A stretch of 35,894 bases of DNA from Anaerolineaceae bacterium (GTDB lineage: Bacteria; Chloroflexota; Anaerolineae; Anaerolineales; Villigracilaceae). Below the pieces are notes generated by a model that was given only the letters and a program-made list of their open reading frames with translations, was not told the origin of the DNA and did not search any database. A program made the position numbers and the translations under genes. The stretch is from NCBI GenBank assembly GCA_009885945.1, contig VFJR01000056.1, positions 1 through 35,894 of the forward strand, in the 5' to 3' direction. Shown here one piece after another: positions 1-35,894 of the stretch. The first letter of the stretch is position 1. Every line of letters starts with the position of its first letter.

Positions 1-128
1 CAAACAAGGAAATTGCAGAAAAATTATTTATTACCACAAACACGGTAAAACGACATTTAAAAGCGGTCTTTGAAAAACTAAATGTACACACACGCACTGC
101 CGCCACTGCAAAAATTATTGGGGGATAA
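1..128 (+). CDS. LuxR-family response regulator, C-terminal HTH fragment (5' end outside window)
   Basis: The frame is open from base 3 to the TAA at 126-128 and encodes 41 residues that match the second half of a LuxR/NarL-type helix-turn-helix domain. The pattern NKEIAEKL...TNTVKRHL...EKLNVHTRTAA is the usual scaffold, recognition-helix and dimerisation-helix arrangement of this family. Such domains bind DNA at the C-terminus of response regulators or of stand-alone activators; the N-terminal part is outside the window, so the sensor or receiver type is unknown. A 240-bp non-coding gap follows, containing an imperfect inverted repeat around 172-203. The family call is safe; the target genes are not visible. 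Confidence 0.85.
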   Translation, partial: NKEIAEKLFITTNTVKRHLKAVFEKLNVHTRTAATAKIIGG

Positions 129-324
129 TCATTATAATTAAATGAATTTAATGTAAAAAAAGCGTAAGTCATTTTCATTTGGGGAACTTTCCAATGAAAT
201 GGCACGTCCTATATAAATCAATTCAACAAACAGCACGGCAAGCAATGATGGCTGCTTTGAGAAAGGAAATGCCCTTGACTTGACATTGTTTACGAAGCTC
301 AGCGGAACGCCGACTGCTGATCTT

Positions 325-352
325 TTGACGTGTATTTAAACGAGTATATAAA
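325..352 (+). promoter_or_regulatory. candidate sigma-70 promoter of the VWA lipoprotein gene
   Basis: TTGACG at 325-330 is followed after 16 bp by TATAAA at 347-352. Transcription would begin near 359, directly ahead of the GGAG at 359-362 and the ATG at 369, leaving an unusually short leader. The site overlaps the upstream GTG at 330, which argues against that GTG as the real start. The rest of 129-324 holds no gene that I can support; it has another -35-like TTGACA at 280-285 without a good partner. This was found by eye only. Confidence 0.4.
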
Positions 353-368
353 ATTCATGGAGAAGAAT

Positions 369-1964
369 ATGTACACCTTACGCAAAGTTCTTTGCTTTAG
401 TGTTCTAGTTATATTGTTTTTTGTCAGCGCATGCGGGAGCATGATACCAGCCCCTGAAGATATGCCCGCCGCCACAGAAGCATCCGGGGGAAATTATTAC
501 GAAGCACCCTCAACAGAATCCCCGGCAACAGAAGCCGCGGTCATCAGCGGGGATGAATTCTCAACAGAGGCATCCTCCCAAACTTCAAAAAATGAACCGT
601 ACGATATGTTCTTTCAGGATTATGGAGTCAATCCATCAATTGATACTGAAGATGATCATTTGTCCACATTTGGATTGGATGTGGACACAGGTTCATATAC
701 GGTTATGCGGAATTACTTAAAGGATGGTAATCTGCCCCCGTCTGATTCTGTCAGGGTCGAAGAATATATCAATTACTTTGACCAGAACTATCCCGCCCCA
801 TTAGCACATCAGGCATTTGGGATTTATATTGATGGCGCATCTTCCCCATTTAGTCAAACAGAACAATATGACATGCTCCGCATTGGTATACAAGGCTATC
901 AAGTTGACGATCAAGACCGCAAAGATTCGGCACTCACTTTCGTCATTGATATTTCAGGTTCAATGGATATGGACAACCGCTTAGGCTTGGTTAAACGCTC
1001 GCTTGAAATACTAGTTGAGCAATTACATCAAAATGACACGGTCAGCATTGTCGTTTACGGATCAGAAGCCCGCCTCGTTCTTGAACCGACGCGCGGTTCA
1101 CAAAAAGGAAAAATTCTCTCCGCAATTTACAACTTACAACCCGAAGGCGCGACCAACGCAGAAGCGGGTATAAAGCTCGGATATAAAACTGCAATGAAAG
1201 GTTTTATGCACGATGGAATCAACCGCGTCATTTTGTGCTCTGATGGAGTTGCAAATGTTGGCGCAACAGGACCTAAAGCAATCCTTGAAGAAATTGATCA
1301 CTATGTTGCTGAAGGAATTACATTAACCACTATTGGCTTTGGCATGGATAATTACAACGACACTTTGATGGAACAGCTTGCGAATCAAGGTGATGGATTC
1401 TATGCTTATGTAGATAATACGGATGAAGCTAGAAAATTATTCGTAGATGAAATTACAGGCACTTTACAAACCATCGCCAAAGATGCCAAGGTGCAAGTGG
1501 AGTTTAACCCGAATGTTGTAGCTCGTTATCGTTTAGTAGGCTACGAAAACCGCGCCATTGCAGACGATGAATTTCGTGATAATTCTGTAGATGCAGGCGA
1601 AATTGGCGCAGGACATTCCGTCACGGCGTTGTATGAAATCAAACTGCATCCAGATGCCTACGGAAAAATTGCGACCGTATTTATGCGCTGGCAAGATCCT
1701 GATACAAACCAGGTTATTGAAATTTCGCAGGATTTTCACGCAAACCAGCTGGCAAGTGATTTCCGCGAAGCTGACCCTTATTTCCAACGCGCAGTGGTCA
1801 TCGCAGAATATGCTGAGATATTAAAAAACAGCTACTGGGCAGATGAAAGCTCTTTAGATTCTGTATATCGTGAAGCAGAACGAATCGGGGAATATATTTA
1901 TAATGACCAAGAGATGCGTGAGTTTATTGACCTAGTAAAGCAAGCACGGAAATTAAAAGAATAG
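369..1964 (+). CDS. VWA-domain lipoprotein, YfbK-like
   Basis: This is a predicted exported lipoprotein with a von Willebrand factor A domain, a metal-dependent protein-binding fold. From the ATG at 369 there is a short signal peptide ending in the lipobox-like VSAC (Cys22), then a Ser/Thr/Glu-rich linker to about residue 75. Next comes the block DVDTGSYTVMRNYL...VEEYINYF, typical of the N-terminal part of YfbK proteins, then the VWA domain with the MIDAS motif DISGS (Asp194) and the later ATNAEAG and SDGVANVG segments. The remaining part (about 370-530) fits the C-terminal DUF3520-type region. I chose the ATG at 369 because GGAG lies 6 bp ahead of it and it gives a compact signal peptide; a GTG at 330 and an ATG at 357 are in-frame alternatives. 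The partner is unknown. It stands alone and ends at a strong hairpin. Confidence 0.88.
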   Translation: MYTLRKVLCFSVLVILFFVSACGSMIPAPEDMPAATEASGGNYYEAPSTESPATEAAVISGDEFSTEASSQTSKNEPYDMFFQDYGVNPSIDTEDDHLSTFGLDVDTGSYTVMRNYLKDGNLPPSDSVRVEEYINYFDQNYPAPLAHQAFGIYIDGASSPFSQTEQYDMLRIGIQGYQVDDQDRKDSALTFVIDISGSMDMDNRLGLVKRSLEILVEQLHQNDTVSIVVYGSEARLVLEPTRGSQKGKILSAIYNLQPEGATNAEAGIKLGYKTAMKGFMHDGINRVILCSDGVANVGATGPKAILEEIDHYVAEGITLTTIGFGMDNYNDTLMEQLANQGDGFYAYVDNTDEARKLFVDEITGTLQTIAKDAKVQVEFNPNVVARYRLVGYENRAIADDEFRDNSVDAGEIGAGHSVTALYEIKLHPDAYGKIATVFMRWQDPDTNQVIEISQDFHANQLASDFREADPYFQRAVVIAEYAEILKNSYWADESSLDSVYREAERIGEYIYNDQEMREFIDLVKQARKLKE

Positions 1965-1968
1965 GTTT

Positions 1969-2010
1969 AAATAAACACATCCCCGTAAATTTACGGGGAT
2001 GTGTTTATTT
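1969..2010. terminator. bidirectional intrinsic terminator
   Basis: This is a perfect 42-nt palindrome (two 21-nt arms meeting at 1989/1990) with a GC core CATCCCCG / CGGGGATG and A- and T-rich outer arms, followed by T-rich sequence on both strands. It lies between the convergent VWA gene (stop at 1964) and the minus-strand binding-protein gene (stop at 2078), so it can end transcripts from both sides. Confidence 0.9.
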
Positions 2011-2077
2011 TCACGCGTTTTATTTCTATTTATTCACCTTACACAATTTGTTCTTGATAAGCGCAGGGGCGGCGAAT

Positions 2078-3772
2078 CTATTTATATTTCCAGTTTTGTA
2101 CATCCCAAGTCATACTGCCCCAAGTGCTGACAACATAGCCCGTCAGGTCGGTGCTAAAACCATATCCATCCTGCCAAAGGAACATGTAATTCTGCACCGC
2201 ATCTTCTTGGATCAATTTACCCAATTCACAATATGCTTGTTGGCGCACGGCTTGGTCAAAGGTACCGCCGGCTTTTGCAATAGCCGCGTCAGCTTCAGGG
2301 TTTACCCAACGTAAATAATTGCCGCCATCTGGGTTATCTGCCGTGGGGATATTTGTCGAGAGGTATGAATTTTCAACCTCGCCCTGCGGCTCAAGGTTAT
2401 AACCGCGGTCAAATATCAACATGTCAAAATCACTGGTCTTGCGCGGAGAACCATCAGCGTATGACCCAAAAATGATCGAGTAATCATAGTTAATGATGTT
2501 CGCTTCCACACCCACAGCTTTAAGATTTTCAGCAACAAACTGCTCAACACGCTCAAGCGGTTCATAGCCAGTGTACCCTTGCATCTCTAATGAAAGGCGT
2601 GTGCCATCTTCAGCCACACGAATTCCATCAGGACCTTCGACCCAACCCGCATCTGTCAATAACTGCTTGGCTTTTTCAACATCAAAGTTATACATACGCG
2701 GAATTTCACACTTATACCAGCCATAAGCAAAAGGGCTTGTGGATGATGTGATTTGCCCATTGAAGACATCATTGATCAGCGTGTCATAATTAATCGCATG
2801 AGAAATTGCCTGACGCACACGAATATCACCAAGAATAGGATGAGACGCAGAAGCGCTCGGGTCATCATCACCGGGCTTGCTAAGATTAAAATCCAACGAC
2901 ATATTCCAAATACCCGGCACCAACACTTGCTCTGCCTTGCCATTCATCAAAGCGTCATAATCCACTTTTTCTTCGCTGGGCCACAAATGTACCTGACCTT
3001 CACCAGAAATCATTAACGCAGTTTGAGCGGCGGGCTCTGGCGCAATACGAAAGATTAAAGTATCAAGATAAGGTTTACCCTCTTCGTAATAAAAAGGGTT
3101 GCGCTGCATCGTGATACTCTCGCCGCTGCGCCAATCACTCACAATAAATGGACCCGCCGCAACAGGGTTGGTATTCCAAGCCCAAGTAGTCATTTCTTCC
3201 GGCTTGCCCGTCGCATGACGCGGCAACAACGCTGCTGAGAACTGGCTAACATAGCCCACATAAGGTTCACTGTAATGCAACACTGCGGTTACATCATCAG
3301 GCGTATCCATGCTTTCAATTAAAGCAAAACCTTCAGTAGCATTGAAAGCGCCGCTATTTGGGTTTGAGATCACTTCCCACGTAAAACGCATATCATCCGA
3401 AGTCAACGGCTCGCCATCAGACCACTTCAAACCAGAACGCAATTTCCATGTCACTGTTTTGTGATCATCCGAAATCTCTGGCAGGCTTTCAGCAAGCCTT
3501 GCTTCATATTCACCTTTATCATTGGCATTAGCCAGACCGATCACGCTCGCATCAGCCACCTGATAACTGATCGCCGCATCTGCCAGATAACGATTCAAAC
3601 CTGGAGGTTCTTCCGAGATGATAAAGACAACCGTCCCGCCTCCTCCCGCCCCAGAAGCTGATTCAGTTGCCCCAGCAGATTCTGTGGCTGATACGTTTTC
3701 GGTCACCGCCCCGCCGCAGGCGCTAAGCACAAGACTCAACGCAACAAGCAAGCCAAACAATTTAATTTTCAT
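2078..3772 (-). CDS. peptide-type ABC transporter substrate-binding lipoprotein (SBP family 5)
   Basis: This is an extracytoplasmic binding protein of the SBP_bac_5 (DppA/OppA) family, which captures peptides, nickel or other small ligands for an ABC importer. The mature lipoprotein would start at Cys19 of the lipobox LSAC. The family hallmarks follow: an early ISEEPPGLNRYL segment, the block VTWKLRSGLKWSDGEPLTSDDMRF, a central RVRQAISHAINYDTLI segment and a C-terminal YSIIFGSYADGSPR region. The start at 3772 is supported by AAGGAG a few bases upstream; an in-frame ATG at 3802 would add ten polar residues before the signal peptide. It is the last gene of the minus-strand unit that also holds two amidohydrolases and two permeases, with about 100 bp to the permease gene ahead of it. 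The ligand cannot be read from the sequence; the two amidohydrolases suggest an amide or N-acyl compound. Confidence 0.92.
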   Translation of the reverse strand: MKIKLFGLLVALSLVLSACGGAVTENVSATESAGATESASGAGGGGTVVFIISEEPPGLNRYLADAAISYQVADASVIGLANANDKGEYEARLAESLPEISDDHKTVTWKLRSGLKWSDGEPLTSDDMRFTWEVISNPNSGAFNATEGFALIESMDTPDDVTAVLHYSEPYVGYVSQFSAALLPRHATGKPEEMTTWAWNTNPVAAGPFIVSDWRSGESITMQRNPFYYEEGKPYLDTLIFRIAPEPAAQTALMISGEGQVHLWPSEEKVDYDALMNGKAEQVLVPGIWNMSLDFNLSKPGDDDPSASASHPILGDIRVRQAISHAINYDTLINDVFNGQITSSTSPFAYGWYKCEIPRMYNFDVEKAKQLLTDAGWVEGPDGIRVAEDGTRLSLEMQGYTGYEPLERVEQFVAENLKAVGVEANIINYDYSIIFGSYADGSPRKTSDFDMLIFDRGYNLEPQGEVENSYLSTNIPTADNPDGGNYLRWVNPEADAAIAKAGGTFDQAVRQQAYCELGKLIQEDAVQNYMFLWQDGYGFSTDLTGYVVSTWGSMTWDVQNWKYK

Positions 3773-3875
3773 TTTTTCTCCTTGTTCTTTTTTTGAAATC
3801 AAACAGCAAGCTGTTTGATTTAGTCACTATCTTAAAATTACCCTGGCGCTGTTCCAAGCGAGATAATATCTCGCT

Positions 3876-4793
3876 TTACTTCTCATGCACAACATATGGA
3901 TCAAACGCATCGCGTAAACCATCACCAATAAAATTGATGCAAATTACCGTAATAAAAATCATCAAGCCGGGGAAAATGGCTAACCACGGCGCACGATAGA
4001 CATGCACTTGCGCACTTTCAAGAATATTCCCCCAGCTGGGTGTTGGCGGTTGAATTCCAAAACCTAAGTAACTCAATCCTGATTCGGTGATAATTGCATA
4101 TGCCATTTGCAAAGTGGCGCTGACGAGTAATGGACCAATACAATTGGGCAAAATTCGCAAGAAGATTAAACGTGCATCGCTAGCGCCAAGCGCCCTAGAG
4201 GCGCTGACAAATTCCCTTTCGCGCAGAACAAGAAAAAGTCCACGTGCGATACGAGAGGGCCACATCCATGCAAAGGCGCTAATGGCGATAATCACCAACC
4301 AAACACTGCTCCGAAAATCTGCCAGCGCGGGCAATTCACGTAAGAGTGCACTGAATAAAATCAACACAAACACAACCGGCATGATCAAAAAAGTATCGGT
4401 GATGCGCATGAGCACATTATCTATCCAGCCGCCATAATAGCCAGAAAGCGCACCAACCACAATGCCCAAGGTGAGAGAAATGACCGTTGAAAAAAAACCA
4501 ACTGCCAGCGAGATTTGACCGCCGTATAAAATTCGCGTAAAAACATCTCGCCCCAATTCATCTGTGCCAAACCAATGTTCAACGGATGGAGTCGCATATT
4601 TGTTGGTGGGATTTTGTTCTGTGGATGTGTAGGGAGTCAACGAAGCAGAAAAAACAAGAATAGCCATCATTGCCAAAACAACAACAGAAGCCAGCGCCAA
4701 CCGATGTCTTTTAAAACGTTTCCAAACCAATGAAGATAAAGTCACTGGAGATTGAATATTCATCGTTTCGTTTGCATTCAATGGTTCATTCAT
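3876..4793 (-). CDS. peptide-type ABC transporter permease, DppC/OppC-like
   Basis: This is the second inner-membrane permease subunit of the importer (BPD_transp_1 family, DppC/OppC branch). It has a cytosolic N-terminus with the basic stretch VWKRFKRHRLAL that is typical of OppC N-termini, one membrane segment, then a periplasmic loop with YATPSVEHWFGTDELGRDVFTRILYG, the OppC signature, and several further helices. The EAA loop, which contacts the ATPase, is RALGASDARLIFLRILPN. I chose the ATG at 4793 because it overlaps the stop of the upstream permease gene by 8 nt, which is usual for coupled dppB-dppC pairs; an upstream ATG at 4835 would force a 50-bp overlap. The ATPase partners DppD/DppF are not encoded in this window. 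Confidence 0.92.
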   Translation of the reverse strand: MNEPLNANETMNIQSPVTLSSLVWKRFKRHRLALASVVVLAMMAILVFSASLTPYTSTEQNPTNKYATPSVEHWFGTDELGRDVFTRILYGGQISLAVGFFSTVISLTLGIVVGALSGYYGGWIDNVLMRITDTFLIMPVVFVLILFSALLRELPALADFRSSVWLVIIAISAFAWMWPSRIARGLFLVLREREFVSASRALGASDARLIFLRILPNCIGPLLVSATLQMAYAIITESGLSYLGFGIQPPTPSWGNILESAQVHVYRAPWLAIFPGLMIFITVICINFIGDGLRDAFDPYVVHEK

Positions 4794-5763
4794 AACGAAT
4801 TCGAGGATCGAGCCAGCCATAAATAACATCAGCAAGCAGGTTGAAGAGCAGAATGAGCGCGGCTTGGATCATGACCGAGGCGAGCAGAACGGGATAATCA
4901 CGCCCGCGTGCCGCATCCCAAAAAAGGCGACCCATGCCGGGCCACGAAAAAATTGTCTCAATAAAAACTGCGCCGCCAAAAACAGTCGGCAGATCTAGCG
5001 CCATCATGGTAACGAGCGGCAACAACGCATTACGAAGCGCATGTTTAAAATAAACCATGCGTGCAGATAATCCTTTTGCGCGCGCTGTGCGAATAAAATC
5101 TTCATTCAATATATCGCGCATAGATGAACGTAGAAAACGAGAATACCAAGCAACCCAGCCCACGCTGGTGGCAATCACTGGCAAAACCATGTGCCAGAGT
5201 AAATCCATCACATCATCTTCTTTGCCAATTGTATACATACTACCCGCAGGGAACATAGGACCATCGCCAAAGGGGTTTTGTAATTTAAGATAAAAGACAA
5301 GAATTAAGATTAACCCAAACCAATAGACAGGCACACTCTGACCTGCAAAACTTAAAGTAGTGATGATGTTATCAAACAACGAATATGGTTTAATGGCAGA
5401 ATACACCCCAACTGGTATTGCAATTAATAATGTAACCAAAAAGCTTACGCCAAAAAGCAAGAGTGTGGCGGGCAGTCTATCCCAGATCATTTCAGAGACC
5501 GGTTTGCGAAATTTGATGGAATAACCCCAATCGCCTTCGAGCACAAAGGCTTTCATCCATTTTATATATTGAATTGGCAAAGGTTGATCCAACCCTAATC
5601 GAACACGCATCAGCGAAAGTTGTTCTGGCGAAACATTCGGGTTTCGCTCAGCCTGCGCGAGAGGTCCGCCGGGCATAAGGCGAACCAACCCAAAAAGAAA
5701 CACGCTCAGCAGGAACATAATAGGAATAGATTGCAAAAGACGGCGGGCGATGTAGGTGAGCAT
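4786..5763 (-). CDS. peptide-type ABC transporter permease, DppB/OppB-like
   Basis: This is the first permease subunit (BPD_transp_1, DppB/OppB branch), 325 residues, the usual size. It starts with the typical MLTYIARRLLQSIPIMFLLS amphipathic and transmembrane segment, followed by a periplasmic loop with LGLDQPLPIQYIKWM, and shows the EAA loop RTARAKGLSARMVYFKHALRN and the late segment ETIFSWPGMGRLFWDA conserved in this branch. About six membrane helices are visible. The gene lies 38 bp downstream of an amidohydrolase gene, and that gap contains a palindromic heptamer repeat. I see no convincing ribosome-binding site ahead of the ATG. The gene overlaps the following permease by 8 nt. Confidence 0.92.
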   Translation of the reverse strand: MLTYIARRLLQSIPIMFLLSVFLFGLVRLMPGGPLAQAERNPNVSPEQLSLMRVRLGLDQPLPIQYIKWMKAFVLEGDWGYSIKFRKPVSEMIWDRLPATLLLFGVSFLVTLLIAIPVGVYSAIKPYSLFDNIITTLSFAGQSVPVYWFGLILILVFYLKLQNPFGDGPMFPAGSMYTIGKEDDVMDLLWHMVLPVIATSVGWVAWYSRFLRSSMRDILNEDFIRTARAKGLSARMVYFKHALRNALLPLVTMMALDLPTVFGGAVFIETIFSWPGMGRLFWDAARGRDYPVLLASVMIQAALILLFNLLADVIYGWLDPRIRYE

Positions 5764-5777
5764 AGTTTTGTTTTTTT

Positions 5778-5800
5778 ATTACGTATTACTTAATACGTAA
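5778..5800. repeat. heptamer tract forming a perfect palindrome in the operon gap
   Basis: Three 7-nt units ATTACGT, ATTACTT and AATACGT run from 5778 to 5798. The same bases form an inverted repeat with two perfect 10-nt arms (5779-5788 and 5791-5800) around a 2-nt centre. It fills most of the gap between the amidohydrolase stop (5802) and the permease start (5763). On the coding (minus) strand it is followed by an A-rich stretch, not a T-run, so it is not a standard terminator there; a processing or attenuation role is possible. Confidence 0.6.
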
Positions 5801-5801
5801 A

Positions 5802-7394
5802 TTATCTTTCCCAAACAACTTTTCCATTCACCATTGTCCATATTGGCTTTGCCTGCATAATATCTTGTGATTTTAATTCAAACAGATCATGCGAGAATAA
5901 AACCAAATCAGCTAGATATCCTTCTCTGACTTGTCCTTTTTGATTTTCCATAAACTCTGCATATGCAGCATCACGAGTATAGCCGATAACACATTCTTGC
6001 AGAGTTAATTTTTGGTTTGTACTTTCTGGAGATAATTTATCACGATTGAGCGCAACATAAATATGAGTCATTGGGTCAAAAGAAACCACGGTCCAATCAC
6101 TACCCATGCAAAGTTGCGCGCCTGCATTTTTCAGGTCACGCCACGCCTGCCAATATCGCCAGCGTTGTTCGCCGAGTCGCGCAGTGGCAACTCCGCCTTT
6201 GCTTAAATTCAACGGAGCATGGCTTAACTGGATAGAGGCAATCACGCCCAATTCTTTAAAGCGCGGCATATCTTCAGGCTGGCACACTTCCACATGTTCA
6301 ATGCGATGGCGGCTGTCTCGTTTTCCATTTAAGTTTTGAATTGCTGCATATCCATCTAATGTTTGCCTTACTGCACCATCACCACAGCAATGCACAGCTA
6401 TCTGCAAACCCAATTTATCACAAGCCGCTGCCATGCGCGTAAAATGCTCGAACGAAAATATCGGTTCCACTTTTACACTAGGTTCATCTGCATAAGGAAG
6501 AACATTGAAAGCCGTATACGATTCCCAAACGCCATCCATAAAAAATTTGACCGCTCCGCCGCGCACAAACTCGCCTTGAATTTGAGCCATCGTCAGGGCT
6601 TCTTCCAAATCTGATTCATTCGCTTCAGGCTTAACCTCAAACGGAACATACACCCGCACATTTAACTCGCCTGAATCTTCTGCGGCGGCGTATGTCATTA
6701 AATCCCGCATGTCGCCGTTCATATTATGAACACTAGTAATGCCTGCTTTATTGAATTCCTGTGATGCATGTTTAAGTTGTCTGCGAATAAATTGGGCACT
6801 TGGGGGCGGAATAATATCTAACACAGCCTTCATCCCATCTTCGCGCAATTCGCCTGTAGCCAATCCATTTTCGTCACGAATAACATTGCTGCCGCCACCC
6901 TCTTTCAAAATCCCCGCCAATTCGAGCGCTTTTGTATTTGCCCAGGCAGTATGCGCATCCGCAGTGCGCACATATACAGGGTGGTGGGCTATGATTTCGT
7001 CTAAATCCTGACGAGTAGAAATAACATCATAGCCGCTGCGCCAACCGATAATCCATTCATCAGCTTTGAGCGTGTCAGCGAAAATGCGCAATATTGTTTT
7101 ATATTCATCTTTAGTCTTTGCTTGGCTAAGCTCTGCATACCCCATCCACGTTGCGCCAGAAAGTAAATGGATGTGCGCATCAATAAACCCTGCAGTTAAA
7201 GTTCTTTGTGCGCCGTCAATGATTCTGGTTGTCTTGCCAATAAATTTTTCCACACCGACATCATCACCCACAAAAACAATGCGATCGCCTTTTACGGCAA
7301 CAGCATTAGCATATAGGTTATTTTCATCGCTCGTAAACACGCGCGCGTTTTTGATAACAAAATCCGCGTTTTTGTTTTTTATATCTTTATTCAT
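5802..7394 (-). CDS. amidohydrolase, Amidohydro_3 family (YtcJ-like), copy B
   Basis: This is a cytosolic metal-dependent amidohydrolase of the Amidohydro_3/YtcJ group, with 530 residues and no signal peptide. Visible motifs are the metal-binding HxH in TAGFIDAHIH (His74, His76), KFFMDGVWES in the middle, the barrel histidine in QIAVHCCGDGA, RHRIEHVEV, and the terminal metal aspartate in CMGSDWTVVSFDP. The N-terminal strand and the C-terminal ADLVLFSHDLF...VNGKVVW segment form the small beta-sandwich that flanks the barrel. The substrate is unknown; family members act on N-acyl or cyclic amides. It is a close paralogue of the gene just upstream and has the same length. Its position in front of the transporter genes suggests that it processes the imported ligand. 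The start at 7394 has only a weak ribosome-binding site but aligns with the paralogue's start. Confidence 0.88.
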   Translation of the reverse strand: MNKDIKNKNADFVIKNARVFTSDENNLYANAVAVKGDRIVFVGDDVGVEKFIGKTTRIIDGAQRTLTAGFIDAHIHLLSGATWMGYAELSQAKTKDEYKTILRIFADTLKADEWIIGWRSGYDVISTRQDLDEIIAHHPVYVRTADAHTAWANTKALELAGILKEGGGSNVIRDENGLATGELREDGMKAVLDIIPPPSAQFIRRQLKHASQEFNKAGITSVHNMNGDMRDLMTYAAAEDSGELNVRVYVPFEVKPEANESDLEEALTMAQIQGEFVRGGAVKFFMDGVWESYTAFNVLPYADEPSVKVEPIFSFEHFTRMAAACDKLGLQIAVHCCGDGAVRQTLDGYAAIQNLNGKRDSRHRIEHVEVCQPEDMPRFKELGVIASIQLSHAPLNLSKGGVATARLGEQRWRYWQAWRDLKNAGAQLCMGSDWTVVSFDPMTHIYVALNRDKLSPESTNQKLTLQECVIGYTRDAAYAEFMENQKGQVREGYLADLVLFSHDLFELKSQDIMQAKPIWTMVNGKVVWER

Positions 7395-7497
7395 CTTTGT
7401 TTACATCATCTAGAGAGCTTCCTGGCATCTTGGAAAAAAAGCTTGGCTTTCTCTGTGCCTTGACGGTGAAAAAAATGATTCCGCATAAGCTTAATCA

Positions 7498-9090
7498 CTA
7501 ACTTTCATGCACAATTCTGCCGTCAATCATCGTTACCATAGCTTTCACAGAGCGGATATTCTCAGCATTTACTGCAAACAGATCTTCCGAGAATAAAACC
7601 AAATCTGCCAGAAAACCTTCCTTCACCTGACCTTTTTCATTTTCCTTGAATTCAACGTACGCCGCATCGCGTGTATACCCAAGGATGCATTCCTCCATCG
7701 TCAAGCGCTGATCGGGATCACTTGGTGATAATTTCTTGCGATTAAGCGCCACATAGATATTGATCATCGGGTCAAAAGGCGCAACGGTCCAGTCACTGCC
7801 TAGGCAAAGATGCGCGCCTGCATTAATCAAATCTCGCCAAGCAAAAGAAAGGCGCCAGCGTTGCGCGCCTGTGCGTTTCGTCCAAACCATATCATCTTCC
7901 AAACTAAACGGAGCATGACTAGTTTGCATAGATGCGATTACTCCCAACTGTTTGAAGCGCGGCATATCATCAGGCTGACACACTTCAATATGCTCCACGC
8001 GATGACGACTATCGCGCGTACCATTGGTTTTTTGTATAGCCTCATAGCCATCCAAAGTTTGACGTACAGCCGCGTCACCACAAGCGTGAACAGCGATCTG
8101 CAGTCCCATTTTGTCGCAGAGGGTCGCCATGCGCGTAAAATGCTCTAGCGAGAAGATAGACTCCACTTTGGTATCAGGCTCGTCGGCGTAAGGATCGACG
8201 TTGAAGGCGGTGTAAGACTCCCAGACGCCATCCATAAAAAATTTTGCAACCCCGCCGCGTACATAATCCATCTGAACTTTTGCCATCTGCCCCGCTTCTT
8301 TCAAATTTTCTTCTGTTGCTTCAGGCTTGACATGATACGGCACATACACTCGCATATTCATTTCACCTGCGTCTTCCAGCGCGGCATACGCCATCAATTC
8401 TTCCATATCACCGTTCATATTGTGAACGCTGGTAATGCCTGTTTTATTAAATTCTTTAATGCCCAGCTTAAGTAATTCACGCTTTCGGTTTGCATCAGGA
8501 ATCGGCAAAAGGCTAAAAACAGCATCCATCCCATCGGCTTCACGAAGCTCCCCTGCCGCCAATCCTTTTTCATCGCGCACAATAATGCCATTGGTCATCT
8601 CTCTATGATCGTCCTGCAAAATACCTGCGAGTTCAAGCGCTTTGGTATTTGCCCAGGCAGTATGCCCGTCAAACGCGCCAATGTATATCGGACGGTCAGA
8701 GATAATTTCATCCAACTCTTGCCGAGTAGATACAATACCATAACGAATACCACGCCCTGCGATCCATGGTTGAGTTTTATTTTCGCTTGCAAAATCAAGC
8801 AGTACTTTTTTTAGATCATCTTTGGTTTGTACTTCACGCAATTCTGCGTTGCCCAGCCAAATAGAACCCCACAACAAATGCACATGTGTATCAATAAAGC
8901 CTGCTGTTAATGTATGCCCCATGGCGTCAATCAATTTGGTCCTCTTGCCCTGAAACTCCTGCACGCCTTCATTATTTCCCACATAAACAATCTTATTCCC
9001 GCGCACAGCTACAGCTTCAGCATATGGGTTATCTTGATCACTTGTAAACACCTTCGCATTGATAAAAACTACATCTGCACGAGTCGCCAC
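7498..9090 (-). CDS. amidohydrolase, Amidohydro_3 family (YtcJ-like), copy A
   Basis: This is the first gene of the minus-strand transporter unit and a paralogue of the next gene, also 530 residues. It has the same landmarks: TAGFIDTHVH (metal ligands His69, His71), AKFFMDGVWES, QIAVHACGDAA, RHRVEHIEVCQPDDM and CLGSDWTVAPFDP. No signal peptide is present, so hydrolysis would be cytosolic. The start is a GTG at 9090, decided by AGGAGA about 8 nt upstream and by the absence of an earlier good start. It is divergent from mutS across a 93-bp region. A 103-bp gap without a recognisable signal separates it from copy B. The two copies differ near the active site (for example ACGDAA against CCGDGA), so they may have different substrates. 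Confidence 0.9.
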   Translation of the reverse strand: MATRADVVFINAKVFTSDQDNPYAEAVAVRGNKIVYVGNNEGVQEFQGKRTKLIDAMGHTLTAGFIDTHVHLLWGSIWLGNAELREVQTKDDLKKVLLDFASENKTQPWIAGRGIRYGIVSTRQELDEIISDRPIYIGAFDGHTAWANTKALELAGILQDDHREMTNGIIVRDEKGLAAGELREADGMDAVFSLLPIPDANRKRELLKLGIKEFNKTGITSVHNMNGDMEELMAYAALEDAGEMNMRVYVPYHVKPEATEENLKEAGQMAKVQMDYVRGGVAKFFMDGVWESYTAFNVDPYADEPDTKVESIFSLEHFTRMATLCDKMGLQIAVHACGDAAVRQTLDGYEAIQKTNGTRDSRHRVEHIEVCQPDDMPRFKQLGVIASMQTSHAPFSLEDDMVWTKRTGAQRWRLSFAWRDLINAGAHLCLGSDWTVAPFDPMINIYVALNRKKLSPSDPDQRLTMEECILGYTRDAAYVEFKENEKGQVKEGFLADLVLFSEDLFAVNAENIRSVKAMVTMIDGRIVHES

Positions 9091-9127
9091 GGTAATTTCT
9101 CCTGTTTTTATTAACTTTCCCTTATAT

Positions 9128-9148
9128 TACCAAAGATTTTGGTATACT
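9128..9148 (+). promoter_or_regulatory. extended -10 of mutS overlapping a 17-bp inverted repeat
   Basis: TACCAAA (9128-9134) and TTTGGTA (9138-9144) form a perfect 7+3+7 inverted repeat. Its right arm overlaps TGGTATACT (9140-9148), which fits an extended -10 element (TGnTATAAT type) for mutS; no good -35 is visible. With transcription starting near 9155, the ATG at 9184 would have a leader of about 30 nt. The repeat sits in the divergent region and could serve as an operator for either direction. Both the promoter and the operator are inferences. Confidence 0.35.
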
Positions 9149-9183
9149 GGATTTTATATTTCCCAAAAAAAGAGTTCCCCAAA

Positions 9184-11730
9184 ATGACCAACGAAGATGC
9201 AACCCCTGTACGCCAGCAATATCTAAAGGTTAAACGCGAGCATCCCAATGCCATCGTTCTCTTTCGCCTCGGCGATTTTTATGAGACCTTCGACGAAGAC
9301 GCAGAGATCACCGCGCGCGAATTAGATATTGTGCTCACCTCCCGCCCCGTTGGCGGCGGTACGCGCGTACCTTTGGCAGGCATTCCCTATCATGCTCTTG
9401 AAAATTATTTATCGCGCCTCATTTCAAAAGGCTATCATGTTGCCATTTGCGAACAGATCGGCGAAGTGCCCGCCAAAGGTCTAGTAGAGCGCAAAGTAGT
9501 GCGTGTGGTCACACCGGGCACAGTAACAGAGCCAGGACTCTTGCCTGGGGATGCGAATAACTACCTCGCTGCGGTCTTTCTTAACGATGGGTCTGCTTCT
9601 GTTTCTTATACAGATGTCACCACTGGAGAATTCGCCGTCACCGAACTTCCGCTCGAATCCCTGCGCGCCGAATTAACCAGATTACACCCCGCCGAAATTA
9701 TCTACCCTGACAATCAAACCCTGCCCGATAACATCACAGGTCATCTAACCGCCCTGCCCTCCTGGAAATTTGAAGCGGGTAAATGTAATGAAACTTTACT
9801 TTCTCATTTTCAATCCTCCACACTAGATGGTTTTGGATTAAAACAAAACAGCCTAGCAATCAAAACTGCAGGCGCGATCATTCAATATCTAAAAGAAACC
9901 CAGCCAGATTCTCTAAACCTGCTCAAGTCATTGCGAAACTACAGTCTCAATGAATTTATGACTCTCGATGCATCCACACGCCGCAACCTTGAGCTCGATG
10001 AAACTTTACGCGGCGAAAGAAAAGGCTCTCTACTTGGCACGCTAGACACAACCATTACACCAATGGGAAAAAGACTCATTCATCAATGGGTTAGTCAGCC
10101 ATTATTGAGCGTAGAAAAAATTATTCAAAGGCAAATCGGTGTGCAATTTTTTCACGAGCACGGAATGCAACGCGCTGAATTACGTCAGGCGCTGAAACCA
10201 ATCGCAGATTTAGAACGGCTAATCAACCGTGTTATTAGTGGGCAGGCACAACCACGCGATCTAGTCGCAATGCGCAATACATTAACCGAGTTACCTATCG
10301 TTAAAGAAGTGATTAGTCGTCAGTTTTCAGTGGTCAGTGGTCAATGGTCTTTATGCGAAGATCAATTATCCTTACTGCAAAAAGCCATTGATGATGATCC
10401 ACCTGCTACATTACAAAACACTGGTGTAATTCGAACTGCCTACTCGCAAGAATTAGATTCAGTGATTGACGCCTCCAAACACGCTCGAGACTGGATCGCC
10501 AACCTCGAAGGAATCGAACGCGAGAAGACGGGCATTAAGACTCTCAAGGTTGGCTACAACAAAGTATTTGGCTATTACATAGAAATCTCACGCGGCGCGG
10601 CAGATAAAGCCCCCGAGACCTACATCCGCAAACAAACCTTGGTCAACGCCGAAAGATTCATTACACCTGAGATGAAGGAATACGAAACGCTGGTCTTGAA
10701 TGCCGAAGAACGCATCAAAGAAATTGAAACACGCTTGTTTCGTGAGGTGTGTGCAGAAGTGGCAAAAGCCGCCAATATCATCCTCTCGACCGCGCGCGCG
10801 CTGGCGGAATTAGATGTGCTCTCCTCCCTCGCTGAGGTAGCGGCTCTCGGAGGCTATGTCAAGCCCCAAGTCCACGAAGGAAGCGAATTGGAAATTGTGG
10901 ATGGGCGTCATCCAGTAGTCGAACAGTTATTGAAAGGCGATCGCTATATCCCCAACGATGTCCATTTTGAAAAAGGCGAAATTGTGCGCATCATCACGGG
11001 ACCGAATATGGCGGGTAAATCCACTTATCTGCGTCAAACGGCATTGATCGTTTTGATGGCGCAAATGGGATCTTATGTACCTGCCCATTCCGCAAAAGTT
11101 GGCTTAGTGGATCGCATTTTTACACGCATCGGCGCGCAAGATGAAATTCACGCGGGGCAATCCACATTTATGGTGGAGATGGTGGAAGCCGCGAATATTT
11201 TGCATCACGCTACTTCACGCAGTTTATTAATTTTGGATGAAATTGGGCGCGGAACATCCACCTACGATGGACTTTCAATAGCCTGGGGCATCATCGAATA
11301 TATTCATAATCATCCACAACTGCGCGCCAAAACTTTATTTGCTACGCATTATCATGAGTTAACTCAACTTGCAGATTTACTGCCCGGCGTGCGTAATTAC
11401 AATGTGGCAGTCAGTGAAGCCGACAATACAATTGTATTCCTGCACAAGATCGTCGCAGGCGGCGCAGACCGTTCCTATGGGATTCACGTAGCACAACTAG
11501 CGGGTATGCCTGCACCTGTTGTGCAACGCGCCAACGAGATTATGTCAGAATTGGAAAAGACATCGGGGCGCGCAGTGAAAATTGATCCACATGCCGCGCA
11601 GCAAGCAATGCTATTCCCAGAATCAAGTCCGTTGTTGCGCGAATTAAAAGATATGGACGTAAATTCATTATCGCCAATCGAAGCGTTGAATAAATTATTT
11701 GAATGGCAAAAGAAGTATGCCTCAAAATAA
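9184..11730 (+). CDS. mutS: DNA mismatch repair protein MutS
   Basis: MutS is the ATPase that recognises mismatches and small loops and recruits MutL. The protein has 848 residues from the ATG at 9184, a normal length. The mismatch-reading Phe-x-Glu motif is in RLGDFYETF (Phe32, Glu34). The lever and clamp domains follow (VISGQAQPRDLVAM; KVGYNKVFGYYIEIS), then the ATPase with Walker A GPNMAGKST (606-614) and Walker B LLILDEIGRGTST (Asp685, Glu686), and FATHYHEL as the H-loop. I prefer the ATG at 9184 over an in-frame TTG at 9139 because that TTG overlaps the -10 element and precedes no family-like sequence; no strong ribosome-binding site is visible for either. Residues 380-389 are encoded by a heptamer repeat tract. 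A membrane-protein gene follows without a terminator. Confidence 0.97.
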   Translation: MTNEDATPVRQQYLKVKREHPNAIVLFRLGDFYETFDEDAEITARELDIVLTSRPVGGGTRVPLAGIPYHALENYLSRLISKGYHVAICEQIGEVPAKGLVERKVVRVVTPGTVTEPGLLPGDANNYLAAVFLNDGSASVSYTDVTTGEFAVTELPLESLRAELTRLHPAEIIYPDNQTLPDNITGHLTALPSWKFEAGKCNETLLSHFQSSTLDGFGLKQNSLAIKTAGAIIQYLKETQPDSLNLLKSLRNYSLNEFMTLDASTRRNLELDETLRGERKGSLLGTLDTTITPMGKRLIHQWVSQPLLSVEKIIQRQIGVQFFHEHGMQRAELRQALKPIADLERLINRVISGQAQPRDLVAMRNTLTELPIVKEVISRQFSVVSGQWSLCEDQLSLLQKAIDDDPPATLQNTGVIRTAYSQELDSVIDASKHARDWIANLEGIEREKTGIKTLKVGYNKVFGYYIEISRGAADKAPETYIRKQTLVNAERFITPEMKEYETLVLNAEERIKEIETRLFREVCAEVAKAANIILSTARALAELDVLSSLAEVAALGGYVKPQVHEGSELEIVDGRHPVVEQLLKGDRYIPNDVHFEKGEIVRIITGPNMAGKSTYLRQTALIVLMAQMGSYVPAHSAKVGLVDRIFTRIGAQDEIHAGQSTFMVEMVEAANILHHATSRSLLILDEIGRGTSTYDGLSIAWGIIEYIHNHPQLRAKTLFATHYHELTQLADLLPGVRNYNVAVSEADNTIVFLHKIVAGGADRSYGIHVAQLAGMPAPVVQRANEIMSELEKTSGRAVKIDPHAAQQAMLFPESSPLLRELKDMDVNSLSPIEALNKLFEWQKKYASK
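10321..10348 (+). repeat. heptamer tandem repeat inside mutS
   Basis: Four consecutive 7-nt units, CAGTTTT, CAGTGGT, CAGTGGT and CAATGGT, lie in the coding sequence and give the residues QFSVVSGQWS (about 380-389) in the core region before the clamp. The unit type resembles short heptanucleotide repeats seen between genes in cyanobacteria and Chloroflexota. Here the tract stays in frame and seems to add a surface segment. The repeat itself is directly visible; its origin as an invading repeat is inferred. Confidence 0.7.
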
Positions 11731-11746
11731 AGGTATCAAAATTAGC

Positions 11747-13579
11747 ATGTCAAAATCAACCCTTTCTATCATTAGCGAATCAATAAAAACCATATTTAAT
11801 AAACCATTTTTTTTTATCTTTCTTAACCTTTTCATCATAAATCTTGCTGTGATCGGAGTAATGAACTTACGCTACCCGTTAATTGGACATGATTTCACCT
11901 ACGCCTTGCCAAGCCTGCTTGATAATGCTATTCACTTCCGTCAAAACGGCTTCAGCATTCAATGGTTTACACCAACGTTTGGCGGGGGAATTCCATCCTT
12001 CGCAAACCCAAACAACATACAGTTCTCCTTACCTGCATTGTTGATCTTAATCATGCCACCATGGTCTGCAATAATCACTTATACAATTATTTACATTACC
12101 ATTGGCTTTTTGGCATGCTATTATTTTTTATACAAAACCCTGAATATGCACTGGACATCTAGTGTTTTAGGGGCGTTATTTTTTAGCATAAACGGCTTTT
12201 GCATTTCAAGAATCACGCCAGGGGAAGTTCCATTTTTGTCACTGGCTCTTTTTGGGTTATATTTAATTCCGTTATTTGACAAAAAAATGCCGAACATAAT
12301 TAGCATCCCTATGCTCGGATCAATGATTGGAATATTCATTTACTCAGCCGCGTATTACATATTGGTGATCTTTGCTATTTCCATCTTAATCACAGCCGCG
12401 CTAATTTACCTTTTATTTCCGATGGTGATTGAATGGAAAAAAACGATTCAAACGGCTGTTTTGGGCGGGGCGCTCGGATTGGTCATTTCTCTTTCAAAAT
12501 TAGCAGCTATAGGGGCGTTTATGCGCCAGTTTCCGCGCCTAGCAGCAGATGAACTGCCGACAACTTTTCTTAATGGTTCTTTAGCATTGGTTCTGGAAAT
12601 TCTTGGGGTCATGAGCATGGTTCCTATTTACATCCTCGGCGGACTAGACCCACATACCTTTCCCACGCTTACACGCCAGTTTAGCAACAGTCATTATGGG
12701 CTTTGGGAACTTGACTCATCTCTGACACCCGTTGTATTTGCCATCTTATTGATCCAATTGATAGATATCGTCAAATACAGAACCTATTTACGCAAGACAA
12801 CTACTTCACAAAAAATTGGCATTCTGTGTTTTTTATTTTTCACATGGGTTGGCGTTGAATTTGTGACTGCACAGGGATTTATATATCCAAATATCCGTCA
12901 TTTGCCAATTCTTAGTTCGCTGCGGGCAAATATGCGTTTTGCAGGAATTTTTATTTTTCCGCTGGCATTCCTTTCCGCAAGTATCTACAACCGCTGGCGC
13001 AAACAATGGAACAAAAGAAAACAGATTAATACCTTTATATTTGTAAACCTGCTGGCTTTGCTTCCTCTTGGTTTTTATTTTTCGTTCAAAGAAGATATGT
13101 ACTGGCAATTCTATGATATTGCCGGGGCAAATAAAATTTACACAGAAATAAATAATGGAAAATCTTTTGAAGTCACATCAATAGGGGTGGTTGACGGGAA
13201 AAACACCGGGGCTATGCTTTATCGCACAAGCAATCTAAATGTCTATGAACCTATCTTCGGTTTTAAGTTAGAAAATTTCCATCATCGTTTAGTAAGCGGG
13301 TCAATATGGCAAAAGACAGATGGGTATTACAATATGACCAATCCAATGGGATTCTTATATCCTACTGGAAACAACTACAAGGCATTTGATAGATTCGAGC
13401 TGAAAGACAAGGAAAAAATGGGGTTATTTGCAAAACATATCCAGCCTGAATGGGAAATTCCGCTATATCAAAAGGCAATTAACTATATTTCTGCATTTGC
13501 AACGATAGGCGCGATCACATCTTTGTTGTTTGGTTCAATATTTTTTTCACTCCGTCGCGCAAACAGGAACAAGATTTAA
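11747..13579 (+). CDS. polytopic membrane protein, possible GT-C / YfhO-like glycosyltransferase
   Basis: This is a large integral membrane protein (about 610 residues) with roughly a dozen hydrophobic segments. After the first helix comes a loop with YPLIGHDFTYALPSLLDNA and then SIQWFTPTFGGGIPSFANP. An acidic, aromatic first external loop of this kind is typical of GT-C glycosyltransferases and YfhO-type proteins, which take sugars from polyprenyl-phosphate carriers. The last third (after about 440) has a soluble extracellular-like part and a final helix. The neighbour two genes on encodes a DPM1/CsbB-like enzyme that would make such a carrier-linked sugar, which supports the call. The start is uncertain: ATG at 11747, ATG at 11717 (14-nt overlap with mutS) or TTG at 11699; none has a strong ribosome-binding site. 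Composition is clearly AT-richer than mutS. The family assignment is tentative. Confidence 0.7.
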   Translation: MSKSTLSIISESIKTIFNKPFFFIFLNLFIINLAVIGVMNLRYPLIGHDFTYALPSLLDNAIHFRQNGFSIQWFTPTFGGGIPSFANPNNIQFSLPALLILIMPPWSAIITYTIIYITIGFLACYYFLYKTLNMHWTSSVLGALFFSINGFCISRITPGEVPFLSLALFGLYLIPLFDKKMPNIISIPMLGSMIGIFIYSAAYYILVIFAISILITAALIYLLFPMVIEWKKTIQTAVLGGALGLVISLSKLAAIGAFMRQFPRLAADELPTTFLNGSLALVLEILGVMSMVPIYILGGLDPHTFPTLTRQFSNSHYGLWELDSSLTPVVFAILLIQLIDIVKYRTYLRKTTTSQKIGILCFLFFTWVGVEFVTAQGFIYPNIRHLPILSSLRANMRFAGIFIFPLAFLSASIYNRWRKQWNKRKQINTFIFVNLLALLPLGFYFSFKEDMYWQFYDIAGANKIYTEINNGKSFEVTSIGVVDGKNTGAMLYRTSNLNVYEPIFGFKLENFHHRLVSGSIWQKTDGYYNMTNPMGFLYPTGNNYKAFDRFELKDKEKMGLFAKHIQPEWEIPLYQKAINYISAFATIGAITSLLFGSIFFSLRRANRNKI

Positions 13580-13580
13580 C

Positions 13581-14384
13581 ATGGAACAACGAAGAGACAT
13601 ATCCGCTCAACAGGCAAGGAAGATGATTATTGAATTTTCAAGACGGGCTAACATTGGCCACATCGGCTCCGCTCTTTCTGTTGTTGATATCCTTACAGCC
13701 ATTTACTCAAATGTTATTAATATTGACAATCTGACTTCAAACGAAAGAGACCGCTTTGTCCTGTCAAATGGACATACATCTCTGGCGCTATATATAGTTC
13801 TCAATCTGGCAGGAATTCTGCCAGACAGCGAGTTACAAACATTCTTTGAAGACGGGAGCTATCTCGGGGTGCATCCGGATGCGAATATCACTGGCGTAGA
13901 TTTTACAAGTGGCTCATTGGGTCAAGGATTATCATTTGGGGCAGGTGCGGCGCTAGCGGCAAAATTACAAAGCTCAGGCAGACGCGTTTTCGTCGTCATG
14001 AGCGACGCAGAGTGTAACGAAGGATCAGTATGGGAGGCGGTGATGTTTGCCGCACACAGGCGATTGAGCAATCTTATAGCCATTGTTGATTTAAATGGAC
14101 AGCAAGCTATGGGTTATACAAAGGATGTTTTAAACCTGCAACCAATTGCTGAAAAATGGAAAGCCTTTCACTGGGACACACATTCAATCAATGGCAACGA
14201 TATTTCTAAAATCTCAAATACATTGAACTCTTTAAACACAACCAGCGCACAACCTCATGTAATCATTGCAAACACAACATTTGGAAAAGGGGTTTCTTTT
14301 ATGGAAAATAAACTCAAATGGCATTATATGCCTTTATCTGCAGAAGAGTACGTTCAAGCCTTGAGTGAAATAGAGCAACAATGA
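13581..14384 (+). CDS. transketolase, N-terminal (TPP-binding) subunit
   Basis: This is the first half of a two-gene transketolase, 267 residues, carrying the pyrophosphate-binding domain. Landmarks are the glycine-rich FVLSNGHTSLALYIVL, SGSLGQGLSFGAGAALAAKL, and the TPP/Mg motif starting at SDAECNEGSVWEA and ending in DLNGQQAMG. Transketolases move two-carbon ketol units between sugar phosphates. The ATG at 13581 follows the previous stop by one base and has AGGA a short distance upstream; a longer in-frame start at 13530 would overlap the upstream gene. It overlaps its partner subunit by 4 nt (ATGA). A complete single-chain transketolase is encoded at 21780-23756, so this pair is unlikely to be the housekeeping enzyme. 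Its place in a glycan cluster suggests a role in making an unusual sugar. Confidence 0.9.
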   Translation: MEQRRDISAQQARKMIIEFSRRANIGHIGSALSVVDILTAIYSNVINIDNLTSNERDRFVLSNGHTSLALYIVLNLAGILPDSELQTFFEDGSYLGVHPDANITGVDFTSGSLGQGLSFGAGAALAAKLQSSGRRVFVVMSDAECNEGSVWEAVMFAAHRRLSNLIAIVDLNGQQAMGYTKDVLNLQPIAEKWKAFHWDTHSINGNDISKISNTLNSLNTTSAQPHVIIANTTFGKGVSFMENKLKWHYMPLSAEEYVQALSEIEQQ

Positions 14385-15310
14385 GGAAAACTTTTGTAAA
14401 CGCACTAATAGACCTTGCAACAAATGATGAAAGAATCGTTTTACTAACAGGCGATCTTGGGTTTATGGTAATGGAGCCTTTTATAGAGCGTTTTCCTAAC
14501 AGATTCGTCAATGTTGGTGTTGCAGAACAAAACATGGTCGGCGTAGCAACTGGCATGGCAGAATCAGGAATGATTCCTTACGTTTATTCAATTACACCAT
14601 TCGCGGTTCTACGTCCATATGAATTCATCCGTAACGGGCCTATATATCATCAATTAAAAGTTCGCATTATTGGAGTTGGCGCAGGGCTTGAATATGGACA
14701 TGATGGAATTTCACATTTTGGAATTGATGACATAGGTGTTTTAAGGGTACAGCCCGGGATTTCTATATTCGCACCTGCAGATTACCAACAGGCAGATTCT
14801 ATTTTCCGAAAAACATGGGATATGCGCGGTCCAATTTATTATCGTTTAAGTAAGGATGAGAAATCAGTCGTACCCAATTTATCCGCAGCCTTTGAAATTG
14901 GAGAAGCCCAATTTATCGAAAATGGCAACGACATCTTGATCGTTACACTAGGAACTATTGCATTAGAAGCGGCTAAAGCTATTGAATTACTGAAAATTAG
15001 CGGTGTACATGCGTCATTACTAATGATCTCATCCATCAACCCGCCACCCTTAGCTTCTCTTTCACAAATCCTGCCAAAATTCAAAAAAATCATTACTGCA
15101 GAATCTCACTATATTAATGGCGGCATTGGGTCAATGATTGCAGAGTTTATCGCGGAAAAAAGCCTACACTGCACCTTAATTCGTTGCGGCATTGACCATA
15201 TACCAAATGGTCAAATTGGGCACACAGAATATCTACTGCAAACATTTGGGATTGACGAAAAAAGCATTGCGGCAAAAGCGCTCTCTGTGCTACAAGGAAA
15301 AAACATATAA
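14381..15310 (+). CDS. transketolase, C-terminal subunit
   Basis: This is the partner of the preceding gene (309 residues), with the pyrimidine-binding domain and the C-terminal domain. It starts MRKTFVNALIDLATNDERIVLLTGDLG; the catalytic glutamate of TPP enzymes lies in NVGVAEQNMVGVATGMA, followed by PYVYSITPFAVLRPYEFIRN and, near the end, ITAESHYINGGIGSMIAE, typical of transketolase C domains. The start overlaps the first subunit (ATGA at 14381), implying coupled translation and a heteromeric enzyme. The stop TAA shares one base with the ATG of the following glycosyltransferase gene. Split transketolases also occur as primary-metabolism enzymes in archaea and some thermophilic bacteria, so the special role rests on context and on the presence of the second, full-length enzyme. 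Confidence 0.9.
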   Translation: MRKTFVNALIDLATNDERIVLLTGDLGFMVMEPFIERFPNRFVNVGVAEQNMVGVATGMAESGMIPYVYSITPFAVLRPYEFIRNGPIYHQLKVRIIGVGAGLEYGHDGISHFGIDDIGVLRVQPGISIFAPADYQQADSIFRKTWDMRGPIYYRLSKDEKSVVPNLSAAFEIGEAQFIENGNDILIVTLGTIALEAAKAIELLKISGVHASLLMISSINPPPLASLSQILPKFKKIITAESHYINGGIGSMIAEFIAEKSLHCTLIRCGIDHIPNGQIGHTEYLLQTFGIDEKSIAAKALSVLQGKNI

Positions 15311-16290
15311 TGAGGGATAACAGCCAAAAAAAAACAATAAGCGCCATTATAGCAATTTACAGGGACGGACCTGCTATTCCTCACATGTACTCGCGTTTGA
15401 AAACAGTTTTTAAGAAAATCAAGGTGAATTATGAGATCATCTTTGTAAACGACTGTAGTCCAGATAACGCGCGCGAAGTATTGGAGGAAATTGCTCAAAA
15501 GGATAAACAGGTTGTAGTCATTAATCATTCGCGAAATTTCGGCTCTCAAAACGCATTTACCAGCGGCGCAAAAATTGCGAGCGGAGATGCTATTGTATTT
15601 CTTGATGGGGATCTTCAAGATCCGCCTGAACTAATCGAGCAGCTTTACAAAAAATGGGTAGAAGGATTCGATGTCGTCTATGGCGTTCGAGTAAAACGCG
15701 AAGCTTCAATATTCATGCGAATTGCCTATAAACTTTTTTATCGCATTTTCCGATCTATGTCTTACGTCAACATTCCGCTTGACGCAGGGGATTTTTCATT
15801 GATTGACCGCCGTGTAATCAATGTTCTCAATAATCTTCCAGAAAATAATCGCTTCATCCGCGGGTTGCGGGCTTGGGCAGGCTTTAAACAAACCGGGGTT
15901 CCTTATGTTCGCCCCGAAAGAATGTTTGGTCAGACCACCAACAATTTATTGAAAAATATTGATTGGGCTAAAAAAGCCATCTTTTCATTTTCTTATGTTC
16001 CGCTGGATGTAATTAGCTGGCTGGCTATTGCAACAGTTGCTGGCGCTACACTAATGTCTCTCTTCCAGTTTTTCTTGCGAATTTTCTTCCCCAGCATGAG
16101 CCCCTCCGGGTTTTCAACCCTGATCATATTGATATTATTCATGGGCGGAGTTCAATTGATATGCCTTGCCATTATAGGTTCATATCTAACTCACATATAT
16201 GATGAAGTCAAGCGCAGACCCCCTTATATTGTAGAAAGCATTATCAACCATCCTGAAACAAAAAAGTCAGCATCCAACAGAGACAAATGA
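15310..16290 (+). CDS. family 2 glycosyltransferase, DPM1/CsbB/GtrB-like, with C-terminal membrane helices
   Basis: This enzyme is predicted to move a sugar from a nucleotide donor to polyprenyl phosphate at the inner face of the membrane. The GT2 core spans about residues 10-230: ISAIIAIYRDG, YEIIFVNDCSPDNA, NHSRNFGSQNAFTSG and the metal-binding FLDGDLQDPPELI. The segment DAGDFSLIDRRVI and RGLRAWAGFKQ are typical of the DPM1/GtrB/ArnC group. Two hydrophobic helices follow (about 235-265 and 275-300) and a short basic tail, giving the usual 326-residue length. The gene overlaps both neighbours (1 nt before, 4 nt after). In Bacillus subtilis, CsbB of this type works with the multi-span YfhO; the membrane protein at 11747-13579 could be the matching partner. 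Which sugar is transferred cannot be told. Confidence 0.92.
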   Translation: MRDNSQKKTISAIIAIYRDGPAIPHMYSRLKTVFKKIKVNYEIIFVNDCSPDNAREVLEEIAQKDKQVVVINHSRNFGSQNAFTSGAKIASGDAIVFLDGDLQDPPELIEQLYKKWVEGFDVVYGVRVKREASIFMRIAYKLFYRIFRSMSYVNIPLDAGDFSLIDRRVINVLNNLPENNRFIRGLRAWAGFKQTGVPYVRPERMFGQTTNNLLKNIDWAKKAIFSFSYVPLDVISWLAIATVAGATLMSLFQFFLRIFFPSMSPSGFSTLIILILFMGGVQLICLAIIGSYLTHIYDEVKRRPPYIVESIINHPETKKSASNRDK

Positions 16291-17213
16291 ACCCGCAATT
16301 CACCCTACATGAAACTATCTGTGCAATTTGTGGATCCAAAGAAAATAGCACAGAATTATACAAAGCGAATGTCACGCCAAACGACTTTACACCAGAAATA
16401 TTCTCCGCGCGTAGATTACCCGATAAAATCCACTATCGTATCGTTCGCTGCAACAACTGCGGACTGGTGCGTTCTGACCCAACCATTCATTCAAATATTT
16501 TAACAACCTTATATGCCAAAAGCATTCAAAATTATGATCTTGAAGTAAAAAACCTGACTGACACTTATTTCAAATACGTTCAGGAAGCAATTAAGATTTT
16601 GGGAATTAAATCCATTCCTAAGGCTGGATTTCTAGAAATTGGATGTGGAAGCGGATTCCTTTTAGAAAAGGCTATAGAATATGGTTTTGGTCTAGTGCTA
16701 GGTATTGAGCCTAGCGTTGAGGCGGTTAACAAAAGTTCAGCGCATATCCGCCCCGCGATTATTTGCGATATGCTTCAACCCGGCATGTTACAAAAGGAAA
16801 ATTTCGATTTAATTTGCATGTTCCAAGTTTTTGATCACATTGCAAACCCAAATGCTCTATTAAGTGAATGTGTAAAAGCGCTCAAGCCTGGCGGAGGATT
16901 GTTAATTTTCAATCATGATGTAAGAGCTCTTTCAGCTCTGGTTTTGGGCGAAAATAGCCCAATCTTTGACGTTGAGCATACATACCTATACAACCAAAAT
17001 ACTATCGGGAAAATAGCTCAAAAACACGGGCTGAAAATTAAAATAATTTCTTCAGCAACAAATCGCATTTCGCTTCGACATTTAACCCACTTGCTCCCCA
17101 TAAAACAAAGTATAAAACTATATTTATTAAACAAACTAAAAAATACTGTGTTTGGTAATTTCGTGATTTCGCTAAAACTGGGCAATCTGTTTATAATTGC
17201 ACAAAAGCCTTAA
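16287..17213 (+). CDS. class I SAM-dependent methyltransferase with N-terminal zinc-binding motif
   Basis: This is a 308-residue methyltransferase. The N-terminus has two cysteine pairs, CAICG (about residues 11-14) and CNNCG (about 57-60), the pattern of a small zinc-binding domain found ahead of many sugar and natural-product methyltransferases. The SAM-binding Rossmann fold follows with GFLEIGCGSGFLLEKA (motif I), GIEPSVEAV, and FDLICMFQVFDHIANP, then LKPGGGLLIFNHD. It is shorter than sugar C-methyltransferases of the TylC3 kind (around 400 residues) and lacks their extra C-terminal domain, so O- or N-methylation is equally possible. It overlaps the glycosyltransferase gene by 4 nt, so both are translated together; a glycan precursor or the lipid-linked sugar is the most likely target. 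Confidence 0.9.
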   Translation: MNPQFTLHETICAICGSKENSTELYKANVTPNDFTPEIFSARRLPDKIHYRIVRCNNCGLVRSDPTIHSNILTTLYAKSIQNYDLEVKNLTDTYFKYVQEAIKILGIKSIPKAGFLEIGCGSGFLLEKAIEYGFGLVLGIEPSVEAVNKSSAHIRPAIICDMLQPGMLQKENFDLICMFQVFDHIANPNALLSECVKALKPGGGLLIFNHDVRALSALVLGENSPIFDVEHTYLYNQNTIGKIAQKHGLKIKIISSATNRISLRHLTHLLPIKQSIKLYLLNKLKNTVFGNFVISLKLGNLFIIAQKP

Positions 17214-17235
17214 ATAATTTTTGGGACATCCACAC

Positions 17236-18195
17236 ATGAAGCGAGTCTTACTAACAGGAGCAACCGGGTTTATAGGCGCAAATTTAACGCGGCGCTTATT
17301 ATTAGAAGGTCATGAAGTACATTTACTCTTGAGGAAAGAGCACAAACCTTGGCGTATTGTGCCAATAATCAACGACGTACATAAATGGACAATTGATCTG
17401 AGTGACAAAGAAGCTCTTCTCAATAATATTTCAACCATCAAACCAGATTGGGTCTTTCATCTCGCGGTATATGGTGCATATTCGTCACAAGCAGATTTCC
17501 GTCAAATGGCAGAAACAAATCTGATGGCGACTGCCAGCCTGGTAGATGTATGTAATCAAGTTGGGTTTGAAGCATTAATCAACACAGGCTCATCTTCTGA
17601 ATATGGATATAAAGATTATGCCCCTAGTGAAGATGAATGGATTGAGCCCAATAGCCCTTATGCAATATTAAAAGCCGCAAGCACACACTATTGCAGATAT
17701 ATCGCGCAAACCCATAAAAGCAATATGGCAACATTAAGGCTGTATTCTGTATTTGGTCCATACGAAGAACCTTCACGTCTCATCCCAACCCTTATTGTTG
17801 AAGGCCTACAGGGCAAACTGCCGCATCTCGTCAACCCTAACATTGCCCGTGATTATGTTTACATTGATGATGTATGCGAAGCCTATGTCAAAGCCGCATC
17901 TAAACCAGACCTAGCGGGCGCAGTGTATAACATTGGCTCAGGGAAACAACTGTCGTTACAGCAAGTTGTTGATGAAACTATTTCAACGTTAAGTATTAAA
18001 ACAACACCTGTTTGGGGCAGTATGCCAGATCGAAAATGGGACACATCTAAATGGGTTGCTAATATAAACCGCGCAAACGACGAATTGAAATGGCAGCCAC
18101 GGGTTTCTTTTTCAAAAGGACTTAAGATGTTTACGAAATGGATGACACCTGAAAGATTTTCTTTTTACAAAAATAACCGACAAAACCTTACATAA
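17236..18195 (+). CDS. NAD(P)-dependent sugar epimerase/dehydratase (extended SDR)
   Basis: This is an extended short-chain dehydrogenase/reductase of the nucleotide-sugar epimerase/dehydratase type, 319 residues from the ATG at 17236. The Rossmann motif is TGATGFIG near the N-terminus; the active site shows a serine-rich TGSSSEYGY and the YxxxK pair in SPYAILKAA; RDYVYIDDV and AVYNIGSG are further family landmarks, and the tail has the usual WQPRVSFSKGLKMF. An in-frame TTG at 17221 would add five residues; I chose the ATG because the fold begins directly after it. It is the last gene of the glycan set, 22 bp after the methyltransferase. The exact reaction (epimerisation, dehydration or 4-keto reduction) cannot be told from sequence alone. 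No terminator hairpin is obvious in the 35 bp before the convergent gene. Confidence 0.9.
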   Translation: MKRVLLTGATGFIGANLTRRLLLEGHEVHLLLRKEHKPWRIVPIINDVHKWTIDLSDKEALLNNISTIKPDWVFHLAVYGAYSSQADFRQMAETNLMATASLVDVCNQVGFEALINTGSSSEYGYKDYAPSEDEWIEPNSPYAILKAASTHYCRYIAQTHKSNMATLRLYSVFGPYEEPSRLIPTLIVEGLQGKLPHLVNPNIARDYVYIDDVCEAYVKAASKPDLAGAVYNIGSGKQLSLQQVVDETISTLSIKTTPVWGSMPDRKWDTSKWVANINRANDELKWQPRVSFSKGLKMFTKWMTPERFSFYKNNRQNLT

Positions 18196-18230
18196 TCTTT
18201 TCAAAACATCACTAGGTCACTACAAGAACC

Positions 18231-18566
18231 CTACACTAACCCATCCGTCTTCGCCGCCATAATGAAATCGTTTTTATGCAAGCCACCCACTACATGCGTC
18301 CACCACTGAACAGTAACCCTGCCCCATTCAGTGATAATCAAGGGATGATGGTCTTCTTCTTCAGCGATCGCGCCAATTTTATTTGTAAATTCAAGTGCTT
18401 CTACGAAGTTATTTAATTTAAAGACCCTTTCAAGTCTTTTAATTTCACTAACCTCTACAATTTGCCAGCCTTGAATCTGCGGCATTAAATCTGAAATCTC
18501 ATCCATTGATAATGACGGCTCACCTTTGCGGCAGGCTACACATTTTGTCGATGCTAGTTGGTTCAC
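18231..18566 (-). CDS. phhB: 4a-hydroxytetrahydrobiopterin dehydratase (PCD/DCoH)
   Basis: This small enzyme dehydrates 4a-hydroxytetrahydrobiopterin made by aromatic amino acid hydroxylases and is also linked to molybdopterin and folate-related metabolism in other bacteria. At 111 residues it has the normal length, with the active-site stretch EEEDHHPLI and the following WGRVTVQWWTHVVGGL, which define the family. The start is a GTG whose GTGA overlaps the stop of the transaldolase/isomerase gene by 4 nt, with GAGGTG about 5 nt upstream, so it is translationally coupled to a carbohydrate enzyme. That pairing has no obvious metabolic reason. No phenylalanine hydroxylase gene is visible in the window. 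An N-terminal CVAC pair (about residues 9-12) is an additional feature. Confidence 0.93.
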   Translation of the reverse strand: MNQLASTKCVACRKGEPSLSMDEISDLMPQIQGWQIVEVSEIKRLERVFKLNNFVEALEFTNKIGAIAEEEDHHPLIITEWGRVTVQWWTHVVGGLHKNDFIMAAKTDGLV

Positions 18567-21250
18567 TGAAACACCTCAATAAGTTTTTTCATTTCAGATA
18601 GATCTGATAAGTGAACACGCACCACGCGTCTGCCCGCGGCTTTTAATGCTTCATAATCACCCAAAGCCTGCGCGCGAAGCAAAGTTCCAAAACTCAAACC
18701 TTCAGCGGGAATTTCCATATCATCTTTTGCATCATAAACAACCTGAACAAACAAGCCCGTGTTTGGACCGCCTTTATGAAACTGTCCTGTTGAATGTTGA
18801 AAGCGTGGGCCGAACCCAGCAGCCACCGCACATTTTGTCTTTGCTCTTGTCGCTACACGCAAGTTCTGGATTAACCCAACCGTTTCTTTTGTGCGCGGTA
18901 AATACACATTAAACGATACATACTCATTCTTGCTGGCTTGAGCCAGAAAATCATTCAATGTTTTTTTTGCATTCTTTATATTCACCAAATCCACATCTGC
19001 TAGTTTGCCTGTAGCTTGAAAATCTTGTATCTTAGCTAGCGTGCGCAATTTGCTGTCTTGTACATCAGGCTGGTCAAATGGGTTAACTCCTAAAATATGG
19101 CAAGCAACAGAAATTGCAATCTCCCATTTAAAAAATTCCACGCCTGCTTCATATGGGTTTTTAATCAGCATCTCGATAACAGGATAACCTGCGTACTTCA
19201 AATCAGAAATACTATTATCCAACTCCCCAGTTTGGCGCAAGTACACAAACAAACGATCTGCACCATAATCATCTGGCGCACCTAAAGGCTCTAAGGCAAT
19301 CGGCAGGATGCCTTTGCCATTTTTACCGCTAGATTCTGCAACGACTTGCTCGATCCAACCTGCCAAAGAGGATAGAGATGCATCAGCAACTACCGTCAGC
19401 TTGTCTCTGCCTGCGAGAGTGGATTCAGCGAGCAAAGCGCCTAAGACAAAACCAGGTCCATATGCAGAGGTTAAGTTTCTGGTTCGTTCTGCACTGCTTA
19501 ATGCAAGCAGTTTCTCTACATCCATGCCGAGTAACGCGGCGGGTACTAACCCAAAATCTGTCAGCGCAGAAAACCGCCCGCCCACATTTGAATCTGCATT
19601 AAATATTTTTCGAAAATTGTTTTCTTTAGCTAGTTTATCTAGGGATGTTCCAGAATCTGTGATGGCAATAAAACGCGAGCCATTTTCATTGCTTAATTTC
19701 CACAAATAGTGAAATGCCGCCAAAAGTTCGGCGGTTCCGCCAGATTTGCTGGCAAGAATATAGAGAGATTTATCAGGGGGATATTGCTCTACGGCAGTTT
19801 TAACTTGTTGAGGGTCAGTTGAATCTAATATAGCCAGAGATAATTTTGCATCAATATTTGCGCCTGCTAAAAGCGAGCTAAATACTTCGGCAGTTAATGA
19901 AGAGCCACCCATGCCAATAACCAAAACACGATCAATGCCTTCGTCGTGGATTTGCTTGGCGAATGATATATAGCCATCAAGGCGAGTGCGCGCATCTTCA
20001 ATGGAATTTAGCCAACCTAGCCTTATTTTAATTTCGGCTTGACTAGCGGGATCATTTGTCCAAAGTGTAGGATCATGATTCCACAGGCGCGCCGGAACAG
20101 AATCAATTTCCAGTTGAGATAAACGCTTGGAAACAGAATCAGCTAGCGGCTGTAGAGAAGAAGCGGCGCTTTTCCTTCTTTCTTCAATAGCAGTAAGCAA
20201 AGTTGTAAATGCATCTGTAAATGCCTGAACCCCTTCAACTTCCAATTCTTCTGTGATTGCTTGCATTGAAATGCCTTGCGCTTTAAGGTCAGTAAATAGA
20301 ATTTGTGATTCTTCGAGACCACGCGTAATCGTTAGGCTTGCAGTACCGTGATCGCGAAATGCATCAAGTGTTGCGGGTGGAACTGTATTGACGGTATCAG
20401 GTCCAATTAATGAATCTATATAAAGCGTATCAGGATATGCGGGGTTTTTTGTACCTGTGGAAGCCCATAGCGGGCGCTGTACCCGTGCGCGAAAACGAGC
20501 CTTGAGTGTTGCGAAACGCGGGGATGTAAAAAAACGTTCGAAGGAATCGTATGCAAGTTTTGCATTTGCAATCGCGGCTTTACCATTCAACTGAGAATCT
20601 TTTGGCAAACGCGGGTCAATTTTTGAATCAAGGCGAGAGATAAAAAAAGATGCGACCGATGCAATTTGCTGAACAGGAAGGTCTTTTGCAACTCGATCTT
20701 CTAGTCCTGCAAGATACGCATCCATCACTTCAGCATAACGCTCGAGCGAAAAAATCAAAGTGACATTTACATTGATACCTTCTGCTATCGTTGCGCGAAT
20801 CGCAGGAATACCCGCTTTTGTAGCAGGGATTTTTATCATCAAATTTGGACGGTCAACTCGCTCCCATAATTCTTTGGCTTGCTTAATTGTCCCAGCAGTT
20901 TCATTGGCGAGATACGGGCTAACTTCAAGGCTTACATATCCATCCCCGCCGCGGGTTTGATCGTACAGCGAACGGAACAGATCGCAAGCTTGCTGAATAT
21001 CTTCTATTGCCAGATGCCAAAAAATTTTTTCGCTATCCCAACCTGCCCATGCAAGCGGAACTAAAGCTGAATCATAATCATTCGTTTTTGCGATGGCATT
21101 TTGAAAAATAGTCGGGTTCGAAGTGACGCCGCGGATATCACCGCGCTCGATCATCTCTTTGAGTTCACCGCTTTCAAGTAATTTTCTTTGAATGTTGTCA
21201 TACCAAATGGATTGCCCAAGAGACGTAAGTTTTTTAATAGATACAGACAT
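18563..21250 (-). CDS. bifunctional transaldolase / glucose-6-phosphate isomerase
   Basis: This 895-residue fusion joins two central-carbon enzymes. Residues 1 to about 370 are transaldolase: GVTSNPTIFQ (41-50), the Schiff-base lysine Lys140 in LMIKIPATKAG, and LWASTGTKNP (261-270). Residues from about 385 are phosphoglucose isomerase built of SIS folds: VLVIGMGGSSL (442-452) and SKSGGTAEL (501-509). Transaldolase makes fructose 6-phosphate and erythrose 4-phosphate from sedoheptulose 7-phosphate and glyceraldehyde 3-phosphate; the isomerase then makes glucose 6-phosphate. The fusion is known in Chloroflexota and some other bacteria and here is full length, with both catalytic sets present. 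It follows rpiB and transketolase in the same orientation and is coupled by a 4-nt overlap to the pterin dehydratase. The 74-bp gap ahead of it holds a heptamer repeat. Confidence 0.94.
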   Translation of the reverse strand: MSVSIKKLTSLGQSIWYDNIQRKLLESGELKEMIERGDIRGVTSNPTIFQNAIAKTNDYDSALVPLAWAGWDSEKIFWHLAIEDIQQACDLFRSLYDQTRGGDGYVSLEVSPYLANETAGTIKQAKELWERVDRPNLMIKIPATKAGIPAIRATIAEGINVNVTLIFSLERYAEVMDAYLAGLEDRVAKDLPVQQIASVASFFISRLDSKIDPRLPKDSQLNGKAAIANAKLAYDSFERFFTSPRFATLKARFRARVQRPLWASTGTKNPAYPDTLYIDSLIGPDTVNTVPPATLDAFRDHGTASLTITRGLEESQILFTDLKAQGISMQAITEELEVEGVQAFTDAFTTLLTAIEERRKSAASSLQPLADSVSKRLSQLEIDSVPARLWNHDPTLWTNDPASQAEIKIRLGWLNSIEDARTRLDGYISFAKQIHDEGIDRVLVIGMGGSSLTAEVFSSLLAGANIDAKLSLAILDSTDPQQVKTAVEQYPPDKSLYILASKSGGTAELLAAFHYLWKLSNENGSRFIAITDSGTSLDKLAKENNFRKIFNADSNVGGRFSALTDFGLVPAALLGMDVEKLLALSSAERTRNLTSAYGPGFVLGALLAESTLAGRDKLTVVADASLSSLAGWIEQVVAESSGKNGKGILPIALEPLGAPDDYGADRLFVYLRQTGELDNSISDLKYAGYPVIEMLIKNPYEAGVEFFKWEIAISVACHILGVNPFDQPDVQDSKLRTLAKIQDFQATGKLADVDLVNIKNAKKTLNDFLAQASKNEYVSFNVYLPRTKETVGLIQNLRVATRAKTKCAVAAGFGPRFQHSTGQFHKGGPNTGLFVQVVYDAKDDMEIPAEGLSFGTLLRAQALGDYEALKAAGRRVVRVHLSDLSEMKKLIEVFQ

Positions 21251-21270
21251 TATGAGTGATAACTCCTGAT

Positions 21271-21305
21271 AAATAATGCGTGATATGTGATACGTGATGC
21301 ATAAT
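21271..21305. repeat. heptamer repeat tract between rpiB and the transaldolase/isomerase gene
   Basis: Five 7-nt units in phase, AAATAAT, GCGTGAT, ATGTGAT, ACGTGAT and GCATAAT, fill most of the gap between the two operon genes. The unit sequence differs from the other two heptamer tracts in this window (5778 and 10321), although the 7-nt period is the same. No function can be read from it. Confidence 0.6.
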
Positions 21306-21324
21306 TCGCAAAGCCCCTAACGAT

Positions 21325-21783
21325 TTACGATTTTTCTTCCATTACTTTAATTTTATTTACGCGGCGCGCCAATCTTTCTTCACCGCTATCATTCCCCAAA
21401 TAGCGTGCATTTAAAAATGCAGGCACCAACACTTTCACAAGTTCTGGTCCAATCACGCGCCCGCCCATACACAATACATTCATAGCATCATGCATTACGC
21501 CTTGCGCCGCAGAGTATGTATCATGGCAGATAGATGCATAAACACCTTTCATTTTATTTGCCGCAATTGCCGCACCAACACCAGAGCCGCAAATCAAAAT
21601 ACCGCGTTCCACTTCGCCGCTCTGGATTTTCTCGCCAACTTTTTTTGTAAAATCCGGAAAGTCCACTGCCTCGGCATTATTTGTGCCCACATCAATCACT
21701 TCATGACCAGCGGCAATTACAGATTCAATGACAGTATCTTTCAACGGGAAACCCGCGTGATCACAACCAACTGCTATTTTCAT
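21325..21783 (-). CDS. rpiB: ribose 5-phosphate isomerase B
   Basis: RpiB interconverts ribose 5-phosphate and ribulose 5-phosphate. The 152-residue protein shows the family signature [10 protein letters not shown] at the N-terminus, the active-site cysteine (Cys65) in [27 protein letters not shown], and a histidine at 98, all matching the RpiB/LacAB fold; Cys65 and His98 align with Cys66 and His99 of E. coli RpiB. It is the second gene of the pentose phosphate operon and overlaps the transketolase stop by 4 nt (ATGA), so the two are translated together. A LacA/LacB activity is unlikely because the neighbours are pentose phosphate enzymes. Confidence 0.95.
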
Positions 21784-23756
21784 AATTCTTTTGCCTTTGC
21801 GACTACATTTTCAACTGTAAACCCAAGTTTTTCAAAGATTATTTTATATGGAGCGGATGCACCATAGCGATCAATACCAATGACGGACTTGGCGTATCTT
21901 TCCCAGCCCAAGCTTGCTCCTGCTTCGACAGCGAGTCTCTTCTGAATATTTTTCGGCAAAACAGACTCGCGATAGGCTTCATCTTGTTTCTCGAACAATT
22001 CCCAACTCGGAAAAGAAACGACGCGCACGCCTTTACCTTCATCTGCTAGTTTTTGCGCGGCATCCATAACAAGACATACTTCTGAGCCAGAGGCTATTAA
22101 AATAATTTCAGGAGCTCCAAAATCCTTCAAGACGTAAGCCCCTTTTTCTACATTTGAGGTGGCTGGTGTGCGTTCAAATATAGGTAGGTTTTGGCGTGTT
22201 AATACCAACACAGTAGGTCCATCTCTGCGTGAAATTGCAACACGCCAGGCTTCAGTAGTTTCATTAGCATCTGCTGGACGCAGAACAACTAAATTTGGAA
22301 TTAATCTCAACGACATTAATTGCTCAACAGGTTGGTGCGTTGGCCCATCTTCACCAAGCCCAACACTATCATGCGTAAAAACAAAAATAGAAGGGTAATG
22401 TGAAATTGCCGCGAGACGAATCGAAGCACGCATGTAATCTGCAAAGACAAGGAACGTACCGCCATAAGGAATTACCCCGCCGAAAATTGCCATTCCATTT
22501 AACACCGCGCCCATTGCATGTTCCCGTACACCAAAGTGGAAATTTCGACCGGCGTACGAATTTTTTTGGAATGAAGGGCTGCCATCAATTTTAGTGTTAT
22601 TAGACGGTGCTAAATCCGCTGAACCGCCAATCAACTCTGGCAGCTTAACAGCAAGTGCATTAATTGCTTTTCCAGAAGCGGCGCGGGTAGCCATACCCTT
22701 CGAATCTGCTGGGAAAGTTGGCAAAGCACTCGCCCACCCTTCTGGCAGTTTATCGGAAAGGCGTCTCTCCAATTCAGAGCCATAAGCTGGATGTAATCTC
22801 TTGTACGCATCAAAACGCATTTTCCAATCAATTTCAAGTTCACGCCCACTCACAACTGCTTTCCGATAAAACTCCAAAACATCATCAGGAATAAAAAAGC
22901 GCGGCTCTTTTCTCCACTCAAGATTATCCTTTGCGGCGTTGAGCTCTTCGTCACCTAGAGGTTCCCCGTGCGCCTTAGAGGTACCTTGTCTATTCGGCGC
23001 ACCAAATCCAATAATGGTGCGGCAAAGGATTAACGATGGTCTAGGGTCAGCTTTAGCAGCTTCAATGGCTTTATCTATTGCATCAACATCATTCCCGTCT
23101 TCCACAGTCAGTACATGCCAGCCATATGCATTAAATCGTGCCGCGCGGTCTTCTGTGAAGGCAAGGTCTGTTGAACCGTCAATAGATATATGATTATCAT
23201 CATATAGGTAAATCAACCGCCCTAAGGATAAATGTCCTGCCAAAGAAGAAGCTTCAGAAGCAATGCCTTCCATCAAATCGCCATCTGTAACAATCGCATA
23301 AATATACGAATCTATTATTTCATGTCCACGCTGATTAAAGTTTGCCGCTAGATGCACGCTAGCAATCGCCATACCCACCCCGCTGGAAAATCCTTGACCT
23401 AAAGGTCCTGTGGTTACTTCCACACCAGGCGTTAATCCATATTCAGGGTGCCCAGGTGTAATGCTTCCCCATTGTCGAAAATTTTTCAACTCATCAAGAG
23501 GCAAATCATATCCTGTCAGATGCAGCAAAGAATACAAGAGCATTGAACCATGCCCGCCGGAGAGAATGAAGCGGTCACGACCTGCCCATTTTGGATTGCG
23601 CGGGTTATGCCGTAAATGTTTCGTCCAAATTGTAAATGCCATCGCCGCCGCGCCCATCGGCAAGCCGGGGTGACCACAATTCGCTTGCTGCACGCCATCG
23701 GCAGAAAGAAAACGAATTGTATTAATTGCGCGTGTTTGCAAATTTTGAGTAGACAT
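21780..23756 (-). CDS. tkt: transketolase (single-chain)
   Basis: This is a complete transketolase, 658 residues, moving ketol groups between pentose, erythrose, hexose and sedoheptulose phosphates. Landmarks are [10 protein letters not shown] (28-37), [10 protein letters not shown] (66-75), [14 protein letters not shown], the TPP/Mg motif around [11 protein letters not shown] (159-169), the catalytic Glu412 in [13 protein letters not shown], and [20 protein letters not shown]. It begins the minus-strand operon with rpiB, the transaldolase/isomerase fusion and phhB, so it is the likely housekeeping enzyme. No clear ribosome-binding site precedes the ATG. Only 27 bp separate it from the DUF429 gene upstream, so that gene may share its promoter. 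Confidence 0.96.
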
Positions 23757-23783
23757 AAAAGTATTTTACCACTTGGCAAAAGG

Positions 23784-24542
23784 TCAATACGTTTCTTTTA
23801 ATTGACTTATAGGCAATTGAATCATTCCTTCACGATCGTCACCAATTGCCATCACTTGCTCTTGTTTATTAGCTGTCAACCATGCAGTGTAAGCAGCAAC
23901 CAGCGCATCAAGCTGCTCGGGCGGCAATAAAAGTTCATGAGGTAAAATACCTTTTGTTATTTTATAGCGAGTAATTTCTTCAAAAAAATCCATCGGATCT
24001 TTAATGCGAAGTCCACGTTCGTGCAATAATAATTGTCTTTGTAATTTCCCTTCCAACAACAGCCTTGATGCTGGAATACCACCTGCCATTACGCAGTAAC
24101 ACGCATGCGGATGGGTTTCCATAACTTGAAGATTGCCATCCTGTGGATATTTTTCAAACCCCATTGTTTCTAACTCCCGATACAAGTCAAATCCCAACTG
24201 CACCCATGAAGCACAAAGCCCAACATTTGACGGAGTCCCTGTAACGTTTATTCCACGCCCTCGTAGTTCATATTCCGCCAGCCGCAAATCCATACCTCGA
24301 ATCTTATGAGGTGTGCGCATCTCCTTCTTCATCTTTTCTTTTACCAATCCGCGATTTACCCCAGCAGGTGCATTAATCGCAACCACAGCTCTTACTTGTC
24401 CTCGCAAAAATACGAGCACATCATCCATTTCACCATTAGTCAAGGATTTAATATTTAATTCCCTATCAAGCACCGCATAGGTAAATGATTTGTAGCTGGA
24501 TGTTGGATCTATACCAATAAAAACAGAATCTTGGAAAGTCAT
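23784..24542 (-). CDS. DUF429-family protein (predicted RNase H-like fold)
   Basis: This 252-residue protein matches the pattern of DUF429 proteins, whose fold is predicted to be nuclease-like but whose function is not known. An N-terminal strand FIGIDPTSS carries the first acidic residue; AVVAINAPAG follows; METHPHACYCVMAG is the conserved E-x-H-P block; and LDALVAAYTAWLT near the C-terminus is the family's DA..AA.tA helix. The start at 24542 has AAGGTGAGAG upstream. It lies ahead of transketolase with a 27-bp gap in the same direction. I would not assign a substrate. No transfer or damage signs are seen. Confidence 0.8.
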   Translation of the reverse strand: MTFQDSVFIGIDPTSSYKSFTYAVLDRELNIKSLTNGEMDDVLVFLRGQVRAVVAINAPAGVNRGLVKEKMKKEMRTPHKIRGMDLRLAEYELRGRGINVTGTPSNVGLCASWVQLGFDLYRELETMGFEKYPQDGNLQVMETHPHACYCVMAGGIPASRLLLEGKLQRQLLLHERGLRIKDPMDFFEEITRYKITKGILPHELLLPPEQLDALVAAYTAWLTANKQEQVMAIGDDREGMIQLPISQLKETY

Positions 24543-24635
24543 AGTTCTCTCACCTTAACTTAAAACCTCTAAGCGGCAAAATCCATTACCGCCACATCAT
24601 TTCTATGTTAATCAATGTACTTTTTTGCCATTTAA

Positions 24636-24678
24636 AAATATAATCACCCGAATTAATATTTCGCGGGTGATTATATTT
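24636..24678 (-). terminator. intrinsic terminator of the hibernation-factor gene
   Basis: Two perfect 15-nt arms (24636-24650 and 24664-24678) enclose a 13-nt loop, with the GC part CACCCG / CGGGTG at the loop side. Read on the minus strand the hairpin is followed by a T-rich run, and it begins 10 bp after the stop of the gene at 24688. Confidence 0.85.
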
Positions 24679-24687
24679 ATGCGTCAA

Positions 24688-25251
24688 TTACCCAAGTTCA
24701 GGTTCAATTAATCCGTAATTTCCATTCCTTCTACGATATAAGACATTAATCTTACTGGTTTCCACATTGTAAAAGACAAAGAAATTATCATGCCCTAAAT
24801 TACGCATTTGTATAACTGCCTCTTCTTGATTCATTGGATATAGGGTAAATTTTTTCTTGCGTGCTACAAGAGGTGAAGGCTCGCCAGTTTCATCATTTAT
24901 AACATCGTCAACAACATCAGCGGCCGAACGCCCATCACCACGCCCGTGATAATGCTTACCTTTATGACGTTCGATCTGGCGGTGCAGATTATCCATGGCT
25001 TGGTCAAATGCAGCCAAAACTTCTTCTGCTCGTTCTTCAGACCGCAAGGTAAAACCTTTGCCATGCACAGTAACTTGAACAACATTACGATCCTTGACAT
25101 CTCGTGTAGCTTTGTAATGTACAAGCTCTACGCGCGCACCATCAATAGCAGGCAAATAATGATCCAGATTACCTGCTTTTTTGTTCACATATTCATCTAT
25201 CTGGTCAGTCAGTTGAATATTCCGTACCTGAACTTCCACTTTGTTGGACAT
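24688..25251 (-). CDS. hpf: ribosome hibernation promoting factor, long form
   Basis: This is a long-form HPF, which binds the 30S subunit and drives pairing of idle 70S ribosomes into 100S dimers. The N-terminal domain (about 1-105) has VEVQVRNIQLTDQIDEYVNKK and HGKGFTLRSEE...EVLAAFDQAMDNLHRQIERHKGK, the S30AE fold. A flexible linker with HGRGDGRSAADVV leads to the C-terminal dimerisation domain (about 130-187) with KKKFTLYPMNQEEAVIQM, HDNFFVFYNVET and INVLYRRRNGNYGLIEP. A strong AAAGGAGG lies about 7 nt ahead of the ATG, which fits a gene expressed in large amounts on entry into stationary phase. It has its own terminator and a 58-bp gap to comF upstream; I could not identify a clear promoter there. 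Confidence 0.96.
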   Translation of the reverse strand: MSNKVEVQVRNIQLTDQIDEYVNKKAGNLDHYLPAIDGARVELVHYKATRDVKDRNVVQVTVHGKGFTLRSEERAEEVLAAFDQAMDNLHRQIERHKGKHYHGRGDGRSAADVVDDVINDETGEPSPLVARKKKFTLYPMNQEEAVIQMRNLGHDNFFVFYNVETSKINVLYRRRNGNYGLIEPELG

Positions 25252-25309
25252 ATCGTCCTCCTTTTAGGATGTTTCGATCTCGATTCTAAAGCCTGTCCAC
25301 ATACTTGAT

Positions 25310-26026
25310 TTAATGCCCCATGGCACGAGCTACTGACAATGCGTACACATCTTTTGCGCCCGCAGAAAGTAATGCAGCTGCAGCAGAAGACATTGTTGCC
25401 CCTGTGGTAGCAACATCATCAAATATCAAGACCGTTCTTCCTAGTACATCTGATGATGATTTAAAAGCATCCAAGGTATTCTCGTAACGCTCAATTCTGG
25501 TACTTAATTCAACCTGTGAGCGAGTCTCTTTTATACGAGATAGCATTTTTGGTGCGTAACGCACTTCTAAATCTAGCGCTAATGGAAAGGCAATGGTTGC
25601 TGATTGATTATAGCCACGTTCTTTTAATCTTTTTATACCTAAGGGAATGGGGATGAGAATATCAATGTTCCAACTCAGGGATTGTGCAAATCCCAACATT
25701 TGCCATGCCAACGTATTTCCTAATGAAATATCACGCTTATACTTTAATCGATGCAAAGCATTACGAACGCTTCCTTCAAATACTGCCCATGATCGTAATT
25801 TAGAATAAGATGGTCTATGGTTTTGGCAATTCACACAAATCTTGCTAGAAATATTCCTAACCCCGCAGATATCACAAATATTTCCTGTTATTTCCTGTGT
25901 TTTTTGCTGGCATTCAAAGCACCAAGAATTGCCCTTTTTAGAGCAACCACCACAAAACGGAGGAAATATCAAATCCAGCCCTTGCCAAATTGAACGATAT
26001 GCTATTGATTTCCAATTCATATCCAT
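25310..26026 (-). CDS. comF: ComF-family phosphoribosyltransferase-like protein
   Basis: ComF proteins are needed for DNA uptake in several naturally competent bacteria; the C-terminal half is a type I phosphoribosyltransferase fold. The N-terminus has cysteine pairs CGGC, CFEC, CDIC and CVNC, two small zinc-binding knuckles. The PRPP loop is VLIFDDVATTGAT, and PIPLGIKRLKERGYNQS is the conserved ComF block. The start is uncertain: I chose the ATG at 26026; a TTG at 26038 and an ATG at 26020 are possible and none has a clear ribosome-binding site. It follows tadC by 26 bp in the same direction without a terminator, so it is probably in the pilus operon. That suggests, but does not prove, that the pilus takes part in DNA uptake. 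Confidence 0.9.
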   Translation of the reverse strand: MDMNWKSIAYRSIWQGLDLIFPPFCGGCSKKGNSWCFECQQKTQEITGNICDICGVRNISSKICVNCQNHRPSYSKLRSWAVFEGSVRNALHRLKYKRDISLGNTLAWQMLGFAQSLSWNIDILIPIPLGIKRLKERGYNQSATIAFPLALDLEVRYAPKMLSRIKETRSQVELSTRIERYENTLDAFKSSSDVLGRTVLIFDDVATTGATMSSAAAALLSAGAKDVYALSVARAMGH

Positions 26027-26052
26027 ATTAAATTTCAATAAAGCAATTTGTT

Positions 26053-27009
26053 TTACCCGCCGCCCATGGTTTTTGATATAGTAATACCCGCGGGGGTCAT
26101 CAAAACAATAAGCAATGTTGGCATCGTCAAAAAAGCCATCGGGAATATCATTTTTACAGGAGCTGAATGCGCCTTCTCTTCTGCAATTTGCTTCCGCCGA
26201 ACACGCATTTGATCAGACTGGATACGCAATACTTTTGCCATACTTACACCAAGAGTTTGACTTTGAATGATTGCAGCAACAAAACTTGTCATTTCAGAAA
26301 CTCCAAGCCGATTTGACATATCACGCAATGCTTCTCTTTGGGGCTTTCCCAATTGAACCTCTCTAATACATCGGCTAAAGGCAAACGCAAGTTCATTTTC
26401 CCATTTTTCCGCCACCTTAGACATTGCCGCATCAAAACCAAGGCCGGCTTCAACGCAAATAGTCAGCAAATCAAGCGCGTCTGGCATGGCATTACGAATA
26501 TCCAGTTGACGCCTATCAGTTTTGCTTTTTATTAATAACTGGGGCAGATAAAATCCAAATATTCCGAAAAGGATCAAGTACAAAAGAAATTTACTAACAG
26601 GCCACGGATTTGGCATTATAAAATAATAAAAAATCATCAAAACAACAAAAATGCCCATAACTACAAAGCGGGAAGCTAAAAAAGTGGATGCATCAATACC
26701 GCCCGGGTTTCCAGCCATATCTAATTTTCGCGCAGCATCCTCAAGCGCATTTTGAGGCGTATAACGATTAGAAATTTCCCCGACACGCTTTATAAAAGGA
26801 ACAATAACCCTTTCACTAAAAGGGCGCTCTAACTCCACTTGCTCAAGAGATATTACTTCGCCGCGCGAAGTAGCATCTGCAAGACGCGCCATAACAGGAT
26901 CCTCATTGTCTAAATTGTTTTTAGAAAAATTAATTCCAACCACAACTAAAGCGACTGCGCCGCCTAAAACAACAACCCCAACAATTACCCAAATTAAAGT
27001 GGAAGACAT
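26053..27009 (-). CDS. tadC: TadC-like pilus assembly protein (T2SSF domain)
   Basis: This is one of the two inner-membrane platform proteins of a Tad-type pilus (GspF/TadC family). The 318 residues include an N-terminal helix (about 7-27), two adjacent helices in the middle (about 110-160), the T2SSF domain with MPDALDLLTICVEAGLGFDAAM and LGVSEMTSFVAAIIQSQTLG, and a final helix near the C-terminus (about 288-310). The segment RQIAEEKAHSAPVKMIFPMA is typical of TadC. It starts 5 bp after the tadB stop. The ribosome-binding site is weak, so translation probably depends on coupling with tadB. Confidence 0.93.
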   Translation of the reverse strand: MSSTLIWVIVGVVVLGGAVALVVVGINFSKNNLDNEDPVMARLADATSRGEVISLEQVELERPFSERVIVPFIKRVGEISNRYTPQNALEDAARKLDMAGNPGGIDASTFLASRFVVMGIFVVLMIFYYFIMPNPWPVSKFLLYLILFGIFGFYLPQLLIKSKTDRRQLDIRNAMPDALDLLTICVEAGLGFDAAMSKVAEKWENELAFAFSRCIREVQLGKPQREALRDMSNRLGVSEMTSFVAAIIQSQTLGVSMAKVLRIQSDQMRVRRKQIAEEKAHSAPVKMIFPMAFLTMPTLLIVLMTPAGITISKTMGGG

Positions 27010-27014
27010 ATGAC

Positions 27015-27980
27015 TTATACCTTTATATCAGCTATTTTCATCATAACAGCGTAACCCAAACCAATTAATCCAAGCACAACCCCAGCAAAAATAACAACAC
27101 AAGTTGTACCTGAATCAGTAATTGGCTTCATATAACCAGGGTTTGAGAACCATATAAATACACCCACACCTACAGGAACGAGCGACAAAACAGTACCAGA
27201 TGCACGCACTTGCGATGTTAAAACCCTTACATCGCCTTTTATTTTTACCCGTTCTCTAATTGTATAAGCAATTGTCTCTAATATTTCAGAAAGGTTACCA
27301 CCAACTTCACGTTGAACATTTATAGCCGTAATCATAAAATCCAAATCTTCACTGGGAATACGCCGCAAAAGATTATCAAGTGCCGATTCCATAGGAATGC
27401 CAATTTGAATTTCCTGAACGACCCGCCGAAACTCATCAGACATAGGTGGGGGCATCTCTCTACTAACAGCTTCCATAGCTTGAATAGTTGAGTACCCAGC
27501 GCGAAGTCCATTCACAGTTAAACTTAACATATCCGCCAATTGCCCATTAAATTTAAGCAAGCGAGATGCTTGTTGTCTTTTTACATACATTCGCGGCAAG
27601 ATTGCACCAAATCCAGCTCCAAGCACAAAAGAGAATGGCTTATAATCTCCTAAAAACCATGCGATAAACCCTAAACTCAATATTGAAATTCCAATAAGAG
27701 CAAAATACTCACCCACTTTAAATTTTACATCTGCCCGCGCAAGTTCTCGCGCTATACGATCACCAGAGCTTGTTTTAGAAACTTTATTCGTTACCCAGTC
27801 TGTTAGGGCTGTTTTATCTTTTTCTTTATTCCCGGATGCTTTGGCATCATCTTCTAGGTATTGCCCTAAACGTTGCTCTACAAGCTGGCCTTCACTGCCA
27901 GATGAAATAACAAGCCCTACAATTAGTAAGACCACGAGAAGGACAGCGCCAATAATTATTATCCAAGTTACAGTGCTCAT
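27015..27980 (-). CDS. tadB: TadB-like pilus assembly protein (T2SSF domain)
   Basis: This is the second inner-membrane platform protein (GspF/TadB family), 321 residues. It has an N-terminal helix (about 5-27), a soluble stretch, paired helices around residues 95-130, the T2SSF domain with GQLADMLSLTVNGLRAGYSTIQAMEAVSREMPPP, and terminal helices. The conserved NVQREVGGNLSEILETIAYTIRER segment identifies the TadB type. It is 28 bp downstream of the ATPase gene, with AGGA ahead of the ATG. TadB and TadC together anchor the ATPase and the growing pilus. Confidence 0.93.
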   Translation of the reverse strand: MSTVTWIIIIGAVLLVVLLIVGLVISSGSEGQLVEQRLGQYLEDDAKASGNKEKDKTALTDWVTNKVSKTSSGDRIARELARADVKFKVGEYFALIGISILSLGFIAWFLGDYKPFSFVLGAGFGAILPRMYVKRQQASRLLKFNGQLADMLSLTVNGLRAGYSTIQAMEAVSREMPPPMSDEFRRVVQEIQIGIPMESALDNLLRRIPSEDLDFMITAINVQREVGGNLSEILETIAYTIRERVKIKGDVRVLTSQVRASGTVLSLVPVGVGVFIWFSNPGYMKPITDSGTTCVVIFAGVVLGLIGLGYAVMMKIADIKV

Positions 27981-28008
27981 AATTAACCGATATCCTGTTG
28001 TTTAGCGA

Positions 28009-29436
28009 TCAACGACGACGCTCACCAATACCAAAAATAGATGGGGGCAAATGAATACCTGCTGCGTCAATTTTATCCATAAATTTTGGGCGTAGCCCAG
28101 TTGGGCGCAACCGTCCAACTATTTTGCCATTATCTATGCCTGTTTGCTCAAAAACAAAAATATCTGTCATAGTAATAACTTCGCCTTCCATACCGCTTAC
28201 TTCTGTAATATATGTGACTTTTCGTGTCCCGTCACGCATACGTTCTTGTTGACAAATCAAATCTACAGCGCCAGAAATTTGCTCACGAATAGCACGGATA
28301 GGTAGATCCATACCCGCCATCAAACACATAGTCTCAACACGAGAAATGGCGTCGCGCGGTGTATTTGCATGTGCAGTAGTCATGGAGCCGTCATGACCTG
28401 TATTCATAGCTTGTAACATATCCAATGTTTCACCGCCACGGCACTCCCCTACAATAATTCTTTCTGGACGCATACGGAGCGCATTCATAACCAAATCACG
28501 AATCGAGACCTCGCCTCTGCCTTCAATATTAGGCGGGCGGGACTCCAACGTGACCACATGTTCTTGACGCAACTGCAACTCTGCCGCATTTTCAATTGTT
28601 AATATACGCTCATCGTTAGGAATAAAGCCCGACATAACATTTAACAGTGTTGTTTTTCCCGAGCCAGTACCGCCGGAAATTAAAATATTCAAACGCGCTT
28701 CAACGCATGCCTTTAAAAACTGCACAGCTTCTGCGCTTACTGAGCCAAACTGAATTAATTGTTCAATAGTAATTGGGCTTTTAGAAAATTTACGAATAGT
28801 CAAAACTGGACCGACGAGAGAAATAGGAGGAATAACCGCATTAACACGAGATCCATCTTGCAAGCGTGCATCTACATAAGGGCTAGATTCGTCAATACGC
28901 CGACCCAAAGGCGCAACAATACGGTCAATAATTCGCATTACATGTTCGTTACCTTCAAAAGTTACTGGAACCCGATGTAACTTGCCTTTACGTTCAATAT
29001 ATATGTTCTTAGGTCCATTAACCATTATTTCTGTAATAGTGTCATCTTCTAAAAGGGTCTGTAATGGCCCAAGCCCTAATATCTCCGCAACTATTTGATC
29101 AAATAGGCGCGACCTTTCAGGTCTTGAAAGGACAATATTTTCATCGGCAAGTATCTGTTCAAAATGTTCTTGTATAGTACGACGAATCTCATCTGTTCTT
29201 GAAATATCTATGGATGGGTCAAGCTCAGATAACAACTTATTTTGAACTCTCGTTTTCAAGTCAAAGTAAGATCCAGCCTGAGGGGTAGTATTTGGAGCAT
29301 TAACCCGATTAGCCTGCATTGAAGAAAGCCGGGAGCCGCCACCAGATTCACCCCCCCCGGATGCTGGCGGAGACGAAGCTGGAGATTGTTGCCCGCTGCC
29401 GCCTTGACCTTGTTCTATACGTTTTAACAACGACAT
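28009..29436 (-). CDS. tadA: TadA/CpaF-like pilus assembly ATPase
   Basis: This is the motor ATPase of the pilus (type II/IV secretion ATPase family, CpaF group), 475 residues. A Gly/Ser/Pro-rich low-complexity tail (about 10-40) comes first, then the N-terminal domain with GLGPLQTLLEDDTITEIMVNG (119-139). The ATPase shows Walker A GGTGSGKTT (255-263), RIIVGECRGGE with the Walker B glutamate (326-336), and the His box TGHDGSMTTAHANTP (346-360). AAAGGAG lies ahead of the ATG. It sits between tadZ (24 bp) and tadB (28 bp). Only one motor ATPase is present, as is common in Tad systems, where a single enzyme powers both extension and retraction. Confidence 0.95.
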   Translation of the reverse strand: MSLLKRIEQGQGGSGQQSPASSPPASGGGESGGGSRLSSMQANRVNAPNTTPQAGSYFDLKTRVQNKLLSELDPSIDISRTDEIRRTIQEHFEQILADENIVLSRPERSRLFDQIVAEILGLGPLQTLLEDDTITEIMVNGPKNIYIERKGKLHRVPVTFEGNEHVMRIIDRIVAPLGRRIDESSPYVDARLQDGSRVNAVIPPISLVGPVLTIRKFSKSPITIEQLIQFGSVSAEAVQFLKACVEARLNILISGGTGSGKTTLLNVMSGFIPNDERILTIENAAELQLRQEHVVTLESRPPNIEGRGEVSIRDLVMNALRMRPERIIVGECRGGETLDMLQAMNTGHDGSMTTAHANTPRDAISRVETMCLMAGMDLPIRAIREQISGAVDLICQQERMRDGTRKVTYITEVSGMEGEVITMTDIFVFEQTGIDNGKIVGRLRPTGLRPKFMDKIDAAGIHLPPSIFGIGERRR

Positions 29437-29460
29437 AAACTAAACTCCTTTAGTCCAAGC

Positions 29461-30699
29461 TTATCGCTTGGGCTTCACAGATTCCGCTTCAAGTGAATTA
29501 ATTCTTGCTCGCACGCCCTCGGCAATAGCATATATGCCTCGACCAACAGGCTGGGTTTTATTGTCAACCATAAAAGGTACACCTCTATTTACAGAAGGTA
29601 CCACAATCCGTTCATCAAAAGGAATAACTGCAGTAACCGGTTGCTTAAGGTTTTCGCCCACACGCTCCGGGGTAATTGAAATTCGCTTATCAAATTTATT
29701 CATGACAAATAAAATACGATTTGAATCAAAGTTATTCATTTGAAGTAAATCTAAGAATAAACGGGCACTTTTAATAGACGGAATCTCCTGAGTAACAACT
29801 AAAAGGATAACGTCGCTCAAAGAAACTGCAACCTTTGCAATATCTGTCAGAACAGATGTTGTATCAATTACAACGTACGCATACATTTGCTTGAGATACG
29901 AAATTACTTTTTCAAATTGATCAGCTGTAACAGTTTCCTCTAAATCAGGTTTTTGAGGCGCTGCAAGAATGCGTACACCTGTGCTTGAATGCTTAATCAG
30001 AATACTTTCAACAACCTCTGCTTCTAATTGATCTACGCGAGGAGCCAGTTCTGAAAATGTGTTTTTACCCTGTTCGTTCATAAAAATGGCCACATCGCCA
30101 AATTGTATATTGCTATCTACAAGAACTACTTTTGTATCTTCGTTATGAAGCGCGATAGCCAAGTTCACCGCAACTGTAGTACAACCCACACCGCCTTTTG
30201 GGCTATATACTGAGATAATCTTACCATTAACTGCTGGCAAAGCGGACGTACCCACAGCAGAAACACCAGATGCGCCTGCTGAAACAACGCGCGCTGGCAC
30301 ATCTTTACTACGCTCAGTGCGAGCATTTTCTGCTGCGCGGCGCACAGCAGAAATTAACTCATCACCCATTGGTGGTTTTGTCAAAAAATCACGGGCACCC
30401 GCAAGCATGGCGCGACGCATATAATTTTGGTCGCTTTGAACAGAAAGAATTACAACTTGTATATAAGGGGTTTTTTGTCGAATAATTTCAGTAGCGGATA
30501 TACCGTCAATATCCGGCATATTAATATCCATCAATACCACGTCCGGGTCCAACTCTTGGGCGAGCTGGATACCTTCTTTACCACTGCGCGCAGCACCAAC
30601 TACCTCAATATCTGTTTCAAACTGCAATAATTTCTTAATATTCTCGCGGGTTTCTGCAATATCATCTACTATTAATACTCTTATTTTACCGGATGCCAT
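29461..30699 (-). CDS. tadZ: TadZ/CpaE-like pilus localisation protein with intact receiver domain
   Basis: This 412-residue protein fuses a response-regulator receiver (1 to about 125) with a ParA/MinD-type ATPase (from about 158). The receiver keeps all phosphorylation residues: Asp12/Asp13, phospho-acceptor Asp58 in VVLMDINMPDIDG, Ser86 and Lys108. An Ala/Ser/Gly/Val-rich linker follows. The ATPase begins with KIISVYSPKGGVGCTT: the signature Lys168 is present but the Walker A lysine position is Cys173. VVLVDSNIQFGDVAIFM and YVVIDTTSVLTD complete the core. TadZ/CpaE proteins place the pilus at a pole and recruit the other parts; their N-terminal receivers are usually degenerate, so an intact one points to control by a histidine kinase not seen here. 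GAGGTGA lies upstream of the ATG. It is second in the pilus operon. Confidence 0.93.
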   Translation of the reverse strand: MASGKIRVLIVDDIAETRENIKKLLQFETDIEVVGAARSGKEGIQLAQELDPDVVLMDINMPDIDGISATEIIRQKTPYIQVVILSVQSDQNYMRRAMLAGARDFLTKPPMGDELISAVRRAAENARTERSKDVPARVVSAGASGVSAVGTSALPAVNGKIISVYSPKGGVGCTTVAVNLAIALHNEDTKVVLVDSNIQFGDVAIFMNEQGKNTFSELAPRVDQLEAEVVESILIKHSSTGVRILAAPQKPDLEETVTADQFEKVISYLKQMYAYVVIDTTSVLTDIAKVAVSLSDVILLVVTQEIPSIKSARLFLDLLQMNNFDSNRILFVMNKFDKRISITPERVGENLKQPVTAVIPFDERIVVPSVNRGVPFMVDNKTQPVGRGIYAIAEGVRARINSLEAESVKPKR

Positions 30700-30739
30700 A
30701 AATTTTCACCTCGAGTGGATTATTGCAACACCAAAATTG

Positions 30740-31795
30740 TTAATTGCCTTCAACTTGAACTACATCATTAGGGAGAAACGGTTGTTGAAGGATATTAACT
30801 TGTGGATGAAGAGAATAGGGCAAACGCGCAGGAACCGGTATATTATATTGACTTAATAAAAACTGCAAGGTAGCAGCTTCAGTGACCTGACGCGATTGAT
30901 CGCTGGCATTACGCAATGTTAAATGTATTTGCGCATTGGTATACACCATATAGGTTAGCATTAAAGAATCTTGTGGGGAAACCAAAAGTGTGACAAGGTC
31001 TGGGCTTGGCTCAGCAGGTTGTCCTTGAGTAGCAGGATCCCCATTGTTTGCATTTGCTTGTTGCTGCTCAACAGTTTGACGAGAAAAATTACCCAATTTC
31101 ATTACTACAACATCTTGTAACATGATCTGACAAACTGTACGGGCTCTTTGCGGCTCACCAGGAGTGTAATAAAAAGGCTGCTGCAAAGACGGATCCAATT
31201 CAACCCGGCCAGCAACGCCGCCAGGTCCAGTTGTCAAAACTGGTTGAACGTCGGCGCTAAGCCCAGGCGCAACAAGGGCAGTAAATCCATTGGGAAGAGC
31301 AGATTGGAAGCCCGGATCAACATCTACAAAAAGGAAACAACCTACTACATTAACATGTGCACCGTCATTAACTCCATACCCCGCCAAAGACAAGCGCGTA
31401 ATCGGGATTGCCATTGCGGTCATGCCTGGAGGAACGATAGATGCCCATTGAGGACCGGCGATAGAGACAGCCGATGATTTTTCACTCACCATCGCTTCAG
31501 TGATTAATGCATCTTGACTTAACGGAAACAATGCTACTTTATTTGGAACAAGAAGGGATATTTCTTCTTTTGTATAGTAACTGCTGATAATATTTGCTTG
31601 AGGAATCTTAACTGTTTTCAGCATTGCCTCGGTGATTTCCACACCTTGAGGAATGTTTTGCCCAGCGGCAAATACCTCAATATCAATTGGCACTTCTACA
31701 GCTGGTTGTGATAGCTGAGTAAGCACATAGCCAACCGCTGCAAGCCCAATGATCAATATAAGTACAACAAGTATTAGAGTACGGCCACGGCGCAT
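30740..31795 (-). CDS. cpaB: CpaB/RcpC-like pilus assembly protein (SAF domain)
   Basis: This is the first gene of the pilus operon (351 residues). An N-terminal membrane helix (about 6-27, LILVVLILIIGLAAVGYVL) anchors an extracytoplasmic protein. The SAF domain (about 40-105) has VFAAGQNIPQGVEITEAMLKTVKIPQ, and the middle region has MTAMAIPITRLSLAGYGVNDGAHVNVVG, typical of CpaB/RcpC. In diderm bacteria RcpC contacts the secretin; here no secretin gene is present, so its role may be at the cell wall or periplasm. GAGGAG lies 5 nt ahead of the ATG, and a promoter candidate lies 24 bp further upstream. Confidence 0.92.
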   Translation of the reverse strand: MRRGRTLILVVLILIIGLAAVGYVLTQLSQPAVEVPIDIEVFAAGQNIPQGVEITEAMLKTVKIPQANIISSYYTKEEISLLVPNKVALFPLSQDALITEAMVSEKSSAVSIAGPQWASIVPPGMTAMAIPITRLSLAGYGVNDGAHVNVVGCFLFVDVDPGFQSALPNGFTALVAPGLSADVQPVLTTGPGGVAGRVELDPSLQQPFYYTPGEPQRARTVCQIMLQDVVVMKLGNFSRQTVEQQQANANNGDPATQGQPAEPSPDLVTLLVSPQDSLMLTYMVYTNAQIHLTLRNASDQSRQVTEAATLQFLLSQYNIPVPARLPYSLHPQVNILQQPFLPNDVVQVEGN

Positions 31796-31818
31796 AAAAA
31801 CTCCTCGTTTAAAAGACT

Positions 31819-31847
31819 ATAATATTTCTATCACATATATTATACAA
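31819..31847 (-). promoter_or_regulatory. candidate sigma-70 promoter of the pilus operon
   Basis: Read on the minus strand, TTGTAT (31847-31842) is followed after exactly 17 bp by TATTAT (31824-31819), ahead of the cpaB ribosome-binding site and the ATG at 31795. Another TATAAT overlaps the -35 (31844-31839) but lacks a good partner. This was found by eye. Confidence 0.45.
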
Positions 31848-31913
31848 GAAAAATGGCGAAATCATACGGGTAAATATTGACCAATGTACCTTAAGCCAAA
31901 GGAGAAATCACAA

Positions 31914-32330
31914 ATGAATACTGTCAACGAACGGAACAAAGCAATTATTGAAGAATTTCGAGCAAACGAAGGCAAAGTTGGCGGTAACTTTGCAGGCAGG
32001 ACCTTACTGCTTTTGCATACAAAGGGCGCAAAGAGTCAACAGGAGCGCACCAATCCACTGGCGTGCATCAGCGATAACGAACGATGGGTGGTGATCGCAT
32101 CCAAAGCTGGAGCGCCTACTCATCCCGACTGGTATTACAACGTACTTGCAAACCCGCTGGTAACTGTGGAAGTTGGCACGAAAAAATTTCAAGCGCATGC
32201 TGCAGCGGCTGACGAACCAGAACGAACCCGCCTGTTTAATCAAATGATCGAAATCGCGCCTGCCTTTGATGAGTACCGCCGCAAAACAACGCGTGTTTTG
32301 CCTGTCATTGTTCTAACACCTATAAAATAA
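31914..32330 (+). CDS. DDN-like F420(H2)-dependent nitroreductase family protein, copy 1
   Basis: This 138-residue protein belongs to the nitroreductase/deazaflavin-dependent oxidoreductase family related to mycobacterial Ddn, which uses coenzyme F420. Family landmarks are GRTLLLLHTKGAKSQQERTNPL, VVIASKAGAPTHPDWYYNVLANPLVTVEVG and a C-terminal FDEYRRKTTRVLPVIVLTPI. The ATG at 31914 is preceded by AAAGGAG (31899-31905); the in-frame ATG at 31884 lacks one. It is the first of three tightly packed genes and is a paralogue of the third. Substrate and actual F420 use are inferred from the family only. Confidence 0.92.
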   Translation: MNTVNERNKAIIEEFRANEGKVGGNFAGRTLLLLHTKGAKSQQERTNPLACISDNERWVVIASKAGAPTHPDWYYNVLANPLVTVEVGTKKFQAHAAAADEPERTRLFNQMIEIAPAFDEYRRKTTRVLPVIVLTPIK

Positions 32331-32343
32331 TAAGGAGATTTTC

Positions 32344-32883
32344 TTGTCAAAATATATTGCATTCCTACGAGCCATTAACGTAGGCGGTCGTACTGTCAAA
32401 ATGGAGAGGCTGCGCGAGAGCTTTGAGACGCTTGGCTTTCTTAACGTGGAAACATTCATCGCCAGCGGGAACGTGATATTTGATTCGGACTCTAAGAATC
32501 CCCGAAGCTTGGAAACGCTCATCGAAGCTGGATTAAGCACAGAGCTAGGATTCGAGGCGCCGACTTTCATCCGCACAAGCGCAGAGTTAGGCAAGCTCGC
32601 AAATTACAAGGCATTTCAACAAAGCGAAATAGACAAAGCCACCGCGCTCAACATATGTTTTTTGAAGAGTCCATTGGATAATGATTCAATAAATAAGTTG
32701 ATGGAACGAAAGAACGAGATTGACGATTTCGCCGTGCATGAACGTGAAATGTATTGGCTGTGCCACAAGAAACAAAGCGACTCTACATTTTCCAACGCTG
32801 TGCTTGAGAAAACGACAGGAAGCCAATCTACAATGCGCGGGCTGAATACGATCATTAAAATGGCTGAGAAGTGGGCGACTTAA
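32344..32883 (+). CDS. DUF1697-family protein
   Basis: This 179-residue protein fits DUF1697, a bacterial family of unknown function. It opens with the family's most conserved block, YIAFLRAINVGG, followed by LRESFETLGFLNVETFIASGNVIFDS, and has TTGSQSTMRGLNTIIKM near the end. The start is a TTG at 32344, decided by AAGGAG a few bases upstream (32332-32337) and by the family N-terminus. It lies 13 bp after DDN copy 1 and 18 bp before DDN copy 2, so the three are probably one transcript. No membrane segments are seen. Confidence 0.88.
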   Translation: MSKYIAFLRAINVGGRTVKMERLRESFETLGFLNVETFIASGNVIFDSDSKNPRSLETLIEAGLSTELGFEAPTFIRTSAELGKLANYKAFQQSEIDKATALNICFLKSPLDNDSINKLMERKNEIDDFAVHEREMYWLCHKKQSDSTFSNAVLEKTTGSQSTMRGLNTIIKMAEKWAT

Positions 32884-32901
32884 AGAAGAAAGGAGAATTC
32901 T

Positions 32902-33318
32902 ATGAGCGACGATGACGATTGGAATAAGAAATTGATCGAAGAGTTTCGAAATAATGGCGGCAAGGTGAGTGGATATTTCAGCGGCAAGACTCTGCTTCTT
33001 TTACATACCATAGGCGCAAAAAGCGGACTGGAACGCGTAACCCCAACAGCATACGTCAAAGACAGCGAACGGCTAGCGATTATTGCATCAAACAGCGGAG
33101 CACCCAATCATCCAGCTTGGTATCACAATCTACTTGCGGAGCCGTTGGTGACTGTTGAGGTTGGCACCGAAACCTTTCAAGTGCGTGCTGTGATTGCGAA
33201 AGAACCAGAACGGACTCACCTCTTCGATAAAATGGCGGAGATGATGCCGATCTTTGATCAATATCGGCGTGAAGCAACGCGCGCGATCCCTGTCGTTGTG
33301 CTAACGCCTGTAAAGTAA
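32902..33318 (+). CDS. DDN-like F420(H2)-dependent nitroreductase family protein, copy 2
   Basis: This is a 138-residue paralogue of the first gene in this unit: GKTLLLLHTIGAKSGLERVTP, IIASNSGAPNHPAWYHNLLAEPLVTVEVG, and the tail DQYRREATRAIPVVVLTPV align throughout with copy 1 without large gaps. AAAGGAG lies ahead of the ATG. Both copies keep the family core; they differ in the N-terminus and in charged surface positions. Tandem copies flanking a DUF1697 gene suggest duplication followed by divergence. A bidirectional hairpin follows 8 bp after the stop. Confidence 0.92.
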   Translation: MSDDDDWNKKLIEEFRNNGGKVSGYFSGKTLLLLHTIGAKSGLERVTPTAYVKDSERLAIIASNSGAPNHPAWYHNLLAEPLVTVEVGTETFQVRAVIAKEPERTHLFDKMAEMMPIFDQYRREATRAIPVVVLTPVK

Positions 33319-33325
33319 TTGTCAT

Positions 33326-33372
33326 AAATAAAAACGGTCTCGTTGACTTTACGCCCGAGAATGTTTTTATTT
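33326..33372. terminator. bidirectional intrinsic terminator
   Basis: Two 17-nt arms (33326-33342 and 33356-33372) pair with two adjacent mismatches around a 13-nt loop; the loop-side stem is TCTCG / CGAGA, and the outer arms are A-run and T-run. It lies between the plus-strand DDN unit (stop at 33318) and the minus-strand gene ending at 33504. The remaining 33373-33503 shows no gene that I can support. Confidence 0.75.
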
Positions 33373-33503
33373 TGCGCCGAAATTCCCACTACAAATCCAA
33401 GTACCGACCTCTCTCCCGTCTTCCAAAATTAGGAGAGCTTATTGGCTTATCAGCAAAATATTGGATTGGACAATCTCGTAACCGTTTTGTAATCAGCGGC
33501 TGC

Positions 33504-34013
33504 TTAGGTTGTTTTTTGCAGTATCTCAGCCAATTGTTCATTGGCAAATTCCAGTCGGGTGATCTGATCCATCGGTGAATAGCGTGTGATTTTTACTGCG
33601 TTACGAGCTTCCTTGGATTCGCGTTTGGCGAATAAGGGCGCGATAAACGCAGAGATCACCCACCAAACCATAGCGAACACACCCAATCCCATGATCGCTC
33701 CAATAAATAACTTTATTATCAGGCTGTTATCCCCAGTCCAACGGAGAATTAACACGATCATGGCGGCAATGCCTGCAAGGATGCCGCCGCCTACAGCGAC
33801 ATGCTTTTCAACAACCTTCTCGACTGAGCTTTTGAAACTTGCCGCTTGATAATGTTTTTCACACATTGGAACGTCAACTTTCATTCGATACGTTTTTTGC
33901 CCATAGGTATAAACCTGTTCGATCCCAAAATATTTTGAAGAGGGCGACATACAAACAACGCACATTGATGGGAATTTGAATTGAGCTAATTTAACATCAA
34001 CAGATTTCGACAT
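33504..34013 (-). CDS. uncharacterised two-helix membrane protein with N-terminal cysteines
   Basis: I do not recognise this 169-residue protein. A short polar N-terminus holds CVVC (about residues 18-21) and a later CEKHY, which could bind a metal or form a small zinc knuckle. A basic stretch is followed by two hydrophobic helices (about 73-91 and 97-120) and a charged C-terminal tail with KRESKEARNAVKITRY. GGAG lies ahead of the ATG, which supports real translation. It stands alone on the minus strand, convergent with the DDN unit. Sequence composition is like the rest of the window. It could be a small stress or envelope protein; nothing in the context decides. Confidence 0.75.
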   Translation of the reverse strand: MSKSVDVKLAQFKFPSMCVVCMSPSSKYFGIEQVYTYGQKTYRMKVDVPMCEKHYQAASFKSSVEKVVEKHVAVGGGILAGIAAMIVLILRWTGDNSLIIKLFIGAIMGLGVFAMVWWVISAFIAPLFAKRESKEARNAVKITRYSPMDQITRLEFANEQLAEILQKTT

Positions 34014-34050
34014 GAAAATTCTCCAATCTCTATTTTTTGATATACAGATT

Positions 34051-34326
34051 TTACCTCTTCAAATGAGAGGAGGATAGTCTACAAATAGTCTCGCCAATGG
34101 AACTGCGTTTGTCTCCCCGCCCATTGAAGTTGACAAAGCTCAGTCCACTTCCCTTACAACCCACGCACTGACACACGAAGATTAAACCATCTCGCGGATA
34201 TTCCCCAACACAGTGGACAAGTCTCTCATTACCTCTCCAATCCGAAAGCGGACAACTCGCAACCTCAACTCCCTTAAATCCTTCTCTCGTCTCGCATCTT
34301 CTACCTATTGTAAATCGAGGATGTCT
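34051..34326 (-). pseudogene. open frame without a start codon, possible gene remnant
   Basis: The stretch between the two minus-strand genes (34014-34395) has no complete gene. On the minus strand one frame stays open for 91 codons from 34326 to the stop at 34051-34053 but contains no ATG or other credible start near its beginning. Its translation has a non-random look, with REGFKGVEVASCPLSDW, ERLVHCVGEYPRDGLIF and a CxCxxC cluster, VCQCVGCKG. A short frame starting ATGATG just upstream (about 34336) stops after eleven codons in another register, so a frameshift is possible. I cannot assign a family. Confidence that it was once coding is low to moderate. Confidence 0.3.
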
Positions 34327-34395
34327 CTATCATCATCTCATGCGCAATAAAAAACTTTTACTTATATCTGAATTCTTGTTTGAGCTTTATCTTGA

Positions 34396-34905
34396 TTATT
34401 TTAGCTTTTCAATTTCATCGCGCCAAATTTTTGAAGCAAACAGGATTCTCCTTTTAGTAAGTACATTACTTACTCTTTGTGCCAAAATCCCACCATATAT
34501 CATCAATTCTTCTATGTTCATGCTACTTTGAATGTGTTTATTACACCTTGCTGAATAGAGAGCAAAGTTCTCGATCCCGGGAAGAAGTGTCGGGTTTTGA
34601 TTCTTTGATCTCAAATGTCCCCATTCGTATTTGATGTAATTTTTATCCCAATCCCTAGGGGAATTCCAACACAAGGGTAATTCTGTTCCCTCAACATGAA
34701 AGATAGGTGTTTTCTCTTGAGCATCAAAAAACATAGCAATTATATTTGCCAAGACGTCCCTATGTTTTTTGCGAGAAAGCTTTACTCCAGATGTTCTTAA
34801 ATGAGGAATAAGGGTCGAGACCAACCTATCAATATTGTGCTCAATTTCATATGTATACGCAGCAGTGTTATTAGCCAACGCTTGTCTGTGATCACTTAGT
34901 TTCAT
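34396..34905 (-). CDS. uncharacterised protein, possible HNH-type nuclease
   Basis: This is a 169-residue soluble protein with GAGGAAA ahead of the ATG at 34905. The central part reads WDKNYIKYEWGHLRSKNQNP, then IENFALYSARCNKHIQSS. The order His, then Asn, then a Cys-Asn-x-His turn, resembles the core of HNH (beta-beta-alpha metal) nucleases, in particular stand-alone restriction-type enzymes, but the usual paired cysteines are absent, so the call is tentative. No methyltransferase or other defence gene is next to it. Composition appears AT-richer than the helicase gene beside it, which may mean recent acquisition. The alternative is a small protein of unknown fold. Confidence 0.7.
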   Translation of the reverse strand: MKLSDHRQALANNTAAYTYEIEHNIDRLVSTLIPHLRTSGVKLSRKKHRDVLANIIAMFFDAQEKTPIFHVEGTELPLCWNSPRDWDKNYIKYEWGHLRSKNQNPTLLPGIENFALYSARCNKHIQSSMNIEELMIYGGILAQRVSNVLTKRRILFASKIWRDEIEKLK

Positions 34906-34928
34906 TTATGTTTTCCTCGCTATTCATT

Positions 34929-35051
34929 CTAATCCACCATCAGCGTCTTAGGCAAATTCCTTGCGGAATTATAATCAAACCCACGCATCATAATCATGTG
35001 ATACTGCAACTGCTGTAACGGCAGGGTTTCGAAATTGCTTTTCGTTTTCAT
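34929..35051 (-). pseudogene. C-terminal remnant of a GlmS/SIS-domain protein, or a 40-residue small protein
   Basis: A 40-codon frame begins with ATG at 35051, three bases after the helicase stop, and ends at TAG (34929-34931). Residues 10-40 contain LPLQQLQYHMIMMRG, FDYNSARNLPKTLMVD. This follows the ending of GlmS-type and other SIS-domain sugar isomerases, where a PLQLLAYH-like helix leads to a G-x-D-x-x-x-RNLAKSVTVE-like tail. The catalytic parts of such a protein are missing, so it is most simply a leftover 3' end. The frame is the same as that of the helicase, separated only by its TGA and one codon. A functional small protein made by coupled translation cannot be excluded. I rely on memory of the family ending; no search was possible. 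Confidence 0.5.
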
Positions 35052-35054
35052 CCT

Positions 35055-35894
35055 TCATAATTCATCCTTTCCCCTTTCCCACCACCCCATCAACTCACTC
35101 AACGCCAGACTCGGCGTCGCCTCCCCCAGCCTGCCAGAATTCCACGTCACGATCAAATCTTTTTTTGCGCGTGTAATGCCCACATACAACAAACGCAGGC
35201 GTTCCTTCACATAGCCCAGCCGCGACTGCATGGTTGCCGCGCCTTCTTCGTACACATCATATTCGTTAAGCGACATCAGCGCATTTAATTGCGCGATGGC
35301 TTCTGCTTCAAGGTTTAGTTTTCCGCGCACAAACCACTTTTCAGAAATAAAAGAATCATTTGGCATGTTCGATGGAAAATCATAATTACTGACCGACATC
35401 ATATACACGCGCTCCCACTCCAGCCCCTTCGCCTTGTGCATGGTCGTCACCACCACCTTGCCTCTGTGAATGTCAGGATCAAAGCCAGAATCATCCGCCG
35501 AAAAGCCAATGAACTTTCTTTCATTTTTTGCGATCAACGCCAGCTCCGCGGTCAACTCAGGCAAACGCCAATCAACGTGATCATCCGCCGCCTTGCGCAA
35601 CACCAGCGCCAATTTATGCGCCAACGCCAAATCGGGTGCCCCGCTAAAAACATCCTGCGCCAGCGTTAACACCAATTGATCAATCGGCAGTGTCACAGAT
35701 TTTAACCACCTCTGCACAGTGACTCGAAATTCTTTTAATTCTTCGAGGACGAACGGCGCTTCAGACTCACTCAAACCTGCCAGCCAATCCCCAGCCTGAT
35801 TCGGCGCGATAAATGTTTCCACATGAATCAAACGCCGCAAATGATCCGCTACAGCTTTCATCAACTCAGGGTCGCCCACCCCGTCCCCCGACTC
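35055..35894 (-). CDS. UvrD/Rep-family DNA helicase, C-terminal part (5' end outside window)
   Basis: The frame is open from the right window edge to the stop at 35055, about 280 residues. It carries the late motifs of superfamily 1A helicases: VVTTMHKAKGLEWERVYMM (motif V region) and RLRLLYVGITRAKKDLIVTW (motif VI with the arginine finger). The Walker A and motifs I to IV lie outside the window. The GTG at 35879 is not the real start because sequence upstream stays open. There is no nuclease domain after motif VI, which argues against AddA/RecB types and for UvrD/PcrA/Rep-like unwinding in repair or replication. Its stop is followed in frame by the SIS-like remnant. Confidence 0.9.
   Translation of the reverse strand, partial: ESGDGVGDPELMKAVADHLRRLIHVETFIAPNQAGDWLAGLSESEAPFVLEELKEFRVTVQRWLKSVTLPIDQLVLTLAQDVFSGAPDLALAHKLALVLRKAADDHVDWRLPELTAELALIAKNERKFIGFSADDSGFDPDIHRGKVVVTTMHKAKGLEWERVYMMSVSNYDFPSNMPNDSFISEKWFVRGKLNLEAEAIAQLNALMSLNEYDVYEEGAATMQSRLGYVKERLRLLYVGITRAKKDLIVTWNSGRLGEATPSLALSELMGWWERGKDEL

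Follow-up and report, generated by a model that had tools for sequence, protein, structure and literature searches.

A split transketolase with an altered phosphate site and a linked SDR in glycan gene clusters: a putative source of C2-branched nucleotide sugars

We found that the split transketolase encoded by two genes (B and C) in a glycan cluster of an Anaerolineaceae bacterium is an accessory enzyme. On balance we favor, with some reserve, the reading in which B and C transfer a ketol unit to a nucleotide keto sugar and, together with an SDR (F), yield a C2-branched (or extended) nucleotide sugar that the glycosyltransferase D would load on a carrier. The window, that is, the whole stretch of 35,894 nucleotides that was analyzed (contig VFJR01000056.1), contains these genes in a tightly packed run of six, A to F, at 11747-18195 on the + strand. 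The features are as follows.

11747..13579, + strand: A, polytopic membrane protein, 610 aa; exporter-side transferase candidate by position only
13581..14384, + strand: B, split transketolase N-terminal (ThDP pyrophosphate) subunit, 267 aa; PF00456 Transketolase_N, E = 4.3e-41
14381..15310, + strand: C, split transketolase Pyr and C-terminal subunit, 309 aa; PF02779 Transket_pyr, 1.4e-24, and PF02780 Transketolase_C, 1.7e-14
15310..16290, + strand: D, GT2 of the PgfS/ArnC type, 326 aa; Glycos_transf_2, 1e-29; NF047588 PgfS, 1.8e-69; NF007986 ArnC, 1.2e-45
16287..17213, + strand: E, SAM methyltransferase, 308 aa; PF13489 Methyltransf_23, 4e-16
17236..18195, + strand: F, extended SDR acting on nucleotide sugars, 319 aa; PF01370 Epimerase, 3.2e-47, with conserved residues, an SDR-fold model, and co-occurrence
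21780..23756, - strand: full-length canonical transketolase beside pentose phosphate genes, outside the cluster; TIGR00232, 921.8 bits against a cut-off of 682.25

The six-gene cluster of the preliminary description is confirmed at its original coordinates. B and C overlap by 4 bases, as do D and E; C and D overlap by 1 base, and 1 base separates A from B. No nucleotidyltransferase is present among A to F.

Transketolase_N, Transket_pyr, and Transketolase_C were all matched above their gathering scores, which places B and C in the ThDP transketolase superfamily. The nearest solved relatives are the two chains of the split transketolase of Carboxydothermus hydrogenoformans, which has the same two-chain build: the N-terminal component 6yak for B (5e-60) and 6yaj for C (1.4e-53). 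Judged from sequence comparison, B and C are members of a split-transketolase clade spread over many phyla (the tree came from a quick search, with SH-aLRT support only).

In canonical enzymes, the phosphate site is formed by Ser385, His461, and Arg520 (E. coli numbering). In the alignment, C carries Met29, Gly100, and Lys158 at these positions, and thus lacks all three residues expected of a canonical sugar-phosphate transketolase; it keeps Arg358, the catalytic Glu411 and His473 (E49 and H112), and the substrate-binding Asp469 (D108). In the clade alignment, His461 is replaced by Gly in all 94 rows, a change of the substrate pocket, and Arg520 by Lys in 79 of the 94, while Glu411 and His473 are retained throughout. 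Arg358 is Arg in 86 rows (7 gaps and 1 Lys), and Asp469 is retained in only 2, so that the window C differs from most of its clade at this position. These counts exclude six duplicate rows and eight control rows. As the relatives of C were selected with the peptide patterns LT[GA]DLGFM and N[VMA]GVAEQN (the best 80 of at least 565 were kept), the Ser385 column is biased, whereas His461, Asp469, and Arg520 lie outside the patterns. The C. hydrogenoformans enzyme, unlike C, keeps the phosphate-site histidine (6yaj, pairwise alignment), and the split transketolase of locus L063 retains His, Glu, Asp, and Arg at the positions under comparison. His461 is also missing in other ThDP enzymes compared (L007-L011 and L064), so its loss leaves phosphate binding through other residues possible.

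The retained catalytic residues and Arg358, together with Asp469 in the window C, would suit a transketolase of ordinary chemistry that acts on sugar phosphates and supplies the glycan cluster with pentose, heptose, or tetrose phosphates, the pocket merely tuning affinity. We consider this rather unlikely, as the loss of His461 in 94 of 94 rows argues against it. The gene context bears on the same point. The full-length transketolase, in which Ser, His, Glu, Asp, and Arg are all conserved at the positions examined, is real, as the preliminary description had it, and is adjoined on the other strand by rpiB and a transaldolase/phosphoglucose isomerase gene. The nearness of these pentose phosphate genes is in favor of ordinary chemistry, as are genes of this genome that read like a GDP-heptose set; that a canonical transketolase is already encoded in the genome speaks against it. 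In the 3.43-Mb assembly (95.7% complete), B and the full-length transketolase are the only matches to Transketolase_N. Of 46 genomes in which C has a close relative (50 relatives' genomes minus G833-G836), 42 had two or more such matches, so the split pair is not the sole transketolase in most relatives. Both observations uphold the earlier view that B and C are not housekeeping genes.

The distribution is patchy: C was found at E <= 1e-55 in 14 of 400 genomes of the phylum, and a second count gave 6 of 396 genomes. Among 80 loci from named genomes (the best 80 of at least 565), 47 have a C at least 43% identical to that of the window. F is present in 32 of these 47 close loci, D in 23, and E in 15; a short GT2 is present in 13, never with D alongside, a sulfotransferase in 15, and DUF4915 in 16. 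In the remaining 33 of the best 80, F was found in 4 and D in 1. Thus, two mutually exclusive modules stand beside B, C, and F: the GT2 D, often with E as in the window, or a short GT2 with DUF4915 and a sulfotransferase. Cultured bacteria that carry the cassette include Spirulina sp. CCY15215 (L075) and Solirubrobacter sp. CPCC 204708 (L102). Four loci (L047, L050, L051, and L055) are labeled 'Fonly' in the tree, where the sulfotransferase query was not applied, and reading of the loci shows the gene to be present. This tight linkage to one SDR and to polyprenyl-type GT2s, not to kinases or isomerases, is a further point against ordinary chemistry on sugar phosphates.

F looks like an obligate partner of B and C. 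At E <= 1e-60, with 5 SDR candidates scored per genome, it was found in 8 of the 400 phylum genomes, and these are the very ones whose C homologs score best (E <= 1e-75, a limit picked after seeing the result; the preset limit was 1e-55), and in all eight it lies within about 3.1 kb of C. Against the favored reading, F is absent from 15 of the 47 close loci within the stretch examined, and some of these stretches are complete. F has the Ser-Tyr-Lys set, an SSSEYG motif, and an Arg after the second strand, and its model (pLDDT 90.1) has the SDR fold, all as expected of an extended SDR. In fold comparison, epimerases and the dTDP-glucose and GDP-mannose dehydratases tied (Z 34 to 37), which gives no choice among the epimerase and dehydratase reactions. 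The earlier assignment as an SDR epimerase holds for the SDR part and is unsupported as regards epimerase rather than reductase. Against models of 4,6-dehydratases, F scored below the curated values for the dTDP- (111.9 against 365.1 bits), CDP-glucose (64.1 against 278.45 bits), and GDP-mannose (37.8 against 415 bits) enzymes.

D is probably a polyprenyl-phosphate glycosyltransferase. It resembles PgfS and ArnC in its full-length profile match and in two C-terminal hydrophobic segments, which agrees with the relationship first proposed; its scores are under the curated cut-offs (234.3 against 500 bits for PgfS and 155.9 against 529 bits for ArnC), far enough that its sugar specificity may differ. 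The E translation has two CxxC pairs close to the N terminus and did not match PF08421 or PF08484 at E <= 1e-3, which puts it outside the zinc-binding sugar C-methyltransferase type. For A, the proposed YfhO/GT-C identity was unsupported. A simple hydropathy count gives 11 hydrophobic segments for A, which matched nothing in Pfam or NCBIfam at E <= 1e-3, YfhO (PF09586) included. Its one relative found, 46% identical and adjoining the same cluster in genome G424, did not match PF09586 at E <= 0.01, and in a 231-genome sample only the window matched A. The fold model of A (mean pLDDT 34.8) was too poor for structure comparison. Profile comparison with the YfhO-like neighbor of L090, itself at 19.4 bits under the 28.5-bit cut-off of PF09586, gave a probability of 1%.

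In the formation of yersiniose A, YerF is the reductase partner of YerE. As described in a review, YerE is a decarboxylase-class ThDP enzyme that is encoded in a polysaccharide cluster and acts on a CDP-linked 3,6-dideoxy-4-keto sugar; it resembles B and C with F as a ThDP enzyme of a polysaccharide cluster with a reductase partner, but it transfers an acetyl unit, whereas the transketolase-type B and C would transfer hydroxyacetyl. Among the Pfam matches listed, B and C hit transketolase families only, with their DXS, E1, and PFOR relatives, and not the YerE-like decarboxylase class. G424, from the same family as the window genome, contains all six genes next to rfbF, an rfbG-like gene, and rfbH, that is, the route to the substrate of YerE. 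L119 and L125 have a row of rfbF, a CDP-glucose 4,6-dehydratase, a methyltransferase, an SDR, B, and C; the methyltransferase of L119, unlike E, carries the C-methyltransferase domains PF08421 and PF08484. RfbH was found in 5 of the 14 phylum genomes that have C at E <= 1e-55, against 20 of the 386 others (p = 0.0009, with kinship ignored and 4 SDR candidates scored per genome in the underlying scan). Of 40 loci on viral contigs, 20 show a 4-base overlap between an RfbH-like gene and the gene for a reduced N subunit; the reduced pair (about 202 and 159 aa) is without the transketolase C-terminal domain. The pairing of RfbH with these viral versions is also unfavorable to ordinary sugar-phosphate chemistry.

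The CDP-glucose route was rejected as a general source of the acceptor. RfbF was present in 16 of the 51 genomes of the tested set, and among the 47 close loci (of the best 80 of at least 565) RfbF lies inside 3 and RfbG inside 2. RfbF, RfbG, and RfbH were looked for in the window genome and none was found; it has dTDP- and GDP-type 4,6-dehydratases. Thus, the exact substrate of YerE is not general, and no single acceptor fits all. The analogy with YerE that was drawn at first is supported by the route in G424 and by RfbH in the viral contigs.

B and C might extend rather than branch a sugar: F would oxidize a nucleotide sugar to an aldehyde or ketone that B and C then lengthen, or a free ketose would be built and activated later. 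F, an extended SDR of the NAD(P) type, is always near B and C, and an oxidoreductase precedes the split-gene transketolase in the proposed miharamycin/amipurimycin scheme (PMC12247030); even so, we judge extension to be unlikely. Later activation is improbable because A to F include no nucleotidyltransferase, and RfbH and the CDP route in relatives provide a 4-keto group ready for branching.

That the six genes are chance neighbors, brought together by horizontal shuffling and sharing no single pathway, would fit the patchy distribution (14 of 400 and 6 of 396 genomes), the variability of glycan loci, and the single relative of A, but is disfavored as highly improbable, since B-C-D-E-F occur together also in L093, L081, L082, and L088 (other genomes and phyla) and F coincides with the best C homologs in 8 of 8 genomes. 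The arrangement is more than chance, as it comes back in other genomes, and the neighborhood is conserved. The preliminary description withstood two of its own refuting conditions, a gene order without conservation and a split pair that is the sole transketolase in most relatives; taken as a whole, its interpretation is supported in part.

For the favored transfer to a nucleotide keto sugar, we infer the chemistry, C-branching included, the acceptor, the order of steps, and the roles of E and A as follows. B and C would together be a single thiamine-diphosphate enzyme. It would transfer a two-carbon ketol unit, and a nucleotide-linked keto sugar would accept the unit at its carbonyl in place of a sugar phosphate. 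F would make the keto sugar, or reduce or epimerize the product of B and C, so that the three would jointly give the C2-branched (or extended) nucleotide sugar. D would transfer this sugar to polyprenyl phosphate, E may methylate it, and A may place it outside the membrane.

Split-gene transketolases have been proposed for miharamycin and amipurimycin, antibiotics of Streptomyces, and 13 split-gene transketolases of Streptomyces were found in silico by Krug et al.; in the 2025 review that reports both (PMC12247030), their sugar-branching function, like natural two-carbon addition by transketolases to ketone groups of activated sugars in general, is described as unproven. By their description, those systems share with B and C the division into N and C genes, a partner oxidoreductase, and a proposed two-carbon transfer to a keto sugar; they belong to Streptomyces antibiotic clusters, whereas B and C belong to glycan clusters that span many phyla and contain polyprenyl-type GT2s. 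In Actinoplanes missouriensis, the wps-2 cluster includes a split transketolase (AMIS_56710/56720), known by annotation only, and deletion of the whole cluster left sporangia normal (PMC13390465). By its description, it resembles the window in that a split pair shares an exopolysaccharide cluster with a methyltransferase and a GT2, but its pair, unlike that of the window, is accompanied by DegT aminotransferases. Beyond these two papers, the literature searched gave no description of the present cassette.

Tentatively, and with less confidence than for the window itself, we suggest that a split transketolase and one SDR may form a widespread cassette that, across many phyla, makes C2-branched nucleotide sugars destined for surface glycans; it would feed either a polyprenyl-phosphate GT2 or the sulfotransferase/DUF4915 module, and its stripped-down viral form would be coupled to its own RfbH. 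Our finding widens the candidate set from 13 Streptomyces enzymes to glycan loci, where every candidate has a conserved SDR partner and a diagnostic change in its active site; as these candidates lie in small, stable gene sets, the question of ketone acceptors becomes directly testable. If the proposal is true, it would give transketolase-type enzymes acting on ketone acceptors their first physiological role, and it would mean that uncultured bacteria carry unrecognized branched sugars on their surfaces and that such sugars figure in some virus-host interactions.

Gene coordinates, overlaps, and domain matches bore out the preliminary description of a tightly packed six-gene cluster (genes A to F) with a split transketolase. 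The features considered here are as follows.

11747-18195, + strand: cluster of six genes, A to F
11747-13579, + strand: gene A, a membrane protein
21780-23756, strand opposite to the cluster: full-length transketolase, accompanied by rpiB and by a gene for transaldolase/phosphoglucose isomerase
5802-7394 and 7498-9090: two adjacent Amidohydro_3 genes next to an oligopeptide-type ABC transporter

The genes overlap by 1 to 4 bases at B/C, C/D, and D/E; A and B are spaced by one base, and a 22-base gap precedes F. In the Pfam search, three transketolase domains were spread over B (N-terminal subunit) and C (Pyr and C-terminal subunit), and their closest solved structures were 6yak (5e-60) and 6yaj (1.4e-53), respectively, the two chains of the Carboxydothermus hydrogenoformans split transketolase. 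Along its whole length D resembles PgfS and ArnC, which are polyprenyl-phosphate glycosyltransferases, with scores under the curated cut-offs of both. Family searches assigned E to the SAM methyltransferases and F to the extended SDRs of the nucleotide-sugar kind. Our comparisons confirmed the observation and showed it to be larger than could be seen at first, with B, C, and F recurring as a conserved cassette and not a local oddity.

The split transketolase is not the housekeeping enzyme, as had been supposed from the full-length transketolase nearby. Transketolase_N matched only B and the full-length gene in the assembly; at least two matches were found in 42 of the 46 searched genomes with a close C relative, and one in the other four, the extra matches being domain matches, full-length or otherwise. 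The residues of C were placed by alignment to the window's own full-length transketolase and counted in 94 non-redundant rows, window included. At the canonical phosphate-site positions Ser385, His461, and Arg520 (E. coli numbering), C has Met29, Gly100, and Lys158. Position 461 was Gly in 94/94 rows; at position 520, Lys predominated (79 rows), followed by Arg (13) and Tyr (2). Asp469 was retained in 2/94 rows, Arg358 in 86/94 (7 gaps, 1 Lys), and Glu411 and His473 in 94/94. The His, Glu, Asp, and Arg were retained in another split transketolase (L063) and in the full-length control; 6yaj also retains the His in the alignment, whereas C of the window has Gly. As other ThDP control proteins (L007-L011, L064) likewise lack His461, the changed residues show that the canonical site is gone and do not reveal its replacement.

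C homologues (E<=1e-55) were patchy, occurring in 14/400 phylum genomes and 6/396 class genomes, and F (E<=1e-60) occurred in 8/400 phylum genomes. These eight (G000, G165, G227, G251, G345, G359, G396, and G424), spread over several families, were exactly those whose C scored best (E<=1e-75), and C and F lay within about 3.1 kb of each other in all of them. The chance that two sets of eight coincide is 6.6e-17 if genomes are independent, which they are not. Among the nearest kin of the eight, genomes missing either C or F at these E limits were missing the other too.

Among named genomes (one per species), the top 80 among at least 565 C relatives were kept, with record titles from Ignavibacteriae, Cyanobacteria (Spirulina), Omnitrophota, Acidobacteria, Actinomycetota, Riflebacteria, Elusimicrobia, Verrucomicrobia, Nitrospirae, and Chloroflexi. 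Where C was at least 43% identical (47 of these 80 loci), we found F in 32/47, D in 23/47, and E in 15/47, and the genes of a second module, named from Pfam matches, namely a different short GT2 in 13/47, a sulfotransferase in 15/47, and a DUF4915 protein in 16/47; where C was less than 43% identical, F was found in 4/33 and D in 1/33, all of these counts being lower bounds, with contig ends interrupting several loci. Some of the 15/47 close loci without F were long enough to have shown it. D never occurred with the short GT2 (0/47), nor the sulfotransferase with D or E (0/47). Conservation of the neighbourhood was upheld by the B-C-D-E-F order, which recurs in L093 with nothing added and, with minor additions, in L081, L082, and L088. 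In the C tree (quick search), all close loci fell in one clade of 59 rows (SH-aLRT 100). The mutually exclusive modules are intermixed within this clade. A common B+C+F core feeding alternative loading modules would best explain the pattern.

In L055 (8794-14395), L074, L077, L083, L106, and others, the cassette takes its second form, in which the split transketolase stands with F, a short GT2, a DUF4915 protein, and a sulfotransferase; this form suggests a sulfated glycan. At L096 (2386-7895), a single N-subunit gene goes with two distinct C-subunit genes, which share 49% and 46% identity with that of the window. More distant split transketolases (L130-L134, L139, L140, L143, L150-L152) adjoin DegT-type genes that have the aminotransferase Lys motif and are not RfbH; the Actinoplanes missouriensis wps-2 cluster is alike in this.

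A had no family match in Pfam and NCBIfam searches and no homologue elsewhere in the 231-genome sample. It is almost an orphan; its one close relative (46% identical) adjoins the same cluster in G424. The model of F (pLDDT 90.1) has an extended SDR fold, and its best structural matches were tied between epimerases and dehydratases. Scores against curated dehydratase models were far under the cut-offs, and F is most likely a reductase or epimerase. An Arg after the second strand in SDRs suits NADP(H); Arg32 of F, in this place and conserved at 90% or more among ten relatives, would suit NADP(H) use.

Relatives of C were also present at 40 IMG/VR viral loci (L153-L192), which represent few independent cases, many contigs being near relatives. 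The C subunit was at most 200 aa in 37/40, and the N-subunit gene was present in 36/40. A reduced split transketolase of about 202 + 159 aa is seen in L192 (5272-8483) and L161 (6080-8480), where Pfam matched Transketolase_N and Transket_pyr and not Transketolase_C. Position 461 was Gly in 38/40 loci, all that the pattern could read. An RfbH relative occurred in 23/40, and in 20 of them the N-subunit gene directly follows it with a 4-base overlap; of the 18 with one further motif, the iron-sulfur cysteine pattern was matched in 13 and unmatched in 5. The RfbH relative of L192 exceeded the RfbH model cut-off (436.8 bits against 423), and an F-like SDR, 29% identical to F (6e-27), lies in between.

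According to a 2025 review (PMC12247030), split-gene transketolases are the proposed keto-sugar branching enzymes of miharamycin and amipurimycin. In silico work had added 13 more, every one from Streptomyces, and the review describes no such enzyme as characterised in vitro. An Actinoplanes split pair was annotated in an exopolysaccharide cluster, the deletion of which left sporangia normal, according to PMC13390465. We found no description of the B+C+F cassette in the open-access literature that was searched.

The preliminary description proposed that the split transketolase could extend or branch a sugar as YerE does for yersiniose. This proposal gained support from G424, of the same family as the window, where all six genes (contig L093, titled Brevefilum fermentans) adjoin the genes of the route to the 4-keto substrate of YerE: rfbF and rfbH, which exceed the cut-offs of TIGR02623 and NF011936, respectively, and an rfbG-like gene, which reaches 227.1 of the 278.45 bits required by TIGR02622. 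A fixed CDP route is countered by the presence of RfbF in 16/51 genomes, the window's genome being negative; nor were RfbG and RfbH found there above the limits used. RfbH was found in 5/14 phylum genomes with C (E<=1e-55) versus 20/386 others (p = 0.0009, uncorrected for kinship); among the eight closest genomes it occurred only in G424 and, on a separate contig, in G251. Elsewhere, rfbF adjoins B-C-D-F in L108, and L127 has the row rfbH, SDR, B, and C. In L119 (3921-9924, a Bacteroidetes record), rfbF and a CDP-glucose 4,6-dehydratase gene, both over cut-off, are followed by a C-methyltransferase (PF08421, PF08484), an SDR, B, and C; L125 (3778-9927) has the same order by similarity, and the row perhaps makes a doubly branched sugar. 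Contig 162 of the window's genome (L198) carries what we take to be a GDP-heptose-synthesis-like cluster that ends in a transaldolase-like gene.

The reading with the best support, towards which we lean modestly, is C2 transfer by B and C to a nucleotide keto sugar; it rests on gene context and the changed pocket, not on chemistry. As the window's genome has genes that we take, from their motifs, to be RmlB-like and RmlA-like (contig 89) and GDP-mannose 4,6-dehydratase-like (contig 185), 4-keto sugars linked to dTDP or GDP are plausible acceptors in this organism.
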